A stretch of DNA of 64,000 nucleotides from Lacibacter cauensis (GTDB lineage Bacteria; Bacteroidota; Bacteroidia; Chitinophagales; Chitinophagaceae), in assembly GCF_007830055.1 (NCBI RefSeq), contig NZ_VLLE01000002.1, positions 879,953 through 943,952 of the forward strand, in the 5' to 3' direction. A program made the translations under genes and the position numbers. This document shows, piece after piece, positions 1-64,000 of the stretch (position 1 is its first letter; each line of letters starts with the position of its first letter). The notes under the pieces were generated by a model that was not told the origin of the DNA, ran no database searches, and worked only from the letters and a program-made list of their open reading frames with translations.

Positions 1-6
1 ACAGCT

Positions 7-345
7 ATGAATGAGTTGATCAGCTGGAACGATTTTGAAAAAGTTCAGATCAAAGCCGGAACCATTGTTGAAGTAAATGATTTCCCCAATGCACGCAAAC
101 CCGCCTACCAGTTGCTCATCGATTTTGGTGAGCTGGGCATGAAACGTTCCTCTGCACAAATCACGCATCATTACAGCAAAGAAGAACTCATCGGCAAACA
201 GATTGTTGCAGTTGTCAATTTTCCTGTAAAACAAATAGCCAACTTCTTCAGCGAATGCCTGGTATTAGGTGTATATGATGCCGATAACAAGGTGGTATTA
301 TTAACGCCGGATAAACCGGTACAAAACGGAGGCACTGTTGGCTGA
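7..345 (+). CDS. csaA: CsaA-like tRNA-binding domain protein
   Basis: A 112-residue protein that is a single OB-fold tRNA-binding domain, the size of stand-alone CsaA/YgjH proteins. The ISWNDFEKVQIKAGTIVEV opening, the KPAYQLLIDFG segment, the SSAQIT strand and the NFPVKQIANFFSECLVLG block match that family. CsaA proteins bind tRNA and have been described as export-related chaperones; the role in this organism is inferred. The last bases overlap the following methyltransferase gene by 8 bp if the TTG start at 338 is used, so the two are probably co-transcribed. Being cytoplasmic and housekeeping, it is unrelated to the glycan genes that follow on the other strand. Confidence 0.85.
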   Translation: MNELISWNDFEKVQIKAGTIVEVNDFPNARKPAYQLLIDFGELGMKRSSAQITHHYSKEELIGKQIVAVVNFPVKQIANFFSECLVLGVYDADNKVVLLTPDKPVQNGGTVG

Positions 346-829
346 TGCAATGCAGCATATCGCTTATTACCATTCACCGATCGGTTTTATTGAACTGGTA
401 GAAGAAGATGGCTATTTAACGTTTGCCTCTTTTATGGATGAACAGAAGAATGAACCAACTGCTGCAACTCCCCTTTTACAAAAAGCTTTGCAACAACTGG
501 ATGCTTATTTTGCGGGAAAGCTGCAACAGTTTGAGTTGCCGTTACGCCCGTCAGGAACAGCTTTTCAACAAAGCGTATGGGATCAGTTGGTACAGATTCC
601 TTATGCAGAAACCATCACCTACCTGCACATGGCCAAACGTTTGGGTAATGTAAAAGCCATCCGTGCAGCAGCTTCTGCCAATGGAAAAAATCCGTTGGCC
701 ATCATCATTCCCTGTCATCGTGTAGTTGGAGCCGATGGAAAATTAACCGGCTATGCAGGCGGTTTGCATCGCAAACAATGGTTATTGGAACACGAAGCAA
801 AGTTTGGCGGCAGCAAAACGCTGTTTTAA
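338..829 (+). CDS. ogt: Methylated-DNA--[protein]-cysteine S-methyltransferase
   Basis: A 163-residue Ogt/MGMT protein that removes alkyl groups from O6-alkylguanine by transfer to its own cysteine. The active-site motif PCHRVVG is present near residue 130, preceded by the DNA-binding helix region (FQQSVWDQLVQIPYAETITY) and followed by GYAGGLHRKQWLLEHE. The N-terminal YYHSPIGFIELVEEDGYL matches the family's short N-terminal domain. The start is uncertain: TTG at 338 has a GGAGG five bases upstream, but ATG at 350 is in frame and is where family similarity begins. The stop codon abuts the convergent rhamnose mutarotase stop with no spacer, leaving no room for a terminator between them. Confidence 0.9.
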   Translation: MADAMQHIAYYHSPIGFIELVEEDGYLTFASFMDEQKNEPTAATPLLQKALQQLDAYFAGKLQQFELPLRPSGTAFQQSVWDQLVQIPYAETITYLHMAKRLGNVKAIRAAASANGKNPLAIIIPCHRVVGADGKLTGYAGGLHRKQWLLEHEAKFGGSKTLF

Positions 830-1144
830 TTATTGCATATAGAACACATCCTTCAACGGCGTACTCACAGGCGAATTATCCGGATTTGTTTCCATAATAT
901 CTTTCATATACGCCCACCATTTTTTCATTACCGGATGATTGGGCAGATCGCTGAGCTTTGCCGGATCTTCGGCCTGCAATACAGCAAACAGATCACCGGT
1001 GGCTTCATCTAAAAAAATACTGTAATCGCTGATGCCTGTTTGATGTAGCAGATCTTCCAGATCGGGCCAGAGTTCGTCGTGACGACGTTTGTATTCTTCT
1101 TCCTGGCCTTTAAAGATTTTCATGCGTGATGCAATGCGTGGCAT
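830..1144 (-). CDS. rhaM: L-rhamnose mutarotase
   Basis: Interconverts alpha- and beta-L-rhamnopyranose before isomerisation. With the start at 1144 the protein has 104 residues, the exact usual length of RhaM. EEYKRRHDELWPDLEDLLH carries the conserved active-site His, and KKWWAYMKD and TNPDNSPVS are the family's C-terminal signatures. A longer reading from 1189 adds 15 residues (MPRNDVT...) that are encoded by an interspersed repeat, so it is rejected as the start. There is no signal peptide, so it is cytoplasmic. It is the last gene of an otherwise secreted rhamnogalacturonan-degrading operon, which fits processing of the released rhamnose. Confidence 0.92.
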   Translation of the reverse strand: MPRIASRMKIFKGQEEEYKRRHDELWPDLEDLLHQTGISDYSIFLDEATGDLFAVLQAEDPAKLSDLPNHPVMKKWWAYMKDIMETNPDNSPVSTPLKDVFYMQ

Positions 1145-1173
1145 ATAAATAGTTTTAGTGTTGTTAGGAGTAA

Positions 1174-1229
1174 CGTCATTGCGAGGCATGATGCAATCTA
1201 TGTAGACTGCTTCGTTCTTCGCAGTGACG
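1174..1229. repeat. Interspersed palindromic repeat, CGTCATTGCGAGG family, copy 1
   Basis: An imperfect palindrome beginning CGTCATTGCGAGGCATGATG and ending CGCAGTGACG, lying between the mutarotase and the acetylesterase. A second copy is at 46951-47013. The type is widespread in Bacteroidota intergenic DNA. Confidence 0.8.
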
Positions 1230-1237
1230 AAGAGCGT

Positions 1238-2011
1238 TTATTTCTTTACAATATAACGTGCAAGTTCACCGGGGTTTTGTAAGATCAATTGCTGAATAAC
1301 AATCTCCACATTCATCTTCGCTCCTTCCAGTCCGGTATGTGTTTTATCGCCATGAAAAAACTTGCTCACTTCTGCTTCTCCCAGTTCATCGTATTTATCA
1401 GCAATCAGTTTATTCAGATCAACAAAGTATGCGCCCTCTTCTTTCGCAATTTGTTCGGCCCACAATGCATAGTTATCAGTTGACCGACCCACTTTTCCAT
1501 CTTTCCAGTTATTACGAGGTATCAAGGAACAAACAATCGGCACTGCACCTTTTGCTTTTGTTTCCCGTACATACTTACGCATGTACCAGCCAAAACTGTA
1601 CACGGTTTCCTGTACTTTACGGATGGGATTCCAGATCACCGAACTATCATTGCCAATACCACGGATCGTTCCTCTTGCACGTGCAGTATCGTCTAACGGA
1701 CTTGCATCGTTATGTCCAAACTGCATAATCACATAATCGCCTTTCTTTAAATTAGCCGTAATCTTTTCCCATCGTCCTTCGGTGATAAACGTGCGACTGC
1801 TGCGGCCACCCATTGCATGATTCTGAATCGATATTTTGGAGGTATCGAAATAGTCGGCCACAAAACTACCCCAGCCCCATTGTCCGTTACTGCCTGTACC
1901 CGAACCGTTGCGCACTGTTGAATCGCCAATAATATAAAACACCGGTTTGGTTTGCAGCAGCGTGAACGACATGGTTGCAACAGCAATAACAGCGAATAAA
2001 AGTCTTTTCAT
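1238..2011 (-). CDS. Rhamnogalacturonan acetylesterase, CE12 family
   Basis: A 257-residue secreted SGNH hydrolase that removes acetyl groups from the galacturonic acid of rhamnogalacturonan so that lyases can act. A signal peptide (MKRLLFAVIAVATMSFTLLQ) is followed by the four SGNH blocks: GDSTVRN (nucleophile Ser), the Gly block in MGGRSSRTF, FGHND (Asn), and DKTHT (Asp-His pair) near residue 222. It sits 16 bp downstream of a second CE12 gene with the same blocks. The two are clearly diverged paralogues, so this is probably specialisation by acetyl position or by oligomer rather than a recent duplication. Confidence 0.9.
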   Translation of the reverse strand: MKRLLFAVIAVATMSFTLLQTKPVFYIIGDSTVRNGSGTGSNGQWGWGSFVADYFDTSKISIQNHAMGGRSSRTFITEGRWEKITANLKKGDYVIMQFGHNDASPLDDTARARGTIRGIGNDSSVIWNPIRKVQETVYSFGWYMRKYVRETKAKGAVPIVCSLIPRNNWKDGKVGRSTDNYALWAEQIAKEEGAYFVDLNKLIADKYDELGEAEVSKFFHGDKTHTGLEGAKMNVEIVIQQLILQNPGELARYIVKK

Positions 2012-2027
2012 TTTTTATAAGTTGAAA

Positions 2028-2810
2028 TCATTTTAATAAATAGTTGATGAGCGATAAGCCGTTCAGCAACTTCATGCCTTCCACCACCGATGCCGCATTG
2101 ATCTTTGCTCCATCTTCATTGGTATGTGTATGATCTTTATAAAACAGCTTCGCTACTTCTGCCTCACCTAATACATTGTACTTTTCGGCAGTAATGTTAT
2201 TTAAATCGATAAAAAATACGCCTTCGCTTTCTGCCACTTCTTTGGCCCATTTACCAAAATCATTATTCGCCAAACGCACTTTGCCATCTGTCCATTGGTT
2301 GCGGGGAATCATCGAACAGACAATCGGCGTAGCACCTTTCTCTTTCGCTTCACGAATAAACTTACGCAGGTACCATCCATAACTATGCACCACTTCAATA
2401 CTGCTGTCCTTCCAGGTAAGACTTACCGAATCTTCGCCTGTACCACGCAACACACCACGATAGCCATTACGTGAAGTATCGGGCTTGCTGCCTTCGTTAT
2501 GACCAAACTGCATGATTACATAATCGCCTTGTTGTAAAGTCGACAATACTTTCTCCCAGCGTTTTTCTTTAATGAATGTTCTGGTACTTCTTCCCGCCAT
2601 TGCCTGGTTGCTGATGCTGATTTGCGTTGTATCGAAAAACGAACCGATCATTTCGCCCCAACCACATTGCGGACGGTTGGTGTTACGCACAGTAGAATCG
2701 CCAATGAGGTACAAGGTTGGTTTTTGCGTATGCAGTACAATGAATGAACTTGTTGCAAAAAACAGCAACAGTAATTTTAAGATCCGTTGATGTGCTTGTA
2801 TGAATTTCAT
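2028..2810 (-). CDS. Rhamnogalacturonan acetylesterase, CE12 family (second copy)
   Basis: A 260-residue secreted CE12 esterase. The start at 2810 gives MKFIQAHQRILKLLLLFFAT as an ordinary signal peptide; the longer reading from 2837 adds nine polar residues and is less likely. Catalytic blocks are GDSTVRN, MAGRSTRTF, MQFGHNEG (Asn followed by Glu, where its neighbour has Asp) and DHTHTNEDGA. It lies between a PL11 lyase and the other CE12 gene with short gaps. The role is deacetylation of the rhamnogalacturonan backbone, by family. Confidence 0.9.
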   Translation of the reverse strand: MKFIQAHQRILKLLLLFFATSSFIVLHTQKPTLYLIGDSTVRNTNRPQCGWGEMIGSFFDTTQISISNQAMAGRSTRTFIKEKRWEKVLSTLQQGDYVIMQFGHNEGSKPDTSRNGYRGVLRGTGEDSVSLTWKDSSIEVVHSYGWYLRKFIREAKEKGATPIVCSMIPRNQWTDGKVRLANNDFGKWAKEVAESEGVFFIDLNNITAEKYNVLGEAEVAKLFYKDHTHTNEDGAKINAASVVEGMKLLNGLSLINYLLK

Positions 2811-2848
2811 TTGTTTTCGTTTATGCTGATCTGCCACAAACAGACAAT

Positions 2849-4768
2849 TTATTTTTTAGTAACGATAACAATATTCGGTTTTGCCGGTGTTTGCATACCA
2901 TCACCTAAATAATAGCTTACATGCGGCGGTTGATTATATGCTACATTCTGCCACGCTATACTTAAACGGTATTGCGGATTATGCATGAGCGTGTACAGTT
3001 TAATATCCGTTGGAATAGCTGTTGAGAAAATACGCAGCTCTTTACTGTCTGCAGTACGTGCAATGATCTCTTCACGCCAGTCGCCAAACAGATCTGCACT
3101 TAAACAGGGATTGGACTTGGTACCGTTGTTACTTACACAAGAATAATCACGACCATCAAATACTTTATCCATTTTACTGTTGATATAATCCCACTTGCCA
3201 ACATACACCCCATTCAGTATTTCACTCAAGGCATCACCATCCCAGTAAATACCCATATTACAGGGCGGTGTTTTATCAATAATTACATTTCCTTTGTTAT
3301 CGAACAAACCCCGTATGCCTGCACCTGCCACCCAACATTCATAACCGGGATAGCGTGGATCAATATCCAATGCCAAACCACGACCGGGGCCTTCGCCATC
3401 TTCACCCGCTTTTACCGAAGCTTTCTTCCAGATCACTTCACCTGTTTTTGCATCACGAAAGTTTGCACCCGCATCGCCAAATTTTTCCTGGATACCGAAT
3501 ACTTCCAAACCCGGACGGCTTGGATCCAGATCACTTACATGTAAAGCATCCGCATGACCGATACCAGTGCTGTACAATCCCTGTCCGTTATCATCAATGG
3601 TCATTTGTCCGTATACAATTTCATCCTTACCATCAGCATCTACATCGGTTACGGTTAAATTATGATTGCCTTGTCCGCCAAATTTTTCATTGCCGGGTAA
3701 TGCACTGTCAAACGTCCAGCGTTTCACCAGTTTCCCGTCTTTCAGATCCCACGCTGCCAAAACTGTTCTTGTGTAATAACCACGACACATCACCAGCGAT
3801 GGATGCTTACCATCAAGATAAGCGATACATGCAAGGAAACGATCCATGCGGTTGCCGTAACCATCGCCCCAGACTTTCTTTAACTCATCGGTAGTTGGAT
3901 TGAGTGTGGGATAACGTGGCGGATCGTAATCAACAGTAGAAATGATCGTGCCTGTTAAGCCATTGAACACCGTTAAATATTCCGGGCCACTTAAAATATA
4001 ACCCCGTTCGTTGCGGTAATCTTTTGTTGCATCACCAATCACCGTTCCTTTTGCATCAACCGTACCATCAGCTGTCTTCATCGCAATCTCTGCTTTGCCA
4101 TCGCCATCCAGATCATACACCATAAACTGCGTGTAGTGTGCACCTTCACGGATATTTTTTCCGAGATTGATCTCCCACAAAAAAGTTCCATCGATCTTAT
4201 AGCATTGAAAAATCGGCGGATCAGTAATACCCGCCTGCGAATTATCTCTGGCCTTTCCCGTCATGTGCACAATAATTTCATACACACCATCACCATCCAC
4301 ATCACCTACGCTTGCATCGTTGGCTGAATAGCCTTGTGGAGTTCGTAAAGAAATAGAGAGATATGGTTTTGCATTTGGCGCTAATACAAACGACTCGCCT
4401 TTTGCCTCTTCCTTTTTATTGATAATAGCTTTAACTGTATATGTATGTGCCGCATTGGTATCAACAGCCACATCGGTATAGTTTGTTGCTTTTTGTATCG
4501 GCTCTTTATTAAGCTTAACTGTTTTACCATTGCTTGTACGGTAAAGGTTAAACGCAAGCGATTGATCTTCGATGCCAAGCAACCGCCAGCTGACAAAAAC
4601 ATTTCCGTTACCTGCCGGTACTGCATGTACACCACGGGTGAGAAACTCCATACGGTATTGTGCCTGTGACGTAAACAATGACATGCATGCAATAAGCACC
4701 AGCAAAAAAAGCCGTGAGTGGTGAGTAGTGAGTTGTGCGTAGCCAACTGACCATGATTTATTTCGCAT
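2849..4768 (-). CDS. Rhamnogalacturonan lyase, PL11 family
   Basis: A 639-residue secreted lyase that cleaves the rhamnose-galacturonate link in rhamnogalacturonan I by beta-elimination. It contains the PL11 series of calcium-binding Asp-rich turns (VGDVDGDGVYEI, VYDLDGDGKAEIAMKTADGT, VTDVDADGKDEI) and the family's C-terminal YTLMHNPQYRLSIAWQN and YNQPPHVSYYLGDG. An ATG at 4768 is preferred to a TTG at 4786. The N-terminal region before the hydrophobic core reads YAQLTTHHSRL and is encoded by an interspersed CTCACTACTCACCACTCAC-type repeat, which lengthens the n-region of the signal peptide. It is third from the end of the operon. No sorting domain is present, unlike the paralogue at 6259-8361. 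Confidence 0.93.
   Translation of the reverse strand: MRNKSWSVGYAQLTTHHSRLFLLVLIACMSLFTSQAQYRMEFLTRGVHAVPAGNGNVFVSWRLLGIEDQSLAFNLYRTSNGKTVKLNKEPIQKATNYTDVAVDTNAAHTYTVKAIINKKEEAKGESFVLAPNAKPYLSISLRTPQGYSANDASVGDVDGDGVYEIIVHMTGKARDNSQAGITDPPIFQCYKIDGTFLWEINLGKNIREGAHYTQFMVYDLDGDGKAEIAMKTADGTVDAKGTVIGDATKDYRNERGYILSGPEYLTVFNGLTGTIISTVDYDPPRYPTLNPTTDELKKVWGDGYGNRMDRFLACIAYLDGKHPSLVMCRGYYTRTVLAAWDLKDGKLVKRWTFDSALPGNEKFGGQGNHNLTVTDVDADGKDEIVYGQMTIDDNGQGLYSTGIGHADALHVSDLDPSRPGLEVFGIQEKFGDAGANFRDAKTGEVIWKKASVKAGEDGEGPGRGLALDIDPRYPGYECWVAGAGIRGLFDNKGNVIIDKTPPCNMGIYWDGDALSEILNGVYVGKWDYINSKMDKVFDGRDYSCVSNNGTKSNPCLSADLFGDWREEIIARTADSKELRIFSTAIPTDIKLYTLMHNPQYRLSIAWQNVAYNQPPHVSYYLGDGMQTPAKPNIVIVTKK
4704..4735. 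repeat. CTCACTACTCAC-type repeat inside the PL11 signal region
   Basis: On the minus strand this reads as short CTCACTACTCACCACTCAC steps, the same low-complexity repeat seen in non-coding DNA near 22514, 49437-49532 and 54160-54260. Here it is translated as QLTTHHSR in the lyase N-terminus. Confidence 0.65.
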
Positions 4769-4817
4769 TGTATCTTTTGAATTCAATTAATAAATTATCA
4801 ACTATCCATTATCCAAA

Positions 4818-6257
4818 CTAACCTTTTAGACGCTCTTGCTCTTCAATTCCTGCCGGTTCTTTTTTCTTTTCAACAGGCTTGGTTGATACATCAATACTTG
4901 TATTGATGAACTTCCAGCCTTTAATATATTCCATTGAGCCCAATGTGTTGGCGGTGATAATGGAATGGATGAACTGAAAATCTTCCAGCAATGATGTTGG
5001 AAGACCGTTTATCTCAAATGCTTTTTGTGCATTGGTGATCTTTACGTTTTGTATAACAAATTTCCGTGCAGCAGGAATTCCTTTTTCAGCAGGCGTTACT
5101 TTCTGCAACATCGATTTCCAATGTGCAGACACCGTTTCCATCGTATAACCTTTCGGCAATTCGGAATAGCTATAGGCAGGATACCAGTTTAAATTAAACT
5201 GGTAGGCATTACGAACAGAATCTAAAACAGAGTTAACGAAGTACACATCTTCCACTACACCACCACGAGTGGTTGCCGATTTAATACGCAAACCATTATC
5301 GGTGTGTTTGGCATACAGGTCGGTACAATAAATATGACGGATGCTGCCCGATGTTTCGCTGCCGAGTGTAACAAGCCCTGCTCCTCTTCTTGCAATTGAT
5401 TTGCGTATCACCACATATTCTGTCGGACGATTCACTCGTAAGCCATCCCAATCTCTTCCGGCTTTTAAACAGAAATTATCATCGTTGCAATCAATATCAC
5501 AATTCTGGATTAATACCCAGCTCGATGAATCCACATCAACACCATCGGTACTTGGGCCACTGCCATCCTCGTTGTTCTTGATCACTACGCCATCAACTGT
5601 CAGATAAGAGGAATACAGCAACTGCACGGTCCAGAAACCCGCATTCTTAAACGTTAATCCTTTGATGGAAACATCCGTTGAATTTTGAACAAGTAATGTG
5701 CGTACACGTTTGGCATCGTAATCAACAATCCAGCGCAGGCCTTTGGTATCATAGTCTTTCCGCATGGCCCAATATTTATCCCAGCAAAACTTTCCTCTTG
5801 CATTCACCACACCTTCACCTGTAACAGCCACATTCTTTACATTCACTGCATTGATCAAGGCTGCAGGCCATTTCATTTCCAAACCTGCAATACGGGTATC
5901 CATATCCGGGTAGTCATCGAAGTTTTGCGAGCCAAGGATCAACACGCCCTTATCGATTCGTAAATGCACATTGTTCTTTAAAAAGACAGCACCGGTTACA
6001 TACGTACCCGGTTTAAACGCAACAATGCCACCGCCTTTTGCTGCGCAGGCATCAATCGCTTTTTGAATGGCGTTTGTATTCACCGTTACTGTATCACTTA
6101 CAGCTCCGTAGCTGTTCACATAATAAATTGATTTTCCTGAAGGAAAACTTCTTGCACCCACTTTCTTTGTCCACTCAGGTGCAACCACCTGTTGTGCTGA
6201 AGCAATACCGGTAACACATAACAAAAGAAGAACGAATACCTGTTTCACTGTATGCAT
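4818..6257 (-). CDS. Polygalacturonase-like glycoside hydrolase, GH28 family
   Basis: A 479-residue secreted right-handed beta-helix protein (signal peptide MHTVKQVFVLLLLCVTGIAS). GH28 motifs are recognisable: STDGVDVD, the catalytic pair in CNDDNFCLKAG near residue 257, and LRIKSATTRGG near 323. The usual GHG motif is RGAG here (about residue 291), so the conserved histidine is missing. Likely substrates are galacturonic acid linkages in rhamnogalacturonan or homogalacturonan; the altered motif argues for an unusual linkage or exo action. It starts one base after the end of the upstream PL11 gene, so the two are translationally linked. Confidence 0.88.
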   Translation of the reverse strand: MHTVKQVFVLLLLCVTGIASAQQVVAPEWTKKVGARSFPSGKSIYYVNSYGAVSDTVTVNTNAIQKAIDACAAKGGGIVAFKPGTYVTGAVFLKNNVHLRIDKGVLILGSQNFDDYPDMDTRIAGLEMKWPAALINAVNVKNVAVTGEGVVNARGKFCWDKYWAMRKDYDTKGLRWIVDYDAKRVRTLLVQNSTDVSIKGLTFKNAGFWTVQLLYSSYLTVDGVVIKNNEDGSGPSTDGVDVDSSSWVLIQNCDIDCNDDNFCLKAGRDWDGLRVNRPTEYVVIRKSIARRGAGLVTLGSETSGSIRHIYCTDLYAKHTDNGLRIKSATTRGGVVEDVYFVNSVLDSVRNAYQFNLNWYPAYSYSELPKGYTMETVSAHWKSMLQKVTPAEKGIPAARKFVIQNVKITNAQKAFEINGLPTSLLEDFQFIHSIITANTLGSMEYIKGWKFINTSIDVSTKPVEKKKEPAGIEEQERLKG

Positions 6258-6258
6258 A

Positions 6259-8361
6259 TTATTGTTTAATGAGTTTGACTGTAGTTGTTTGTTTTTTAGT
6301 CATCACTTTTATAAAATAAATACCCGTACCTAACTGAGCACCTGTTTCAATTTGATTAATGGCTGTACCCTGTTGCTGCAGTTGACCGCCTGCATCGTAG
6401 ATGTAAAAACGAAAACTTCCGTTGGCTTTGATGCGAAATGTTTTTACAGATGGATTGGGATATACATCCACAGCCATTACTTCACGTTGTACATTACTCA
6501 CCGGAGTAGCAATATTTTCCACCAGTTGAATGTTTGGTGTCGGCGGCGTGTTCATCCCATCGCCCAAATAAAAACCGGGATGTGGCGGTTGATTATACGC
6601 TGCATTCTGCCACGCAATGGCCATGCGGTATTGCGGATCGTGCATGAGTGTATAAATGCGATGGGTTGTTGGATTGACTGTTGTGTAGATATTCAAAAAC
6701 TGCTGATCGGTACTGCGCAGAATAATTTCTTCACGCCAGTCGCCTAAAAGATCAACAGTTAAGCAAGGATTCTTTTTCGTTGAATTATTGGAACCGCCAT
6801 AACCCCATGCCTCCTGGTACAACGTAATCAACCGTGTAGATTTATTACTGGTATAATCCCATTTATCCAGCACATCACCATCCAGCAGCTCACGCAACAG
6901 ATCGCCATCCCACCATACAGCGTGGTTCATACTTGGCCTTGATGGCCCGATCGAATCGCCTTTTACATTGTAGAGATAACCGGTAGCGCCCCAACACTCG
7001 TAACCTTTATAACGGGGGTCAATATCCGCAGCCAATGCACGCCCGATATCGCCTGTGGCATTAACGCCCCAGATAGGAACACCGGTAGCTGCATCAACTA
7101 AACGTAATCCTTTACCTGCATACTTTGCAGGTTCTTCGTAACACTGCCAAAACTCCAGGCCGGGACGATCAGGATCAAGATCGGTTATATGCAATGCGTC
7201 GCCATGCCCCAACGTATTTGTAAAAAAACCTGTGCCATCGTAATTGACCGCACTGGAGCCGCTGTACACTTCATCTTTTCCATCGCCATTTGCATCTGCC
7301 GTCATCAACTGGTGATTACCCATACCGGCATAACCACCATTGCCACTTGTATTACTGTCAAAAATCCAGCGTTGTGTTAGCTGTCCGTTTTTAAAATCCC
7401 ATGCACTACGTACCAAACGTGTGTAATAACCACGACCAAATACCATACTTGGATTTACTCCATCGAGACAAGCAACCGTTGCAATAAAACGATCCACACG
7501 GTTGCCATAACTATCACCCCAGCTGCTTACCGTTCCTCTTGCAGGTGTGTATGGTTTCGTATCCATAGCTGCACCTGTTAATCCGTTGAAGACCGTTAAA
7601 TATTCCGGTCCGCTTAAAACATAACCACTGCTGTTACGGTAATCGGCAGTTGAACTTCCGATAATTGTTCCTACACCGTCCTTTGTACCATCAGCTGTTT
7701 TACAAGCTACTTCCGCTTTACCATCGCTGTCAAAATCGTACACTAAAAATTGTGTGTAATGTGCCCCTGCACGGATGTTGATACCCAAATCAATCCGCCA
7801 CAAACGTGTGCCATTCATTTTATAGGCATCGAGATACACATTGCCTGTATAACCCGATTGCGAATTATCTTTTGAATTTGTTGGATCCCATTTTAAAATG
7901 ATTTCGTATTCACCATCACCATCTACATCTCCCACACTCGCATCATTTGCGGTGTAGGTATAGGCAACCGCATCGGGTGTAGTGCCGCCTGCCGGTTGTT
8001 GAATGGGTATCTGCAAGTATTGTTTTGCCCACACAGTAGCAGCAACAGTAGTACTTTCCTCTACCCCGTTGACAACAGCTTTTACTTTATAAACACCATT
8101 CGTAGTTGTTTGATCGGTATAGTTGGTGGCACCGTTAATGGGCTGGGCATTCAGCTTTATATCATCACGGTAAATGTTAAACGCAGTAGAATTGGTTTCA
8201 GTACCAAACAAACGCCAGCTGATAAACACCGACGAACTGTTAACCCGCACCGCAACAGTACCACGGTTGAGCTTTTCCATTTTACGTTGTGCAAACAACT
8301 GCGCTGTAACACAACAGAGAAACAGTAAACAAATGATTCCTTTTTTTAAATAAAGCAACAT
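6259..8361 (-). CDS. Rhamnogalacturonan lyase, PL11 family, with type IX sorting domain
   Basis: A 700-residue secreted lyase. The PL11 catalytic region shows the calcium-binding turns VGDVDGDGEYEI, VYDFDSDGKAEVACKTADGT and TADANGDGKDEV, and ends with YTLMHDPQYRMAIAWQN and YNQPPHPGFYLGDG. From about residue 630 a C-terminal domain starting VDVYPNPSVKTFRIKANG and ending GIYFIKVMTKKQTTTVKLI matches the type A sorting signal of the type IX secretion system. The enzyme is therefore probably exported and anchored at the cell surface or released, and may make the first cuts in the polymer. It is the only protein in the window with this domain. Confidence 0.93.
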   Translation of the reverse strand: MLLYLKKGIICLLFLCCVTAQLFAQRKMEKLNRGTVAVRVNSSSVFISWRLFGTETNSTAFNIYRDDIKLNAQPINGATNYTDQTTTNGVYKVKAVVNGVEESTTVAATVWAKQYLQIPIQQPAGGTTPDAVAYTYTANDASVGDVDGDGEYEIILKWDPTNSKDNSQSGYTGNVYLDAYKMNGTRLWRIDLGINIRAGAHYTQFLVYDFDSDGKAEVACKTADGTKDGVGTIIGSSTADYRNSSGYVLSGPEYLTVFNGLTGAAMDTKPYTPARGTVSSWGDSYGNRVDRFIATVACLDGVNPSMVFGRGYYTRLVRSAWDFKNGQLTQRWIFDSNTSGNGGYAGMGNHQLMTADANGDGKDEVYSGSSAVNYDGTGFFTNTLGHGDALHITDLDPDRPGLEFWQCYEEPAKYAGKGLRLVDAATGVPIWGVNATGDIGRALAADIDPRYKGYECWGATGYLYNVKGDSIGPSRPSMNHAVWWDGDLLRELLDGDVLDKWDYTSNKSTRLITLYQEAWGYGGSNNSTKKNPCLTVDLLGDWREEIILRSTDQQFLNIYTTVNPTTHRIYTLMHDPQYRMAIAWQNAAYNQPPHPGFYLGDGMNTPPTPNIQLVENIATPVSNVQREVMAVDVYPNPSVKTFRIKANGSFRFYIYDAGGQLQQQGTAINQIETGAQLGTGIYFIKVMTKKQTTTVKLIKQ

Positions 8362-8385
8362 GGCAAACGTAAGTAGTTAGTTATC

Positions 8386-9837
8386 TTAATGAGTACGGAA
8401 GGGTAACGCAGGTAATCCTTCGCTGTTGACAAAATTGGGTTGTGCTGTTTCGTTCCAGGCAAAGCGAACCTGTTTAGGTTTCTTCACCTCTTTTGCTGAA
8501 ACAACAACTGTGTTGTTGCGGATAACTGCTGTGGCAGGAACAAAGACTCCGTCGGCACCCGCAATCGTGAACCAGTTCAGCGGTTGTTGATCGCTGCTTG
8601 CAAGTCCTGTTCCTGTATGTGAAAATTGAACAATGATGCTGTTCTTCTTTATCTTGTGCGAAACATAGGTTGGTCCGTATGCTTCAATCTTCGTTTGACC
8701 ATAACTGTTATGCAACGCCTGTAATGCCAGACGATGCGCTACGGTCCATTTATACGATGGATGAATGTCTTTCAAATTATCAACCAGGTCGGTTGTAACA
8801 ACCATGTGCACATTAGGCAATTCGGTGCATTCCGTCTGCACTTCCCAAAACTCAGCGAGTAATTCGGGTGTATGTGGCTTGGAATCTTTGCGTGCAGTGT
8901 ATAAATAAGGCGAAATCTGTACGGTATAAAAAGGCAGCGTTTCATCTTTCAACACCTTGCGCCATGCATTGATAAAAATGCTGAACTTTTCTTTGTACGT
9001 CGATTGATCTTCGATCATGCAATTACTTTCGCCCTGGTACCACAAAACAGCTTTTACCGCAAACGGTACCAATGGTTCAAACATGCCTTTGTACATCTGG
9101 CCGGGATGCATGCCATCAATTTTATAGTTTGGTTTTACAGTTGAATCTTTAAAGATGGGTGATGAAGCATAAGCCCAATCGGGTGTCCATTGTTCAATAC
9201 GTGTACCACCCCATGAGGTTGAAATGATACCGATGGGCACATTTGTTTGTTCAAAAATCTCTTTGGCAAAAAAGTAACCGATGGCCGATACATAACGCAC
9301 AATGGTATCGTTACCATTCACCCAGCCTTTTGTTGGAAGTGCCGGATATTGATTCAACACCCGTTCAACATAGCTATAACGGATTGCATCGGGTTTGTTT
9401 GAACTTTTCAACTCAGCTTCCGAAGGATCGGTTCCTTTCTTTGGTGCTGCATAACGCTTCAAGGTTCGGTCTAACGGATATTCCATATTCGACTGACCGG
9501 AACATAACCACACATCTCCCACTAACACATTCGCAAACGAAATGGTTTCATTGCCTTTAATTGTAAGTGTGGAGGGCGTTGCAGAAGTACTTAACGGATC
9601 GAGTGTAATTATCCAGTTACTATCTGCACCGGCAACGGTATTTTTTTGTTGCGACTGAAATGTAACTGTAATGCTTGTACCGGGATTTGCTTTTCCCCAA
9701 ACCGGAACCGGCTTGTTGCGTTGCAACACCATGTTGTTGGAAAAAATACCGGGAATCCGCAGTTGTGCAGAGAGATTAACCGCAATTGAAAAAAACAGAA
9801 ACAGGAATGCGGAACGAATTAACAGCAAGCGCAGCAT
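8386..9837 (-). CDS. Sialate O-acetylesterase-like carbohydrate esterase (SASA family)
   Basis: A 483-residue secreted SGNH-type esterase. An N-terminal Ig-like region (SNNMVLQRNKPVPVWGKANPG) is followed by DVWLCSGQSNMEYPL near residue 112 with the nucleophile Ser, by ISTSWGGTRIEQW, YQGESNC and a DIHPSYKW block near 357 with the probable Asp-His pair. The start at 9837 gives a clean signal peptide; an upstream reading to 9879 would run toward the regulatory repeat. The family removes O-acetyl groups from sugars; here the substrate is presumably acetylated pectin. It is the first gene of the rhamnogalacturonan operon, 45 bp from the direct repeat at 9882-9897. Confidence 0.88.
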   Translation of the reverse strand: MLRLLLIRSAFLFLFFSIAVNLSAQLRIPGIFSNNMVLQRNKPVPVWGKANPGTSITVTFQSQQKNTVAGADSNWIITLDPLSTSATPSTLTIKGNETISFANVLVGDVWLCSGQSNMEYPLDRTLKRYAAPKKGTDPSEAELKSSNKPDAIRYSYVERVLNQYPALPTKGWVNGNDTIVRYVSAIGYFFAKEIFEQTNVPIGIISTSWGGTRIEQWTPDWAYASSPIFKDSTVKPNYKIDGMHPGQMYKGMFEPLVPFAVKAVLWYQGESNCMIEDQSTYKEKFSIFINAWRKVLKDETLPFYTVQISPYLYTARKDSKPHTPELLAEFWEVQTECTELPNVHMVVTTDLVDNLKDIHPSYKWTVAHRLALQALHNSYGQTKIEAYGPTYVSHKIKKNSIIVQFSHTGTGLASSDQQPLNWFTIAGADGVFVPATAVIRNNTVVVSAKEVKKPKQVRFAWNETAQPNFVNSEGLPALPFRTH

Positions 9838-9852
9838 AGCAATTGTTTGCCC

Positions 9853-9860
9853 ACAAATTA
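9853..9860 (-). promoter_or_regulatory. Probable -7 element of the rhamnogalacturonan operon
   Basis: The minus strand reads CTAATTTGTG here, a TAnnTTTG-like element with one spacer base missing. It lies 16 bp before the esterase ATG and 22 bp from the direct repeat at 9882-9897. Confidence 0.4.
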
Positions 9861-9881
9861 GCCATAGAAAAAGGCGCATCT

Positions 9882-9897
9882 ATCCTGCAGCATCCTG
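9882..9897 (-). promoter_or_regulatory. CAGGAT-N4-CAGGAT direct repeat, site 1
   Basis: Two exact CAGGAT words ten bases apart on the minus strand, 45 bp upstream of the first gene of the rhamnogalacturonan operon. The same arrangement is found at 24968, 26669 and 55540, with a degenerate form at 37012, each upstream of a secreted pectin enzyme. A tandem half-site with helical spacing suits an AraC-type or similar activator. Confidence 0.65.
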
Positions 9898-9900
9898 TAC

Positions 9901-9920
9901 AAACGTTTGCGAAAACGTTT
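9901..9920. promoter_or_regulatory. Tandem AAACGTTT palindromes, possible LacI-type operators
   Basis: Two copies of the self-complementary word AAACGTTT start 12 bp apart (9901 and 9913) in the divergent region between the esterase and the MFS gene. AAACG/CGTTT half-sites with a central CG are typical of LacI-family operators. No LacI-family gene is in the window. Confidence 0.5.
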
Positions 9921-9967
9921 ACTGATTTTTATGTGCCGAAACCCCTGTGCACGCATCATTTTTGGAA

Positions 9968-9975
9968 TACTTTTG
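9968..9975 (+). promoter_or_regulatory. TACTTTTG -7 element of the MFS transporter gene
   Basis: A perfect match to the Bacteroidota TAnnTTTG element, 11 bp before the preferred ATG at 9986. No clear -33 TTTG was found, and the transcript would be nearly leaderless. Confidence 0.4.
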
Positions 9976-9985
9976 CGCCAAGAAT

Positions 9986-11155
9986 ATGCAAGCAACAGAC
10001 ATCGCCCAGTTAAACAGCAGTTATACCAAACGGCAAATACGCATTGCAGTTTCTGTGTTCTTTTTCTGCCAGGGAATTTGTTTTGCCAGCTGGGCAAGCC
10101 GCATACCTGATATTAAAACCACCTTGCAATTATCGGAAGCTGCCTTGGGCAGCATTCTGCTGGCATTGCCTGCCGGACAATTAACGATGATGCCCTTCAG
10201 TGGTAAACTGGTTACACGTTTCGGCAGCAAATATGTGTTGCGGTTGGCCGCAATTGGCTATGCACTAACCTTAATCCTGATCGGATCTACCACAGCCGCC
10301 TGGCAATTGGCTGCAGCACTTTATTTATTTGGCTTATCAGGTAATCTCTGCAATATTTCTGTGAATACACAAGCAGTAAATGCAGAATCCTTGTTTGGCC
10401 GCTCTATACTTGCCTCCTTTCATGGTGTGTGGAGCACGGCCGGTTTTACGGGTGCATTGGTTGGTTTGCTGATGATGCGTTTCAACTTACAGCCGGTTTA
10501 TCACTTCATGCTTGTTGCAGGAACGGTCATTACACTGAATCTTTTCTTTCAGAAAAAACTCATCATTACCCCTGTAAGTAAAACAGCTTCATCGTTTAAA
10601 CGGTTTCAGTTTCCAAAAGGTTTGTTGTTGCAGTTGGGCTTGATTGCTTTTTGTTGTTTGAGTGCCGAAGGTTGTATGTTCGACTGGAGCGGTGTGTATT
10701 TTAAAGAAGTGGTGGAAGTAAAAGGCGAACTGGTATCGCTGGGTTATGCATCGTTTATGGTGATGATGGCCACCGGACGTTTTACCGGCGACAGATTAGC
10801 CGAACGTTTTGGCCGAAAGAGAATGGTGCAGCTGAGTGGTGTGCTCATCTTTACCGGAATGATGATTGCTGTATTGCTGCCCAACATCATTTTTGCAACC
10901 ATCGGTTTTATGATTGTAGGTTTTGGTGTGAGCAGTATTATTCCGCTTGTTTATAGTACCGCAGGAAAAGTAAAAGAAGTCGCCAGTGGTATTGCGATAG
11001 CAACTGTTTCAGGCGTTGGCTTTTTTGGCTTTTTGATGGGGCCACCATTGATTGGTTATATTGCAGAACTGGCCGGACTGCGCTCTTCCTTTGCAGTGAT
11101 TGCAGTATTGGGTTTGGTGATCAGCTATATGATCAGTAAGATCAAGTTGGCGTGA
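9986..11155 (+). CDS. Major facilitator superfamily transporter, YbjJ/fucose-permease-like
   Basis: A 389-residue inner-membrane carrier with about twelve hydrophobic segments in two halves. The N-terminal RIAVSVFFFCQGICFASWAS and SRIPDIKTTLQLSEAALG segments, SILASFHGVWSTAGFTGAL, and GRFTGDRLAERFGRKRMV (the inter-segment loop signature of MFS) place it with YbjJ-type and sugar permease-like members. The ATG at 9986 is preferred over the one at 9947, because the membrane protein similarity starts after it. It is divergent from the rhamnogalacturonan operon and shares its upstream region, so uptake of a released sugar such as rhamnose is plausible but not shown by the sequence. Confidence 0.85.
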   Translation: MQATDIAQLNSSYTKRQIRIAVSVFFFCQGICFASWASRIPDIKTTLQLSEAALGSILLALPAGQLTMMPFSGKLVTRFGSKYVLRLAAIGYALTLILIGSTTAAWQLAAALYLFGLSGNLCNISVNTQAVNAESLFGRSILASFHGVWSTAGFTGALVGLLMMRFNLQPVYHFMLVAGTVITLNLFFQKKLIITPVSKTASSFKRFQFPKGLLLQLGLIAFCCLSAEGCMFDWSGVYFKEVVEVKGELVSLGYASFMVMMATGRFTGDRLAERFGRKRMVQLSGVLIFTGMMIAVLLPNIIFATIGFMIVGFGVSSIIPLVYSTAGKVKEVASGIAIATVSGVGFFGFLMGPPLIGYIAELAGLRSSFAVIAVLGLVISYMISKIKLA

Positions 11156-11164
11156 GGTAAACCT

Positions 11165-11242
11165 GACCTGACAGGTTAAGCCTTTTCGTGTTATTTGTCA
11201 TAACTAAAACTGACAGTAAAATTTTGCTCAACCTGTCAGGTC
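11165..11242. repeat. Palindromic element with GACCTGACAGGTT arms, copy 1
   Basis: Perfect 13-bp inverted arms, GACCTGACAGGTT at 11165-11177 and AACCTGTCAGGTC at 11230-11242, enclosing 52 bp. It lies between the convergent MFS gene and the small membrane protein gene and could also end transcription. Further copies are at 33933-34009 and 45760-45836. Confidence 0.85.
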
Positions 11243-11251
11243 TGTTCCGTT

Positions 11252-11548
11252 TCAAAACTTAATTTCATGAAAAGTTTGACTCGCAATTAATACAGCGGAG
11301 ATTACAACTGCAATCTGAATTATTCTTACAACTATTTTTTGCCTGCGAATAATAATTGCCGCTTTGTTTTCCGGTATTTTATTTTCGATGACATGGAGTT
11401 GCTTATAGGTAATTAATTGTTGCGCAGCAATAAGCAGCATTAATGCCCAAACAATAATTAAAAGAGGAACTTTTACTATCAAATAAGATCCAAGGATTCC
11501 TGCAACAAATAAACCTTGTGAAATAGAACGGTAGAAACTGCTTTTCAT
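11252..11548 (-). CDS. Small hypothetical membrane protein
   Basis: A 98-residue protein not recognised as any family. It has three hydrophobic segments: about residues 9-26 (ISQGLFVAGILGSYLIVKVP, continuing into LLIIVWALMLLIAAQQ) and 75-90 (IIQIAVVISAVLIASQ), with a basic stretch RRQKIVVR between the second and third. It lies 38 bp downstream of the GH43 gene on the same strand, so it may be read through from that operon, but its content gives no hint of a glycan role. The coding assignment rests on ORF length, a membrane-like composition and an ATG start. Confidence 0.55.
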   Translation of the reverse strand: MKSSFYRSISQGLFVAGILGSYLIVKVPLLIIVWALMLLIAAQQLITYKQLHVIENKIPENKAAIIIRRQKIVVRIIQIAVVISAVLIASQTFHEIKF

Positions 11549-11586
11549 AAGTGAACGTTTGATATTTTAGTTAGTTTGATTTGACA

Positions 11587-12510
11587 TTATTTCGGCAACA
11601 ATTCAAACGCTGCCTTACTGATTGTAAGAATTGTTCCATGCCTGATGCCGCTTGGCAATGAAATCTTATCCGAAATATCTGTCCAGTTTTTGAGATCGGT
11701 TGATTGTACTGCGCCATATTTATGATCCCGGTATTTATCGAAGTACACGATCCATGTACCATTGATCTTTAAAGTGGTTGGCCCTTCTGCCCAGTAATTA
11801 CCGGTGATGGGTGCAGAAGCTTCGCTGTAACCGCTGTTGAGTTTTTTACTCGTAGCTATTTTGATGTTCTTCTGCACAGGCTCTCTTGTTTCATCTTTCA
11901 GGAACATGATAAACTGTTTGCCATTGGGAACAATGCTTGCATCAATCACATTAAACCCTTTATCGTACAGCAGTTTTGTTTTGCTGAAGGTTTTAAAATC
12001 TTTCGTGAGGACATAATACATCCGGTGATTGTACCCATTCTCCACTTTCGGATCAGCAGGATACTTTCCTTTGATCGTTGTTGCCCAATAGATCATGTAT
12101 TGTTGCTTCTTTGCATCATAGGTAATCTCCGGTGCCCAGCAGTTGCGGGCCGAATCTTCGTGCATCATCACGGGAATAAAACGCTGTTCACTCCAGTTGA
12201 TCAGATCTTTGCTACTTGCATAACCAATCCCACGATCATTCCAGCTCACTGTCCACACCATATGAAACAGTCCATCTGCACCACGAATAATGCAGGGATC
12301 ACGCATCAACTTATCTTTTGCAACAGTTGGTTGCAGAAACGAACTGTCTTTTTTCAACGCACTCCATTTGAAACCATCATGGCTGTAAGCCAGATGCAAA
12401 CCATCCTGACCGTTATTTTTGAAATAGGCAAACAGGTAGACCGAATCACTTTGTGCACGTAGGTACAGCACTTGCATCAACAGCAGAACCAACGAACTGA
12501 TCTTCTTCAT
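11587..12510 (-). CDS. Glycoside hydrolase, GH43-like five-bladed propeller
   Basis: A 307-residue secreted protein (MKKISSLVLLLMQVLYLRAQ signal peptide). Features of the GH43 fold are HLAYSHDGFKWSAL, the MRDPCIIRG aspartate, WNDRGIGYASSKDLINWSEQ, NCWAPEITYD (a common GH43 block) and WAEGPTTLKINGTWIVYFD with the probable acid. GH43 members in pectin loci are mostly arabinofuranosidases or galactosidases; the precise specificity cannot be read from the sequence. It starts 5 bp after the GH88 gene and is last in the operon running from 24916. Confidence 0.85.
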   Translation of the reverse strand: MKKISSLVLLLMQVLYLRAQSDSVYLFAYFKNNGQDGLHLAYSHDGFKWSALKKDSSFLQPTVAKDKLMRDPCIIRGADGLFHMVWTVSWNDRGIGYASSKDLINWSEQRFIPVMMHEDSARNCWAPEITYDAKKQQYMIYWATTIKGKYPADPKVENGYNHRMYYVLTKDFKTFSKTKLLYDKGFNVIDASIVPNGKQFIMFLKDETREPVQKNIKIATSKKLNSGYSEASAPITGNYWAEGPTTLKINGTWIVYFDKYRDHKYGAVQSTDLKNWTDISDKISLPSGIRHGTILTISKAAFELLPK

Positions 12511-12515
12511 CCTTC

Positions 12516-13721
12516 TTATTTTTTAAACATCGCTTTGTAACGCAGCATGGCTTCTACAAAATAATAATCAGCATAGGTTAACGGCACATCAATTTCAGTT
12601 CCGGCCGGTTTATGTCCTACACTATGTTTCAGGATAAATCCTCCATTTGTTCCTGCCGCAGCCTTGTATTGATCGGTTGACAGATTCTTTAAGATCGTTT
12701 CTGCCGCCTTGAAATACTTAGTGGATAATTCCTTGTTCACATAACCGCTTAGCTCTAATAAAGCTGATGCCATGATCGTGGCCGCTGAAACATCACGCAA
12801 GGCATTGGGAATATCCGGTGCATTAAAATCCCAGTAAGGAATTTTATCAGTTGGAAGATTGGGATGATTTAAAATAAACGCTGCGATCTTATTCGCCTGT
12901 TCCAAATATTTCCTGTCTTTTGTTTCTCTGTAGGTTTCAGTGTAGCCATACAAGCCCCATGCCTGTCCCCTCGCCCACGCACTCTCATCAGCAAAACCCT
13001 GTGCTGTCTTTTTTTGTTGAACAGCTCCTGTTTGCGCATGATAGTTCAACACATGATACGAACTGTTATCGGCACGGAAATGATTCTTCATTGTTGTGTT
13101 GGCATGTGTTACAGCAATTTTATAAAACGAAGAATCGCCTGTTACCTGTGTTGCCCAGAAGAGTAGTTTCAAGTTCATCATGTTATCAATGATCACCAAG
13201 TATTCGTTCGGCTTACCATCCCATGATTTAATAACACCTGTAACAGGGCTAAAACGTGTGGACAAGGACTTCGCACTTGTCACCAAAATATCTTTATACG
13301 CTGCAGATGGCTGTATTAAATTGGCATTGCCGAAACTGCAATACATCATAAACCCAAGATCATGGGTTGTTTTATTGAATTGCTCTTTCTTTAACACTTC
13401 AAGTATACGTTGGGCTTCTTTGTACAGCACTTCATCTTTTGTTTGTGTGTAGAGATACAGCAACGTGCCGGGATAAAAACCACTGCACCACCAGCCCGAA
13501 TTGCTGAATTCGTATTTGTCGGTTGTTGGGAAATAGGTCTTCGGAAATTTCTCAGCTGGCAGATTTTGCAGCAGCACTTTGTATTGTGCGGCCGCATCGA
13601 TCATATTCTGATCAATGGCTTTTAATAATGCCTTATCCGGCTGATGTTTGGTTTGTGCATGACACCACATCAGAATAAACAAGCAACAGCTCAGTAAAGA
13701 AAAACGTTTTGCAGACAACAT
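12516..13721 (-). CDS. Unsaturated glucuronyl hydrolase, GH88 family
   Basis: A 401-residue secreted (alpha/alpha)6-barrel protein with signal peptide MLSAKRFSLLSCCLFILMWC. Diagnostic segments are SGWWCSGFYPGTLLYLY, THDLGFMMY near residue 120 (Asp), IDNMMNLKLLFWA near 178 (Asp), and ESAWARGQAWGLYGYTETY near 250, followed by DVSAATIMASALLEL. GH88 enzymes hydrate the 4,5-unsaturated uronic acid left at the non-reducing end by a lyase. Its presence implies a glucuronic- or galacturonic-acid lyase product from this cluster, although no PL gene lies in the same operon. The gap to the upstream DUF4450 gene is 51 bp. Confidence 0.92.
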   Translation of the reverse strand: MLSAKRFSLLSCCLFILMWCHAQTKHQPDKALLKAIDQNMIDAAAQYKVLLQNLPAEKFPKTYFPTTDKYEFSNSGWWCSGFYPGTLLYLYTQTKDEVLYKEAQRILEVLKKEQFNKTTHDLGFMMYCSFGNANLIQPSAAYKDILVTSAKSLSTRFSPVTGVIKSWDGKPNEYLVIIDNMMNLKLLFWATQVTGDSSFYKIAVTHANTTMKNHFRADNSSYHVLNYHAQTGAVQQKKTAQGFADESAWARGQAWGLYGYTETYRETKDRKYLEQANKIAAFILNHPNLPTDKIPYWDFNAPDIPNALRDVSAATIMASALLELSGYVNKELSTKYFKAAETILKNLSTDQYKAAAGTNGGFILKHSVGHKPAGTEIDVPLTYADYYFVEAMLRYKAMFKK

Positions 13722-13772
13722 ACAGTAATCGTTTAAATGGCAATATAAGACTTAGATCTGTTGATTCGTTGT

Positions 13773-16700
13773 TTACCGGATCAATGTTACACTCATCAAC
13801 CCGATCACCACATCATTGGCAATAGTTTTAAGTGTAAGACTTTTTAATTGTTTGTTTGGATCCAGTTTTAAATGCAGCACCGTTGCAGCACCACCCTCAA
13901 TACCAAAATTGGAAAAACCTTTGATGCTGCTGTACTTATAATTCGCCGGCATCACTTCACCGGTCTTTAATAAAACACGGGTAGGTTTTGTTTCACCGGC
14001 AGTAAAGGCAAAACCATCAATGAGATAATCCTGTTCAATGGGCCACCAGTTCTCCGGGTTCTTTAACTCCAGTACAGATGAAGATCCATCGGTATAATGT
14101 ACAACCACCGTTCCGTTCAGCATCCGGCTTTGCATGGGATTGGTACTGCCTGTCATTAAGAAGTAAACATGGGATGCAGCACCGCTCAACGGCAATACAA
14201 CCGAATCAGGATAATTGTCCCACATAGAGGTAAACACGATATTCTTCTTTTCGGTGGAGCTTGATTTGAAAGGAATGTTGTTAATGAGCAGTTCTTTCTT
14301 CAACCCTGCTTTTACACGCAGACCGCTATCGTTGATGTTGGCAGTGGTTAATGGATAAGCCCAGTTGCCGATGCCCTGCGTGGGCAATTGCAAGGTTGGT
14401 ACAGCCGGACGGGGTGACAAGTATTCATTCTTAAAAATATTCGTTACTGCATCGTTGAAATGTGGAGTAAGATCAACGGTTTCAAATTTTGTGTCGGGCG
14501 TGATGGTTACTGTTTCAACAAAGGGTTCATCAACGATCAATGAAAAATTCAATGGTTCAAACCAACTGAAATCGCCTTGCTTCAACTGCAGGTACAAACT
14601 GTTGACGCCTGCATGATGTACATTTCCCGATACAGTGTTTGTTGTACGAACTACATTCCGCAACACTTCTACCGGTTGATAATGATTTAAAATGATGGCC
14701 TTGTTTAATTTTACTTGCACCAACTCTTTGCCGTTATATGCTTGTTTATATAAAGGCTTTTCAAATCCTTCACCTTTCCATTTAATCACAATCAAATAGG
14801 ATTTAGCAGCAGCTGCATCAATCTGTAACGAAGGCGTACCGATGATACTGTCTACCACTTTCCATTTGGCAGATTGACCATTCACTGTAATTGATTCAAC
14901 CGATTCCCTGTAAGCAGGAATGATCAATTGCAAGTGCAGTGGTCTGCTGAAGCTTGGTTGCAGGATATATTCTTCTGTTAAGCGTGTGCGTTTGAATACA
15001 AACTGCATATTGGGCGTGGTTAATGCAGCATTGTTCCATTGGTGCGGCAGACCTGGTTTGATCACTAAACGGTTATGCAATGCATCGGGCAACACGCCAA
15101 ACAATCCTTCCACCAATGTTCTGCCGGCCATCCCGATCGGATCTGCAAAATCTCTGTACAATTCTCCCCGTATGGCATCATAAAAACTCAGCTGTTGAAT
15201 ATTACCCGGACTGGCGCCGAGATACATACTTTCCATCAACGAACTCTTCCATAAACGATACGCTTCTTCTTTATCACCACCCTGCCAGAACGCTAGTGAT
15301 GTGTGAAGCAGTTCAGGTAATGCCACATTATTCAAACTCCAGGTATACGGTTGCCAGTTGGTGGTTGACAATGTATACAACGACGAATCCTTCAGGCCTT
15401 TTGCAAGTATCGGAATATGCGGAATAAAATCCTTTACATACTGCAACGATTGATACGCTTGAAACGGATCAGCAATGCCTTCATCAATCGCATGATAGAT
15501 CGTCCACAATGCAGCCGACTCATGCAACAATTTATTACCAAGCAAATCCTTGTATTCTGCATACCAGCCTTTCTGCTTCATCCACAACTGCTGATTAATC
15601 GCCTTTAAAATTTTATTCGCTTCCGCTTCATATTGGCTGCCATCAACTCCAATAATCTTCGCCAACTGTGCCGCCATTTTGTTGGAACGATAATTATACG
15701 CCGATGAATGCGTTACTCCTCCTCCACTGTACTGCAATGCATCACTGGCCCAGATAGCCGCATACGAATCGTACAAGCCATCGCCATCTACATCAAAATT
15801 TCGTTTCTCCCAATCAAGGTGACGAACCAGCAAGGGCCACATCTGTCGTACATAAGCCGTATCACCTGTCCAGTTAAAATGATTGAAGAGTTGATCGATG
15901 AACACCAGGTTCATATCATAATGATGTGCACGCAGATCACCACCGGGATTGCGGGAAATATAGCCACTGCTGAACAAGGATGTGCCCAGTTTCTCCAACT
16001 GTCTTCCTAAATGCAAAGCCGTATCGGCAACAACGGGTCCGCTTGCAGGTGTGGTTACCTGCGACAATGCATACCCATTGAAATGTTTTTTTGCACGATC
16101 GTGCCAGCCAAACACATCGGCTACATACGCACCACGCCAGCCATTCAAACGCATCCGCCACGCAACGGCACCATGCATAAACGATGGATCTTCCCATACG
16201 CCATCGGCCGCAATACCCAAGACTCCACCTAATGTATTGATGAACGGATCAGGTGTAACCACCTTGATGCGCTCGGCGATTTTCTTTCTTGCTGCTTCTG
16301 CCTGTTGAAACAATTGCGGCAATAAAGCATAATTAATTGTTTTATTCTTTTCTGGTTTTTGTACAGCAAAGAAATAGGTTTGTTTGTCTTTCAGCTGAAG
16401 ACGGGCAGTGATCAATGGAGAAACAGCTGTACTGTCTGATTGTAATAACGCAAGGGGCGATTGTTGTTTTGTTGCATCCGCAATTTTCAAAACAGCTGTT
16501 AATGGAAATACACCGGTTAGTTCTTTTCCCTTTTCTGCAACAGATGAATTGTTATTGGCATTTGCAGGAAGATGCTGTACTTCATACCGTTCTTCTTCAG
16601 TCAGCGGTTTTGCAAAACCATACAGCAGACTGAAATTATTTTTCGTAATCTGATAAACATTATCCTTGCAATACTCCGGTTTCAAATAAAACGAAGATTC

Positions 16701-17237
16701 AGGATCAGCGCCAATATCACCATCACGTGAAAACTTTTTGCCGGTAGCACCACCATACACGGCAACGAACTGTACAGCAGTTGAAACATTTTCTGTTTGC
16801 AGTTGCACAATCATTCCTTCACGATCATACAATGCAAGTACATGTAAGCGGATAATACCCTCACCCAGCAATTCATCTTTTATTTCGTACAACATGGAAC
16901 CTGCACGATAAATCGCTTTGATCTTTTTACACTCGATCAGCCATTTACTTTTTCCGTTTCCGATAATGCCGAATTTCAGATTACCACCCATGCCCGGCAT
17001 GTATAAGGCGAATTCAGGCAAGTCGCCTGCTTCTGCACGAAACGCCGTATTGCCGCCATACAATGCCCGGTTAAAACGTCTTGTTCCGTTTTCAATGATA
17101 ATATCAGTTCCTTCAGGCCGATAACGAACCTGCCGCTCAATGCCATGCCATCGCTTTTTCTCCTGTGCGAAAGAGAATTGTGTAAGTGTAAGTAACAATG
17201 TAAGAAGTACAGTTAATCTCATTTTGTTAATAGGCAT
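13773..17237 (-). CDS. Large DUF4450-type glycosidase, GH143/GH142-like
   Basis: A 1154-residue secreted protein. The N-terminal 300 residues (RWHGIERQVRYRPEGTDII, RFNRALYGG, YMPGMGGNLKFGI) resemble DUF4450. The middle part is an (alpha/alpha)6-type region with HGAVAWRMRLNGWRGAY near residue 359, GDLRAHHYDMNLVFIDQLFN and DVDGDGLYDSYAAIWASDAL. The last 300 residues look like beta-sandwich accessory domains. This order is like that of the two-enzyme protein BT1020 (GH143 plus GH142) from rhamnogalacturonan-II degradation; the match is from memory of the family, so the GH numbers are provisional. ATG at 17222 is an alternative start. Confidence 0.7.
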   Translation of the reverse strand: MPINKMRLTVLLTLLLTLTQFSFAQEKKRWHGIERQVRYRPEGTDIIIENGTRRFNRALYGGNTAFRAEAGDLPEFALYMPGMGGNLKFGIIGNGKSKWLIECKKIKAIYRAGSMLYEIKDELLGEGIIRLHVLALYDREGMIVQLQTENVSTAVQFVAVYGGATGKKFSRDGDIGADPESSFYLKPEYCKDNVYQITKNNFSLLYGFAKPLTEEERYEVQHLPANANNNSSVAEKGKELTGVFPLTAVLKIADATKQQSPLALLQSDSTAVSPLITARLQLKDKQTYFFAVQKPEKNKTINYALLPQLFQQAEAARKKIAERIKVVTPDPFINTLGGVLGIAADGVWEDPSFMHGAVAWRMRLNGWRGAYVADVFGWHDRAKKHFNGYALSQVTTPASGPVVADTALHLGRQLEKLGTSLFSSGYISRNPGGDLRAHHYDMNLVFIDQLFNHFNWTGDTAYVRQMWPLLVRHLDWEKRNFDVDGDGLYDSYAAIWASDALQYSGGGVTHSSAYNYRSNKMAAQLAKIIGVDGSQYEAEANKILKAINQQLWMKQKGWYAEYKDLLGNKLLHESAALWTIYHAIDEGIADPFQAYQSLQYVKDFIPHIPILAKGLKDSSLYTLSTTNWQPYTWSLNNVALPELLHTSLAFWQGGDKEEAYRLWKSSLMESMYLGASPGNIQQLSFYDAIRGELYRDFADPIGMAGRTLVEGLFGVLPDALHNRLVIKPGLPHQWNNAALTTPNMQFVFKRTRLTEEYILQPSFSRPLHLQLIIPAYRESVESITVNGQSAKWKVVDSIIGTPSLQIDAAAAKSYLIVIKWKGEGFEKPLYKQAYNGKELVQVKLNKAIILNHYQPVEVLRNVVRTTNTVSGNVHHAGVNSLYLQLKQGDFSWFEPLNFSLIVDEPFVETVTITPDTKFETVDLTPHFNDAVTNIFKNEYLSPRPAVPTLQLPTQGIGNWAYPLTTANINDSGLRVKAGLKKELLINNIPFKSSSTEKKNIVFTSMWDNYPDSVVLPLSGAASHVYFLMTGSTNPMQSRMLNGTVVVHYTDGSSSVLELKNPENWWPIEQDYLIDGFAFTAGETKPTRVLLKTGEVMPANYKYSSIKGFSNFGIEGGAATVLHLKLDPNKQLKSLTLKTIANDVVIGLMSVTLIR

Positions 17238-17240
17238 TTA

Positions 17241-17320
17241 TGAAAAGTAAGGCCTGTGTCATGCAGTTCCCGCTTTAGGGGCAACTGAGTTACGAAAGTT
17301 GCGAACGTAGTTCATGGGGG
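17241..17320. repeat. Gap with two interspersed repeats
   Basis: The stretch at 17250-17285 (AGTAAGGCCTGTG then GTTCCCGCTTTAGGGG) resembles 60624-60670, and 17291-17320 (TACGAAAGTTGCGAACGTAG) resembles 33886-33913. No gene is present. Confidence 0.55.
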
Positions 17321-19444
17321 CTAAAACATTTTCTTCAACCCTTCCCACTTCACGTTCCACGCTTTCGGAAAACCAATATTGATTCCTTTGTCTGCATCTG
17401 CTCCTGTACACATCAAGGCAACCGCATTCAACACACCACCATTACCGGGCAGATAAATGGTTAAACGATCATCCTGGTAATTATGCCCGTTGATTAAATA
17501 CGTATTCGTTCTAACCGGCATCAGCAAGGTATTCACCGCTTCTTCGCCCATGTGCAAACGTGCAGCAGTCATCGCCATGAGTGGATAATCCCAACCCCAT
17601 GTTTCATTCCAGTCCCATTTTTCTAATACCGTGAAATAGGTTTTCTTCATCACAACGGTATCCAATCCGTTGGCAGCAGGAATAGTACTGTAAGCACCTA
17701 ATACTGCCGGATGATCGGTTAAATATTTCGAACCTTTTTCATAACAATCAGGTGTGTTGCCCGCTGCAAGATAAACACCATTGATCTGCGGCAATGGTGC
17801 AAGGTTATGGATGATCTCATCCCATTTCTTTTCTCTTGGCAAACCTGCACGTATACGCCATTGTTGCGCTACTTCCAAAGCCCAGCTCCAGTACGACAAT
17901 TCATAAGTTGGATTGAAAGTAGACACTGCATCAAAACATTCCTGTGCAGGAATTAATCCCTTACCGAGATTGTATTTTTTCGTAGCAGCGTTGTAAGACG
18001 GAAACGATGCCATAAAATCAGCCGTAGCAAACAACAGGTCTTTGTACTTATTCAACGTTTTGCTGTTGGGATTATGACGGTACAGCATCTCGGCCATATA
18101 AATAAAATGCGGTTGCTGCCAGATGAGGAATGCACCAACAGAAGAAGGTGCCTCATCACCATTATGATCGGTCATCTTTTGCCAGCGTACACCTTCAAAG
18201 CCCTGGCGTTGTGCAATGAGCTTTGCTTTTTCAGCAACGTTGAAATACCAGTCTAAACTTTTTTCCATCAGCTCAGGTCTGCCCCATTGTGCAAAATGCA
18301 CCGCATGCCACCAATGCATTTCCAGATGTGGCTTACCAAACCAGCTGTTATAGGTTAAACCTGTTTCCTGTGGCGGATAGGCGGAAGCACAATTCACTTT
18401 GGTGAGATATTGCGATAACACGACTCTCCGCTCCAGTTCAAATGCACGGGTATCTTTTGTTGCAGAAAAATCAACTGCACCTCCACTCATCCAGAATTTC
18501 TTCCACGTCAATTCACTGCTTTGTTTTGTTTTGAAAAAATTAGTGAGGGTTGTAACGGGTTTCTTTTCCGAAAAAATGAAACTGCATTCAAAGGCATCTT
18601 TTGCTGTTGGTTGCAAGACGAAATAATGGGCTCCTGTTTTTTTGATGCTGGCAGAAGAGGTCCAGTTTACATCCACATAGTAATTCGTTGTATCCAATGT
18701 GCGTTGGACGAGTGCAGCACCTTTGCTGGTTGTGAGAGTTGAACGATGTCGATCATCGCTCTTAAAATTATCACCCACATCTTTAAACTGTCCATTGGGA
18801 TAAGGAAAACGCATACGAATAGCAATGCGGTTACTGTTTAACAACGGCGATTCAATACGAAAGGAAACAGCATCATACTGTTGGTGTGCAGCAGTCGTCA
18901 CTTTTACCGGCACGCCTTCTACTGTAAACTGACTCGTGATGATCCCCGTCCATACATGCAGTTCCTGTTTGATCTGTTGAATATCGTTTGCTGTAGCCAG
19001 CGAACCATCTTTCCTTTTTATTTCCAATCCGATGTTTCCTAATTGCAAACGATGCGGATTCACACGGAAATAATCAACGGTCTTCCGGCCCAGCTCCGGT
19101 TCTTTCACCTGTACCGTGTAAGATATTTTCCGTCCTTCCAGGTCGTAGGTCTTTAAGGCGTCCTTTACATTTAAATTTTCTGTGTTGGGAAAACTATGCC
19201 AGCCCCATGCCGATTGTGTGCCCAGTGGAACACCTTTTGCATACGCTTCCGGAAAACTCTGCATACCGGTTGCATCTACAGTAAAAGCAAAATTGCCATT
19301 ACCTACAGTTAATGAAGCAAGCGAATCGATCTTATGCACCTTTACATTGTGGCGCTTCACCACTGCTTCACGGTTAATGGTTTGTGAGTGAACCACAGAG
19401 ACACAAAGAACACAGAGAAGAAAAGAAGAAAAAATCAATTTCAT
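17321..19444 (-). CDS. Six-hairpin glycosidase-like protein of unassigned family
   Basis: A 707-residue secreted protein. A beta-rich N-terminal domain (LASLTVGNGNFAFTVDATG, WGWHSFPN) precedes an (alpha/alpha)6-type catalytic region with LEMHWWHAVHFAQWGRPEL, FEGVRWQKMTDHNGDEAPSS, WKWD-type KWDWNETWGWDYPLMAMTAA and a C-terminal DDRLTIYLPGNGGVLNAVAL. The architecture recalls GH65/GH95-type enzymes, but I could not assign a family or the catalytic residues. The ATG at 19444 is preferred to the codon at 19480. The signal peptide core LLCVLCVSVVHS is encoded by an interspersed repeat. The neighbours GH2 and DUF4450 suggest action on a galactose-, arabinose- or rhamnose-bearing side chain. Confidence 0.7.
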   Translation of the reverse strand: MKLIFSSFLLCVLCVSVVHSQTINREAVVKRHNVKVHKIDSLASLTVGNGNFAFTVDATGMQSFPEAYAKGVPLGTQSAWGWHSFPNTENLNVKDALKTYDLEGRKISYTVQVKEPELGRKTVDYFRVNPHRLQLGNIGLEIKRKDGSLATANDIQQIKQELHVWTGIITSQFTVEGVPVKVTTAAHQQYDAVSFRIESPLLNSNRIAIRMRFPYPNGQFKDVGDNFKSDDRHRSTLTTSKGAALVQRTLDTTNYYVDVNWTSSASIKKTGAHYFVLQPTAKDAFECSFIFSEKKPVTTLTNFFKTKQSSELTWKKFWMSGGAVDFSATKDTRAFELERRVVLSQYLTKVNCASAYPPQETGLTYNSWFGKPHLEMHWWHAVHFAQWGRPELMEKSLDWYFNVAEKAKLIAQRQGFEGVRWQKMTDHNGDEAPSSVGAFLIWQQPHFIYMAEMLYRHNPNSKTLNKYKDLLFATADFMASFPSYNAATKKYNLGKGLIPAQECFDAVSTFNPTYELSYWSWALEVAQQWRIRAGLPREKKWDEIIHNLAPLPQINGVYLAAGNTPDCYEKGSKYLTDHPAVLGAYSTIPAANGLDTVVMKKTYFTVLEKWDWNETWGWDYPLMAMTAARLHMGEEAVNTLLMPVRTNTYLINGHNYQDDRLTIYLPGNGGVLNAVALMCTGADADKGINIGFPKAWNVKWEGLKKMF
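19390..19426. repeat. TCTCTGTGGTT repeat, coding copy in a signal peptide
   Basis: On the minus strand, CTTCTCTGTGTTCTTTGTG is followed by TCTCTGTGGTTCAC. It encodes residues LLCVLCVSVVHS of the signal peptide. An inverted copy is at 19485-19512, with others at 42801-42836 and 49253-49290. Confidence 0.75.
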
Positions 19445-19484
19445 TTTAGGAGTTTTTATTTCCACAAAAACACTCAACACAAAA

Positions 19485-19512
19485 TAACTCTGTGCCTCTG
19501 TGTCTCTGTGGT
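19485..19512. repeat. TCTCTGTGGTT repeat, non-coding inverted copy
   Basis: The plus strand reads AACTCTGTGCCTCTGTG then TCTCTGTGGT, the reverse complement of the coding copy at 19390-19426. The start codon of the six-hairpin gene lies in the loop between the two arms, so the mRNA leader may fold over it. Confidence 0.7.
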
Positions 19513-19518
19513 AAAAAA

Positions 19519-22389
19519 TCAGAATACATTATCAACCGCCGGGCGACTATAATTCTCTTTCGAATCCGTTGTCTTTGGCAGTCCGAAATAAAAATACAAG
19601 GTGCGTTTCTTACTGCCACTCACATGATTCAGTTCACTCATCGGTCCGTACACTCTGGTGTTCGTTGTTAATCCGGTTGCCAGTTTGGTGCCGATGGGCG
19701 GAATACAATCAAGGAACGAAATATTCCCCACCGGAATTTCGGGATGTGGTTTCGCTGCTGCACTCAATGCATAAAAATCAAAGAGACGAACGAACAAACC
19801 ATTATCCGGTGAAGCAATGTACAGCTTCCCTTCAACCGTATTCAACTCCATCCAGGTTACATCACCATAATAACCTTTAAACTCCGGATATACCACCGGC
19901 GAATAACCCGTGTGCGTATTGTTGTATAAATTCTGCCACACATTCACAGGTGTACCGGCCATGCGGTTCTTCCACTGCCGCACCGGACCCTTGCCCAGCC
20001 ATCTCGACGAAATCACATAATTCTCCGGGTAGTTGAAACTGATACCGGTAAACGGCGCATCGCCCGTTACAGCATATTCGTATTCCATCGTTGTCCAGCC
20101 GCTTGCATTCATCTTCCATTTTACAAAATGCAGATCGCCGCTGTACATAAACTCAACCACTGCATTATTCCCTTCTTTGTATGTTTTGGATGAAACGACG
20201 CTTGCAGTTCCTTTCACTAATACAGGACCGTTATTAAAAGAAAGCACATAATCGTTACTTGAATTTTTTGTGGTAACCAGGTTGCCCGATTTTTTATCAA
20301 GCACTATGGTTACATCACCACCGGTAATGCTATAGACGGTATCGGTTTCCTTCACCGTTGCTTCATCATTCTTTACTGTAACAAATCCGTTCAACTGCAA
20401 TTGTTTTGTTTTGATCTCGCTTGTCCATTTGTAGATTTCTTTACCATAAGGATCACGGGCAACAATAATCAGTGCATCATAGTTCTTGTAGTCAGCAGGT
20501 AATTGCAGTTGCAATGTTCCTTGTTTTGTTGCAGCAATATCAGGTGCAGTGATCGTTCCTTTTTGTTTCACGATGTAACCATCAAAACGATCAAAGGGTT
20601 TGCTAAAATCAACCAATGCCCAATAGAAAGTACATTGTTTGGTATTGGTGAAATGAAAACGGTTATCGAGTTCAATGCTGCCGTTGAATGTTGAAGGTAA
20701 TTGCGCAGGAAGTTTTAATTGAATGGGTGAAAAGATCTCCCGCAATGCATAATAGCTGCCTTCTTTTTCACGGTGCGGACCAAGAATACCATCGTTGGCA
20801 TTCAGTCCGTTTGCATCCAGTACATTGTTGAGATCGGTACGCACCACAGCTTCATCCACCAACGCCCAGATGAACACACCACCACTTCTTTGCGAACGCC
20901 AGTGCAGGTTCCAGAAATCTTCCATCGCTGCACCACCACCACCATCGTCCTGTGCATGCAGCATTTCGGTGGGCATATAGATCAGCGAATCGTTCAATAT
21001 TTTTTCGGTGCTGTAATAATCTTCGTAGTGATTGCAATCAATACCGTTAATGGCATTGCCCGGACGGTGATGCGCATGAATCACTGTTCTGTTCGAAAAA
21101 TCATATTGCGCATAATCATCCACCAGTTCTTTGTTATGTCCGCCTTCGTTGCCGTTGCTCCAGAAAACAATGGAAGGATGATTGAGGTCACGCAACACCA
21201 TTTCTTTTACCAATGGTGCACCGGCTTGGGTGCTGTAGGCTTTTTGCCAACCGGCCAGTTCGTCAATCACATAAATGCCCAACGAATCACACAACTGCAG
21301 AAAATAGTTATCGGGTGGATAATGACTGCAACGCACCGCATTCATGTTCATTTCTTTTAACAGCAACACATCAGCAAGTTCCTGTTCCTTACTCAGACTC
21401 CTTGCTGTTTCCGGCCAGAAACAATGCCGGTTCACACCTTTAAATTTTACCTGTGTGCCATTGATGTAAATACCTTGCCCTCGACGCACTTCAATGGTGC
21501 GGAAACCAAACTTTTCACTGAGTTCATATAATTTTTTACCTGCTGCATCCTGCAACACAACCGTTGCCGTGTACAGGTTGGGTGTTTCCGATGTCCATGA
21601 TTGACTGTTGGCAACCGTGCTGTTCACAATCACATGATCCGCTGTTTTTGCAAGCGGCGTTTTAACTGTTGCCACTACTTTTTTATTGGCATCGGTAATA
21701 GTTGTAACGATCGTAGCGTTTTGTGTAAGTCCTTTTGCAGATACCTTCATGGCAAAGCTGCCACCGTGTTTGGCATCAATACCCACATAGTCGATATACT
21801 GTTTGGGTGTTGCTTCTAAAAACACCGGACGGAAAATACCACCGAACACCCAGTAGTCAGCAAGGCGTTCTGCATTGTTCACACTGGCATCGCTGCTCAT
21901 TTTACTTACGGTTACTTCCAGCGTATTGGGCTTGTCGTAATTGAGCAAAGAACTAATATCATACTTAAACCGATAGAATGCACCTTTGTGAATTTCTCCT
22001 GCGCTCTTCCCATTAATTTTTACTTCGGTATCCGTCATGCTGCCATCAAATACAAGGTGGATGTTCTTTCCCTTCCATGCAGCAGGAACTTTGAATTGGT
22101 ATTTATACATTCCCTTCTCATCATAAAAGCGAAAATTCTTGCCGTTGGTTTTGTAATCACGGCCATAGTTGTAATTACCAAAACCCTGCTGCTCCCAGCA
22201 ACTCGGCACCTGTATCTTTTTCCATTCGCCGCTGTTTCGACCGGCTGTACAAAAGAAATCCCATTGTACGGTGTGTGCAGCATCGGTACCGGAGAGGAAT
22301 TGAATTTGTTTTGTCTGCGAATGCAAAGAAGTTAGGAGTAAAAAGTTAAGTGTTACGAGTAATCCAACTTTGAAAATCTGCTTCATCAT
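19519..22389 (-). CDS. Beta-galactosidase-like glycoside hydrolase, GH2 family
   Basis: A 956-residue secreted GH2 enzyme with signal peptide MKQIFKVGLLVTLNFLLLTS. The N-terminal sugar-binding jelly roll (IQVPSCWEQQGFGNYNYG) and an Ig-like domain precede the TIM barrel, with FKGVNRHCFWPETAR, MNMNAVRCSHYPPDNYF and IVFWSNGNEGGHN near residue 415 carrying the acid/base Glu. The TEMLHAQ block near 465 likely contains the nucleophile. A large C-terminal beta-sandwich follows, as in LacZ-type enzymes. Likely substrates are beta-galactosides in rhamnogalacturonan or arabinogalactan side chains; beta-glucuronidase activity is an alternative given the GH115 upstream. Confidence 0.88.
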   Translation of the reverse strand: MMKQIFKVGLLVTLNFLLLTSLHSQTKQIQFLSGTDAAHTVQWDFFCTAGRNSGEWKKIQVPSCWEQQGFGNYNYGRDYKTNGKNFRFYDEKGMYKYQFKVPAAWKGKNIHLVFDGSMTDTEVKINGKSAGEIHKGAFYRFKYDISSLLNYDKPNTLEVTVSKMSSDASVNNAERLADYWVFGGIFRPVFLEATPKQYIDYVGIDAKHGGSFAMKVSAKGLTQNATIVTTITDANKKVVATVKTPLAKTADHVIVNSTVANSQSWTSETPNLYTATVVLQDAAGKKLYELSEKFGFRTIEVRRGQGIYINGTQVKFKGVNRHCFWPETARSLSKEQELADVLLLKEMNMNAVRCSHYPPDNYFLQLCDSLGIYVIDELAGWQKAYSTQAGAPLVKEMVLRDLNHPSIVFWSNGNEGGHNKELVDDYAQYDFSNRTVIHAHHRPGNAINGIDCNHYEDYYSTEKILNDSLIYMPTEMLHAQDDGGGGAAMEDFWNLHWRSQRSGGVFIWALVDEAVVRTDLNNVLDANGLNANDGILGPHREKEGSYYALREIFSPIQLKLPAQLPSTFNGSIELDNRFHFTNTKQCTFYWALVDFSKPFDRFDGYIVKQKGTITAPDIAATKQGTLQLQLPADYKNYDALIIVARDPYGKEIYKWTSEIKTKQLQLNGFVTVKNDEATVKETDTVYSITGGDVTIVLDKKSGNLVTTKNSSNDYVLSFNNGPVLVKGTASVVSSKTYKEGNNAVVEFMYSGDLHFVKWKMNASGWTTMEYEYAVTGDAPFTGISFNYPENYVISSRWLGKGPVRQWKNRMAGTPVNVWQNLYNNTHTGYSPVVYPEFKGYYGDVTWMELNTVEGKLYIASPDNGLFVRLFDFYALSAAAKPHPEIPVGNISFLDCIPPIGTKLATGLTTNTRVYGPMSELNHVSGSKKRTLYFYFGLPKTTDSKENYSRPAVDNVF

Positions 22390-22452
22390 ATAATTTTATC
22401 AACTTTTGTTTTAGTTAACCTACCCTGTTCTAACTGTTCGATGGTTAACAGC

Positions 22453-22482
22453 TTGCAGCCCCTCCAGGCAGGGGATTAACAT
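22453..22482. repeat. CCCCTCC..AGGGGATT hairpin repeat, copy 1
   Basis: A short hairpin (GCCCCTCCAGGCAGGGGATT) in the 127-bp gap between GH115 and GH2. A relative is at 49411-49436. Just downstream, near 22512-22530, is a CTACTCACTACTCATT copy of the low-complexity family. Confidence 0.55.
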
Positions 22483-22516
22483 CCAGCTATTATAAAAAAT
22501 TTACTTACACGGCCCC

Positions 22517-24916
22517 CTACTCACTACTCATTACCTTCACCTGGTCAACAATCACCCCTTCATCAACCGCTGTTATCTTCACCACATGTTTCCCATTTTT
22601 GCCAATAGCATGTGTTGTTGTTCGGTTCGCCTGATTGGTCAACACATTTTGTTTCCATTCTTCACTTCTGCCCTGTGTGGCGTAATCAACTGTTTGTACA
22701 GGCCCATCATCCACTTGTATGCTGTAACGGATTTTTGTTCCTTCAACAGGATGATGTGGTGCTAACGCCAGCACAATTTTTGCTGAATCGGCAGTACTTG
22801 TAAACGTATATGTAACAGCACTTCCTTTTGCTACACTCACCGCTCCACGCTGATAACCCATGCCATGTGCCAATGGTTTTTGTCCGTAGAATGTTTGATA
22901 ACCTGTTCCGTTGAAAACACATAATGGCTTTGCAGTTTGTACCAATGGTTTGTCGATTATTTGCCGATCCGCTTTATCAAACACCGCCAGTTTTCTTGGC
23001 TTCATATCCATCATGTACTTCCACTTACCATTTGCAAGACTGTTGTACCTGTTTGTGAATGCAACAACGCTATCATAAGCAGCATCACTCAATGCCCATG
23101 ATCCTTTGTTATGTCTTGCCAGTTGTGCATACAACAACTTCCGGTTGATCGCTGCTGCGCCTCTCACCGGGTATTCAATCAATTGAAACCAGCTATCCTG
23201 TTTTGTTGATGACATGCGTTTCGTTAACTGCACAATCTTCGTATCAATTGCTGCATATTCTTTCAAACGTTGGTTGATCTCCTCTTCGCTCCATGGTAAA
23301 TCCGTTACAACTTTATATTTCGGATCACTTTCTTCTGTTCGTGTAGCGCCCATAAATTCAGGTTTACGGATATAGGCCAGGCGATAGTACTCATTCATCA
23401 CCGCAACAAGATCCTTTGCATTTGCTGTTCCAAATTCTCTTGTAAGCCAGTTATGCAAATGCTGCTCTAAGCCTTTTTGATTGTTTGCAATGGAATCAAT
23501 GTTCCATGCCATATCTAAAAACAATTCAGTTAAGTACTCACCTGGTTTTATATCACCCACATTTACGATCCACATATTTCTTGCACCTTTATCATACGCC
23601 ATCCGCATTTGCGTATACATCTGCGCCGGATGTGTGCTGCTCAGCCACAGATAATCATGCGGCCTTCCCCAATACGAAAGATGATAGTACACACCGTTGC
23701 CACCTGTTTGAGTCCGTTCTTTTTCATTGGGGAAATGCCTGATGTAGCCATAGTTATCATCGCACCAAACAAGTGTTACATCCTGCGGCACTTCAAATCC
23801 TGCATCATAAATATCCTGCACTTCTTTGTAGGGAATGAATGCCTGTGGAACTTTTGTAATGTCAGGATTATTATGCTTCGCCAGCATTTCCCGTTGCTCT
23901 TTCACAGCTTTATCCAACAAAAGCTTTTGCTCCTGTAACGTATTTGCGCCAAGCATTTTACTATCGTGCACACCACGTATGCCCAATGTATAAAAGGCGT
24001 TCAATCCTTTGCTTTGTATCACCCGTTCTTCCCAATAGTTGTAGATCGTATCATGGTTGGTAATGAAATTAAACTCGCCCATTGTCTTTTCTTTCCATTC
24101 ATCCACGTTATTACGCAACATCGGTTCTGCATGCGAACTGCCAACAACAATAGCATAATCCGTTGCCATTTGTGCATTACCAGGATAATGAAAGAATGCT
24201 TTTGTTGAAGGATGCATGGCAGGCCAGATCATGTTAGCACGCAAGCGAAGTAACAATTCAAAAATTTTGGCGTAGGTTTTGGGGCCTATATCGCCCGTTT
24301 CAGGTTCAAATGTTTTGGCGGCCCATGGTTGCAATCCCCAATCTTCATCGTTCAAAAAAATACCACGATACTTGACCGTTGGTTCTTTCGATAAATAACT
24401 ACCGGAAACGTACAACTGCTTTTTCTTTTGTGGCGTTACATCTGCCCACCAAACCCATGGCGATACGCCCATAGCTCTCGATAAATGAAAAATACCAAAG
24501 GCAGTTCCTCTTGGATCGCTGCCGGCAATGATTAATTTATTGGGAGCAATTACTTTGATAAGAAAACGTTCCCATTTATGCAGAATGGAACGTACATCAA
24601 TCCGTTTTTCTTTTATCAATTGATCAATGTGTTTTGACTGACCAATGGTGCCCGCAATAACCTGCATAGCATTGCCCCTCTTGTTCAGCTGCATGGTTTT
24701 ACCCGAAATCAATTCCACATCCGCAATGAATGCTTCTGCAGCAATATGCACCACTTTGGCATCCTGCTCATCAATTAAAATGCCAGCAACAGTAGACGAT
24801 GTAAATAAGGGAAAAGAAGATGGATGATGAGCAACCGAAAGTGCATTGGTTTGTGCCCTGCAAATCGTTACAAGAAAAAACAAACAGCAGAATAAAGGCT
24901 TAAACATCTTCAGCAT
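22517..24916 (-). CDS. Alpha-glucuronidase-like glycoside hydrolase, GH115 family
   Basis: A 799-residue secreted protein. GH115 signatures include FGIFHLSRAMGVSPWVWWAD, VKYRGIFLNDEDWGLQPWA near residue 185, LLRLRANMIWPAMHPST, VVGSSHAEPMLRNNVDEW and WCDDNYGYIRHFP. A C-terminal beta domain (GAVSVAKGSAVTYTF onward) is typical. GH115 enzymes remove 4-O-methylglucuronic or glucuronic acid from glucuronoxylan and arabinogalactan. ATG at 24916 (MLKMFKPLFCCLFF) and at 24907 both give a signal peptide; the reading to 24955 adds polar residues and is rejected. It is the first gene of a six-gene operon and lies 52 bp from a direct-repeat site. Confidence 0.93.
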   Translation of the reverse strand: MLKMFKPLFCCLFFLVTICRAQTNALSVAHHPSSFPLFTSSTVAGILIDEQDAKVVHIAAEAFIADVELISGKTMQLNKRGNAMQVIAGTIGQSKHIDQLIKEKRIDVRSILHKWERFLIKVIAPNKLIIAGSDPRGTAFGIFHLSRAMGVSPWVWWADVTPQKKKQLYVSGSYLSKEPTVKYRGIFLNDEDWGLQPWAAKTFEPETGDIGPKTYAKIFELLLRLRANMIWPAMHPSTKAFFHYPGNAQMATDYAIVVGSSHAEPMLRNNVDEWKEKTMGEFNFITNHDTIYNYWEERVIQSKGLNAFYTLGIRGVHDSKMLGANTLQEQKLLLDKAVKEQREMLAKHNNPDITKVPQAFIPYKEVQDIYDAGFEVPQDVTLVWCDDNYGYIRHFPNEKERTQTGGNGVYYHLSYWGRPHDYLWLSSTHPAQMYTQMRMAYDKGARNMWIVNVGDIKPGEYLTELFLDMAWNIDSIANNQKGLEQHLHNWLTREFGTANAKDLVAVMNEYYRLAYIRKPEFMGATRTEESDPKYKVVTDLPWSEEEINQRLKEYAAIDTKIVQLTKRMSSTKQDSWFQLIEYPVRGAAAINRKLLYAQLARHNKGSWALSDAAYDSVVAFTNRYNSLANGKWKYMMDMKPRKLAVFDKADRQIIDKPLVQTAKPLCVFNGTGYQTFYGQKPLAHGMGYQRGAVSVAKGSAVTYTFTSTADSAKIVLALAPHHPVEGTKIRYSIQVDDGPVQTVDYATQGRSEEWKQNVLTNQANRTTTHAIGKNGKHVVKITAVDEGVIVDQVKVMSSE

Positions 24917-24939
24917 ACACAATCGTTTGAAACAGCTTG

Positions 24940-24947
24940 TAAATTTA
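24940..24947 (-). promoter_or_regulatory. Probable -7 element of the GH115 operon
   Basis: TAAATTTA, seven of eight positions of TAnnTTTG, 21 bp downstream of the direct repeat and 24 bp before the ATG at 24916. Confidence 0.45.
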
Positions 24948-24967
24948 ACGCTCATGCCAGCTAAGCT

Positions 24968-24983
24968 ATCCTGCGGTGTCCTG
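24968..24983 (-). promoter_or_regulatory. CAGGAC-N4-CAGGAT direct repeat, site 2
   Basis: The minus strand reads CAGGACACCGCAGGAT: two near-identical words ten bases apart, one base different from sites 1, 3 and 4. It sits upstream of the GH115 operon with the same distance to the -7 element as the other sites. Confidence 0.65.
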
Positions 24984-25042
24984 CATGCTGTTTCTGCAGT
25001 ATATATAACCTGAATGCCATATTTTAACAGCTGAAGAATTGG

Positions 25043-25081
25043 AAAAAACGGAACTCCTGCTTACAAATAACTCCGTCTTTT
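25043..25081 (-). terminator. Rho-independent terminator after the GH29 gene
   Basis: On the minus strand AAAAGACGGA pairs with TCCGTTTTTT (one G-T pair) around a 19-base loop, ending in a T run just after the fucosidase stop codon at 25090. It separates GH29 from the GH115 promoter region. Confidence 0.7.
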
Positions 25082-25089
25082 CTTTCGTA

Positions 25090-26622
25090 TTAATCAAGCG
25101 TTAGCCCTTCTAGTTTAAATACCCACGCATGTTCTCCGGGCTTCGTTTGCGGTTGCTGTATCGTAATACCCTTTTCGGTTTGTGTAAAATTGATTTTTTC
25201 AGCAGCGCCTAACAAGGTTACTTTTTTAACGGCACCCCATTTTTCCGGTTGCGGCCACTCGATGTTGATTGTAGAAGAAGGCCACTGCAGTAACAAGGCA
25301 TATAACGTATTTCCTTTACGTGTAAAACGTACCTGCCCTGCTCCTGCAAAATGCCAGGCACGGGTATCGTAAATACCTTCGCCATTTTGTTGTAACCATT
25401 TACCAACTCCCAGCAGAATATCTTTTTGTTCTTGAGGTATTGTGCCATCGGCCCTTGGCGAAATATTGAGCATATAATTACCATTGCGTGCAACATTTTC
25501 AATTAACCTGCGAATAATTGTGGCTGCATTTGTAAGCTTCATGCCTTCTACATAACCAAACTTCTCACCGATCGGATCATCTACCTGCCACACATAATTG
25601 GTTAACTCTTTTGGTGCTCGTCCCTGCCGTTCAAAATCTTTAATACTTCCTTCTAAATAAGCATCGCTTTTTGTGCTGATGGAGACCGGCTTCTTCCATT
25701 GTGCAGCACGGTTGTAATAATAAGCTGCAAAACGAAGCTTTACCGAATCGAGCATGCGGCTGTTTACGCCATTGTCAAACCAAAACATATCGGGCTGGTA
25801 CTTATCTACCAGCTCCTGGCAACGCATCAGCCATTCTTCTAAAAACGGAACACTCTGATACGCTTTCTGCTGATCTTCGATTACTTCTTCACCTGGTTTT
25901 TTTTCTGTGCGTTGTGGTGGTACCTGTGGCGGACCATAAAAATCGCTGTAGGCAGGATCAAATAAATCGGTTTTAATTTTTAGCTGCGGATACATAAAAT
26001 CCCAATGTTCCATCCGGTGATTCGATACCCCAAACTTCAATCCTTCTTTACGTACCGCTTTACCCAACTCACCAATAAAATCAATACGTGGTCCCATATC
26101 CTTCGCATCCCATTTAGTGAGCGCACTTTCGTACATCGCAAAACCATCGTGATGTTCGGCAGTGGGTATTACATAACGGGCGCCTGCGGCTTTAAACAAT
26201 GCGGCCCACTCTTCCGCCTTGAACTGTTCCATTTTAAACAACGGAATCAAATCTTTATATCCGAATTGGTGAACCGGACCAAACTTTGCTTCGTGCCATT
26301 TGCGTACTCCATCATTACTATACATGTGGCGGGGATACCATTCGCTGGCGTGTGCCGCTACCGTGTATACTCCATAGTGAATAAAAATGCCAAACTTGCC
26401 ATTCAAAAACCAGTCGGGTACTTTGTAGTTGTCTTTAATGGATTGCCAAGAGGGCTTGTAGGGGCCTTTCGGTATATCCTTGGCCTTACCACCCGGTAAC
26501 TGCAGCGTTACACGTGGTACAACAGGCTGTGTAAAAGAAGTGCGTACACTATCGGCAGTTTGCGCAGAGGCGTGTATAAATGAAACTGCAAAAATTATAC
26601 AGCTTACAGCAAATCGTTTCAT
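25090..26622 (-). CDS. Alpha-L-fucosidase, GH29 family
   Basis: A 510-residue secreted enzyme (signal peptide MKRFAVSCIIFAVSFIHAS). GH29 signatures are WFLNGKFGIFIHYGVYTVAA, SEWYPRHMY, YVIPTAEHHDGFAMYES, KFGVSNHRMEHWDFM and the nucleophile Asp in DMFWFDNG near residue 280; NGNYMLNISPRADGTIP closes the barrel. A small C-terminal beta domain follows. It would release alpha-linked L-fucose (or galactose) from pectin or arabinogalactan side chains. It is a single-gene unit with its own promoter containing a direct-repeat site and its own terminator. Confidence 0.93.
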   Translation of the reverse strand: MKRFAVSCIIFAVSFIHASAQTADSVRTSFTQPVVPRVTLQLPGGKAKDIPKGPYKPSWQSIKDNYKVPDWFLNGKFGIFIHYGVYTVAAHASEWYPRHMYSNDGVRKWHEAKFGPVHQFGYKDLIPLFKMEQFKAEEWAALFKAAGARYVIPTAEHHDGFAMYESALTKWDAKDMGPRIDFIGELGKAVRKEGLKFGVSNHRMEHWDFMYPQLKIKTDLFDPAYSDFYGPPQVPPQRTEKKPGEEVIEDQQKAYQSVPFLEEWLMRCQELVDKYQPDMFWFDNGVNSRMLDSVKLRFAAYYYNRAAQWKKPVSISTKSDAYLEGSIKDFERQGRAPKELTNYVWQVDDPIGEKFGYVEGMKLTNAATIIRRLIENVARNGNYMLNISPRADGTIPQEQKDILLGVGKWLQQNGEGIYDTRAWHFAGAGQVRFTRKGNTLYALLLQWPSSTINIEWPQPEKWGAVKKVTLLGAAEKINFTQTEKGITIQQPQTKPGEHAWVFKLEGLTLD

Positions 26623-26639
26623 GGCAATTGTTTAAAGCA

Positions 26640-26647
26640 GTAAACTA
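26640..26647 (-). promoter_or_regulatory. Possible -7 element of the GH29 gene
   Basis: The minus strand reads TAGTTTAC, a six-of-eight match to TAnnTTTG, 22 bp from the direct repeat and 18 bp before the ATG. Confidence 0.35.
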
Positions 26648-26668
26648 CTTTGAGAAAGCGGTAATACC

Positions 26669-26684
26669 ATCCTGTTGCATCCTG
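26669..26684 (-). promoter_or_regulatory. CAGGAT-N4-CAGGAT direct repeat, site 3
   Basis: Two exact CAGGAT words ten bases apart on the minus strand, 47 bp upstream of the GH29 start codon. Confidence 0.65.
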
Positions 26685-26837
26685 AAGCTCGCAAGATTAT
26701 GCGCCCCCCTGAATTTAATGACAATAACAGGCATATAGTTTTGTAATAAAGCAGAGTTACGAATAAAAATACCCTGAAAACGGTATAGTTGCTGCACTTT
26801 TGTGCTACTAATTTACCTGCTTAATAAACAACGCTGC

Positions 26838-28085
26838 ATGGATATCGCTATAGCTAAAAAGAGTGCCCCGGTAAGAAAATTGCTGGCACCAATTGTTTTT
26901 GTTAGTTACAGTACTTTCTTTTTGAGTTTGTGTACGTATGCACAAACTAATTCTACCGACATCCTGAATGAAATCAACAAACACTTGCAGTTTTTCGATA
27001 AAGGTTATTATGGCCGCATGGAAATAAAAGATGGCTTTTTGGTGAATTATTTTAGAGACGGCAAAAACTACCGCAAAATAAAACTTACAGATTTGAATGA
27101 TGTAAAGCTGATTGTGCCCAACGAAAAAATAGCCATCACCTGCAAACAAAATACCGACTGCGTATTTTCTACATTTACCAACTCGTACCACAACGAATTT
27201 GCATTTTCAGAAACCGGCGGCAATAATATTCATAAACTCAGAACGCTGTTAACAGAGTTTATAAGTACGTATACCGGAAACAATTTCGATCGCTATAAAT
27301 CGAACATGAACGTTTTAGAAAGCAACCCTGCCGGCAAGCAACAAAACGAACCGCAAAAAAATACAGGCGTAAACAGTACTGTACTGTACGATAATTTAAA
27401 AAATGCCTTTGATGCATTTAATGCACACGTTGTTAAGTTAGACGGAGGGCGCTATTGGGGTTTAGAGGTTAAAGACGGTTACCTTTACAGCTACTATGGA
27501 GACAACAAGTATTCCAAAGCCAAACTGGAAGACATTGACTACGTAAGTGCCAATAAACAATACAACTATGTTAAATTAGGTTGTGCAGGCAACAGGAAAT
27601 GTGTGTATTCTACAATTACCGGCAGCTATCACGACTATTTTAATTTTAACAGCGGCCCTTCTACCATTGATCAAACCACGCTGTTGCTAAATAATTTTCT
27701 AACAGCATTAAAAGCCAACCTCAATGCTGCTGCAACAAACAGTACCCAACAAAAACCAATCGATGCGCTGAATGCCTATTTAAAAATTTACAATTCCGGC
27801 ACGTATAAAAATGTTGTGGTAGAAGGCAATGATGTACTTTTTCATTTTACAAGCTTTGGCGGAAACTATTACTCCAAAATAAGCAAGCAAAATTTAAAAA
27901 ATAATATCCTTATTGAAGATGTAAATCATAACACTTTCAGGATTAAGTGTAAAAATAATGCATCCTGTTTCTATTCAACCTACGACGATGAAATGAAAGA
28001 TCACTTTCAGTTTTTTACCTACAACCCACAAGCCGATAAAGCAAAACTGAAAGCATTACTTGAAGCATTTATTGCCAGTCTGTAA
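26838..28085 (+). CDS. Secreted protein with three internal repeats, unknown function
   Basis: A 415-residue protein, not recognised as any family. After a signal peptide (hydrophobic APIVFVSYSTFFLSLCTYAQ) it has three repeats of roughly 100-120 residues. Each has an N-terminal helix-like segment, a G-x-Y strand (KGYYGRMEIKDG, GGRYWGLEVKDG, SGTYKNVVVEGND), and then a cysteine signature C-x5-C-[VF]-[FY]-S-T (CKQNTDCVFST, CAGNRKCVYST, CKNNASCFYST) followed by a DHFQF- or HDYFNF-type segment and a closing helix. Each repeat probably forms one disulfide in the periplasm or outside. It is a plus-strand gene alone between GH29 and convergent secreted proteins. ATG at 26838 is chosen over 26802 because it directly precedes the signal peptide. 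Confidence 0.75.
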   Translation: MDIAIAKKSAPVRKLLAPIVFVSYSTFFLSLCTYAQTNSTDILNEINKHLQFFDKGYYGRMEIKDGFLVNYFRDGKNYRKIKLTDLNDVKLIVPNEKIAITCKQNTDCVFSTFTNSYHNEFAFSETGGNNIHKLRTLLTEFISTYTGNNFDRYKSNMNVLESNPAGKQQNEPQKNTGVNSTVLYDNLKNAFDAFNAHVVKLDGGRYWGLEVKDGYLYSYYGDNKYSKAKLEDIDYVSANKQYNYVKLGCAGNRKCVYSTITGSYHDYFNFNSGPSTIDQTTLLLNNFLTALKANLNAAATNSTQQKPIDALNAYLKIYNSGTYKNVVVEGNDVLFHFTSFGGNYYSKISKQNLKNNILIEDVNHNTFRIKCKNNASCFYSTYDDEMKDHFQFFTYNPQADKAKLKALLEAFIASL

Positions 28086-28204
28086 GTGATTGTTTGTTGT
28101 AGCGTATACTTCTATGAACTGATGCAGTAAAAATTTAAATGTAACAGAACCGACACCCTTGGACATTAGGGAGCAATATTTTCTGAAGTTATGCCTTGGC
28201 AATT

Positions 28205-28257
28205 AAAAACAGTTAGCCGTTGTTAATCTTCTTTACGAACAACGGCTAACTGTGAAG
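28205..28257. terminator. Bidirectional terminator between convergent genes
   Basis: A perfect 15-bp inverted repeat (CAGTTAGCCGTTGTT at 28210-28224 and its complement at 28238-28252) with a 13-base loop. It is followed by a T run on the minus strand (CTAACTGTTTTT) and a T-rich tail on the plus strand. It serves both the repeat protein gene ending at 28085 and the gene ending at 28293. Confidence 0.88.
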
Positions 28258-28292
28258 TCTTTTCTGCTTTTAGAATTTAAAACTGTATAAAA

Positions 28293-29972
28293 TCACTTTC
28301 TAATAGTAACAAATACCAACTCGCTTTCCTTTGCCTTTTTGGTAAGCTTACCGCCCAACAAAACAATTTCATTATCGGTATCATATAAAATCACATCGTT
28401 ATACTGCGTACCCCACTCTTCATTAATGAACGTTTTGTACTGCACGGTTTTCGATTCCAGATTATACGTAACTACCGACAAAGCTGTAAGTAGCTGCTTC
28501 GATTCTTTAGCTGTAATGGTACCTGCCTTTTTATCCCACTTGTTGTACTCGGTTACATCCTGTATAAGCCAGTACATAGTTTTACCATCTGCCGAAAAAC
28601 TAAGGTTACCCTTTGAAAATTCTGCCGATTTCGCCAAAACAACCTCCAATGCCCCCTTATCACTAAACACTGCACTAATAATTGCATCGCCACGTTTGCC
28701 ATCTTCAAACTGCTGTCCGCTGTAAATAAATTTTCCGTTTACAACATTCATTTGCAGATCGGTTACTTTCAAATGCATATCAGGCTTCACTTTTTCGCCA
28801 TTAATGTTTTGCATTACAGCTTTTATCTGTTCGTCTTTAATTACACTCACATAAGCCAGTTTGCCGTTCTGAATTTTTGCAATTTGAAAAAAAGGAAAAT
28901 CAGAAGATTTTGGTATGCTGAAATCCTGGTAGGTATCGGCGCTTTTCCCCGCATCTCCAATTAAATACACGGCACCTTCTTTTTCAAAAACCTGGTTAAT
29001 TTTCCATTGTGAATGTGGTGCGGTAAACGTTAATTGATGTTTTGTTTCAAATGTAGTTCCATCAATACGTATATATTCATACTGGTTTGCAGGCACTACT
29101 TTACCGGTCGATTTTTTATAGTTGATGGGTAAGGTTACAAACACATAATCAAATACACCGGGGGCCATTTCAATTTCCTTTGCATACACCAGGCACTGAT
29201 AATCGAACGTCAAAGCTTTATCATTTACAACATTTGCATCTGCATCGTACTTACGAAAAACATTGTGTGTTTTTGTAACATCCGTGTTTACACCAGATGT
29301 GTTAAACAAAATATGTCCGCCATTAGGAATCGGATGATTAAACATCGGTATCCAGCGTTGCCCTTTTTGTTCTTTGGCATCTTTGTTATCAATTTTAAAG
29401 ACTGCCGGATTTTCAAAGCAAGCATCCGGTTTAAATTTTCCGGTTTCGCCACCCACTTTAATACCAATTCTGGAATTACCGATTTTAAAGCCGGAAATAT
29501 TTGCTAAGCCCGTTACAATTTTTGTTCCGATATAGCTGTTATCAATCATACCTGTTGGCATAGCAACACCACTTATAGCAGTCCCCATTCCCTCGCCAAA
29601 AACAACATTAAACTTTCGGCCATATACAAACTCATTATTACCGATTGCATCAAATGTATTGGCATACGATTTCTGTTCTGTTGAGAGATAAGTGAAATTT
29701 TTATCAAACAATAAACGATCTACCTTCCATGCCAGACCTTTAAAAGTGGTTGTTACGGTATTGCCAATAGACGACTTATCAATATCGCAGGAAGCAGATG
29801 CAAATTTTACATACACATTGCTGGTTGATTGATCGATACCGGCTTCAATAATTTTCCAGTTTTTATGTTTATTAACCGATTCTAAATCGAGGGTTTTAAC
29901 CGACACATCAACCTGTGCTTTTACGGTAATCAATGCCAACGAAAAGAATCCCAACAGCATATTTTTTTTCAT
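28293..29972 (-). CDS. Secreted hypothetical protein, possible beta-propeller
   Basis: A 559-residue protein with signal peptide MKKNMLLGFFSLALITVKAQ, not assigned to a family. It is beta-strand rich, with recurring blocks such as QWKINQVFEKEGAVYLIGD, KVTDLQMNVVNGKFIYSGQQ, SFSADGKTMYWLIQDV and NDVILYDTDNEIVLLGG that read like propeller blades, although no strict repeat signature is seen. A single-Cys pair occurs at about residues 60 and 180. It precedes no recognisable enzyme. The lipoprotein gene lies 30 bp upstream on the same strand, so the two are probably co-transcribed. Confidence 0.75.
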   Translation of the reverse strand: MKKNMLLGFFSLALITVKAQVDVSVKTLDLESVNKHKNWKIIEAGIDQSTSNVYVKFASASCDIDKSSIGNTVTTTFKGLAWKVDRLLFDKNFTYLSTEQKSYANTFDAIGNNEFVYGRKFNVVFGEGMGTAISGVAMPTGMIDNSYIGTKIVTGLANISGFKIGNSRIGIKVGGETGKFKPDACFENPAVFKIDNKDAKEQKGQRWIPMFNHPIPNGGHILFNTSGVNTDVTKTHNVFRKYDADANVVNDKALTFDYQCLVYAKEIEMAPGVFDYVFVTLPINYKKSTGKVVPANQYEYIRIDGTTFETKHQLTFTAPHSQWKINQVFEKEGAVYLIGDAGKSADTYQDFSIPKSSDFPFFQIAKIQNGKLAYVSVIKDEQIKAVMQNINGEKVKPDMHLKVTDLQMNVVNGKFIYSGQQFEDGKRGDAIISAVFSDKGALEVVLAKSAEFSKGNLSFSADGKTMYWLIQDVTEYNKWDKKAGTITAKESKQLLTALSVVTYNLESKTVQYKTFINEEWGTQYNDVILYDTDNEIVLLGGKLTKKAKESELVFVTIRK

Positions 29973-30002
29973 ATAAGAAGAATTTGAATGAGCGTGTTTA
30001 AA

Positions 30003-30536
30003 TTATTGTTCAACGATTGTTCCGCTAAAAGTTGAAGTAGTGGAACTTGCATTGATGGGATATGAAATAATGTTGATTTGAGGAACAACAATTTTTGCTT
30101 TACCACCTGAAATGGTAACCGTTGCATTTACTGTTTCGCCAACTACAGTTACATACTGTTTATTGTATTGACCTGTACCCTGGTTGTAACCGGTGCTTGC
30201 ACTAACCATAATTTCATCTGCCAGCAAATCAGACTGATTAGGCTTTGTTACCACCTTAAACGTACCGGCAGCAATACCAGTAGTATTATTAAACAATACA
30301 ACAACAGTGTTCAGGTTATTGGCTGTAGGTACAGCATCAAATGCACCAACAGAGTTGGGTTGCCCAACATTCCGCAATGCAAGCAATGTTGTATAACTGG
30401 TGCTGCCGATGCGCCAGCCATTCGTTGGAATGTTACCTGAAGCATTTGTATCTGCTGCCTCTTTTTTACAAGACACAATACCGGTAACAACAAACAGGAA
30501 AAGGGAAAAATGAATAATTGAAATAGCTTTTTTCAT
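30003..30536 (-). CDS. Hypothetical lipoprotein
   Basis: A 177-residue lipoprotein: signal region MKKAISIIHFSLFLFVVTGI followed by the lipobox VSCKKE with the acylated Cys at residue 23. The mature part is rich in Thr, Ser, Asn and Val with predicted beta strands (GKAKIVVPQINIISYPI). No family is recognised. It lies 108 bp downstream of the histidine kinase gene and 30 bp upstream of the secreted protein at 28293, all on the minus strand. Confidence 0.8.
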   Translation of the reverse strand: MKKAISIIHFSLFLFVVTGIVSCKKEAADTNASGNIPTNGWRIGSTSYTTLLALRNVGQPNSVGAFDAVPTANNLNTVVVLFNNTTGIAAGTFKVVTKPNQSDLLADEIMVSASTGYNQGTGQYNKQYVTVVGETVNATVTISGGKAKIVVPQINIISYPINASSTTSTFSGTIVEQ

Positions 30537-30644
30537 GATGGTTTTTAATTAATTGATGATGATTATTTGCAGCACAAATCTGTACCAATTAATTAAAACC
30601 CAACTGCGTAAATAAGCCGAAATTAACTACGTATTTTTTGGTAT

Positions 30645-32897
30645 TTACGATACTGGTATGCGGATATAAGCCGTGGTGCCGGTTTCGGCAGATGCATCGA
30701 ACTCAAGGCTGCCTTTTACCATTTCTACCCTGCTGCCCAGACTGTTGAGGCCAATTCCTTTTTGTGTAGTGGCTACATTAAAGCCACGTCCGTTATCCTC
30801 ATAAGTTAATTGCAACACATTATTGCGTAGCTGCAACAACAACGATACTTCTGTAGCACCACTGTGCTTAATGGTGTTATTTACCAACTCCTGACAAATA
30901 CGGTAAACAGTCACTTCAATTTTTTCGGGGAGGCGCTCTTCAATACCAAAATGCTCAAAATGATGCTGTATATTATTTTTTGCAAGACTTCTGCCCAGCA
31001 ACTCCTCTATAGCTTTTACAAGGCCCAGCTCTTTTAACGTAAGCGGCATCATTTGATACGATATTTCACGCACATCTTTGGCGGCCGTATCAACAGCTTT
31101 AAAAATTGTTTGTATTTGCTCCTGCAACAAACCGGGTGCTGTTTGCGCTGCTGACTGCAGGTTGAATTTAATAGATGTAAGATCCTGTACAATACCATCG
31201 TGCAGATCTTTGGCAATACGGCTGCGTTCTTTTTCTTCAGTTTCCAATACGCTCTGCAGTAAGTTCTTTTGTGCCAGTGCTTCTGCATTGGCCTGTTTCT
31301 TTTTACTACGTTGATAAAAAGCAAGGAATACCAGTGCAGACGTTAACAGCGTACCAATCAATAAAAAATAAAGCACCTGCCGCTTCTGTGCAGCTGCGGC
31401 TTGCTCTTGCTGCAAGGCCAACTGCTTTTGCAATCCTTCTTTGGTAAGTGCATTTATCTTTTCTTCTTTTAACGAAGCATCGAGTTTGCCTTGCAGTATC
31501 ACTTCGTTTTGAGTAAACAGTAAAATACTGTCTTCTGCCAATGCCAGTTGCTGCTGTGCAATGCTGTATAAATTACGGTCGATGGCCGATTGCTGTGCAA
31601 GTATCTGCAGACTTTTAATGGAATCCGCTTTGCTTAACAGCAGTATTTTACCTTCTTTCTGCTGCGTTTCGTACTTGGTTTGCAGTTCGAGCAGTTTGTT
31701 ATTGGAGGTTTCGTTAATAACAGCCTCCTTGTATATCTGCTGCGAATCTTTATAAGCAAACGCCTGGGCATAGTCGTTTTTAGCATTATAAAACGATGAC
31801 AAAGTTGAAAACAAACTATGCATGTATTTCTTTAAACCTACTTCGCTTCTTGCAATAGCAATGGCTTTGTATTGATAGGTAATGGCTTTATCAATTTGAT
31901 TTAATCCGCTTATAAACATTGCATAATTATTATAAGCAATTACCAGACTTTCATCGTCGTTATACCGTTCAAGTGTTGTAAACAGTTCATTAAAATAATA
32001 CTCGGCCTTTGCTGTATCATTTAACCGCTCAAAACAACTGGCTAAAACAGACAGGCTGGAAGTCTCTACTTTTTTATTCTGCAAACTGCGTGAAAGCCTG
32101 AGTGTTTGTTCTGAAACCGTTGCAGCTTCCTTGTACTTTTTTTGCCCGTGTAACAAGGCTCCTATATTGTAATTGGTGAGTAATTCCCCGTTTGCATTCT
32201 TTCCTTTAATGTAAATAGCCAGTGCCTTATTGTAAAAACCTTCTGCTATATCAAAGTTCTTCAGGTTTACATTCATTACGCCAAGGTTAGAGTAGATCTG
32301 TGCCTGCATATCAAAAGCCTTTGCCTGTTCGTAAAAAGCACTGGCATCATAATAATATTTTAATGCGTCATCAAACTCGCCCAAGGCATAGTGGTTATTT
32401 CCAATGCTCTGGCTAACATTACCTAACCGGAGTTTATTATTTGTTTGTGTATACATGGCAAGCGCCATCTTTGCAAACCTGTTCGATTCTGTATAAGATT
32501 TAAGTGCGTAGTAAATATTTGTTTTAACGAAATAAGTCCTTGCAAATTCATCTGCCACTTTATTTTTAATTCCCGCAGCAACAGCAGTATCGGTAATAGC
32601 CAATGCTTTATCGTATTTACCTTTTAACAGATATTGCACTGCCTGATCGTTCATACCCTGTTGATAAAGGGTAAACAGTTTCTTCGATTGCGCCAGCAAC
32701 ATGCCTTCTTTAAAATAACGATCCATCTCCGGCTCACTCACAGCAGCATATTTCTTCGCTATTTCATACAGCCTTGCAACTTTTACACTATCATTTTTTT
32801 CTTTTTTGGCCAGGTTAATCAAACTGTCTGTTTGCAATGTCTGTGCATAGGCAGCAACAGAAAACAGCAACGCAAGAAGAATCAATGCTGCTCTCAT
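30645..32897 (-). CDS. TPR-containing sensor histidine kinase, NarX-type
   Basis: A 750-residue membrane sensor. After a signal sequence it has tetratricopeptide-like repeats over roughly residues 40-390, as in LGNVSQSIGNNHYALGEFDDALKYY and IYSNLGVMNVNLKNFDIAEG, then a coiled-coil stretch, one membrane segment near residue 516 (YFLLIGTLLTSALVFLAFY), a HisKA_3 dimerisation region with SRIAKDLHDGIVQDL near 566, and a C-terminal HATPase with VNNTIKHSG and EDNGRGFN. Such sensors face the periplasm with the TPR domain. It overlaps the response regulator by 4 bp, so the two are partners. The stimulus is unknown. Confidence 0.93.
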   Translation of the reverse strand: MRAALILLALLFSVAAYAQTLQTDSLINLAKKEKNDSVKVARLYEIAKKYAAVSEPEMDRYFKEGMLLAQSKKLFTLYQQGMNDQAVQYLLKGKYDKALAITDTAVAAGIKNKVADEFARTYFVKTNIYYALKSYTESNRFAKMALAMYTQTNNKLRLGNVSQSIGNNHYALGEFDDALKYYYDASAFYEQAKAFDMQAQIYSNLGVMNVNLKNFDIAEGFYNKALAIYIKGKNANGELLTNYNIGALLHGQKKYKEAATVSEQTLRLSRSLQNKKVETSSLSVLASCFERLNDTAKAEYYFNELFTTLERYNDDESLVIAYNNYAMFISGLNQIDKAITYQYKAIAIARSEVGLKKYMHSLFSTLSSFYNAKNDYAQAFAYKDSQQIYKEAVINETSNNKLLELQTKYETQQKEGKILLLSKADSIKSLQILAQQSAIDRNLYSIAQQQLALAEDSILLFTQNEVILQGKLDASLKEEKINALTKEGLQKQLALQQEQAAAAQKRQVLYFLLIGTLLTSALVFLAFYQRSKKKQANAEALAQKNLLQSVLETEEKERSRIAKDLHDGIVQDLTSIKFNLQSAAQTAPGLLQEQIQTIFKAVDTAAKDVREISYQMMPLTLKELGLVKAIEELLGRSLAKNNIQHHFEHFGIEERLPEKIEVTVYRICQELVNNTIKHSGATEVSLLLQLRNNVLQLTYEDNGRGFNVATTQKGIGLNSLGSRVEMVKGSLEFDASAETGTTAYIRIPVS

Positions 32898-33535
32898 TTA
32901 ATTAAATTATTTTTCAGTGCAATGCTGATGAGTTTACCAATTGAGTTTACATCCATCTTGTGCATAATATTCTTCTTGTGTGTTTCTACGGTTCTGGGAC
33001 TTAAAAATATTTTTTCGGCAATTTCCTTTGGGCTTAACCCTTCACAGAGCAATGCCAGTATTTCCAGCTCCCGTTCGGTGAATGGTTCAGCCAACGAAAA
33101 GCCGCTGGTTTTTTCTTTTCTGTGGTAGCCGCTTACATTAATGAGCACCTCTTTTGAAAAATAAACAGCGTCTTTGCTGAAAATTGCTTCCTGCAATTCT
33201 AATTCAGTACAGTCTTTATTCAAATACCCACCAGCCCCCTTTTCTATACAATCGTCTACAATTGCCTTTTCGTTGTTCATCGAAAGTATAATACAGTGCA
33301 ATTGGGGAAAATGCTGTTTAAGCGCCACCAGGGTTTTGCGGCCATCCCAAACGGGCATATCAATATCTAAAAAAACAACATCGGGAAGCTTTTGTGTACA
33401 TGCATCGTACAAATCTTTACCATTTGCAAACAGCCTTATTTCTTCAACGCCGTTTATCGTTCGTATAAGCGATGCAATTCCCTTGGCCACGATATGGTGG
33501 TCATCGGCGAGGTAAACCGTTAAGTTCTTTTGCAT
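32894..33535 (-). CDS. NarL/FixJ-type response regulator
   Basis: A 213-residue response regulator. The receiver domain has the acidic pair in LADDHHIV, the phosphoacceptor Asp in VVFLDIDMPVWDG near residue 55, and the Lys in YLNKD. The C-terminal LuxR-type helix-turn-helix begins FTERELEILALLCEGLSPKE and contains SPRTVETHKKNIMHKM. The start at 33535 (MQKNLTVYLADDHHI) is used; a reading to 33574 adds residues outside the fold. It overlaps the sensor kinase gene by 4 bp (ATGA). Whether it controls nearby secreted proteins or the pectin genes is not shown. Confidence 0.93.
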   Translation of the reverse strand: MQKNLTVYLADDHHIVAKGIASLIRTINGVEEIRLFANGKDLYDACTQKLPDVVFLDIDMPVWDGRKTLVALKQHFPQLHCIILSMNNEKAIVDDCIEKGAGGYLNKDCTELELQEAIFSKDAVYFSKEVLINVSGYHRKEKTSGFSLAEPFTERELEILALLCEGLSPKEIAEKIFLSPRTVETHKKNIMHKMDVNSIGKLISIALKNNLIK

Positions 33536-33669
33536 GGAAGAATGGGTAAAATTGGTTGCCGTTTTAACCGCCACGGCTTACTTAAACATTAAAGTATTCT
33601 ACAATGGAAAAATAAGCAGATATATGTGAAAAGAAAAAACTAAGTACCCACTACTGCTATTAAGCAGTT

Positions 33670-33710
33670 GTTGCAGTTTATCCTGAGCTTGCCGAAGGGC
33701 GCTCTTGTAC
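33670..33710. repeat. CAGTTTATCCTGAGCTTGCC element, copy 1
   Basis: The plus strand reads GTTGCAGTTTATCCTGAG then CTTGCCGAAGGGCGCTCTTG. The copy at 42665-42705 is the reverse complement with few differences, placed on the far side of the antiporter, GH28 and defence-like genes. Confidence 0.75.
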
Positions 33711-33885
33711 GGTTGGGATTTCTATGTACCTATTTTACTGGCCCATGAAAAGAACACCTATCCGTTACTTATTTTGGAATGGTATGTTGTGGTTAGATTA
33801 GTAACGACTGGACACAGGTAGGAGCCCTGCGCCAGAGAGAGCCAGAAAGAGCCATTTTATCTTCTCCCGTTAGAAAACCAAGCAT

Positions 33886-33913
33886 TGCGAAAGTTAGGAA
33901 CATAGTTCGGGGG
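33886..33913. repeat. GCGAAAGTT..GAACATAG element
   Basis: TTGCGAAAGTTAGGAACATA followed by GTTCGGGGG. It is related to 17291-17320. Confidence 0.5.
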
Positions 33914-33932
33914 TGGGTTCTGGTGATAGATA

Positions 33933-34009
33933 GACCTGACAGGTTTAGTAATTGTTTAATGCTTGCTAATAGAAGGCAGTTTGCACAAGCGTGCTTAACC
34001 TGTCAGGTC
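33933..34009. repeat. Palindromic element with GACCTGACAGGTT arms, copy 2
   Basis: Arms at 33933-33945 and 33997-34009, perfect 13-bp inverted repeats around 51 bp. Confidence 0.85.
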
Positions 34010-34127
34010 GAAACCTCGCATTTGTTGTTGCAGCTTGTCTCAGAACCTGTTTCGATCCCTTATTTATTTTGAAAGAGAAGTAAGGCCAGGATTAATAACA
34101 ACAGCACAATCGCCGCAAGCAGGCCGC

Positions 34128-35342
34128 TTAGTGCTTCACCTCTTCTGGGTCTGCAATCGTTGCATCCTCCTCGTCTGACGGACTTCTTTTATGCGTCATC
34201 AAACCGAACATCATCAGCAGTGCCATTAACAGAATAACCTGGATAATAAGCGATTGATTCACCAACGGAATAGTATGGGCAGGGTCAATCGATAAAAACA
34301 ACAAAATGGTAATCAATCCACGTGGCGCCACAAACAACAAGGGCCGCAACGGCAAGTGCGATAAACGCAGTTGCACATAACGAAACAACACAATAATCAA
34401 CACAATGGCCACAGCCCATACAAACGTATCGGCATTTAATACCGTACTCGTTTCAATTAAAAAACCAAATAACAAAAAGAACGACGCCCGTATTACAAAG
34501 GCAGCTTCGCTTGTTAATTCACGAAACTTAATCACTTCCCTGTTCAGCTCATCGGGCTGAAGCTTTTCAATCCATTTAAACCGTTTCAGCTCATCAAGGT
34601 TGCCGATGGATAAACCAAAAAACAGGATAAAAATCAGGCCCGGCAAATGATACACTTTCGATACCGCATAAATTAAAATGATGATGAGGATAATTGGTAT
34701 AAACTTAATGGGATGTTCAATTTTGTTCAGCAAAAAAGCAAGGGCAATGGTTGCAATAAACGATACCACGGCAATAATCAGCAACTCCAGCGCAAAATGG
34801 CCGAACGAACCGGCATTGACGATTTCGTTATAAGCAAGAAAGTTAAAGACAATCACACCCAGTATATCCGATAAACTGCTTTCATAAATAATAAACTCTT
34901 TGTGCTGCCTCCCCAGGTTGCGCACACTGGGTATGGCAATGGCACTGCTGATAACACAGAGCGGCATGGCATTCAGCAAACCGTCTTTAAACGAAAAATG
35001 ACCACTGGCATAAAACGCAAAGGCCAACAAAAATGCAAGGGCAAGCATTGGTACAAAAGCGCCGAAGAAAGACTTGCGGATGAGTCCCAACTTAGACCGG
35101 TTCAGCTCCAGCTCCAGTGAACCTTCCAGCACAATTAAAATTAAACCGATCGTACCCAGTACAGGTAACAACGGCGAAAAATCGGGCAACTGAATATCCA
35201 GCCAGGAAGCCAGCTGTTTCACCAGCCATCCAGATAACAACAGCAGGATAACAGAGGGCACTTTTGTTTTCGACGATGTAAGATCGAACACATACGCTAT
35301 AAGCAACAGCACACAAAGGCTGATGATGATGGTTACAGTCAT
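34128..35342 (-). CDS. Cation/proton antiporter (CPA family)
   Basis: A 404-residue integral membrane protein with about twelve hydrophobic segments. Segments such as VPSVILLLLSGWLVKQLAS, GTIGLILIVLEGSLELELN and SSAIAIPSVRNLGRQ are characteristic of the NhaP/KefB-type exchanger fold. No C-terminal TrkA domain is present; the protein ends in a short acidic tail (SPSDEEDATIADPEEVKH). The tail-coding DNA contains a half copy (34169-34183) of the 24-bp GTCAGACG repeat found near 49340 and 54210. ATG at 35342 is preferred over 35384. No link to the glycan genes is evident. Confidence 0.88.
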   Translation of the reverse strand: MTVTIIISLCVLLLIAYVFDLTSSKTKVPSVILLLLSGWLVKQLASWLDIQLPDFSPLLPVLGTIGLILIVLEGSLELELNRSKLGLIRKSFFGAFVPMLALAFLLAFAFYASGHFSFKDGLLNAMPLCVISSAIAIPSVRNLGRQHKEFIIYESSLSDILGVIVFNFLAYNEIVNAGSFGHFALELLIIAVVSFIATIALAFLLNKIEHPIKFIPIILIIILIYAVSKVYHLPGLIFILFFGLSIGNLDELKRFKWIEKLQPDELNREVIKFRELTSEAAFVIRASFFLLFGFLIETSTVLNADTFVWAVAIVLIIVLFRYVQLRLSHLPLRPLLFVAPRGLITILLFLSIDPAHTIPLVNQSLIIQVILLMALLMMFGLMTHKRSPSDEEDATIADPEEVKH

Positions 35343-35442
35343 ACCCGAAAATAGAGAAATGTTTTTGATGCAGCTCAGATACAACTGTTAATGCTGCCGA
35401 TGTTCTTACCTGTACCCAAGTTGCTGAGAAATGGAGCTTCTC

Positions 35443-36960
35443 TTAATAGCTTATCCCTGCACTGTTCTTCACCTCATACACCGGCTTACCACCACCCACC
35501 ATCTTCACCCCTTCAAACCTTACCTGATCTGCATCATTAATAAGCACTTTGCCATTTTCAGGTAGCACAATGTTTGTAAACAAAACATTCTTTAATTTAT
35601 GTGCAGGATGATTAAACCCGTTGATATTGATCACCGGTTCTTTTACATTCGCCTGGCTCAGGTCAATATGCTTAAACACAAAATTTTCAAACACAGGTAA
35701 CACAGGAGCAGCCTCCCCATCGTTGTTATAATTCACCGCAGAGAAAATAGTGATCTTCAGCAACTGACAATTCTCCACCGTTACATTCTTTACATAACCG
35801 CCACGGTCTTTCGTGCCTTTGATCTGCAGTCCATGCAGCAACGCACCTGCTTTACAATCCTGCACCAGCACAGCACTTACGCCACCACTCATTTCACTGC
35901 CGATGGAAATACCATGTCCACGTTTAAAATCACAATCGGTGATGCGGACATTGGTGGTTGGTTTGCCCACATAATAACCTTCGGGGTTCTTTCCTGATTT
36001 GATGGCAATACAATCATCACCTGTATCGAATATGCAGTTGAAAATATACGAATCAGTTGATGAGTCAGGATCGATACCATCGCCGTTATGAATGCCATGA
36101 GTTTTAATGGTGAGACCATGACAACTGATATTATCGCTGTAAACATAATGCAGTGTCCAGCAAGGCGGCTCTGTTAATGTAAGATTATCGATGCTTACAT
36201 CCCTGCAGTTCATCAATAAAACCAAACGACCCCTGCTGCGGATGCCTCTTGCAGCTTTGCAGGCAAGCTCCAGTTTTTTACCGCCGCCTTTAATAGTGCC
36301 GCCACCTGTTATGCGCAGGTTCTTTACATTGTACGAACCATCACGGTTCAATGTACCGGCATTGATGAGACTTGCATAGGTGTCCATCTCCCATCCTTCG
36401 AAACGGTTTTTGATCAGGGGCAGGTAATCGGTTGTGTCGATTGAACCTTGTAATGTGGCACCTTCTGCAATATACAGGGTCATATTACTTTTTAAAAACA
36501 AAGCACCGGAAACAAAATTGCCTTTGGGGATATACACTGTACCACCTACTGTGCAGGCATCAATGGCTTTTTGAATGTGTTTGGTGTTGATGAACGATGA
36601 ATCGCTCTTTGCACCAAAGTCGAGGATATTATAAACCCTGCCTTTGGCTGCTGTTTTAAATTTCAATGGAGACGATGCTGTTTGCTTTGCCCCTTTCAAC
36701 TGTAGCGAAACGGTATAACTCGCTCCTGGTTTTAAACCCTTGATGGTATAATTTGTTTTGGTAGTTGTACCCTGAAGTTTACCATTGAGCAGCAGTTCAT
36801 ACACAACCGCTTCTTTTGCATATTGCTTATCCCACAACAATACCACCGACGTTTCGGATAAGGTGCCGGGAGCAATGAATAAGTTGTATGGATTGGAAGG
36901 AGCAGCAGAAACCGTAAACAGCAGATAGGATAAAATAACAACACAGAAAAATCTTTTCAT
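35443..36960 (-). CDS. Polygalacturonase, GH28 family, with fibronectin III domain
   Basis: A 505-residue secreted protein. After the signal peptide (MKRFFCVVILSYLLFTVSAA) a fibronectin type III domain of about 90 residues (SETSVVLLWDKQYAKEAV, YTIKGLKPGASYTVSL) precedes a GH28 beta-helix. Catalytic motifs are NGDGIDPD, TGDDCIAIKSG near residue 313, RGHGISIGSEMSGG near 348 and LQIKGTKDRGG near 378, where the usual RIK is QIK. It probably hydrolyses galacturonan or rhamnogalacturonan oligosaccharides. The start at 36960 is preferred; the upstream extension to 37242 has no signal sequence. A degenerate direct repeat and a TATTTTTA element lie upstream. Confidence 0.93.
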   Translation of the reverse strand: MKRFFCVVILSYLLFTVSAAPSNPYNLFIAPGTLSETSVVLLWDKQYAKEAVVYELLLNGKLQGTTTKTNYTIKGLKPGASYTVSLQLKGAKQTASSPLKFKTAAKGRVYNILDFGAKSDSSFINTKHIQKAIDACTVGGTVYIPKGNFVSGALFLKSNMTLYIAEGATLQGSIDTTDYLPLIKNRFEGWEMDTYASLINAGTLNRDGSYNVKNLRITGGGTIKGGGKKLELACKAARGIRSRGRLVLLMNCRDVSIDNLTLTEPPCWTLHYVYSDNISCHGLTIKTHGIHNGDGIDPDSSTDSYIFNCIFDTGDDCIAIKSGKNPEGYYVGKPTTNVRITDCDFKRGHGISIGSEMSGGVSAVLVQDCKAGALLHGLQIKGTKDRGGYVKNVTVENCQLLKITIFSAVNYNNDGEAAPVLPVFENFVFKHIDLSQANVKEPVININGFNHPAHKLKNVLFTNIVLPENGKVLINDADQVRFEGVKMVGGGKPVYEVKNSAGISY

Positions 36961-36982
36961 ACAGCGTGCTTTAGCAATCGGA

Positions 36983-36990
36983 TAAAAATA
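36983..36990 (-). promoter_or_regulatory. Probable -7 element of the GH28-FN3 gene
   Basis: The minus strand reads TATTTTTA, seven of eight positions of TAnnTTTG, 23 bp before the ATG and 22 bp from the half-repeat at 37012. Confidence 0.4.
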
Positions 36991-37011
36991 ATGCTGTTGG
37001 GAGAAAGGAAC

Positions 37012-37027
37012 ATCCTGTACTGTTACG
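37012..37027 (-). promoter_or_regulatory. Degenerate CAGGAT direct repeat, site 5
   Basis: One exact CAGGAT word is present; the second position reads CGTAAC. The distance to the -7 element and ATG matches the four better sites, so it is included at low confidence. Confidence 0.35.
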
Positions 37028-37229
37028 GGAATCACTGTGGCAAACCGGAACGTTCTCAGGCGATGTCTGGAGCAGCCGACTCGCCGTGATACGAAGGGAA
37101 GAAATAAATTTAGCTTTCGTTCATTGATGACTGCGAGTGCCACAAGGCGAACGCACTTTGCTTTCTGACACGACTTGTCCCGTCTTTGCGAGTCGCATGT
37201 GAAGTACAGGAGACTCTGAAATGGATTAC

Positions 37230-39311
37230 TTAGTCTATCCATTGAATAAAGTCAGGGTATCTTTCGTAAGTTTTCCTTAGAAACATACACACATCGCTAT
37301 TTTTGTCCTTTATAGTAATTACAAGAGTGTCAATAGCCCTCGTCAACGGAATTAAAGACCATAAATAAACAAACTTTCTCCTTTTTTCTTCATTTGATTC
37401 CAAAGCAAGTTCATTTGTTTCTTCTTCAATAAAAGTCTCCATTTTGTATCGAATGAAGTCGTCTAATTCTAGGCAAACAACTGTCCAACCTTCAAGTCCT
37501 CTACATGATTCATATTGCAATAATCTATGCTGATTTAATTCTACTACATATTGAGTTCTTAAATCAGTATTAGTTAAATCCCAAATCGAAATCCCCATTT
37601 CTTTAAATGATTGGGTCAAGCTAAACATCCGCTTTTCAACCATTTTGCCCCACTCATTTACTTGCTGCGATCGTGAAACAAGACTCGGCGGCACTAAAAA
37701 CATCATTTCGTATTCTGAATTTTCACACTCTTTACATCTTTTCAATTGCTCGTCATGTAATTGCTTTGAATAACCACTAGTTGAAATAATAATCTTGCCT
37801 CCAATGAGTTCTTGCTTAGGTTCGATTTCCCATACGACACCACATTGCTTAGCATATTCATTCACAAAAGCAACTAAGTTTACCTCTTGCCTTAAACCCT
37901 TTTTCTCGTTTGTTTTTTTGAAGTCAACATCTGGCTTTAAGCCTTGAATCCAATTGCATTTCTTTTGGCTTCTTATTAGTTGGTCAACTCCATCTGCGAT
38001 AATTGCTTTGTCTCTACCGAAAATTGTAAAAATTATTTTCTTCTCATTTTCACTCCAATCTTGAGATTCGTCAATTAGTATATAGTCCCATGCAATTTTA
38101 TCATGCTTGCTGCGCATTAACTCTTGAATCTCCTTTTGTTGTATTAAACCTGCTTCTATACAATCGATGAGTTCTTTAAGGTAATCTTGATACTTGGAAA
38201 TAAAATCAGGAATATACTTTGCATCTTCTAAGGGATTATTAGGATTAGTAACTAAGCCAAAGCCAATTACTAATTCAAAGATGAACTTGTGCAAAGTAGT
38301 GATGTTTACAGTATAGCTATCAACCCCATCTGGAATTTCTGCTAACGCTAATGTTCTTTTAATATCACTGACTAAAGCATGATTATAAGTTAGTATCAAA
38401 GACCTTGCGCCTTTATTGATGGCTAAATCACAGGCAATCCTTAAAAGTTTAATTGTCTTTCCCGTGCCTGCTCTACCTGATATAACAATTAGTTTCTCTC
38501 CAATAGCTTGCGCATATTGCTGATTGTCTAAAAGTTTACTAGTAATTTGTTCAATCTTTTTTCTTGTCAGTTGACCTGTACCGACTTTAACTCTCTCAAA
38601 AATGTTAAAAACATTTTCCATTTGCGTAAAGTCAAAACTATCTTTTGATTTCAAGCAATTGAATGAGCAATAGCCTTTGTAATTGCCATCTTTATCTTTT
38701 GCATTATAAGGTGTTTGCTGAATGCATGCAAGTTGCATTAAAAACGGAAACTTAAAACTACTTGGTAAATAGTTATGCTTGGTATATAGCAATTCATTTT
38801 CACCTATTAAGTTTTTTATTGAATCCCAATTGACATTCCGAAACCAAATAAAATTGTTTATATACGGAGAAAATTTAAGTCTGTCACTTAAGAAGCCTTT
38901 TAGTGAATATTTCTGATTTTCACTTTGGGTTGTAACGTCAGAAAGTTTGTTGTTATATTTCACCAATAGGTTTAAACCTTCTAAGCGTATATCCTCTGCT
39001 CTATGTCTCTTTGTTTCGATTGTGAAGCAGAAGTTATTTACGAAGACGGTCCTTTCTTTTAATTCTAGTTCTTCTTTTCCAGGGCCAACTGCTTTTGTTT
39101 TAATATTACACCTATATTTTTCAAAATTCCCGATTACAATTAGGTCAACATCTTTGACTTCTTGCCCGAATAAAGTTGCATTTGAAACGATTAGAATTTC
39201 ACCGTCAGTAGTACGAGTGTCAATAGAACTTTCAAAGAGTTGCTTCAACTGTAAAGCATCTTGATATTCGTTGGTGTCAGGATTTCCTTTAATTCTAATT
39301 TTTATTGGCAT
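37230..39311 (-). CDS. NERD nuclease-like / superfamily I (UvrD-type) helicase
   Basis: A 693-residue cytoplasmic protein. The N-terminal part has the layout of a NERD-type nuclease: KDVDLIVIG near residue 54 and CFTIETKRHRAED near 99, an E-x-K pair. A cysteine-bearing linker follows (CSFNCLKSK). The helicase part has Walker A SGRAGTGKT near 279, Walker B YILIDESQDW near 417, CRGLEGWTVVCLELDDF and motif VI PLTRAID near 658. No UvrD-typical C-terminal accessory domain was recognised. The block from here to 41796 is A+T-richer than its surroundings. UvrD-type helicases pair with TOPRIM-ATPase proteins in Gabija systems, which makes a defence role likely. The gap to the DUF4435 gene is 189 bp. 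Confidence 0.82.
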   Translation of the reverse strand: MPIKIRIKGNPDTNEYQDALQLKQLFESSIDTRTTDGEILIVSNATLFGQEVKDVDLIVIGNFEKYRCNIKTKAVGPGKEELELKERTVFVNNFCFTIETKRHRAEDIRLEGLNLLVKYNNKLSDVTTQSENQKYSLKGFLSDRLKFSPYINNFIWFRNVNWDSIKNLIGENELLYTKHNYLPSSFKFPFLMQLACIQQTPYNAKDKDGNYKGYCSFNCLKSKDSFDFTQMENVFNIFERVKVGTGQLTRKKIEQITSKLLDNQQYAQAIGEKLIVISGRAGTGKTIKLLRIACDLAINKGARSLILTYNHALVSDIKRTLALAEIPDGVDSYTVNITTLHKFIFELVIGFGLVTNPNNPLEDAKYIPDFISKYQDYLKELIDCIEAGLIQQKEIQELMRSKHDKIAWDYILIDESQDWSENEKKIIFTIFGRDKAIIADGVDQLIRSQKKCNWIQGLKPDVDFKKTNEKKGLRQEVNLVAFVNEYAKQCGVVWEIEPKQELIGGKIIISTSGYSKQLHDEQLKRCKECENSEYEMMFLVPPSLVSRSQQVNEWGKMVEKRMFSLTQSFKEMGISIWDLTNTDLRTQYVVELNQHRLLQYESCRGLEGWTVVCLELDDFIRYKMETFIEEETNELALESNEEKRRKFVYLWSLIPLTRAIDTLVITIKDKNSDVCMFLRKTYERYPDFIQWID

Positions 39312-39426
39312 GTCGTATTAAGAATTCTATTATAATACTTATTCAAAAGAATTAAAAAGTTGAGCGATATCCTGAGTTACAAACGCAGGACAGCTTTCTA
39401 CTTTCTATTCTTTACTCATCTTTTAC

Positions 39427-39468
39427 CTCAGCCAGCTATATTAGTTTGGAACACTAAGGATGGCTGAG
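39427..39468. other. Stem-loop between the DUF4435 and helicase genes
   Basis: CTCAGCCA at 39427-39434 is complementary to TGGCTGAG at 39461-39468 around a 26-base loop. No T run follows, so it is not a standard terminator. Confidence 0.45.
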
Positions 39469-39500
39469 AATATTCAGCCCTGCTTTTGATAGGCGTTCAT

Positions 39501-40433
39501 TTATGGGAACAACTGCTTTAAGAAATTCTCGAACCGTTTTGGAATAGAAGTTCGTGGTCCGATTATTTCAAGAGCGTTACTATGATTAATATTAGTTTTA
39601 ACTTTTGAATTATGATTGTATGTTTTTAATAAGTAGTTGTTAATTCGATTAAAGAAGGTGATAAAAAACCAAGCTTCAAACTTCCCACGCAAATAGATTT
39701 TATAACTTGGCATCGTACCTGTAATAGAATACCAATGTTTAAATCCAGATAGGTGAACTTCAGGAGTTTTGACGTGTGTCACTTTCTCTAAATAAGCGAT
39801 TTTATCAATACTATTCTTTGAAAAAGATAAATCCTCGCTTATTTGGAAAAGCTTTGCAAGGTCAATCATGTTCAAATTTGCTTTAAGTCTATGACTTCTT
39901 ATAGTCAAGATCCACGCAAGAATTGGTTTAATGTTTTTAATGAATAATTCGAGTTCTGATTCGTACTTCACCACAATTTTATTTATTTCCACTTCTTCGT
40001 GAAAATGCAAGATTTCACGAATTAACCTTTTCAAAACTTCTGAATTGGATATATAGTTTTCTATGGAATAGTATGTTGTTTCATAAATGTTGTTATCCGT
40101 TGGGACTGCCTCCCCTAAAATTCTACTATAATCCCTGTCTATGAAAATGATAATTCGCTTTTTATCGTACTTAGCCCAATCAATTTTATCGTAGATTTCA
40201 ATAGATTGTTTTTTTCCTAAACTGATGTGTGTAACATAATTACTTGACAGTCCTTGAAGATAGTTAAAATAAAATGATTGGTCTTCGTAGCCTTCAAAAA
40301 TATAATGCATTTCGTCGTTATTAAATCTATACTTCTGCAATAGCTTAAGATAAGCAAAGTTTGAAGTTTGTGCTTTTTGTTTTAAGGTTTCAACAGCGTC
40401 CATAAATAAATTACTTAATTGAAATAAATTCAT
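39501..40433 (-). CDS. DUF4435-type protein (AriB-like TOPRIM nuclease)
   Basis: A 310-residue cytoplasmic protein. The N-terminal FEGYEDQSFYFNYL near residue 50 and KRIIIFIDRDYSRI near residue 100 fit the acidic positions of a TOPRIM-like fold, as in DUF4435 proteins. In PARIS defence systems the DUF4435 subunit (AriB) is the toxic nuclease held inactive by the AriA ATPase. The gene follows an ATPase gene, overlapping it by 23 bp from the start at 40433 (AAAGGA lies a few bases upstream), or separated by 7 bp if ATG 40403 is used. The family call is by pattern and is not certain. Confidence 0.65.
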   Translation of the reverse strand: MNLFQLSNLFMDAVETLKQKAQTSNFAYLKLLQKYRFNNDEMHYIFEGYEDQSFYFNYLQGLSSNYVTHISLGKKQSIEIYDKIDWAKYDKKRIIIFIDRDYSRILGEAVPTDNNIYETTYYSIENYISNSEVLKRLIREILHFHEEVEINKIVVKYESELELFIKNIKPILAWILTIRSHRLKANLNMIDLAKLFQISEDLSFSKNSIDKIAYLEKVTHVKTPEVHLSGFKHWYSITGTMPSYKIYLRGKFEAWFFITFFNRINNYLLKTYNHNSKVKTNINHSNALEIIGPRTSIPKRFENFLKQLFP

Positions 40434-41796
40434 TAAATCCTTTAGTGTGTTTTATCAAAGAATCATTGAAAATAAAAGGAGAATGTGTGACGGCGATTAA
40501 TCCTGAATTATTAGCATTTAATATGTCTTGTAAGAATCGTTCCTGCCAAGAAACAGACAAGGATAGTTCAGGTTCGTCAATTATGACAAAAAACTGCTTT
40601 GTATCTGATAAATATAAATGACTAAATAATGAAACGATTTGCTTTTCACCTGAACTAAGCTTAGAGAAATCAATCTCCTTTTCTTGTTGTGTTAGATAAA
40701 CTTTAATTTTCCTTTCTTCTCTTGAATAAATAAACTTTTTATTGTTGCAATAACTATTACATATTTCCACGAAACTGGTTACTTCTTGTTCAGCAATAGA
40801 TTGTTTTTCATAAATATCAACTAGCTTCTGAATAAAATATGCAATAATTTTACTTTCATTCGTAATAGATGCAGGATCTGTCTTATAAGTGTCAACAAAT
40901 CTACTCAGACTATCTTTTTCATTTTTCTGAAGAATACTATTATCAATCCTATTCAATATTTCATTAAGCTTTTCACTTGTTATAGTGTCCAATACGTTGT
41001 AATTGTATTTTTCATAATTTTTGTTGAGGATGTCTCTTAAGTACCCCCCCATTAATGATTGTCTCAAATTGTTAGTGAAATTTATATAGAGTGAGTTTAG
41101 TTTTCGCTCAACTTTCTGTTGCACATCATCCATGCCAAACTCCACTAATTCAATATACTTGCTTGAATTCTCCTGCTCAACATGAAGTCTTTTGTTTCTT
41201 AATGAGTCTAGATTTGTTTCCAAATCTGGGAAGATATTCTTCAAATCTTTTTCAATTCTCCGATAGGTTGGAAGATAAAGTATTTGGGACTTAATTTCTT
41301 TATTTAGTATTTCAGAAATCTTATCAATGTTATCTGATGAATCCTTTGTAGAAAATAGTAGTTCATTGGAAATGTCAAACAATACAGAAACTGGCACATC
41401 AAATCTACTTGCAAGTTGCTCTAATTCAAAGGGACTGTTTAAAAGAGCTTGAATATCATGGGTCTCAAGAATATAGTCTGCAATTCTTGATATTCTTGGA
41501 CTTTGCGTTCTACGAAAACTTCGATTTCTTAATTTTCTAAGTTTAATAAAGTTATTCAACTCCTCTCGCTGAACTTTAAATTCATTGTCTCCAATTTCAA
41601 ATATCAATGTTTCAAAATGGTATTCTGTTAATTTGTACCACTGCCGAGATAAGGTGTAATAAATTATATTAACAATTGTTGTCTTACCGAGTCCATTTTC
41701 TGCGACGATAATTAGGTTACTATCGTCGATGTTAATTTTAACATCCATGTCACCATGTAGACCAAGAATTTCGAATCTTTTTAATTGTAGTAGCAT
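40411..41796 (-). CDS. OLD/AriA-like AAA ATPase
   Basis: A 461-residue SMC/ABC-type ATPase. Walker A is VAENGLGKTTIVN near residue 35, the ABC signature LSSGEKQIVSLFSHLY near 375, Walker B FFVIIDEPELSLS near 402, and a switch His in VTHSPFIF near 438. A helical region with coiled-coil character lies between residues 130 and 350. This is the shape of AAA_15/AAA_21 proteins, including AriA of PARIS and the ATPase half of OLD and GajA proteins. The protein has no TOPRIM domain of its own, which is supplied by the next gene. It is the first gene of the block. Confidence 0.8.
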   Translation of the reverse strand: MLLQLKRFEILGLHGDMDVKINIDDSNLIIVAENGLGKTTIVNIIYYTLSRQWYKLTEYHFETLIFEIGDNEFKVQREELNNFIKLRKLRNRSFRRTQSPRISRIADYILETHDIQALLNSPFELEQLASRFDVPVSVLFDISNELLFSTKDSSDNIDKISEILNKEIKSQILYLPTYRRIEKDLKNIFPDLETNLDSLRNKRLHVEQENSSKYIELVEFGMDDVQQKVERKLNSLYINFTNNLRQSLMGGYLRDILNKNYEKYNYNVLDTITSEKLNEILNRIDNSILQKNEKDSLSRFVDTYKTDPASITNESKIIAYFIQKLVDIYEKQSIAEQEVTSFVEICNSYCNNKKFIYSREERKIKVYLTQQEKEIDFSKLSSGEKQIVSLFSHLYLSDTKQFFVIIDEPELSLSVSWQERFLQDILNANNSGLIAVTHSPFIFNDSLIKHTKGFNEFISIK

Positions 41797-41836
41797 AATG
41801 TATGTTTAAATAGCGTCCAATTGTGAAAGTGTTCTT

Positions 41837-41847
41837 ACGTCCGCCCG
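41837..41847. repeat. Left arm of long-range inverted repeat
   Basis: ACGTCCGCCCG, exactly complementary to CGGGCGGACGT at 42500-42510. Similarity extends imperfectly for another 20-30 bp on the inner side of each arm. Confidence 0.55.
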
Positions 41848-42199
41848 AGGTCTTGCGATAACCACCCTGGGATTTATGCACATTACATATAAACTGTGGA
41901 CTCAGACAACCTTATTAAAAAATCACAATTATTTCCTGGAGTATCCCGGCGCACCATATCTGCTCTTCTCCTGCGCAGCAATCAAAATAAAATTGTCCGG
42001 GGTTAAGCGTGGAGTTTGGGTTAGCTCTGGCTGTTCCGGTGATTCACGGTTGCAGTTTCACTTGCTGGCGCAGCTCTAAAATAGGGCAAAATACTTAGAT
42101 GAAAAAAAGTTCATGGGTCATTGTTCATAGTTCATGGTAAAACAGGCAACGGTAAACGTTCGATAGCTCTGCAGCTGTTGTGGGGATGTGGGAAATAGT

Positions 42200-42470
42200 C
42201 CTTTGGTATACAATACAAAGCCCTTTGTTATACCATACAAGACCCTTTGCTATACCATACAAGCCCCTTTGCTATACCATACAAAGCCCTTTGTTATACC
42301 ATACAAGACCCTTTGTTATACCATACAAAGCCCTTTGCTGTACTATACAAAGATATTCTCCCATGTATCCGAAGCCCTTCGGTAAACTATGAAAAGGCCT
42401 TCTCATATGTATGAAACGACCTTTGGTAAACTATCCAAAAGCCTTCACCCAACCATCCAAAGGCCCTTTT
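42200..42470. repeat. 22-bp tandem array, about 13 units
   Basis: A CCTTTG word recurs at exactly 22-bp steps: 42200, 42222, 42244, 42266, 42288, 42310 and 42332, with weaker forms at 42376, 42398, 42420, 42442 and about 42464; the unit at 42354 is worn. The rest of the unit is TATACCATACAA plus two to four purine/C bases. Register is kept through the degenerate part, so it is an old array with a recent homogenised core. There is no spacer diversity. Confidence 0.93.
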
Positions 42471-42499
42471 AACTCCAGGGGACCGCTAAGGCCAGACCC

Positions 42500-42510
42500 C
42501 GGGCGGACGT
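42500..42510. repeat. Right arm of long-range inverted repeat
   Basis: CGGGCGGACGT, the complement of 41837-41847. Confidence 0.55.
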
Positions 42511-42520
42511 TGATATTTTT

Positions 42521-42597
42521 TGTCATTCCGACGCAGGAGGAATCTGTCTATCGCTTGCACCACAGCCCAACGGATCCCTCGTTCCTCGGGATGACAG
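42521..42597. repeat. TGTCATTCCG palindromic repeat, copy 1
   Basis: A 77-bp imperfect palindrome beginning TGTCATTCCG and ending TCGGGATGACAG, with CACAGCCCAACGGATCCCTC in the middle. Copy 2 is at 45656-45732. Confidence 0.85.
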
Positions 42598-42664
42598 TTC
42601 GATTGAAACTGCAGAACAGTCATTTGGCAACGCAGTTTATAATTTGGCGAAAAGAACTAAGGCA

Positions 42665-42705
42665 GTACAAGAGTGTCCTTCGACAGGCTCAGGATAAACT
42701 GCAAC
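42665..42705. repeat. CAGTTTATCCTGAGC element, copy 2 (inverted)
   Basis: The plus strand reads GTACAAGAGTGTCCTTCGAC then AGGCTCAGGATAAACTGC, the reverse complement of 33670-33710. Confidence 0.75.
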
Positions 42706-42800
42706 AGAAGATGCAGATAGCATTGTCGCCGGTTACATAAAAATTTTCTCACTGCCTTTACTTTGCCTTATTACTTGCCGGAAAGACGGGAAGGCGAAAA

Positions 42801-42836
42801 GTTTCTCCGTGCTCTCTGTATCTCCGTGGTAAATAT
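42801..42836. repeat. TCTCCGTGGT repeat, non-coding copy
   Basis: GTTTCTCCGTGCTCTCTGTA followed by TCTCCGTGGTAAAT, abutting the stop codon of the GH78 gene. It belongs to the family whose coding copies supply two signal peptides (19390 and 49253). Confidence 0.65.
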
Positions 42837-45569
42837 TCACTTCGTTTTAAACGCCGTACTAAACGCATATTTCCCCGAACCAACTTTCACCACCACATAT
42901 TCTTTCTCCTTACCCACTACCTGTAGTTCTTTTACTAACGCCAGCGGCTGACCGCTTTCCAACACATCGGTTGCTGCAGCTGCTGGAATATAAATGGTGG
43001 CGGTTGTATTGGCCGGCACTTCTGCATGCAACATCAGTTGTCCATTCTCCAGTTTCCAGCCACTGCTGAGTGTACCGTATTGCGTTTCGTAGCTGGCAGA
43101 TGCATGGGTGAACTTGCCACCCACATGCGGCTGTATACGGATCTTCTTATAACCGATACCATCTTTATCAATATCCAGACCAACCATTACACGATACATC
43201 CAGTCGCCGATGGCGCCGTATGCATAATGGTTAAAGGAGTTCATGGTAATGGCCTGGAAATCGCCGTTGGTTCGGATACCATCCCAACGTTCCCAAATAG
43301 TAGTAGCGCCTTTTGTTACAGGATACAACCACGATGGATAGGTTTTTTGCAGCAACAGGGTATACGCCACATCGCTGTAACCATAACGACTCAACACATG
43401 ACACAAATAAGGCGTGCCCAGAAACCCGGTGGTTAAATGATTGCCGTATTGTTTGATGTTGTTCACCAAACGATCGGCCGCCTGCTGACGTAATGCTTCG
43501 GGAAACAGATCGAACTGCAGGGCCAGCACATACGATGTTTGCGTGTTGCTCATCGTAGCACCATTGGGCGTTGTGTATTCGTTGATGAAAGCTGTTTTGA
43601 TGCGTTGCAGTAAGGCAGTGTAGGTGGCCACATCATCTGCTTTTCCTAATTCTTTGGCAGCATTGATGAGTAACTGTGTAGAGTAAGCGTAAAAGCATTG
43701 TGCAATTAAAAACTTATTGGTGATGGCGGCTTTACCATCGTTATCATCGGCCATGGTGTAAAACAACCAGTCACCGAAATGATCGCCTTTGTTCCAGAGA
43801 TCGTTGGTACTCTGGCTTTGCATATAACCTACCCATGCTTTCATGCTGCTGTACTGGTTTTCTAAAATGCGTTTATCGCCATACACCAGATACATTTCCC
43901 AGGGAATGATGGTTGAAACATCGGCCCAGCCTGCACTGCCGCCTGCTGCCCATCCTTCTTCGCCCAATACATTGGGGATGACATGTGGTACACTTCCGCT
44001 TTTTGTTTGATCGGCTTTTACATCTTTCAACCATTTGGTAAAGAAATTATTCACGCCTCGTAAGAACGTGGCGGTGCGGAAGAACGCCTGTGCATCACCT
44101 GTCCAGCCCATACGTTCATCACGCTGCGGACAATCGGTGGGCACATCTAAAAAGTTTCCCCTTAATCCCCATTCGATATTATGCTGCAGTTGATTGATGA
44201 GTGTATCGGATGAAGTGAAGCTGCCTGTTTGCTGCATAGCCGAATACAACGCAACGGCAGTAAAATTCTGTGGCTGTAATTCAGTAGTAATACCTTCTAC
44301 TTTGATGTAACGAAAACCAAAGAACGTGAAATGCGGCTCAAAGATTTCCTCGCCGTTTCCTTTGAGCACATACACGGCCTGTGCTTTTGCGCCACGCAGA
44401 TTCTCGGTATAGAAATTTCCGTTCTTGTCTAACACTTCTGCATGTGATACTTTGATGGTATCGCCGCTTTTACCCCTCGCTTTTATTTGCACCCAACCCA
44501 CCAGGTTTTGTCCAAAGTCGATGACCTTTTCTCCCTTGGATGTAGTGATGACTTTACCATTCGTAAATGTCTCCTGTTTCTTGATCGGCTCGTTATAGGT
44601 TGCTACCAACACCTCTTTTGATGCGTTGGATGTTTTTACGGCAGACCAGTTGTTATCGTTGTAGCCGGGCAACGTCCAGCCACTCTTTTCTTTTGTTGCA
44701 TCCACCACTTCACCCTGGTAAATACCATTGGAGCGGATAGCACCGGTGGAAGATTTCCAGCTTGCATCCGAAACAATGCTTGCAGTTGTTCCATCGGTAT
44801 AAACGATCTCCAGTTGAAACAGCAGTGCAATATCTTTTCCATAAATATTTCTCCGATGATCGAAGGAGAAGTTGCCACGATACCAACCATCGCCCAATGT
44901 AACTGCAAGAACGTTTGCTCCATTCTTCAACAGATCAGTTACATCGTAAGCCTGGTATTGCAGACGTTTGTTATAACTCGTCCAGCCAGGCGTGAGATAG
45001 GCATCTCCTACCCGTTTGCCGTTGATCTGTGCTTCGTATAAACCATGTGCAGTAATGTAAGCGGTTGCTGCTTTTATTTTCTTTCCACTGCTGAATTCTT
45101 TGCGCATGAGTGGTGCTGCAAATTGGTTGTCTTCGGTATAACCGGGTTCGATCCATTGGGCTTTCCAGTCTGATGGTTTTAATAAACCCATTTGCCAGGA
45201 TGCAACTGCACTCCATGCCGATGCTTGGCCCTTGTTATCCCACACACGCACCTGCCAGTAATATTTTTTGTTTGCTTGTAAGGCAGCTCCATTGTAGGGC
45301 ACATGAATCGATTGATCGGATGTGATCTTTCCGCTCTTCCATGCATCAGCTTTTGCTAATGCCGCTGCATCGGTGGCTACTCTTATTTCATACGCCGATT
45401 GCATAACATTCCGTTGAGCAGAATTTAACTGCCAGCTGAAATATGGTTGTACCACATCAAGCCCGATGGGGTTGGTTAGGTTTTCTGTTTTGAGATGATC
45501 GACTTTTACCTGTGCGAATACTGATACGACCAGCAATTGAAGGAAGAGAAGAAAGCTGACTTTTTTCAT
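42837..45569 (-). CDS. Alpha-L-rhamnosidase, GH78 family
   Basis: A 910-residue secreted enzyme with signal peptide MKKVSFLLFLQLLVVSVFAQ. N-terminal fibronectin-like and jelly-roll domains (YFSWQLNSAQRNVMQSAYEI, GDGWYRGNFSFDHRRNIYG) lead into the (alpha/alpha)6 catalytic domain, with DCPQRDERMGWTGDAQ near residues 480-495 containing the conserved acidic residues, GWADVSTIIPWEMYLVYGD, and WERWDGIRTNGDF further on. A C-terminal beta domain follows. It removes terminal alpha-L-rhamnose from rhamnogalacturonan products or arabinogalactan. It is the leftmost gene of the third cluster, beside the repeat region. Confidence 0.95.
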   Translation of the reverse strand: MKKVSFLLFLQLLVVSVFAQVKVDHLKTENLTNPIGLDVVQPYFSWQLNSAQRNVMQSAYEIRVATDAAALAKADAWKSGKITSDQSIHVPYNGAALQANKKYYWQVRVWDNKGQASAWSAVASWQMGLLKPSDWKAQWIEPGYTEDNQFAAPLMRKEFSSGKKIKAATAYITAHGLYEAQINGKRVGDAYLTPGWTSYNKRLQYQAYDVTDLLKNGANVLAVTLGDGWYRGNFSFDHRRNIYGKDIALLFQLEIVYTDGTTASIVSDASWKSSTGAIRSNGIYQGEVVDATKEKSGWTLPGYNDNNWSAVKTSNASKEVLVATYNEPIKKQETFTNGKVITTSKGEKVIDFGQNLVGWVQIKARGKSGDTIKVSHAEVLDKNGNFYTENLRGAKAQAVYVLKGNGEEIFEPHFTFFGFRYIKVEGITTELQPQNFTAVALYSAMQQTGSFTSSDTLINQLQHNIEWGLRGNFLDVPTDCPQRDERMGWTGDAQAFFRTATFLRGVNNFFTKWLKDVKADQTKSGSVPHVIPNVLGEEGWAAGGSAGWADVSTIIPWEMYLVYGDKRILENQYSSMKAWVGYMQSQSTNDLWNKGDHFGDWLFYTMADDNDGKAAITNKFLIAQCFYAYSTQLLINAAKELGKADDVATYTALLQRIKTAFINEYTTPNGATMSNTQTSYVLALQFDLFPEALRQQAADRLVNNIKQYGNHLTTGFLGTPYLCHVLSRYGYSDVAYTLLLQKTYPSWLYPVTKGATTIWERWDGIRTNGDFQAITMNSFNHYAYGAIGDWMYRVMVGLDIDKDGIGYKKIRIQPHVGGKFTHASASYETQYGTLSSGWKLENGQLMLHAEVPANTTATIYIPAAAATDVLESGQPLALVKELQVVGKEKEYVVVKVGSGKYAFSTAFKTK

Positions 45570-45655
45570 GATGATATAAATGAGAATGATTTTATTCTAA
45601 AACCGTTTCAATCTGCATACAATCTCCACAGCTCAGCACAAGTGATCCTGCTTTT

Positions 45656-45732
45656 TGTCATTCCGAGGCACGAGGAATCTGTTCATCCTTTGTACTACAG
45701 CCCAACAGATCCCTCCTTCGTCGGGATGACAG
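45656..45732. repeat. TGTCATTCCG palindromic repeat, copy 2
   Basis: TGTCATTCCGAGGCACGAGG to CGTCGGGATGACAG, with ACAGCCCAACAGATCCCTCC in the middle; the same layout as 42521-42597. Confidence 0.85.
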
Positions 45733-45759
45733 CTATAATGCATCTATCTGGCTACGTTA

Positions 45760-45836
45760 GACCTGACAGGTTTATTCACTGCATGATTCTTGCCGATTAA
45801 ATGCAGTTGGCATGATAGCACTTAACCTGTCAGGTC
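45760..45836. repeat. Palindromic element with GACCTGACAGGTT arms, copy 3
   Basis: Arms at 45760-45772 and 45824-45836 around 51 bp. The inner sequence is recognisably like copy 2 (CTTGC...GCAGTT...GC.CTT). Confidence 0.85.
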
Positions 45837-45856
45837 GTTTATACACGGGCAGACAT

Positions 45857-46846
45857 TTATCCTAACACTGTTTCAATCTGCTTTAATTCATCTGCACTAA
45901 ACTGCAAATTATTTAAACAGGCAACTGAATCTAACAACTGAGCTGATGAACTTGCACCAATGAGTACCGATGTAACCCGTTCATCTTTTAACAACCAGGC
46001 CAAGGCCATTTGTGCTAATGATTGATTGCGTGTAATGGCAATGTCGTTGAGCGCTCTCACTTTCGCCAACACTTCTTCGGTAATCTGTTCCTGTTTTAAA
46101 AACACACCTCTGGTTGCACGTGAGCCTTCCGGAATACCTTTGAGATATTTATTCGTTAAAAGCCCCTGCGCCAACGGAGAGAACGGAATACAACCCACAC
46201 CATTTGCTTCCAATACATCCAGCAATCCATCTTTCTCTACCCACCGTTCAAACATCGAATACTTGGGTTGATGAATTAAGCAAGGTGTACCCAATTCTTT
46301 TAAGATCGCAAATGCTTTTGCTGCATCTTCACTTTTGTAATTGGAAATGCCCACATACAACGCCTTACCCTGACGAACAATCAAATCCAATGCTGCCATC
46401 GTTTCTTCCAAGGGTGTGTTGGGATCGGGACGATGATGATAAAAGATATCAACATAATCCAATTGCATGCGTTTTAAACTCTGGTTTAAACTGGCAACTA
46501 AATTTTTCTTACTGCCCCACTCGCCATAAGGGCCGGGCCACATATAATAACCTGCCTTGGTGGAGATAATCAACTCATCACGGTAAGCAGCAAAGTCCTG
46601 TTTTAAAATTTTTCCGAAGTTGATTTCGGCACTGCCGGGAGGCGGGCCGTAGTTATTGGCAAGATCGAAATGGGTAATGCCGCAATCAAAAGCTGTATGC
46701 AGGGTTTTGCGATACACGGCTTCATCATCCATATCGCCGAAATTGTGCCAGAGCCCAAGTGATAAAGCTGATAACTGGATACCGCTTTTGCCGCAGCGGC
46801 GGTACTGCATTTGCTGATAACGTTGTTCGTTTGCTGAGTAGGCCAT
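45857..46846 (-). CDS. Aldo/keto reductase, YghZ-like
   Basis: A 329-residue cytoplasmic NADPH-dependent reductase. Catalytic elements are FDLANNYGPPPGSAE with the Tyr near residue 66, IISTKAGYYMWPGPYGEWGS with the Lys near 97, and DIFYHHRPDPNTPLEET with the His near 138. SVLIGASSSAQLLD is the C-terminal cofactor loop. MWPGPYG is a signature of the YghZ/L-glyceraldehyde-3-phosphate reductase group. In this cluster it may handle an aldehyde from deoxysugar catabolism (for example lactaldehyde from rhamnose or fucose), an inference from context only. It is the only enzyme of the third cluster without a signal peptide. Confidence 0.9.
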   Translation of the reverse strand: MAYSANEQRYQQMQYRRCGKSGIQLSALSLGLWHNFGDMDDEAVYRKTLHTAFDCGITHFDLANNYGPPPGSAEINFGKILKQDFAAYRDELIISTKAGYYMWPGPYGEWGSKKNLVASLNQSLKRMQLDYVDIFYHHRPDPNTPLEETMAALDLIVRQGKALYVGISNYKSEDAAKAFAILKELGTPCLIHQPKYSMFERWVEKDGLLDVLEANGVGCIPFSPLAQGLLTNKYLKGIPEGSRATRGVFLKQEQITEEVLAKVRALNDIAITRNQSLAQMALAWLLKDERVTSVLIGASSSAQLLDSVACLNNLQFSADELKQIETVLG

Positions 46847-46950
46847 TGTTTACATTATTTCAGCTTGAAAGGTAAGGGTTCAACGAATTGTTTATACACC
46901 TGTTTCTGCACAGTTGTGTACTTTAATCAAAACATATCTCAAAAATTACA

Positions 46951-47013
46951 CGTCACTGCGAGGCACGAAGCAGTCTCCCATACAAAAGATTGCTTCGCAA
47001 GCTCGCAATGACG
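46951..47013. repeat. CGTCACTGCGAGG palindromic repeat, copy 2
   Basis: CGTCACTGCGAGGCACGAAG to CAAGCTCGCAATGACG in the 177-bp gap upstream of the reductase; related to 1174-1229. Confidence 0.8.
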
Positions 47014-47023
47014 ACCAGAATCA

Positions 47024-48271
47024 TCAGTTTTTAAACGGCACATCATTCACTATAACATGGTTAAATGAAATGGCTTTATAATTTGTTTTCAACTCAGCCG
47101 TTTCAGCTTTGGCAATTATATTGCTGAACCAAATATTAGAAACTGTATCTGCCGGATTGCCCTGCATGGCCCCCACTGTTTTACACTGCACATTGAGATT
47201 GCTGAAGCTGATATTGCGTACAATGGCAAACGGCTTTTCGGTACTGCCACCCATATCATAGAACTGTGTCCACGGTGCCATGCTGATGATGGTGCCGCAT
47301 TTACCGGTGATATTTTCAATGCGGATGTTTTCATAAATCTGATACGTATCGGGGCGCATCTTCAACCGCAGGATTGATGTATTGTGCTCCATCTTGCAAT
47401 TACGCATCACAATATTGCGTGCATGAATACTTTCACTGCCCAGCGTTAAGGTTCCATGCGATTCACCAAATACACAGTCTTCAATTAAAATATCTTCCAC
47501 GACGCCGTTCTCTCCACGTTTGTGTGCATCGGGGCCCTTGCCTCCTTTAATACATACCGCATCATCATTCACCGATATATAACATTTACGGACAGTTACA
47601 CGTTTACACACATCAATATCAATCCCGTCGGTACTCGGTGCCTTCACCGGTTTAAAGGGTGAACGGATATCACAGTTTTCAATGAGCACATTGTTGCATT
47701 GGTATAAATGTGTGGTCCAGAAACCGGCATTGAGCAGTTTCACATCTTTAATGGTTACATTGTTGCTGCCCCAGATAAATATCAACCGTGGACGGTGCAC
47801 TTCCAGGTTGGTGGCGGAACGTCCGTGTTGTTTCACCGAATCACGATAGAACCAGAAATATTCCCAATACTTCAACCCATTACCGTCAATCGTACCTGGT
47901 CCATTGATCTGGAAACTATCAACATGATATGCATTGATGAGTGCTGCATAGTAATAAATACTTCTGCCTTCCATGCGTGAGGGAATCAACGGATAGTTAT
48001 CAATATGATCGGAACCTTTCAGCCTGGCTCCCTCCTGCAACAACAGTTTTGTTTTGGATTTGAAGAACAAAGCACCTGTCAAATACACACCTTTCGGAAT
48101 AACAATCGTACCACCACCGTTGGCTTCGGCTTTATCAATTACTTTTTGAATAGCGGCTGTCTGCAACTTTGTGCTGTCATTGCTGACTCCATAGTTGCTG
48201 ATGATGTATTCCTGTGCGTTTGCAACAGCTACAACTGCTAACCAGCTGATCAATGCGATTATTTGCTTCAT
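47024..48271 (-). CDS. Polygalacturonase-like glycoside hydrolase, GH28 family
   Basis: A 415-residue secreted beta-helix protein (signal peptide MKQIIALISWLAVVAVANAQ from the start at 48271). Catalytic motifs are STDGIDIDVC, VNDDAVCIKGG near residue 233, GESHGTLTLGSE near 270 in place of GHG, and LRLKMRPD near 303 in place of RIK. The variants suggest a specificity differing from classical endo-polygalacturonase. Its ATG overlaps the stop of the GH43 gene by 4 bp (ATGA), so the two are translationally coupled. A longer reading to 48322 lies inside the GH43 gene and is rejected. Confidence 0.9.
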   Translation of the reverse strand: MKQIIALISWLAVVAVANAQEYIISNYGVSNDSTKLQTAAIQKVIDKAEANGGGTIVIPKGVYLTGALFFKSKTKLLLQEGARLKGSDHIDNYPLIPSRMEGRSIYYYAALINAYHVDSFQINGPGTIDGNGLKYWEYFWFYRDSVKQHGRSATNLEVHRPRLIFIWGSNNVTIKDVKLLNAGFWTTHLYQCNNVLIENCDIRSPFKPVKAPSTDGIDIDVCKRVTVRKCYISVNDDAVCIKGGKGPDAHKRGENGVVEDILIEDCVFGESHGTLTLGSESIHARNIVMRNCKMEHNTSILRLKMRPDTYQIYENIRIENITGKCGTIISMAPWTQFYDMGGSTEKPFAIVRNISFSNLNVQCKTVGAMQGNPADTVSNIWFSNIIAKAETAELKTNYKAISFNHVIVNDVPFKN

Positions 48272-49311
48272 AAAATCTTTACTCCTTTTTTGTTGACTGC
48301 AATGGGTGCATCTCTGTCGCACACAATTTCATTGTTTACATATTTCAATTCGGCTACCTGTATCACACTTCGTTTGTCATCAAACGAACCTTTGGCTGCC
48401 GGGTTGGCTTTACTTCTGCCGGGATGTGTGAAATAGTACACAAACGCACGACCATCTTTATTCACTACTACATCACAATGTCCGCCAATGGCCTGGTCGT
48501 CTTTTCTTTTGCCGGGGTTTTCCAAAATGCGATTGGATTGTTTTGTCCAGTTCAACAGATCAGTTGATGAATACACTTCCATTCCTTTCCATGCATCCAC
48601 AATCATAAAGTATTTTCCCTGCCAAAAGAAAGTCTTTGGCCCTTCACCTCTTGCAGCAATGGCCTTGCCTTTATCCACCCAATTGTACAGGTCTTTGCTA
48701 TCGGCATAATAAATACTCTTGCCATCACGCTCATTGTTGTACCACATGCGAAAGGTTGTATCGTTGATTTGATACACTGATGCATCGATGACCTTTTGTC
48801 GTCCGATTTCATCGTCCGACCGGGCATTCACGAGTTTCAATGTTGATTGATAGTTCCAGTTTTGCAAATCCTTACTGGTGAGATGAACGATCACTCTCGG
48901 ATGATTCCAGTCTTTGAATGTGCCGGGTACATAGGTGAGATACATGTGATACGTTCCGTTGTGTTCAATGACATCGGGTGCCCAATGCGTATAACCAACA
49001 TCGGGACGATAGTTGATATTCGCCGTATCAACGTATTTCCAATGCACACCATCTTTGCTTTCTGCAATACCAATGCGTGTGCCATGCACCCACTGTACGG
49101 TTGAATCCTTTACGGAAGCCCGACGGTTGGTGTACAGCATCCACCATTTCTTTTTGGCTTTGTTGTAGATGATGACAGGATCTGCAGCGCCGTGATAGAC
49201 GGGATCATCGTATAAAGGTTTGGGGATGCTGTTGTTTTGTGCAGAAGAAGTTTGAACCACGAAGGCACAAAGCACACAAAGAATCACAAAGGAGGTTTTC
49301 AAATTCTTCAT
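48268..49311 (-). CDS. Glycoside hydrolase, GH43-like five-bladed propeller
   Basis: A 347-residue secreted protein. Propeller features are HGAADPVIIYNKAKKKWWML, RIGIAESKDGVHWKYVD, THWAPDVIEHNGTYHMYLTY, KVIDASVYQINDTTFRMWY and GEGPKTFFWQGKYFM with the likely acid Glu. The general fold is GH43/GH117-like; the exact family and substrate are uncertain. The start at 49311 gives MKNLKTSFVILCVLCAFVVQ as signal peptide, whose core ILCVLCAFVV is encoded by the interspersed TTTGTGTTCTTTGTG-type repeat. It is coupled to the GH28 gene downstream. Confidence 0.82.
   Translation of the reverse strand: MKNLKTSFVILCVLCAFVVQTSSAQNNSIPKPLYDDPVYHGAADPVIIYNKAKKKWWMLYTNRRASVKDSTVQWVHGTRIGIAESKDGVHWKYVDTANINYRPDVGYTHWAPDVIEHNGTYHMYLTYVPGTFKDWNHPRVIVHLTSKDLQNWNYQSTLKLVNARSDDEIGRQKVIDASVYQINDTTFRMWYNNERDGKSIYYADSKDLYNWVDKGKAIAARGEGPKTFFWQGKYFMIVDAWKGMEVYSSTDLLNWTKQSNRILENPGKRKDDQAIGGHCDVVVNKDGRAFVYYFTHPGRSKANPAAKGSFDDKRSVIQVAELKYVNNEIVCDRDAPIAVNKKGVKIL
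49253..49290. repeat. TTCGTGGTT repeat, coding copy in a signal peptide
   Basis: The minus strand reads TTTGTGATTCTTTGTGTGCT then TTGTGCCTTCGTGGTTCA. It encodes FVILCVLCAFVVQ of the GH43 signal peptide, in the same frame as the copy at 19390-19426. Confidence 0.75.
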
Positions 49312-49332
49312 TTTGATACAGCTTTTGTTTGC

Positions 49333-49356
49333 CCGTCTGACGCCCACGTCTGACGG
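49333..49356. repeat. 24-bp CGTCTGACG repeat, copy A
   Basis: CCGTCTGACG, then CCCA, then CGTCTGACGG. It is the reverse complement of 49491-49514 with one difference. Confidence 0.75.
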
Positions 49357-49410
49357 AGTTTAATCATTGTATAACCCACCCCTTTTATCATGCTGATTTT
49401 GCAAGATATT

Positions 49411-49436
49411 GCCACCCCTCCCAAGAGGGGATTGAC
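49411..49436. repeat. CCCCTCCCAAGAGGGGATT hairpin repeat, copy 2
   Basis: A CCCCTCCCAAGAGGGGATTG hairpin in the gap between GH29 and GH43; related to 22453-22482. Confidence 0.55.
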
Positions 49437-49532
49437 ATGCAGAATGCTCATCACTCATTACAGATTACTCATCATTCATTTTCCATTCATCCGTCAGACG
49501 AGGGCGTCAGACGGAGCTCATTCATCATTCAT
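49437..49532. repeat. Low-complexity CATCACTCATT region
   Basis: Imperfect steps of CATCACTCATT / CATCATTCAT interrupted by the 24-bp GTCAGACG unit, ending at the GH29 stop region. It is non-coding here. Confidence 0.7.
49491..49514. repeat. 24-bp CGTCAGACG repeat, copy B
   Basis: CCGTCAGACG, then AGGG, then CGTCAGACGG. Copies A (inverted) and C (54201-54224) are nearly identical. Confidence 0.75.
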
Positions 49533-49535
49533 CAC

Positions 49536-51188
49536 TCATCCCACCACCTTCAATGCATTTGCATAAAACTCTGCAGGTCGGTTTTCGGGAAAGCTTACCA
49601 GCAATCCTTCTGCTGTTTGTTCAAATGCCAGTGTTTGTTTGGTACTCAGTAATTCAACCTTGCTTATTTTCTTTTTGTAGTGTTGACTGTTGCTGCCCAA
49701 ATTTTTAATGAGCACTTTGCCATTCTCCGGCCAGCCCATCACCGTTGCATACAACACATCGTCTTTCACCACAAAACGGATATCCTGCGCTTCCATGGGT
49801 TTGCCCTTGCCTTCGTTAAAACCTTGCGCTGATAAAGGTGCTGTGTTCTCCAATGCAGGTCCTTCGCCAAAAATGTTCCATGGCCTTGTATCGTAAATGC
49901 TTTCGCTGTTCGCTTTCATCCAACGGCCGATCTCTTCAACAATCTTTCGTTCATCACTGTCAATGGTGCCGTTGCCTTTCACCGGTACACTTAACATGAG
50001 GTTGCCATTCTTACTCACCACATCCACCAATGTATGCACAACAGTTTTTGCAGACTTATACCGATGATTATCGAAAATGGGTTTATTATAATGCCAGCTG
50101 CCGATGCAGGTATCGGTTTGCCAGGGCAATGGTTCAATGCTGTTGCTTTGTCCACGTTCAATATCCCACACCATACATTTGCGTTGCTGCTCGTTCAATA
50201 TTTTTCCGTTGATAACAGCTTGTAATGATCCTTTTGTTTTGATGCTTTTGTTATACAGATGAGCAGCGATCTTTAAACCCACATCACTGATGGGATATAA
50301 AGGCAATACTGTATCATCGAAGTACACAACATCGGGATCGTATTTATCAATGAGATCAATGGTGCGTTTGAAAAACTTCTCACAATACGCTTTATCCGGT
50401 ACACTTACACCTGCACCCCAATCCCACTGCGCATGGATTACGCCATTATCATTACTCTCTTTACTCAATGCATGATTTTGTGCATACAGTTCCTGCGGAT
50501 CCAATCCTTCCCACCATTTTCCTTTGCCATCTTTTTTTGTGAGTTTACCATCGTAAGAAATACCGGCTTTCGGTCCGTTCTTATCCGATCGTTGTGCAGT
50601 TTCGTACCAACTCCATGCATGTGCGGCATGTACACTCACACCAAAATGCAAACCTTGTTTGCGTGCAGCTTTGGCCCAACCTCCCACTAAATCTTTCTTG
50701 GGTCCTATTTTGGTTGAATTCCATTTGTGATACTTGCTATTGTACAAGTCGAAATTATCATGATGGTTTGCGAGTGCCATAAAATATTTGGCACCAGCAT
50801 TTTTATACAACTCCAACAATTCATCAGGATTCCACTGATCTGCCTTCCATGCATTGATGACATCTTTAAAACCAAACTCTGACGGATGACCATACTTTGC
50901 AACATGGTAGTTGTATTTGCCATTTCCTTCCATGTACATCTCCCGTGCATACCAATCACCAAACTCGGGTTCGCACTGCGGTCCCCAATGGGCCCAGATG
51001 CCGAACTTGGCATTGCGGTACCAATCAGGCGTTTTGTATTGCTGCAATGAATCCCAGTTGGGTTGAAAAGGTCCGTCTGCAATCTTCAGATCATCTCCTG
51101 AAAAGAAAGCAGCAGCATCGGCATGTTGTGCCAGCCATACTGCAGGAACAGAAGCAGCTAATTGCTTCAGTAAGGTTCTACGGTGCAT
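49536..51188 (-). CDS. Alpha-L-fucosidase-like glycoside hydrolase, GH29 family
   Basis: A 550-residue exported protein. The N-terminus MHRRTLLKQLAASVPAVWLA has a twin-Arg-like start and an Ala-rich cleavage region, unlike the ordinary signal peptides of its neighbours. GH29 features are WYRNAKFGIWAHWGPQ, DWYAREMYMEG, YFMALANHHDNFDLYNS, HFGVSVHAAHAWSWYE and the nucleophile Asp in VVYFDDTVLP near residue 287. KNGNLMLSVPVKGNGTI closes the barrel. The separate HHDNFD and SVHAAHAW motifs differ from the GH29 at 25090, so a different fucoside or a galactoside may be the substrate. It follows GH106 by 4 bp. Confidence 0.88.
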   Translation of the reverse strand: MHRRTLLKQLAASVPAVWLAQHADAAAFFSGDDLKIADGPFQPNWDSLQQYKTPDWYRNAKFGIWAHWGPQCEPEFGDWYAREMYMEGNGKYNYHVAKYGHPSEFGFKDVINAWKADQWNPDELLELYKNAGAKYFMALANHHDNFDLYNSKYHKWNSTKIGPKKDLVGGWAKAARKQGLHFGVSVHAAHAWSWYETAQRSDKNGPKAGISYDGKLTKKDGKGKWWEGLDPQELYAQNHALSKESNDNGVIHAQWDWGAGVSVPDKAYCEKFFKRTIDLIDKYDPDVVYFDDTVLPLYPISDVGLKIAAHLYNKSIKTKGSLQAVINGKILNEQQRKCMVWDIERGQSNSIEPLPWQTDTCIGSWHYNKPIFDNHRYKSAKTVVHTLVDVVSKNGNLMLSVPVKGNGTIDSDERKIVEEIGRWMKANSESIYDTRPWNIFGEGPALENTAPLSAQGFNEGKGKPMEAQDIRFVVKDDVLYATVMGWPENGKVLIKNLGSNSQHYKKKISKVELLSTKQTLAFEQTAEGLLVSFPENRPAEFYANALKVVG

Positions 51189-51192
51189 ACAA

Positions 51193-54036
51193 TTATTTTA
51201 GTGGTGTGATCGTAACAGGCCCCAATAATCCCGATGATAACGGGCTCCATGCGGCGGCTGTGAAGATACCTTTCTTTGCGTTTTCTGCCTTGCGTGCAGG
51301 CATGTTGGTATTGTAAAATATTTTCCAGGGAAGATTATTCTTGTCCATGTAAATAATGCGGTTGGCCATTAAGTTGGCAACAACAATTTCCAGTTTGTTA
51401 TTGGTCTGCATAACCGATGCAGGGATCACACATTGAAACACCGGGCCGATAACTGTGGCAATCTTTTTGCCATTCAATATCACTTCAGCTGTTTCATCTA
51501 CAGTACCGAGATCAAGCAACCATGATGTTGCATTAGCTTCCGGTTTTGCAAAGGAAATGCTGTACTTCGCTGTTCCGGAAAAATTCTTCACATCATCGCC
51601 GCCAAGTTCTGTCCATGATTTTAAGATGGTTGTTTTGATAGCAGCGGGAATCGTTGGGCCACCATCGAGGAAGTTGATCGTCCACTCTCCTTTTATTTCC
51701 TGAGGTTGTGCAATGCTTTCTTTATAAGGAAATGCTTCACCTGTTTTCTTTGTTGCATACGATTGTACAATGATGGCTTCGTACGATTGTAATTGCAGCA
51801 GTATTTCCACTGCACCACTGCTGCTGTTCTTCCGCCATTTGGCTAAACCTTTCTTGTTATGCATGGCATCAAACAAGGCAATGGATGCGGCATTGGTATG
51901 CAGTTCAATCCATTCTTCAAACGGTTTATCGGTACGGTTGTTGATGAGCCACATGGTTCCTTCTGCATTCTTTCTGCGCAGCACAGACAATCCTTTTTCT
52001 GCATAACTCTCTTTGCGTGCTTTTGCAACTTGTAACAAGGCTTCCATGTCATCGCTCACCACAAATTTGCCATTGCCAACTGTTGCCTGTTGTACATTGT
52101 TTGAAGTAGTGAATTTTAATTGACCAATCAATTGCTGAAATGTTTTTCTTCTTGCATCCAGTTGATGAAATCCGGGCACATCGTTCGGCAGATTTTTATA
52201 GACCAATATGGTTGCGCCTTGCTGTGCAAGTTTCAGCAACTGTTGCATGGCATTTTCAGTGATGAGTTTATTCGCTGGCAATAAAATAGTGCGATACGCA
52301 TTACCGCTGCTGACGATATTCTTACCACTGTTGGTAAACTTCTGCAACTGACGTTCGCTGAAGAAATCGAAACTGTATCCTTTCTCTACCATCCATTTCG
52401 ATACATGTTCAAAATCAGTATTCACAAAATTCTTTTCCATGCCATCGAAATGCTGCAGCAACACATTGCCGGGTTCTGCATAACGGTCAACGATGGGATA
52501 ATAAACCAACACATCGTTATCGGGTTTACCCTTTTGTAAAAAACTTTGTGTACGTGTGATGTAACTATTCAATGCATGGAAATGGTTCCATTGTGGATTG
52601 GTGGGTTGAAAATGCACTGCCGCATAAAACAACCAGCCGGGCCACTTCGCTTCTTTGGGCGAATACTCTGTACCGTGATAAAAAATATGATTGACACCGC
52701 CGAGGAAATATAAATCGATTGCTTTCTTTACATCGCCCCAGCTGGATAAGAAATGTTCATTGAGCCAGGTAGCCGATTCAGACGAAACCAATTGCTTGCC
52801 CGATACATTTGCTGCTGAGGTTGCAAATTTAAAACGCAGAATATCGGTTCCTTCTGTTTCCGGAATATCAACAACACTATACAGGTCTAATGTATTCGCA
52901 GGCGAACCATGCGATTGATTCCGCAGCATCTTTCCTTTGGTACCTGCCCATTTTTTCCAGGTCATGGTAAAGTGTTCGAGCAGCAGCTCATCGATCACCG
53001 AACGGTAATCGTAAATCACACGACTGTTTTTCTCCGGTGTATCTTTTCCAAACAATGCAGGTAATTGTGTTTTGAGATCATATCCTTTACGCTTTTTAAA
53101 TTCCGCAAAGAAAGTTGGCGTCCAGTTGCTTTGTCCTCTTGCATCATCCACTTCATACGAATCGTTGAAGAAAGAACGCAGGTAAGAAATATCATAACCC
53201 TTGAACGAAGCATCAAACTTTTTAAAGTAGTTCGTTGCTGCCTGTAACGAAAAGTGATCGATGGCATAACCTTCACCACCAGGTGCTGCACGTTCTACCA
53301 TCTTGCCATGTAAGCCCTGGAACAAGGCGTACAAGGTCCAGTTGCCTGTTGGTGCAGTCCAGTTAAGTTTTCCGTTTGCATCCACCTTTGCAGTCAAATC
53401 AATACTTTCATTTTGATCGGAGTAAGCGATCAATGTTTGCAAAGGCAATTTGCCGGGATATTGAATCTGATCCAATGCCAATGCCTGCAGGTTCTTGTTT
53501 GTCCAGACAGGTTTTAACACATGGTCGAATGTCGCCGGTTTGTTATTGGCTGTGCGGATGAATCCTTCCTGTTTGTATTCAACCGCTTCGTTTAATTGTT
53601 CGCCGCCGTTGAGCTTATACGTTTTATAGAAAATACTTTTACTTGCATCATCCTCTTTCACCCAAGGTCCGCCGAAAGGCCAGCCGGTTCCGTTTGCTAA
53701 ATCAACACCCAATCCCAATCGTTTTGATTCGTTGAGTGTGTACGAAAATAGCTGCATCCATTGCGGCGACAGAAAATCGATGAATTGTTTTTCGTATCCT
53801 TCAACCCCGTAAATCGGCGTTAACTCCACACCACCTAATCCTGCTTGTTGGTATTGCTGCAAGTTCAAGGTAAGATCAGCTTTGTTCACCGCACTGCCTT
53901 CCCACCACCAACGTGTCCATGGTTTGGTTACATTGGTGATTGATGGCCAGTTGATCTGTGCGGTGGCAGCAAAACCATTTACGACGATTGCCGATGCAAG
54001 AATTACTTTTCTCAATGTTGTTTGTTTATGCTTCAT
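51193..54036 (-). CDS. Alpha-L-rhamnosidase, GH106 family
   Basis: A 947-residue secreted enzyme (start at 54036, signal KVILASAIVVNGFAATAQ). The GH106 N-terminal signature RWWWEGSAVNKADLT near residue 41 is followed by LGGVELTPIYG, LGLGVDLANGTGWPFGGPWV, SFFNDSYEVDDARGQSNWTP and the FYHGTEYSPKEAKWPGW block; a C-terminal galactose-binding-like domain carries WLLDLGTVDETAEVILNGK. GH106 rhamnosidases act on alpha-1,2-, 1,3- or 1,4-linked rhamnose in rhamnogalacturonan and RG-II. The other rhamnosidase in the cluster is GH78, so rhamnose is removed by two different folds. Confidence 0.93.
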   Translation of the reverse strand: MKHKQTTLRKVILASAIVVNGFAATAQINWPSITNVTKPWTRWWWEGSAVNKADLTLNLQQYQQAGLGGVELTPIYGVEGYEKQFIDFLSPQWMQLFSYTLNESKRLGLGVDLANGTGWPFGGPWVKEDDASKSIFYKTYKLNGGEQLNEAVEYKQEGFIRTANNKPATFDHVLKPVWTNKNLQALALDQIQYPGKLPLQTLIAYSDQNESIDLTAKVDANGKLNWTAPTGNWTLYALFQGLHGKMVERAAPGGEGYAIDHFSLQAATNYFKKFDASFKGYDISYLRSFFNDSYEVDDARGQSNWTPTFFAEFKKRKGYDLKTQLPALFGKDTPEKNSRVIYDYRSVIDELLLEHFTMTWKKWAGTKGKMLRNQSHGSPANTLDLYSVVDIPETEGTDILRFKFATSAANVSGKQLVSSESATWLNEHFLSSWGDVKKAIDLYFLGGVNHIFYHGTEYSPKEAKWPGWLFYAAVHFQPTNPQWNHFHALNSYITRTQSFLQKGKPDNDVLVYYPIVDRYAEPGNVLLQHFDGMEKNFVNTDFEHVSKWMVEKGYSFDFFSERQLQKFTNSGKNIVSSGNAYRTILLPANKLITENAMQQLLKLAQQGATILVYKNLPNDVPGFHQLDARRKTFQQLIGQLKFTTSNNVQQATVGNGKFVVSDDMEALLQVAKARKESYAEKGLSVLRRKNAEGTMWLINNRTDKPFEEWIELHTNAASIALFDAMHNKKGLAKWRKNSSSGAVEILLQLQSYEAIIVQSYATKKTGEAFPYKESIAQPQEIKGEWTINFLDGGPTIPAAIKTTILKSWTELGGDDVKNFSGTAKYSISFAKPEANATSWLLDLGTVDETAEVILNGKKIATVIGPVFQCVIPASVMQTNNKLEIVVANLMANRIIYMDKNNLPWKIFYNTNMPARKAENAKKGIFTAAAWSPLSSGLLGPVTITPLK

Positions 54037-54200
54037 CTTGTTTATTCGATCAAGCGTACCTACGGCACGCATTTGTTATTTTGTTTTTTCTACCAAGCAA
54101 TTGTCCCTACGGGACAGGATGTTGCTGATTTATTTTGCTGATTGTGGTTGCGACGTACGCATAACCCTCAACTCATAACCCATAACCTTCTTGTTGTATA

Positions 54201-54224
54201 TCGTCAGACGAGGGCGTCAGACGA
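54201..54224. repeat. 24-bp CGTCAGACG repeat, copy C
   Basis: TCGTCAGACG, then AGGG, then CGTCAGACGA, inside a CTCATTCACCACTCACC-type low-complexity stretch (54160-54260) between GH106 and PL22. Confidence 0.75.
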
Positions 54225-54255
54225 AGAAGCTCATTCACCACTCACCATTGACCAT

Positions 54256-55485
54256 TCACAATTCCACCGCATACACATTCTCGATCCCTTCAAAGTTGGC
54301 CCGAAAGATCACCCACTTCCCATCGGGACTGAAATGCACATTTGGCTCTAAGCGATAGTTATGATGTTTCATATTCACCAGTCGTGTTGAAACGAATTTA
54401 TCGCCTTGGGGTTTGAATAAATAAATCCACATCCCGTCTTTCGCTCTGGCAACCTGACCTTCATTACCACCATCACCACAAAACCAACTATTGTCTTTGT
54501 TGCTGTTGAAATGAATACTCCATTCATCACGCTGCAACTCGTATTTTGTTTTTTGTCCGGTATTGACGTTGTGACCTTCTACATAAAACTTCGTGCTGCG
54601 TGGTTGCTGCAGATCGTACCAGATGATTTGTCCATCTGCACTCGGCCACTCATGCCCTGCAATTTCCATCTCCATAATTCGCTTGTGAATCTGTGTGATC
54701 TTCTTCGTCTTTACATCAATCGTCCAAATGCGGTTGACTTTATGCCAGGGGCCTTCATGACAAAACATTAATAAGTTAGGATCGGTTGTAGAGAACTGTA
54801 CATGATTCAACCACGCACTGTCGCTGTGCACTCTGTCCAGTTCTTTTGTTTTTACATTAATCGTGAATAAAGTACGTGGCAGCTTTGCTTCGTAGATGAT
54901 GTTGAAGTAGCTTGATTTATTGGGATACTTTTTGAACAACTCTTTTTCTTCATCACTTGATTTGGCACCGCCGAGCAATGTACCATCGGCATTGATGGCT
55001 GTAACGGTTCCTTTAAAATCGTCAGGAAAAACAAAGACCTGTTTGACTTCTTTGGTCTTTGCATTAACGCTGAACACGGTATCTTTTATCTGGTAATAAA
55101 CAATTCCTTTTTTGTTATCAACGATCTCGCCATTCATGGGCGAACGGTGAAAGGTCAGCTGTTCACTCTTTAATGTTTTAAGATCGAGTAAATGAATTTG
55201 TCGGTTACCGGAAACGACTGTAGAGATTTCCTGTTTGCGTACACTGTCAACATTGTTTTTGTTGCTGCTGTAAAACACCATCGAGTTTCCGATGAAAGGA
55301 TTGTTATGAAAGTAAAAGCTGAGGTTGCTCTTGCCTTCCATTCTTGTCAATTTAACTACACGATGTTTAGTGTCTTTATCAATCCATTCGTTGGGCATGG
55401 CTCTGCCACCGGTTTCAAGCACTTCCTGTGCATGTATGGACAATACAGTAGCGATCAGCAGGGCAACCGTTAAGAGTAGTTTCAT
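54256..55485 (-). CDS. Oligogalacturonate lyase, PL22 family
   Basis: A 409-residue secreted seven-bladed propeller. PL22 signatures include SNLSFYFHNNPFIGNSMVFY, LNHVQFSTTDPNLLMFCHE, GPWHKVNRIWTID, EIAGHEWPSADGQIIWYD and EPNVHFSPDGKWVIFRAN; the several His residues in these blocks match the manganese-binding site of the family. It cleaves short unsaturated or saturated oligogalacturonides to the 5-keto-4-deoxyuronate level. The start at 55485 gives MKLLLTVALLIATVLSIHAQ; the longer reading to 55599 crosses the regulatory repeat and is rejected. A direct-repeat site lies 55 bp upstream. Confidence 0.92.
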   Translation of the reverse strand: MKLLLTVALLIATVLSIHAQEVLETGGRAMPNEWIDKDTKHRVVKLTRMEGKSNLSFYFHNNPFIGNSMVFYSSNKNNVDSVRKQEISTVVSGNRQIHLLDLKTLKSEQLTFHRSPMNGEIVDNKKGIVYYQIKDTVFSVNAKTKEVKQVFVFPDDFKGTVTAINADGTLLGGAKSSDEEKELFKKYPNKSSYFNIIYEAKLPRTLFTINVKTKELDRVHSDSAWLNHVQFSTTDPNLLMFCHEGPWHKVNRIWTIDVKTKKITQIHKRIMEMEIAGHEWPSADGQIIWYDLQQPRSTKFYVEGHNVNTGQKTKYELQRDEWSIHFNSNKDNSWFCGDGGNEGQVARAKDGMWIYLFKPQGDKFVSTRLVNMKHHNYRLEPNVHFSPDGKWVIFRANFEGIENVYAVEL

Positions 55486-55509
55486 TTTTATACAGCTTTT
55501 AAACAGCCT

Positions 55510-55517
55510 ATAAAGTA
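55510..55517 (-). promoter_or_regulatory. Possible -7 element of the PL22 gene
   Basis: The minus strand reads TACTTTAT, a six-of-eight match to TAnnTTTG, 23 bp from the direct repeat and 25 bp before the ATG. Confidence 0.35.
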
Positions 55518-55539
55518 AAGACTTAAAAGCAGGACGGTT

Positions 55540-55555
55540 ATCCTGTACAATCCTG
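55540..55555 (-). promoter_or_regulatory. CAGGAT-N4-CAGGAT direct repeat, site 4
   Basis: Two exact CAGGAT words ten bases apart on the minus strand (CAGGATTGTACAGGAT). It lies directly after the stop codon of the small membrane protein gene. Confidence 0.65.
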
Positions 55556-55756
55556 CTATTTTCCCGCCTGTTTCTGGGCCTTGTACCTTCTGCGTACATC
55601 CGGGAAAAAGATGAAATTAAAGTAGAAGAAATTTACGACAATGATGATGTAAGCAACATTAAAGGGCAGGTAGGATCTGAATTTTATCAACAGAATTTCA
55701 CTGAAAATGATTGTAAGAGCAATGGCAAAAAGTAAAGGGTTGAAAAACTTCCTCAT
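55556..55756 (-). CDS. Small hypothetical membrane protein
   Basis: A 66-residue protein with two hydrophobic segments (FFNPLLFAIALTIIFSEILL and VAYIIIVVNFFYFNFIFF) and a basic, hydrophilic C-terminus RRRYKAQKQAGK. Family unknown. ATG at 55756 is preferred to the TTG at 55780. It sits 82 bp downstream of the GH43 gene and right before a regulatory direct repeat. It is supported only by its reading frame and membrane-like composition. Confidence 0.5.
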   Translation of the reverse strand: MRKFFNPLLFAIALTIIFSEILLIKFRSYLPFNVAYIIIVVNFFYFNFIFFPDVRRRYKAQKQAGK

Positions 55757-55838
55757 TAAAAAAAATCTGTTGTCCTGCAATGTAAGCTTTTTCAGCTTAA
55801 CACTTGTTCATATTTAACCTGTTTCTAAAACGGAAACC

Positions 55839-57419
55839 TCACTCTTTCATCAGCATTACATCATCCACAAGACAAAATGCATGGGCCTTCCCATCGGCAA
55901 TAAATCCAATCTCTACCTGGCCGCCTTTCACTTCGATGTGATCAATACGAATGGTCGTCCAATCGCTCTGTTCACCGCTAATGGTATACACTTTTGTTTT
56001 GTTATTGCTCGTAGCATACATCTGCAGTATGTTGAAGCCGTTACTGTTTTTAACAGTAGCCGTTAACCGGTAATGGCCATCCTTTAACTGTACATAAGGC
56101 GATGAGGTTATGACTTGTTGAACGCTGCGGATAAAATCAACCTTATCTGTTATCTGCAAACTTTTTTCGCCGATTACCTTGGTTCGATCGTATTGTGTAT
56201 TGAAATAATTCAACACCGGAGAACTGTTACTGTCCAGAGAAACTTTGTTGCCTTCAATCACCGTTGTTGTCCAGCCCAGTAAAAATTCCTGCACCGGTTT
56301 AACATGGCTGGGAATTCTTCTTCGGTCTGCTTCAAAACTTCCATTCATTACATAGTTATGATCGGCAGCTACTTTCCACTCGCCTGTTTTTGCATTGATG
56401 TTCCATGAACTGAGTGAATTGAAATAGGGTTCAGCACCATTAAAGGAAAGTGGAAACCATTGATTGTAGCCCAAACCATTGCCAGCAAAGTTGGCCCAAC
56501 GATCGCCACAATACACTACTGTTTCCTGTTTCGTTCCTTTGATGTTGAAGAAGAAACCGGTTTGTGTTACATGTGCATAATCGTTTTCACTTCCTTTCAT
56601 CACCTGCATATTGTTTGTGGGCGTGTAGGGCCCACGAATATCATCGGCCACTAAGTAATAAGCATACGATGCATCCCAGCCATAAATGTTAGAAGCTGCC
56701 ATGTAATACTTCCCTTTGTATTTGAACATGCAGTTGCCTTCCCTGCTTTCGCCCTGGAATACTTTGGTACAGTCTAACAAATTCACCAGTCCATCTTTCA
56801 CGCCGATTTCAGAAACATAAATTTTATTGCGGCCACTGCCATATGAATAGATGAGATACGATTTGCCGCTGTCTTCATCGGTAAACACTGTTTGATCGCC
56901 GGTATTGCTTGTGCCGATCATCTCTTTCATGCTGATGCGTTGATGCCACTTGAATGTACCTGTTGGGGAATCGGCAATAGTGATCAACACCTGGTTACCA
57001 TGCTGCACAAACATAGCGTACTTATTCAGTTCCTTTATATAAGCCACACCTAAACGTCCCACCCATGTTTTGGGCACTGTTTTAAACGCTTCTTCTTTGG
57101 TAAACACATTGGCTTCAAAGGTCCAATTCACAAGATCAGTAGAGCTGTAACAGGTAACTGCTTCAAACGTTGCATTGGGTAAGGTTACAGAAGGATCGTT
57201 GCGGTAGGTTTCTGCTTCTTTGTAATGCACACCATACCAGTAATACTTTTCTTTTCCGTTTGCATCCTTGAATTTAAAAATACCGCCACCCTGGCTGTAG
57301 ATGGGTTTCCCATCTTTTGTATTCCAGAATACATCGTTTTTGATGTTGAGGAATTGTGCCTGTGCGTTACTCATCAACAGCAATAACACAACAACAATTT
57401 GTATTGAAATTCGGTTCAT
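55839..57419 (-). CDS. Glycoside hydrolase GH43-like with C-terminal carbohydrate-binding domain
   Basis: A 526-residue secreted protein (MNRISIQIVVVLLLLMSNAQ). Propeller blocks KPIYSQGGGIFKFKDANGKE, YYWYGVHYKEAETYRN, AVTCYSSTDLVNWTFEANVF, GTSNTGDQTVFTDEDSGKSY and REGNCMFKYKGKYYMAAS recall the GH43 subfamily that includes exo-beta-1,3-galactanases. From about residue 350 a beta-sandwich domain (NYVMNGSFEADRRR, KVIGEKSLQITDKVDF, GHYRLTATVKNSNG) looks like a CenC-type binding module. A galactan or arabinogalactan side chain is the likely substrate; this is inferred from subfamily resemblance. It starts one base after the end of the PL22-like gene. Confidence 0.85.
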   Translation of the reverse strand: MNRISIQIVVVLLLLMSNAQAQFLNIKNDVFWNTKDGKPIYSQGGGIFKFKDANGKEKYYWYGVHYKEAETYRNDPSVTLPNATFEAVTCYSSTDLVNWTFEANVFTKEEAFKTVPKTWVGRLGVAYIKELNKYAMFVQHGNQVLITIADSPTGTFKWHQRISMKEMIGTSNTGDQTVFTDEDSGKSYLIYSYGSGRNKIYVSEIGVKDGLVNLLDCTKVFQGESREGNCMFKYKGKYYMAASNIYGWDASYAYYLVADDIRGPYTPTNNMQVMKGSENDYAHVTQTGFFFNIKGTKQETVVYCGDRWANFAGNGLGYNQWFPLSFNGAEPYFNSLSSWNINAKTGEWKVAADHNYVMNGSFEADRRRIPSHVKPVQEFLLGWTTTVIEGNKVSLDSNSSPVLNYFNTQYDRTKVIGEKSLQITDKVDFIRSVQQVITSSPYVQLKDGHYRLTATVKNSNGFNILQMYATSNNKTKVYTISGEQSDWTTIRIDHIEVKGGQVEIGFIADGKAHAFCLVDDVMLMKE

Positions 57420-57420
57420 G

Positions 57421-58788
57421 TTACTTGTATGTTCGCTTCAACCATTCATCGGGTAAATAAATAATGCAGATGTTCATGGATTTTCCATCGGCTGACAACA
57501 TCGCCGATTGAATCTGAATTTTTGTTCCGTCTTCGCTCATGGTTGGATGCGGATGATCGGCCGCCGTTGGTTTATGTCCTGCAGATAACAAGATCATTTC
57601 ATTACTGTGCCTGTCGATGAGATAAATATCACGTTTGAAATCATCACCCACTGCCCAGCGTCCATCAGGCGATCCACTCACATGCCACAGACCACTGCCG
57701 CTTTTTGTTTGCCCGGCAATATAACTTTCCCTCGTACGCAGGTTTACAATAGCAAGGCCGGTTGGTTTTTCTCTTGTGCCACTTGGTCCCCATGCAGGAT
57801 CTTGTCCCGGATTTGCACCGCCCACAGCTGTACCTGTTGTATCAACGCCGCCAATCTTACGGTGACCCATAATCGCAATGGCCACTTCATCTTTGCTGAT
57901 TACAGCTTCATGTGTTACCCATTCGTATTCCGCTTCAGGATAGACCGGACGAAGACCTGTTCCATCACGCATCACCGTCCAGGTACGTTGTGGCGATTTA
58001 CCACCGGTTTCCCAACAAAACACAATTTCACCGGGCATCCATGGATTGGTTTGTATATGACCGATCTGGAACGGAACAGAAACTACATATTTTATTTCAC
58101 CTGTCTTTACATTCATCGCTGCAATACCGGTTGGTCCTGCACCCATGTTGCGTGGCCCGAAATTATCTGCCGGTTTTGTGCCTGCTGGCAAATGCTTAGC
58201 TGCTGCAGCTTTTCCTACACGGAAATAAGCCCACTCTTCATCGCCATCCAATGCCATATCACCACCGCCTTCGAGTTCAATAGGAATTGTTCCGCAGATG
58301 CGTTGGTAAACATGTGCAGGTTGCATCTTTCCTGCTTTACTGTCTGCAAATACTTTTGCCAAATCAACTTCAACAATCTGCAACGGAATCGGATTTCTTC
58401 TGCGAGCTGTATCACTCTGTGTTCTTCGTGCAGTATCACGCTGCGGATAACGCATAAAGTAAAGCCTCATGCTTTTGCGGGCCACATTCAACATACCCGT
58501 GTAACCACCTTCGGTTACCTGCACCATCTCACCTGTTTTTTCATGTACCGCCAACGCTTCATTGCGTGCACGGTTGCTGCGGAAGATGAGCCATTCACCA
58601 TCACTCGTCCACTGATTATGCGTCTGGTAAATTTTTGAATCACCAGCTTGTGTGGATGTTAAAAACACCAGTCTTGCTCCCGTTACCGGATCTTTGATTT
58701 CCTTTCGTTCAGAGGGGAATCGTTTGCCGATCTGTGCTGAAGCAAACAACGACATACATAATCCTGTAATGATAAAAATCTGTTTCAT
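57421..58788 (-). CDS. PL22-like secreted seven-bladed propeller
   Basis: A 455-residue secreted protein (MKQIFIITGLCMSLFASAQ) resembling oligogalacturonate lyases: SKIYQTHNQWTSDGEWLIF, IGHIQTNPWMPGEIVFCWE, TGGKSPQRTWTVMRDGTG, YEWVTHEAVISKDEVAI and SGLWHVSGSPDGRWAVGD. Several but not all of the His positions of the PL22 at 54256 are retained, so activity on a related uronide, or loss of activity, are both possible. An Arg-rich duplicated stretch (DTARRTQSDTARRRNP) near residue 120 interrupts the fold. It is adjacent to GH39 and GH43 with 1-20 bp gaps. Confidence 0.8.
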   Translation of the reverse strand: MKQIFIITGLCMSLFASAQIGKRFPSERKEIKDPVTGARLVFLTSTQAGDSKIYQTHNQWTSDGEWLIFRSNRARNEALAVHEKTGEMVQVTEGGYTGMLNVARKSMRLYFMRYPQRDTARRTQSDTARRRNPIPLQIVEVDLAKVFADSKAGKMQPAHVYQRICGTIPIELEGGGDMALDGDEEWAYFRVGKAAAAKHLPAGTKPADNFGPRNMGAGPTGIAAMNVKTGEIKYVVSVPFQIGHIQTNPWMPGEIVFCWETGGKSPQRTWTVMRDGTGLRPVYPEAEYEWVTHEAVISKDEVAIAIMGHRKIGGVDTTGTAVGGANPGQDPAWGPSGTREKPTGLAIVNLRTRESYIAGQTKSGSGLWHVSGSPDGRWAVGDDFKRDIYLIDRHSNEMILLSAGHKPTAADHPHPTMSEDGTKIQIQSAMLSADGKSMNICIIYLPDEWLKRTYK

Positions 58789-58807
58789 GATGATTCAATT
58801 ATAAATT

Positions 58808-60469
58808 TTACCAATCAAGTTTCAATAAGCTTACACCCTGCTGCGGTAATGAAATAGTGATGCTCAATACGCCATTCGTTATCTTCAATTTCTTCGACGC
58901 TCCCATTGTTTTTAACTGTCCTGATTTTTCCAGTATCGCTATCTGTTCATTCGTTGGATTTTGCGGCGAGCCCATTTTCTTCCACACTTCATAACTGTTA
59001 CTGTGTTCGTCATCAATACGGTATTCCGTAACTGTTACTGTTGTTGCAGACAGTCCGTTGATGTTTACTGCAACAGGTAGCGCTGCATTCTTCACATCGT
59101 CATCATGATAATTCCAGATCATCACTGTTGCCGAACGTTTATCTTTCGCAGCAAGTCCACCCACATCATTGTATTTTCTGCGTACGCTTGAATCAACAAT
59201 TGTTTTCAAATCGTACATCTGGTTGCCCTGCACCAATACACGGTTTCCCTTCATCATACCAAACATTCGGAACACATTCAGTACCGGTTTATCTACACCG
59301 TTGGTGGCAAGATCACGAAAACCATAGAACCAGGGCTGATTCTCAAATTCAAAGGCCCAGGTGACTGCTCCCAGGAAGTTAACCTTAAACGAATCGGCCA
59401 ATAAATATTTGCGTGCAAACGAAGCAGCTGTATAACTCGCATACATGGTTCCGTTACGATACGCATTCTCCGGATTGGTGTGCATGCCGCAGGCGGCACA
59501 ACCTTCCGGATCACTTTCACCGATAACAACAGGTAAGTTTTTTAACTGCGGATAAGCAGCAACAAATTTGAATCCGGCATTGATATCTCTTAACTGTGTG
59601 CCCATATTCATCTGCACATGCCCATTTACAACACGGGGTGATCCTTTTGCGTGAAAGAGAATCATATCAACACTCGAACCGATTTTCTTTGTTACATAAT
59701 TGGTATCGCTGTAACAATGTTTTACAAATGCATGCAACCATTCCTGTGCGCCTTTGCTTGCAGTGCCTGCTATATTAATACCGCCGATTTTTGCAGTGGG
59801 CAAGGCACGCTTCACCGCATCTGCTGTATAATCGTATAGTTTAAAGAATTCTTCTTTTGTTCCCTTCCAGTAGCCGTTTGGTTCATTCCACAATTCCCAA
59901 TACCAGCTCTCCACTTCTTTTTGTCCGTAACGTTCTACACTGTGCTTCACCCATTGAAAAACCAACTCGGCCCATTTGTTATAATCTTTCGGTGGATAAG
60001 CCCAGCCTGTTACAATTCTAAAATAAGGTTCACCCGGTTTCCAATCATGTTTGTATGGTTGCGGATTGGTTGATAATGCTTCGGGCATAAAACCAATTTG
60101 TGCCAATGGTTTCATGCCATGTTGCACATAGGTATCAAAAATACTGTCGATGATTTTCCAGTTGTAAACGGGATTGCCGTTTGCATCTTCCGTATATGCA
60201 TTGGTGCTGCCCCATTTCAATGCAGGCGTACCATCGCCTGTTACCAATAAACTATGTGCACGTACATACACAGGAACGGGACTGAGTTTTGAAATTTCTG
60301 TGAGCAATTTCTTTCCATCTTTCATGTACGTATAGTTCGGCTCGTCATAACCAAACCATGCCCACACAGGCGTCATGGCGCCCACTTCTTTATTTAAATC
60401 AACATGAATCGTTGGTGATTGCGCAAAGGCAGCAGAAAATAAAAAGAGTAAAGGCAAGAAACGTTTCAT
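58808..60469 (-). CDS. Glycoside hydrolase, GH39 family
   Basis: A 553-residue secreted TIM-barrel enzyme (MKRFLPLLFLFSAAFAQ). The N-terminal VWAWFGYDEPNYTYMKDGKK, YVRAHSLLVTGDGTPALKWG, the acid/base Glu in WYWELWNEPNGYWKG near residue 194 and the nucleophile Glu in PVVIGESDPEGCAACG near 317 fit GH39. Two cysteines (CAAC) follow the nucleophile. A C-terminal beta domain closes the protein. GH39 covers beta-xylosidases and related enzymes on arabinose- or iduronate-type residues; in this pectin setting a side-chain pentose or uronic acid is plausible. Confidence 0.9.
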   Translation of the reverse strand: MKRFLPLLFLFSAAFAQSPTIHVDLNKEVGAMTPVWAWFGYDEPNYTYMKDGKKLLTEISKLSPVPVYVRAHSLLVTGDGTPALKWGSTNAYTEDANGNPVYNWKIIDSIFDTYVQHGMKPLAQIGFMPEALSTNPQPYKHDWKPGEPYFRIVTGWAYPPKDYNKWAELVFQWVKHSVERYGQKEVESWYWELWNEPNGYWKGTKEEFFKLYDYTADAVKRALPTAKIGGINIAGTASKGAQEWLHAFVKHCYSDTNYVTKKIGSSVDMILFHAKGSPRVVNGHVQMNMGTQLRDINAGFKFVAAYPQLKNLPVVIGESDPEGCAACGMHTNPENAYRNGTMYASYTAASFARKYLLADSFKVNFLGAVTWAFEFENQPWFYGFRDLATNGVDKPVLNVFRMFGMMKGNRVLVQGNQMYDLKTIVDSSVRRKYNDVGGLAAKDKRSATVMIWNYHDDDVKNAALPVAVNINGLSATTVTVTEYRIDDEHSNSYEVWKKMGSPQNPTNEQIAILEKSGQLKTMGASKKLKITNGVLSITISLPQQGVSLLKLDW

Positions 60470-60623
60470 GTATGTTTTGTTTATCTGCGTTATTAATTCA
60501 TGGCAACAACTGTTGTGTCACTCACTTGTACGTTCCGTTTTCATGGCAGCAAAGCAACTCCTGCTTTAAAGATACTCTTTCACCCACCCATTTAAGCATA
60601 TTCAACAACTATCACCATCTGCA

Positions 60624-60670
60624 AAAAGTAAGGGCTGTGCGTTGAGTTCTCTCCCTTTAGGGAGAGTTAG
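60624..60670. repeat. CTCTCCCTTTAGGGAGAG hairpin repeat
   Basis: An 18-bp near-perfect hairpin at 60649-60666, preceded by AAAAGTAAGGGCTGTGCG, which matches the start of the element at 17250. It lies in the 209-bp gap between CE12 and GH39 and could act as an attenuator on the minus strand. Nothing else was seen in that gap. Confidence 0.6.
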
Positions 60671-60678
60671 AGAGGGTT

Positions 60679-62010
60679 TTAATTCCCATCGGGTTTTGTA
60701 CTTGTCAAAAATGAACTCATGGGCCAATAGAAACTTTCAAACGTTGCAGGACTTGCAGGATCGTACACAGCAATATCAGTACGTAAGAATTGTGCTAACG
60801 GCAGGTTCTGGTCCTTTATACTTTTTACAATGCACTTCGCCAATTCATAAGCACCATAGGTACTGAAATGTGTATTGTCTTCCAGCTTGGTTGTTTGCCC
60901 GGGAAACGTATTTGCCGGAAAATGTACAAATGCTTTGATGGATTTGATGGGTCCCCATGCTTCGTACAACACTTTACTCATGGCATTGAGATCAATTACT
61001 GCTACATTTTCTTCCTTCGCAGTCTGACGAACAGCCTCCGGATATTCCAATAATGTATTGATGATCTTACCGTCTTTATCAAAATTGCGTCGATGCATCG
61101 AAGTAACCAATACCGGAATACCGGCTTTCTTTTTTACTTCAGCAATGTATTGCTTCAATAGTTTTTTGTAAGAAGTGAATGGTCCGATACCCGGGCCTTT
61201 TTGCTTCATATCATTGTGACCAAACTCAATGAACAGATAATCGCCGGGCTTCATTAAACTTAATATCTTTTCCAAACGTCTGGCACTTAAAAAAGAGTTG
61301 AGCGCTTCTCCGCTCTCTGCATAATTGGCCACTGCTGCTTTTCCGGGAGCGAAGAATCGTGGAATCATTTGCCCCCATGCTGCCCAAGGTTCTTTATCCT
61401 GGTCAACAACGGTTGAGTTACCTGCCAAGAAAATGGTGGGCGCTGTCTTGTTGGGTGTAATTTCAATAGCACATACTTTCGGCAATGAATCGTTGAATTC
61501 GATGGTGAGAAAATTATCCCAATGCAGATAGTTATACTCTCTTGGTTTTAATCGAACAGCTTTCACGATATTTCCTTTTTCATCACGGATCAAACTGTCT
61601 CGCACATTCACGGTAAATGTTTCAGTCACAAACTTTCCTTTGGCAGTACGGATATTTTCTAAAAACAAACGACGGCATTCTGCACGAACCGTTGTTGCAG
61701 ATGTTCCTTTCTTATCTCCGAGAATAATTTTCACATCATAATTCCCATCGGGTAAGTTCACCGAAAAATAAAACGGCTTCGAGGATGTGATGTAATCGTC
61801 ATTCACCGATTTACCACCACGGTCAACTGCTGTTACTTCTGATTCTGCTGTAAACCCATACCCTTTTTCATTCGCAAACTTCGATTCGGGTGTAACAGCC
61901 GTATAACCTTTCTTCACTCTCCCATTACCAAAATCGAATTTCAACGTTTGTTGTGCTTCAGTAATAACAGCTACAAACATGAGAACAACACTAACAGCAA
62001 TACACTTCAT
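60679..62010 (-). CDS. Rhamnogalacturonan acetylesterase, CE12, with N-terminal binding domain
   Basis: A 443-residue secreted protein (MKCIAVSVVLMFVAVITEAQ). The first 180 residues form a beta-sandwich (LKFDFGNGRVKKGYTAV, LPDGNYDVKIILGDKKGTS, DNFLTIEFND) like CBM35-type or rhamnogalacturonan-binding domains. The SGNH part starts near residue 195 with LAGNSTVVDQ (GNST where the other two CE12 proteins have GDST), and continues with YAESGEALNSFL, FIEFGHNDMKQ and EDNTHFSTYGA carrying the Asp-His pair. It likely deacetylates rhamnogalacturonan oligomers. It starts 3 bp after the end of the GH105 gene. Confidence 0.9.
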   Translation of the reverse strand: MKCIAVSVVLMFVAVITEAQQTLKFDFGNGRVKKGYTAVTPESKFANEKGYGFTAESEVTAVDRGGKSVNDDYITSSKPFYFSVNLPDGNYDVKIILGDKKGTSATTVRAECRRLFLENIRTAKGKFVTETFTVNVRDSLIRDEKGNIVKAVRLKPREYNYLHWDNFLTIEFNDSLPKVCAIEITPNKTAPTIFLAGNSTVVDQDKEPWAAWGQMIPRFFAPGKAAVANYAESGEALNSFLSARRLEKILSLMKPGDYLFIEFGHNDMKQKGPGIGPFTSYKKLLKQYIAEVKKKAGIPVLVTSMHRRNFDKDGKIINTLLEYPEAVRQTAKEENVAVIDLNAMSKVLYEAWGPIKSIKAFVHFPANTFPGQTTKLEDNTHFSTYGAYELAKCIVKSIKDQNLPLAQFLRTDIAVYDPASPATFESFYWPMSSFLTSTKPDGN

Positions 62011-62013
62011 AGT

Positions 62014-63366
62014 TTATTTTTTCGACAGCTGCAGCGAACTATCGTTGATCTCAAATTTAAATTGATTGAGTAATTGATACATTTCAGCACCGGCTAAAAT
62101 AACCGGGCCGTAACCATGTGCGGCAAACACATTCACGGGACGGTGATAGTAAAACGCAGGATCGAAAGCCATACCTGTACCAACACAGGTTCCTTCCACC
62201 TGTCCCTGCTTATTTACTTTTGTTGTTACAGCATTCCACGCAAGGATGGCGGTGGGTGCATACGTCATGGCGTCTATCCATCCTTTATTGATTGCATGCG
62301 TAATACAATATGCATAAATAGCAGTTGCTGATGTTTCGAGATAAGAATCATTTCTGTCTAACAACTGATGCCAGAAGCCCGTACCATCCTGGTACTGCAT
62401 CAAACCATTTACATGAGCTTTGAATTGTTGCAACACAAACGCTCTGCCGGGGTGAGTTTCAGGCAATGCATCCAGCACTTCGCTCATCGTCATCAATGCC
62501 CAGCCATTCGCTCTTGCCCAACGAAACTCCGGATGATGCTCCATGCTTTCCACCCAGCCATGCATGTACACGCCTTTCTCTTTATTGAACATGCGTTTGG
62601 TATACAACTGCAACTGGTTTACTGCATCATCATAATATTTTGTTTCACCGGTAAGTTTACCCATAAACGCCATTGTTGGCACGCCCATGTACAGATCATC
62701 TAACCACAAGGTATTTGCCTGCGGACGCATGCGTGCCAGGGTGCCATCTTTTAAACGATATTCTTTGTTGATGACATAATCAGATAAATGATCAATGATG
62801 GGACGAAGATTATTACTCAAGCCACTGTTCTGTGCTTTGATCATCGATGCACACACAGCACCGCCATCATCCAGTGCATGTGGATTGATGGGTTGATTTA
62901 ACAGCTTTGTTTTATTAATGTACTCAGCAGAAAACTTTTGTTTTACCGCAGGGATCCATTTTGCCAGGAAATCATATCTCGCTTTTACATATGCTGCATA
63001 TTTCTGATCGCCGGTTGTTTCTGCTGCCCGTTGAAAAGCAGAATACGTAACGCCCCACTCATAACTGGTTAAACGAAAATCACCCTGCTTCAAAACCGTG
63101 TTTGTATCCAATGCATTTACATCGGTTACAGCAGCTCCTGTTTTTTTATTCATCATCTCCGCAGGCGTAACTGCATTGAGATAATTATAGACTCTATCCA
63201 CTACAGCCTTCACACTTTCTTTTGTTGGCGCACCGTATGGCGAGGGATAATCCACCTTCATCGCATGTAACGGCGTGGTTACATCATTTTGTTTGGGTTT
63301 GGGTTTAACCTGTGCGTTGGCTGCTGCTGCCGTAAGAAGGGCAGCAAAAAGAAGATTTTTTTTCAT
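62014..63366 (-). CDS. Unsaturated rhamnogalacturonyl hydrolase, GH105 family
   Basis: A 450-residue secreted (alpha/alpha)6 enzyme (MKKNLLFAALLTAAAANAQ from 63366). GH105 blocks are LDDLYMGVPTMAFMGKLTGE with the catalytic Asp, FRWARANGWALMTMSEVLD near residue 285, DGTGFWHQLLDRNDSYLETS and ATAIYAYCITHAI. It removes the 4,5-unsaturated galacturonic acid generated by PL11 lyases, linking this cluster to the one at 830-9837. A further LNQPINPHALDDGGAVCAS block is typical. It precedes CE12 by 3 bp and follows SusD by 185 bp that contain a terminator-like hairpin. Confidence 0.95.
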   Translation of the reverse strand: MKKNLLFAALLTAAAANAQVKPKPKQNDVTTPLHAMKVDYPSPYGAPTKESVKAVVDRVYNYLNAVTPAEMMNKKTGAAVTDVNALDTNTVLKQGDFRLTSYEWGVTYSAFQRAAETTGDQKYAAYVKARYDFLAKWIPAVKQKFSAEYINKTKLLNQPINPHALDDGGAVCASMIKAQNSGLSNNLRPIIDHLSDYVINKEYRLKDGTLARMRPQANTLWLDDLYMGVPTMAFMGKLTGETKYYDDAVNQLQLYTKRMFNKEKGVYMHGWVESMEHHPEFRWARANGWALMTMSEVLDALPETHPGRAFVLQQFKAHVNGLMQYQDGTGFWHQLLDRNDSYLETSATAIYAYCITHAINKGWIDAMTYAPTAILAWNAVTTKVNKQGQVEGTCVGTGMAFDPAFYYHRPVNVFAAHGYGPVILAGAEMYQLLNQFKFEINDSSLQLSKK

Positions 63367-63492
63367 AACAAACAATTCGGTTTCGTAGTAATTCCGCTAA
63401 ATATATTATGTCTTTAGCTAACACATCAAAACTTCCACTTAATCGATTTCGTTAGCTTTCGAATGATACCTAGTAAGGTAACAGTGTAAATG

Positions 63493-63519
63493 AAAAAGAC
63501 AGGTACTTGATTCCCTGCC
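63493..63519 (-). terminator. Terminator or attenuator after susD
   Basis: The minus strand reads GGCAGG, a ten-base loop, CCTGTC and then TTTTT (stem 63498-63503 with 63514-63519, one G-T pair). It could lower read-through from the SusC/D genes into the enzyme genes. Confidence 0.6.
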
Positions 63520-63551
63520 CTTTTCGAACGATTGATTGTCTAATACAAATT

Positions 63552-64000
63552 TCACCATTTGAATGGCAGGTACCAGTCTCTTGCCATCAGTTTGGCACGG
63601 GCAGCAGATGCAGCACCTGCTGAGATGCCCGACTTAACAAGTTTGTTGTATACTTTATCTGCAACAAAAGCAGGATCGTTTTTACGTAATGCAACACGCA
63701 ACAGATCGGGCCAACGTGTTCCTTCAAATGCATTCTCTAATGCACCCTCTTTAATAATTCCGGCTTCAATTGTATTTAAGCTGTCGCTGCTGATCTGCCA
63801 ATCGGTAACCAAGGCTCTTGCTCTTATACCAATCTGCCGATACCAATCTGCACGGTAATAAGGTACACCTGAGTTACCACTGTTACGTGCATCAAAATTA
63901 AACGGATACGGCTCTGCCAATGTGTTATGATAGTTTGTAACGTCGCTGGTTGGAGCAGGATAAGCTGCTGCAAAACCACCGCTTACCAATGCCCATGCAA
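63552..64000 (-). CDS. SusD/RagB family outer-membrane lipoprotein, C-terminal part
   Basis: The last about 149 residues of a SusD-like glycan-binding lipoprotein; the reading frame continues past the right edge of the window with no stop. Typical features are IGIRARALVTDWQI, LNTIEAGIIKEGALENAFEG, TRWPDLLRVALRKND and ARDWYLPFKW at the C-terminus. SusD forms a lid on the SusC TonB-dependent channel and captures oligosaccharides at the outer membrane. It marks the third cluster as a polysaccharide utilisation locus. The 5' end and the SusC partner are expected outside the window. Confidence 0.9.
   Translation of the reverse strand, partial: AWALVSGGFAAAYPAPTSDVTNYHNTLAEPYPFNFDARNSGNSGVPYYRADWYRQIGIRARALVTDWQISSDSLNTIEAGIIKEGALENAFEGTRWPDLLRVALRKNDPAFVADKVYNKLVKSGISAGAASAARAKLMARDWYLPFKW

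Follow-up and report, generated by a model that had tools for sequence, protein, structure and literature searches.

In the two-gene form of PARIS, the gene of an OLD-type ABC ATPase (AriA) overlaps that of a DUF4435/TOPRIM-type nuclease (AriB). The sections of PMC9122126 and PMC12409363 on the E. coli system describe an anti-restriction trigger, the activation of AriB and the cleavage of tRNA. According to the classification passage of Rousset et al., a PARIS ATPase scores above 32 bits for AAA_15 or above 27 bits for AAA_21, and its partner scores above 27 bits for DUF4435. In Gabija, OLD ATPase and TOPRIM are joined in one protein, GajA, and an SF1 helicase lies next to it. Nuclease-helicases of the Nhi type and of PADLOC model C3a187 ('NERD+UvrD') combine an N-terminal nuclease with an SF1 helicase. 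In ARMADA type II, as the relevant part of PMC12458937 puts it, a YprA-type helicase is accompanied by a GajB-like helicase, the N-terminus of which is described there as RelE-like.

We compare these systems with a locus in the window, the whole 64,000-nucleotide stretch of Lacibacter cauensis DNA that was analysed. The locus shares the overlapping gene pair with PARIS and differs from it by a nuclease-helicase gene that follows the pair; with Gabija it has in common that the ATPase and the TOPRIM-type protein adjoin an SF1 helicase. Its features are:

40411 to 41796, minus strand: ariA-like gene of an OLD-family ABC ATPase, 461 aa (AAA_15/AAA_21 above cut-off, PADLOC AriA and PDB AriA matches)
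41677 to 41700, minus strand: ATPase Walker A, by alignment
40567 to 40584, minus strand: ATPase Walker B, IIDEPE, by alignment
39501 to 40433, minus strand: ariB-like gene of a putative DUF4435 TOPRIM-type nuclease, 310 aa (DUF4435, PADLOC AriB, conserved residues)
40293 to 40295, minus strand: codon of AriB-like E47
40137 to 40139, minus strand: codon of AriB-like D99
40131 to 40133, minus strand: codon of AriB-like D101
39312 to 39500, minus strand: gap between ariB and the helicase gene, 189 nt
37230 to 39311, minus strand: gene of an SF1 helicase with a probable N-terminal PD-(D/E)xK-type nuclease, 693 aa, judged independent of the PARIS pair
39144 to 39146, minus strand: codon of helicase D56
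39015 to 39017, minus strand: codon of helicase E99
39009 to 39011, minus strand: codon of helicase K101
38454 to 38477, minus strand: helicase Walker A

The open reading frames confirm what the sequence-only reading had placed here, namely three genes on one strand, with the ATPase and DUF4435 frames overlapping (by 23 bp) and the helicase 189 bp beyond the DUF4435 gene. That reading had also noticed an A+T-richer block between pectin genes, and the base composition agrees with it. The GC content of the ATPase, DUF4435 and helicase genes is 0.30, 0.30 and 0.34, compared with 0.42 for the window and 0.43–0.46 for four flanking genes, and the block lies between a GH28 pectinase and an alpha-L-rhamnosidase.

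In the ATPase, an LSSGEKQ signature accompanies the Walker A and Walker B, and all of them are kept across four aligned homologues. The protein scores 48.9 bits for AAA_15 (cut-off 32.1) and 47.0 bits for AAA_21 (cut-off 27), matches the PADLOC AriA model with an E-value of 1.2e-26, and matches by profile the solved AriA (PDB 8ux9/8v45; E about 2.5e-16). GajA is not among the 25 listed of its 42 matched PADLOC models. The DUF4435 protein reaches 60.5 bits for DUF4435 (cut-off 27) and an E-value of 1.3e-19 for PADLOC AriB. With these scores the pair lies above the thresholds of the PARIS rule.

By sequence, the match of the DUF4435 protein to the AriB of the PDB is weak (E 0.36). In this weak alignment, E47 lies opposite E26 of E. 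coli AriB, D99 and D101 (DxD) lie opposite the D and E of its DxE, and the (S)IENY stretch aligns with SLENY. We notice that the catalytic motif is intact: E47, D99 and D101, together with Y122, E125 and N126, are invariant in 4/4 rows of alignment A2 and 6/6 rows of alignment A5. In a predicted model (pLDDT 69.5), the elements follow one another as beta-alpha-beta-alpha-beta; E47 follows strand 1, and D99/D101 fall at the third strand and beyond it. Foldseek found no match to the model at E<=0.001. The sequence-only reading was to be given up if the 310-residue protein lacked a TOPRIM-like fold; the TOPRIM-type motifs that it keeps and the strand order of this weak model would be compatible with such a fold. 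The ATPase and TOPRIM parts are split as in PARIS, as had been claimed, and differ in this from the single GajA protein of Gabija. On sequence grounds, we regard the two proteins as a good, divergent PARIS pair.

By analogy with E. coli, AriB would be bound by the OLD-type ABC ATPase AriA and kept silent as long as no phage product triggers it. The trigger in E. coli is the anti-restriction protein Ocr, and we infer a trigger here from the E. coli PARIS literature. Freed AriB, a presumed two-metal TOPRIM nuclease, would cut host tRNA; translation would then cease and the infection be aborted. For this locus, the trigger, the activation step and tRNA as the target are all carried over from that literature and are to be read as presumptive.

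The third protein had been described as a UvrD-type helicase with a NERD-like nuclease front, and this description stands in part. D56, E99 and K101, as well as K285, D414/E415 and R658, are invariant in 83/83 aligned sequences, window protein included, and the conserved D...E-x-K triad indicates that the N-terminus is probably a PD-(D/E)xK-type nuclease. The nuclease is thus retained and the NERD assignment is not, as Pfam NERD (PF08378) reaches 12.6 bits, under its cut-off of 22.1; at E<=0.01, NERD was found in 5/48 family members scanned. In the same way, the assignment to SF1 holds. The best fold matches of the model (pLDDT 89.4) are SF1 helicases, with SLFN11, Dna2 (a nuclease-helicase), Rep and UvrD first and UPF1 listed, at TM-scores of only 0.19–0.43. 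The UvrD family model does not hold, since PF00580 scores 19.8 bits against a cut-off of 23; the Pfam models above cut-off are AAA_19, PhoH and Schlafen-group-3 helicase.

The best PADLOC match of the helicase is C3a187 (E 1.9e-09), which also matches 34/48 family members at E<=1e-5. In the window protein it covers the helicase part only (residues 262–666), and the best Nhi stretch is the Walker A region only (254–307). PADLOC GajB gives a partial match in the first RecA domain (residues 276–429, E 5e-07). We rejected an identification as GajB on the PF00580 score, the absence of PF13361 from the Pfam matches listed and the partial nature of this match. The N-terminal nuclease is a further difference from Gabija, and its PD-(D/E)xK-like character sets the protein apart from the ARMADA helicase.

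The sequence-only reading had proposed a hybrid of PARIS and Gabija, in which AriA, AriB and a GajB-like helicase would act in one complex or pathway, and had left room for the helicase being an unrelated passenger. We surveyed the neighbourhoods of the best 80 of 165 helicase relatives, with flanks of at least 3 kb on both sides in 56/80 and at least 9 kb in 39/80, in listed genomes that include none of the same genus. These 80 loci are not all independent, because L016 and G355 represent one and the same piece of a genome, and the helicases of L051 and L052 are identical. Together with seven viral loci they make 87, of which 82 entered alignment A4 with the window protein; L029, L031, L038, L069 and L101 (partial, split or divergent) are omitted, and the L023 row begins at position 10001, not at the longest ORF start. 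Alignment A6 holds 48 of the 83 rows.

The sequence-only reading had named as evidence against itself that homologous pairs never have the helicase beside them, and within the flanks examined the hybrid fails this test, as no second case of the pairing appears in this sample. The AriB profile (E<=0.1) is found in the examined flanks of 0/80 helicase loci, and the helicase (E<=0.01) at 0/20 further DUF4435 places, four of which end near the gene, and at 0/10 viral AriA-like loci, several of which do likewise. These ten loci, five with AriB, came from scanning viral contigs for AriA; a direct AriB scan of viral contigs found none, and tblastn of phage records with the helicase and AriB gave no match. 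The nearest relatives of the two parts are separate. The nearest AriAB pair found (L006, in genome G278 of the same family; AriA 92% and AriB 80% identical) has no helicase within 17 kb, nor is one found at E<=0.001 in that genome, nor at the plasmid AriAB loci L011 and L014. The nearest helicases found, 72% identical in Flavobacterium and 71% in G355/L016, are in other genomes and have no AriB match in their examined flanks. Further on from the close helicase relative L019, an AbiLi/AriA-type ATPase lies at 148 bp, and the L085 locus has a weak AriA-profile match (1.7e-5); at neither did the AriB profile, the TOPRIM search used there, give a match.

PARIS and the helicase thus travel independently in relatives, and neighbouring defences are therefore likelier than a three-part hybrid. 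The shared strand and low-GC block, the weak GajB match and a 2023 review, in a table that also puts PF00580 under PARIS 1, favour the hybrid. Against the survey, the sub-threshold PF00580 score and the helicase family's different recurrent partners (Druantia DruE and a sigma-like/helicase pair), we consider it very improbable. The passenger alternative fits best. Very probably, the locus consists of two neighbouring, separately acquired defence modules, a complete PARIS pair and a nuclease-helicase, the latter probably free-standing and acquired independently of PARIS.

In the 189-nt gap, 16 nt directly after the ariB stop region, GAACGCCTATCAAAAG, are common to the window and G278, and the sequences diverge beyond. 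The gap is single-copy in the genome, has no Rfam match, and has one plasmid match over 15% of its length (E 0.04). Its RNA would be moderately structured and hairpin-rich (z -2.6; 4/200 shuffles as stable). Given the shared 16 nt and the hairpins, we considered an integron cassette and dropped the idea because G000, G278 and G355 gave only sub-threshold matches to the integron integrase model, as weak as those that all 14 control genomes show. A search of the region for sigma-70-type sites gave 24, about the number expected by chance (22.3); one 9-of-12 site (39321–39292) overlaps the helicase start, and the gap contains no Bacteroidota-type promoter pattern. As all three genes point the same way within a single A+T-rich block and no clear promoter lies between ariB and the helicase, co-transcription of ariAB and the helicase is possible, which counts against the two-module reading.

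The helicase could also be a DNA-repair or housekeeping nuclease-helicase rather than a defence gene. In fold it is similar to helicases of repair and RNA surveillance (Dna2, UvrD, UPF1), 28/80 helicase loci lack every tested partner, and 5/9 scanned neighbour proteins of close relatives lack a PADLOC match. However, the other four are HsdR-, Qat-, JukA- and AbiLi-like, the distribution is very patchy (3/395 genomes of the class, own included, one match weak and partial), the GC content here is low, and 36/80 loci are shared with DruE, as against 0/20 and 0/10 control loci. We find this housekeeping role quite unlikely. A defence role and the substrate are suggested solely by fold and neighbours: driven by its SF1 motor, the protein would move along foreign DNA and cut it with the PD-(D/E)xK domain. 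It would do so by itself here, as apparently in most of its closest relatives; among the nine in the window's own clade, eight lack every tested partner.

A looser functional link is also conceivable and, in our judgement, unlikely. The nuclease-helicase would be a first-line DNA-targeting defence and PARIS a guard firing when a phage inhibits DNA-targeting defence; their adjacency would then have been selected, and binding between the proteins would be unnecessary. Literature passages in which an anti-restriction protein activates PARIS, and in which PARIS-type pairs are recruited to restriction/BREX loci, agree with such a link. So do L158, where a type I restriction HsdR-like ORF follows AriAB after 3 bp, and a Leptospira record with a methyltransferase gene near AriAB on the opposite strand. 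Yet the pairing is seen once only, the examined flanks of the 80 helicase loci hold no AriB match, and no gene of this kind adjoins the nearest AriAB pair found.

Outside the window, members of the helicase family recur next to Druantia DruE on the same strand, and 12/80 loci carry a sigma-like gene. DruE itself has no match in the window, and a genome search run without a positive control gave none at E<=0.001, which distinguishes this locus from Druantia. It is a doubtful idea that the nuclease-helicase serves as an exchangeable module for several unrelated defence cores (Druantia in various gene layouts, a pair of a sigma-like gene and a DpdF-like helicase, and PARIS at this locus), with PARIS as its guard or fail-safe.

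Our findings support the idea that the locus combines a divergent PARIS pair with an adjacent nuclease-helicase, the name of which is uncertain, and a new system type is unnecessary to account for it. The lead to Druantia, of which the helicase family may be an unrecognised component, is of more use than the window locus itself.

The three ORFs lie on the strand, and with the overlap and spacing, that the sequence-only reading had assigned to them:

40411-41796, minus strand: ATPase (ariA-like), ORF of 461 aa
39501-40433, minus strand: DUF4435 protein (ariB-like), ORF of 310 aa, sharing 23 bp with the ATPase ORF
37230-39311, minus strand: helicase, ORF of 693 aa, separated from ariB by 189 bp

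The block was described as A+T-richer and set between pectin genes; both points hold, with GC contents of 0.302, 0.303 and 0.335 for the ATPase, DUF4435 and helicase genes versus 0.43-0.46 in the four flanking genes measured, and with a GH28 pectinase gene and an alpha-L-rhamnosidase gene as flanks. The gap after ariB (39312-39500) is single copy in the genome, has no match in Rfam, and forms a predicted RNA fold whose stability is equalled by 4 of 200 shuffled versions (z -2.6). A 16-nt stretch just past the ariB stop is common to the window and G278, the same-family genome with the nearest AriAB pair found, and the sequences diverge beyond it. Upstream of ariA, positions 42200-42439 contain a 22-bp tandem repeat array (seven copies matching at 87%, with further, more degenerate ones after them), and the exact repeat pattern has two matches genome-wide, both inside this array. 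We also notice a REP-like interspersed element, GTCATCCCGAGGAACGAGGGATC, with 0-3 mismatches per copy and none expected by chance:

42573-42595: copy in the interval from the PARIS block to the rhamnosidase gene
45657-45679: copy beyond the rhamnosidase gene
45708-45730: copy beyond the rhamnosidase gene

The ATPase scores 48.9 bits against AAA_15 and 47.0 bits against AAA_21, and the 310-aa protein scores 60.5 bits against DUF4435. The two-gene PARIS detection rule of Rousset et al., as given in the available text, sets 32, 27 and 27 bits for these models (PMC9122126), and the pair therefore falls within PARIS by that rule. The top PADLOC matches of the pair, AriA (1.2e-26) and AriB (1.3e-19), likewise uphold the proposed PARIS-like pair. 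A profile from four ATPases matched the solved AriA chains at 2.5e-16, most strongly across its last third. AriB is the more divergent partner: its solved structure gave a weak match to the DUF4435 protein (E 0.36), in which E47 pairs with E26 of E. coli AriB, D99/D101 with D and E, and the stretch SIENY with SLENY. Residues E47, D99, D101, Y122, E125 and N126 are invariant in two alignments of AriB-like proteins (four rows of A2, six rows of A5). The AlphaFold2 model of the protein (pLDDT 69.5) displays a beta-alpha-beta-alpha-beta order, with the acidic residues placed where strands 1 and 3 end, as in TOPRIM folds. Since the strand order and acidic residues of the model fit, but Foldseek returned no PDB match with E≤0.001, a TOPRIM fold is likely. 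Judged by sequence, the window PARIS is a putative new, divergent member of the known PARIS type. E. coli PARIS depends on both genes, each with its catalytic residues, and is triggered by Ocr (PMC9122126, available text). AriB, a proposed two-metal TOPRIM ribonuclease, cuts the anticodon stem of tRNA-Lys(UUU), tRNA-Thr(UGU) and, less well, tRNA-Asn (PMC12409363, available text). By analogy, the window PARIS would have the same type of action.

The third protein had been read as a UvrD-type helicase with a NERD-like nuclease front. It passes the Pfam cut-offs for AAA_19 (36.5 bits), PhoH (28.0) and the Schlafen-group-3 helicase (26.3), whereas UvrD (19.8 of 23) and NERD (12.6 of 22.1) stay below theirs. 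The nuclease front itself stands: when the window protein is aligned with 82 relatives (83 sequences in all), D56, E99 and K101, in a PD-(D/E)xK nuclease layout, never vary, and neither do K285 of Walker A, D414/E415 of Walker B and R658. UvrD also appears among the structural matches of the helicase model (pLDDT 89.4, pTM 0.82), which are, at modest TM-scores, the SF1 helicases SLFN11, Dna2 (a nuclease-helicase), Rep, UvrD and UPF1. Among 48 family members scanned, NERD was reached at E≤0.01 in five; the best PADLOC defence match of the helicase, C3a187 'NERD+UvrD', was reached at E≤1e-5 in 34. The helicase would couple DNA translocation to cutting by its N-terminal nuclease.

The proposal that the three genes form one PARIS/Gabija hybrid is not supported by a neighbourhood survey, which used mechanical ORF calling (at least 90 aa, longest first). 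A single-sequence AriB query of 395 genomes of the class matched the window's own genome and G278 only. In G278, AriA and AriB are 92% and 80% identical to the window's, and the helicase was found neither in the 17-kb stretch around AriAB nor, at E≤0.001, genome-wide. The nearest helicases, from Flavobacterium daemonense (72%, among the best 80 of 165 relatives) and genome G355 (71%, beside an esterase-like DUF7379 gene), showed neither AriA nor AriB in the flanks examined. Drawn from the genomes of 84,980 species (one genome per species, tilted to close relatives), the best 80 of 165 helicase relatives had flanks of up to 10 kb each side, 1.23 Mb in total, reaching at least 3 kb on both sides at 56 loci and at least 9 kb at 39. 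No ORF in these flanks matched AriB at E≤0.1, and AriA gave one weak match (L085, 1.7e-5); the same search of seven viral-contig helicase loci matched neither. In the phylum, Bacteroidota, 21 of 395 genomes carry DUF4435, at 22 places in all. At the 20 places besides the window's own and G278, the AriA profile matched at 14 and the helicase at none, with flanks clipped on a side in four (L152, L159, L162, L163). The helicase was likewise absent from ten viral AriA-like loci, five of them with AriB and several ending soon past AriA. Two of three plasmid AriB records were examined (L011, L014) and had no helicase, and four of six plasmid helicase records were examined and had no AriB. Across this genome, viral and plasmid sample the pairing was seen in the window alone; its absence from the rest of the sample is clear, and an association that is rare, recent and functional may exist at this single locus. 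The available text of the literature searched, including PMC9122126, PMC12839542, PMC10568477 and PMC9009780, gave no AriA, AriB or DUF4435 joined with a helicase or NERD as one system, and a 2023 review table enters PF00580 under PARIS 1 (PMC10952713, available part).

On the other hand, we keep the alternative of a functional link between the neighbours, in which PARIS guards the nuclease-helicase. PARIS-type pairs are recruited next to BREX systems (PMC12839542, PMC9009780, available text), and at the DUF4435 locus L158 an HsdR-like ORF begins 3 bp past ariB. At the helicase locus L019, an AbiLi/AriA-type ATPase lies 148 bp past the helicase with no match to the AriB profile, the sole TOPRIM query; this ATPase shortly after a helicase counts against reading the window's PARIS pair and helicase as independent neighbours. 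As separate observations, the genes of L158:7868-13092 run AriA, AriB, then the type I restriction ORF (HsdR-like), a candidate PARIS-restriction operon, and beside the AriAB pair of G278 a gene (L006:9462-10709) matches PDC-S54, a candidate defence family in PADLOC (E 1.3e-135), with more unnamed ORFs on the same strand after it.

Neighbour ORFs of the helicase loci were clustered and their representatives named by PADLOC. A DruE relative (E≤1e-10) stands on the helicase strand at 36 of the 80 loci (best 80 of 165 relatives), immediately upstream in 22 (gaps about -64 to 76 bp) and two to four genes downstream in 14. Example loci from the neighbour survey (L015-L094) are:

L092:1511-11959
L083:465-11959
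L048:9932-21469

In the same set, DruD occurs at 12 loci and DruF at nine, and one more neighbour family is named DruL. A sigma-like (MzaA-type) gene is found at 12 of 80 loci, 5.8 kb off in L079, with a DpdF/C3a193-like helicase alongside in ten of the 12. Two recurrent families, with proteins of roughly 955 aa and 1078 aa, matched no PADLOC model, and 28 of 80 loci, some with short flanks, have none of the tested partners. The Druantia queries gave no match in control loci (20 DUF4435, 10 viral AriA). A tree made by a quick method places the window helicase in a ten-row Bacteroidota/Ignavibacteriota clade (SH-aLRT support 87). Among its nine relatives there, one has DruE (L021) and eight have no tested partner, the flanks of L017, L018 and L020 being short on a side. 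Nine neighbour proteins from six clade loci were compared with PADLOC defence models; five matched none and four matched, namely HsdR- and Qat-type genes in L022, a JukA-like gene in L017 and an AbiLi-like gene in L019. In the window's clade the helicase may act alone.

A Druantia link of this helicase was not found in the available text of the literature searched, which includes PMC12458937 and PMC11090510 and few subscription papers. In the available part of PMC12458937, NERD occurs twice, the NERD passage there concerning TALON, and ARMADA type II differs in having a GajB-like helicase with a RelE-like front, whereas the window helicase has a PD-(D/E)xK-layout front. In that of PMC11090510, NERD has no occurrence, and CnuH, a UPF1-like protein of CoCoNuTs, is the SF1 partner. 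Because the same-strand DruE neighbour is recurrent, with DruD or DruF in subsets, our findings suggest that this nuclease-helicase family is an unrecognised Druantia accessory gene.
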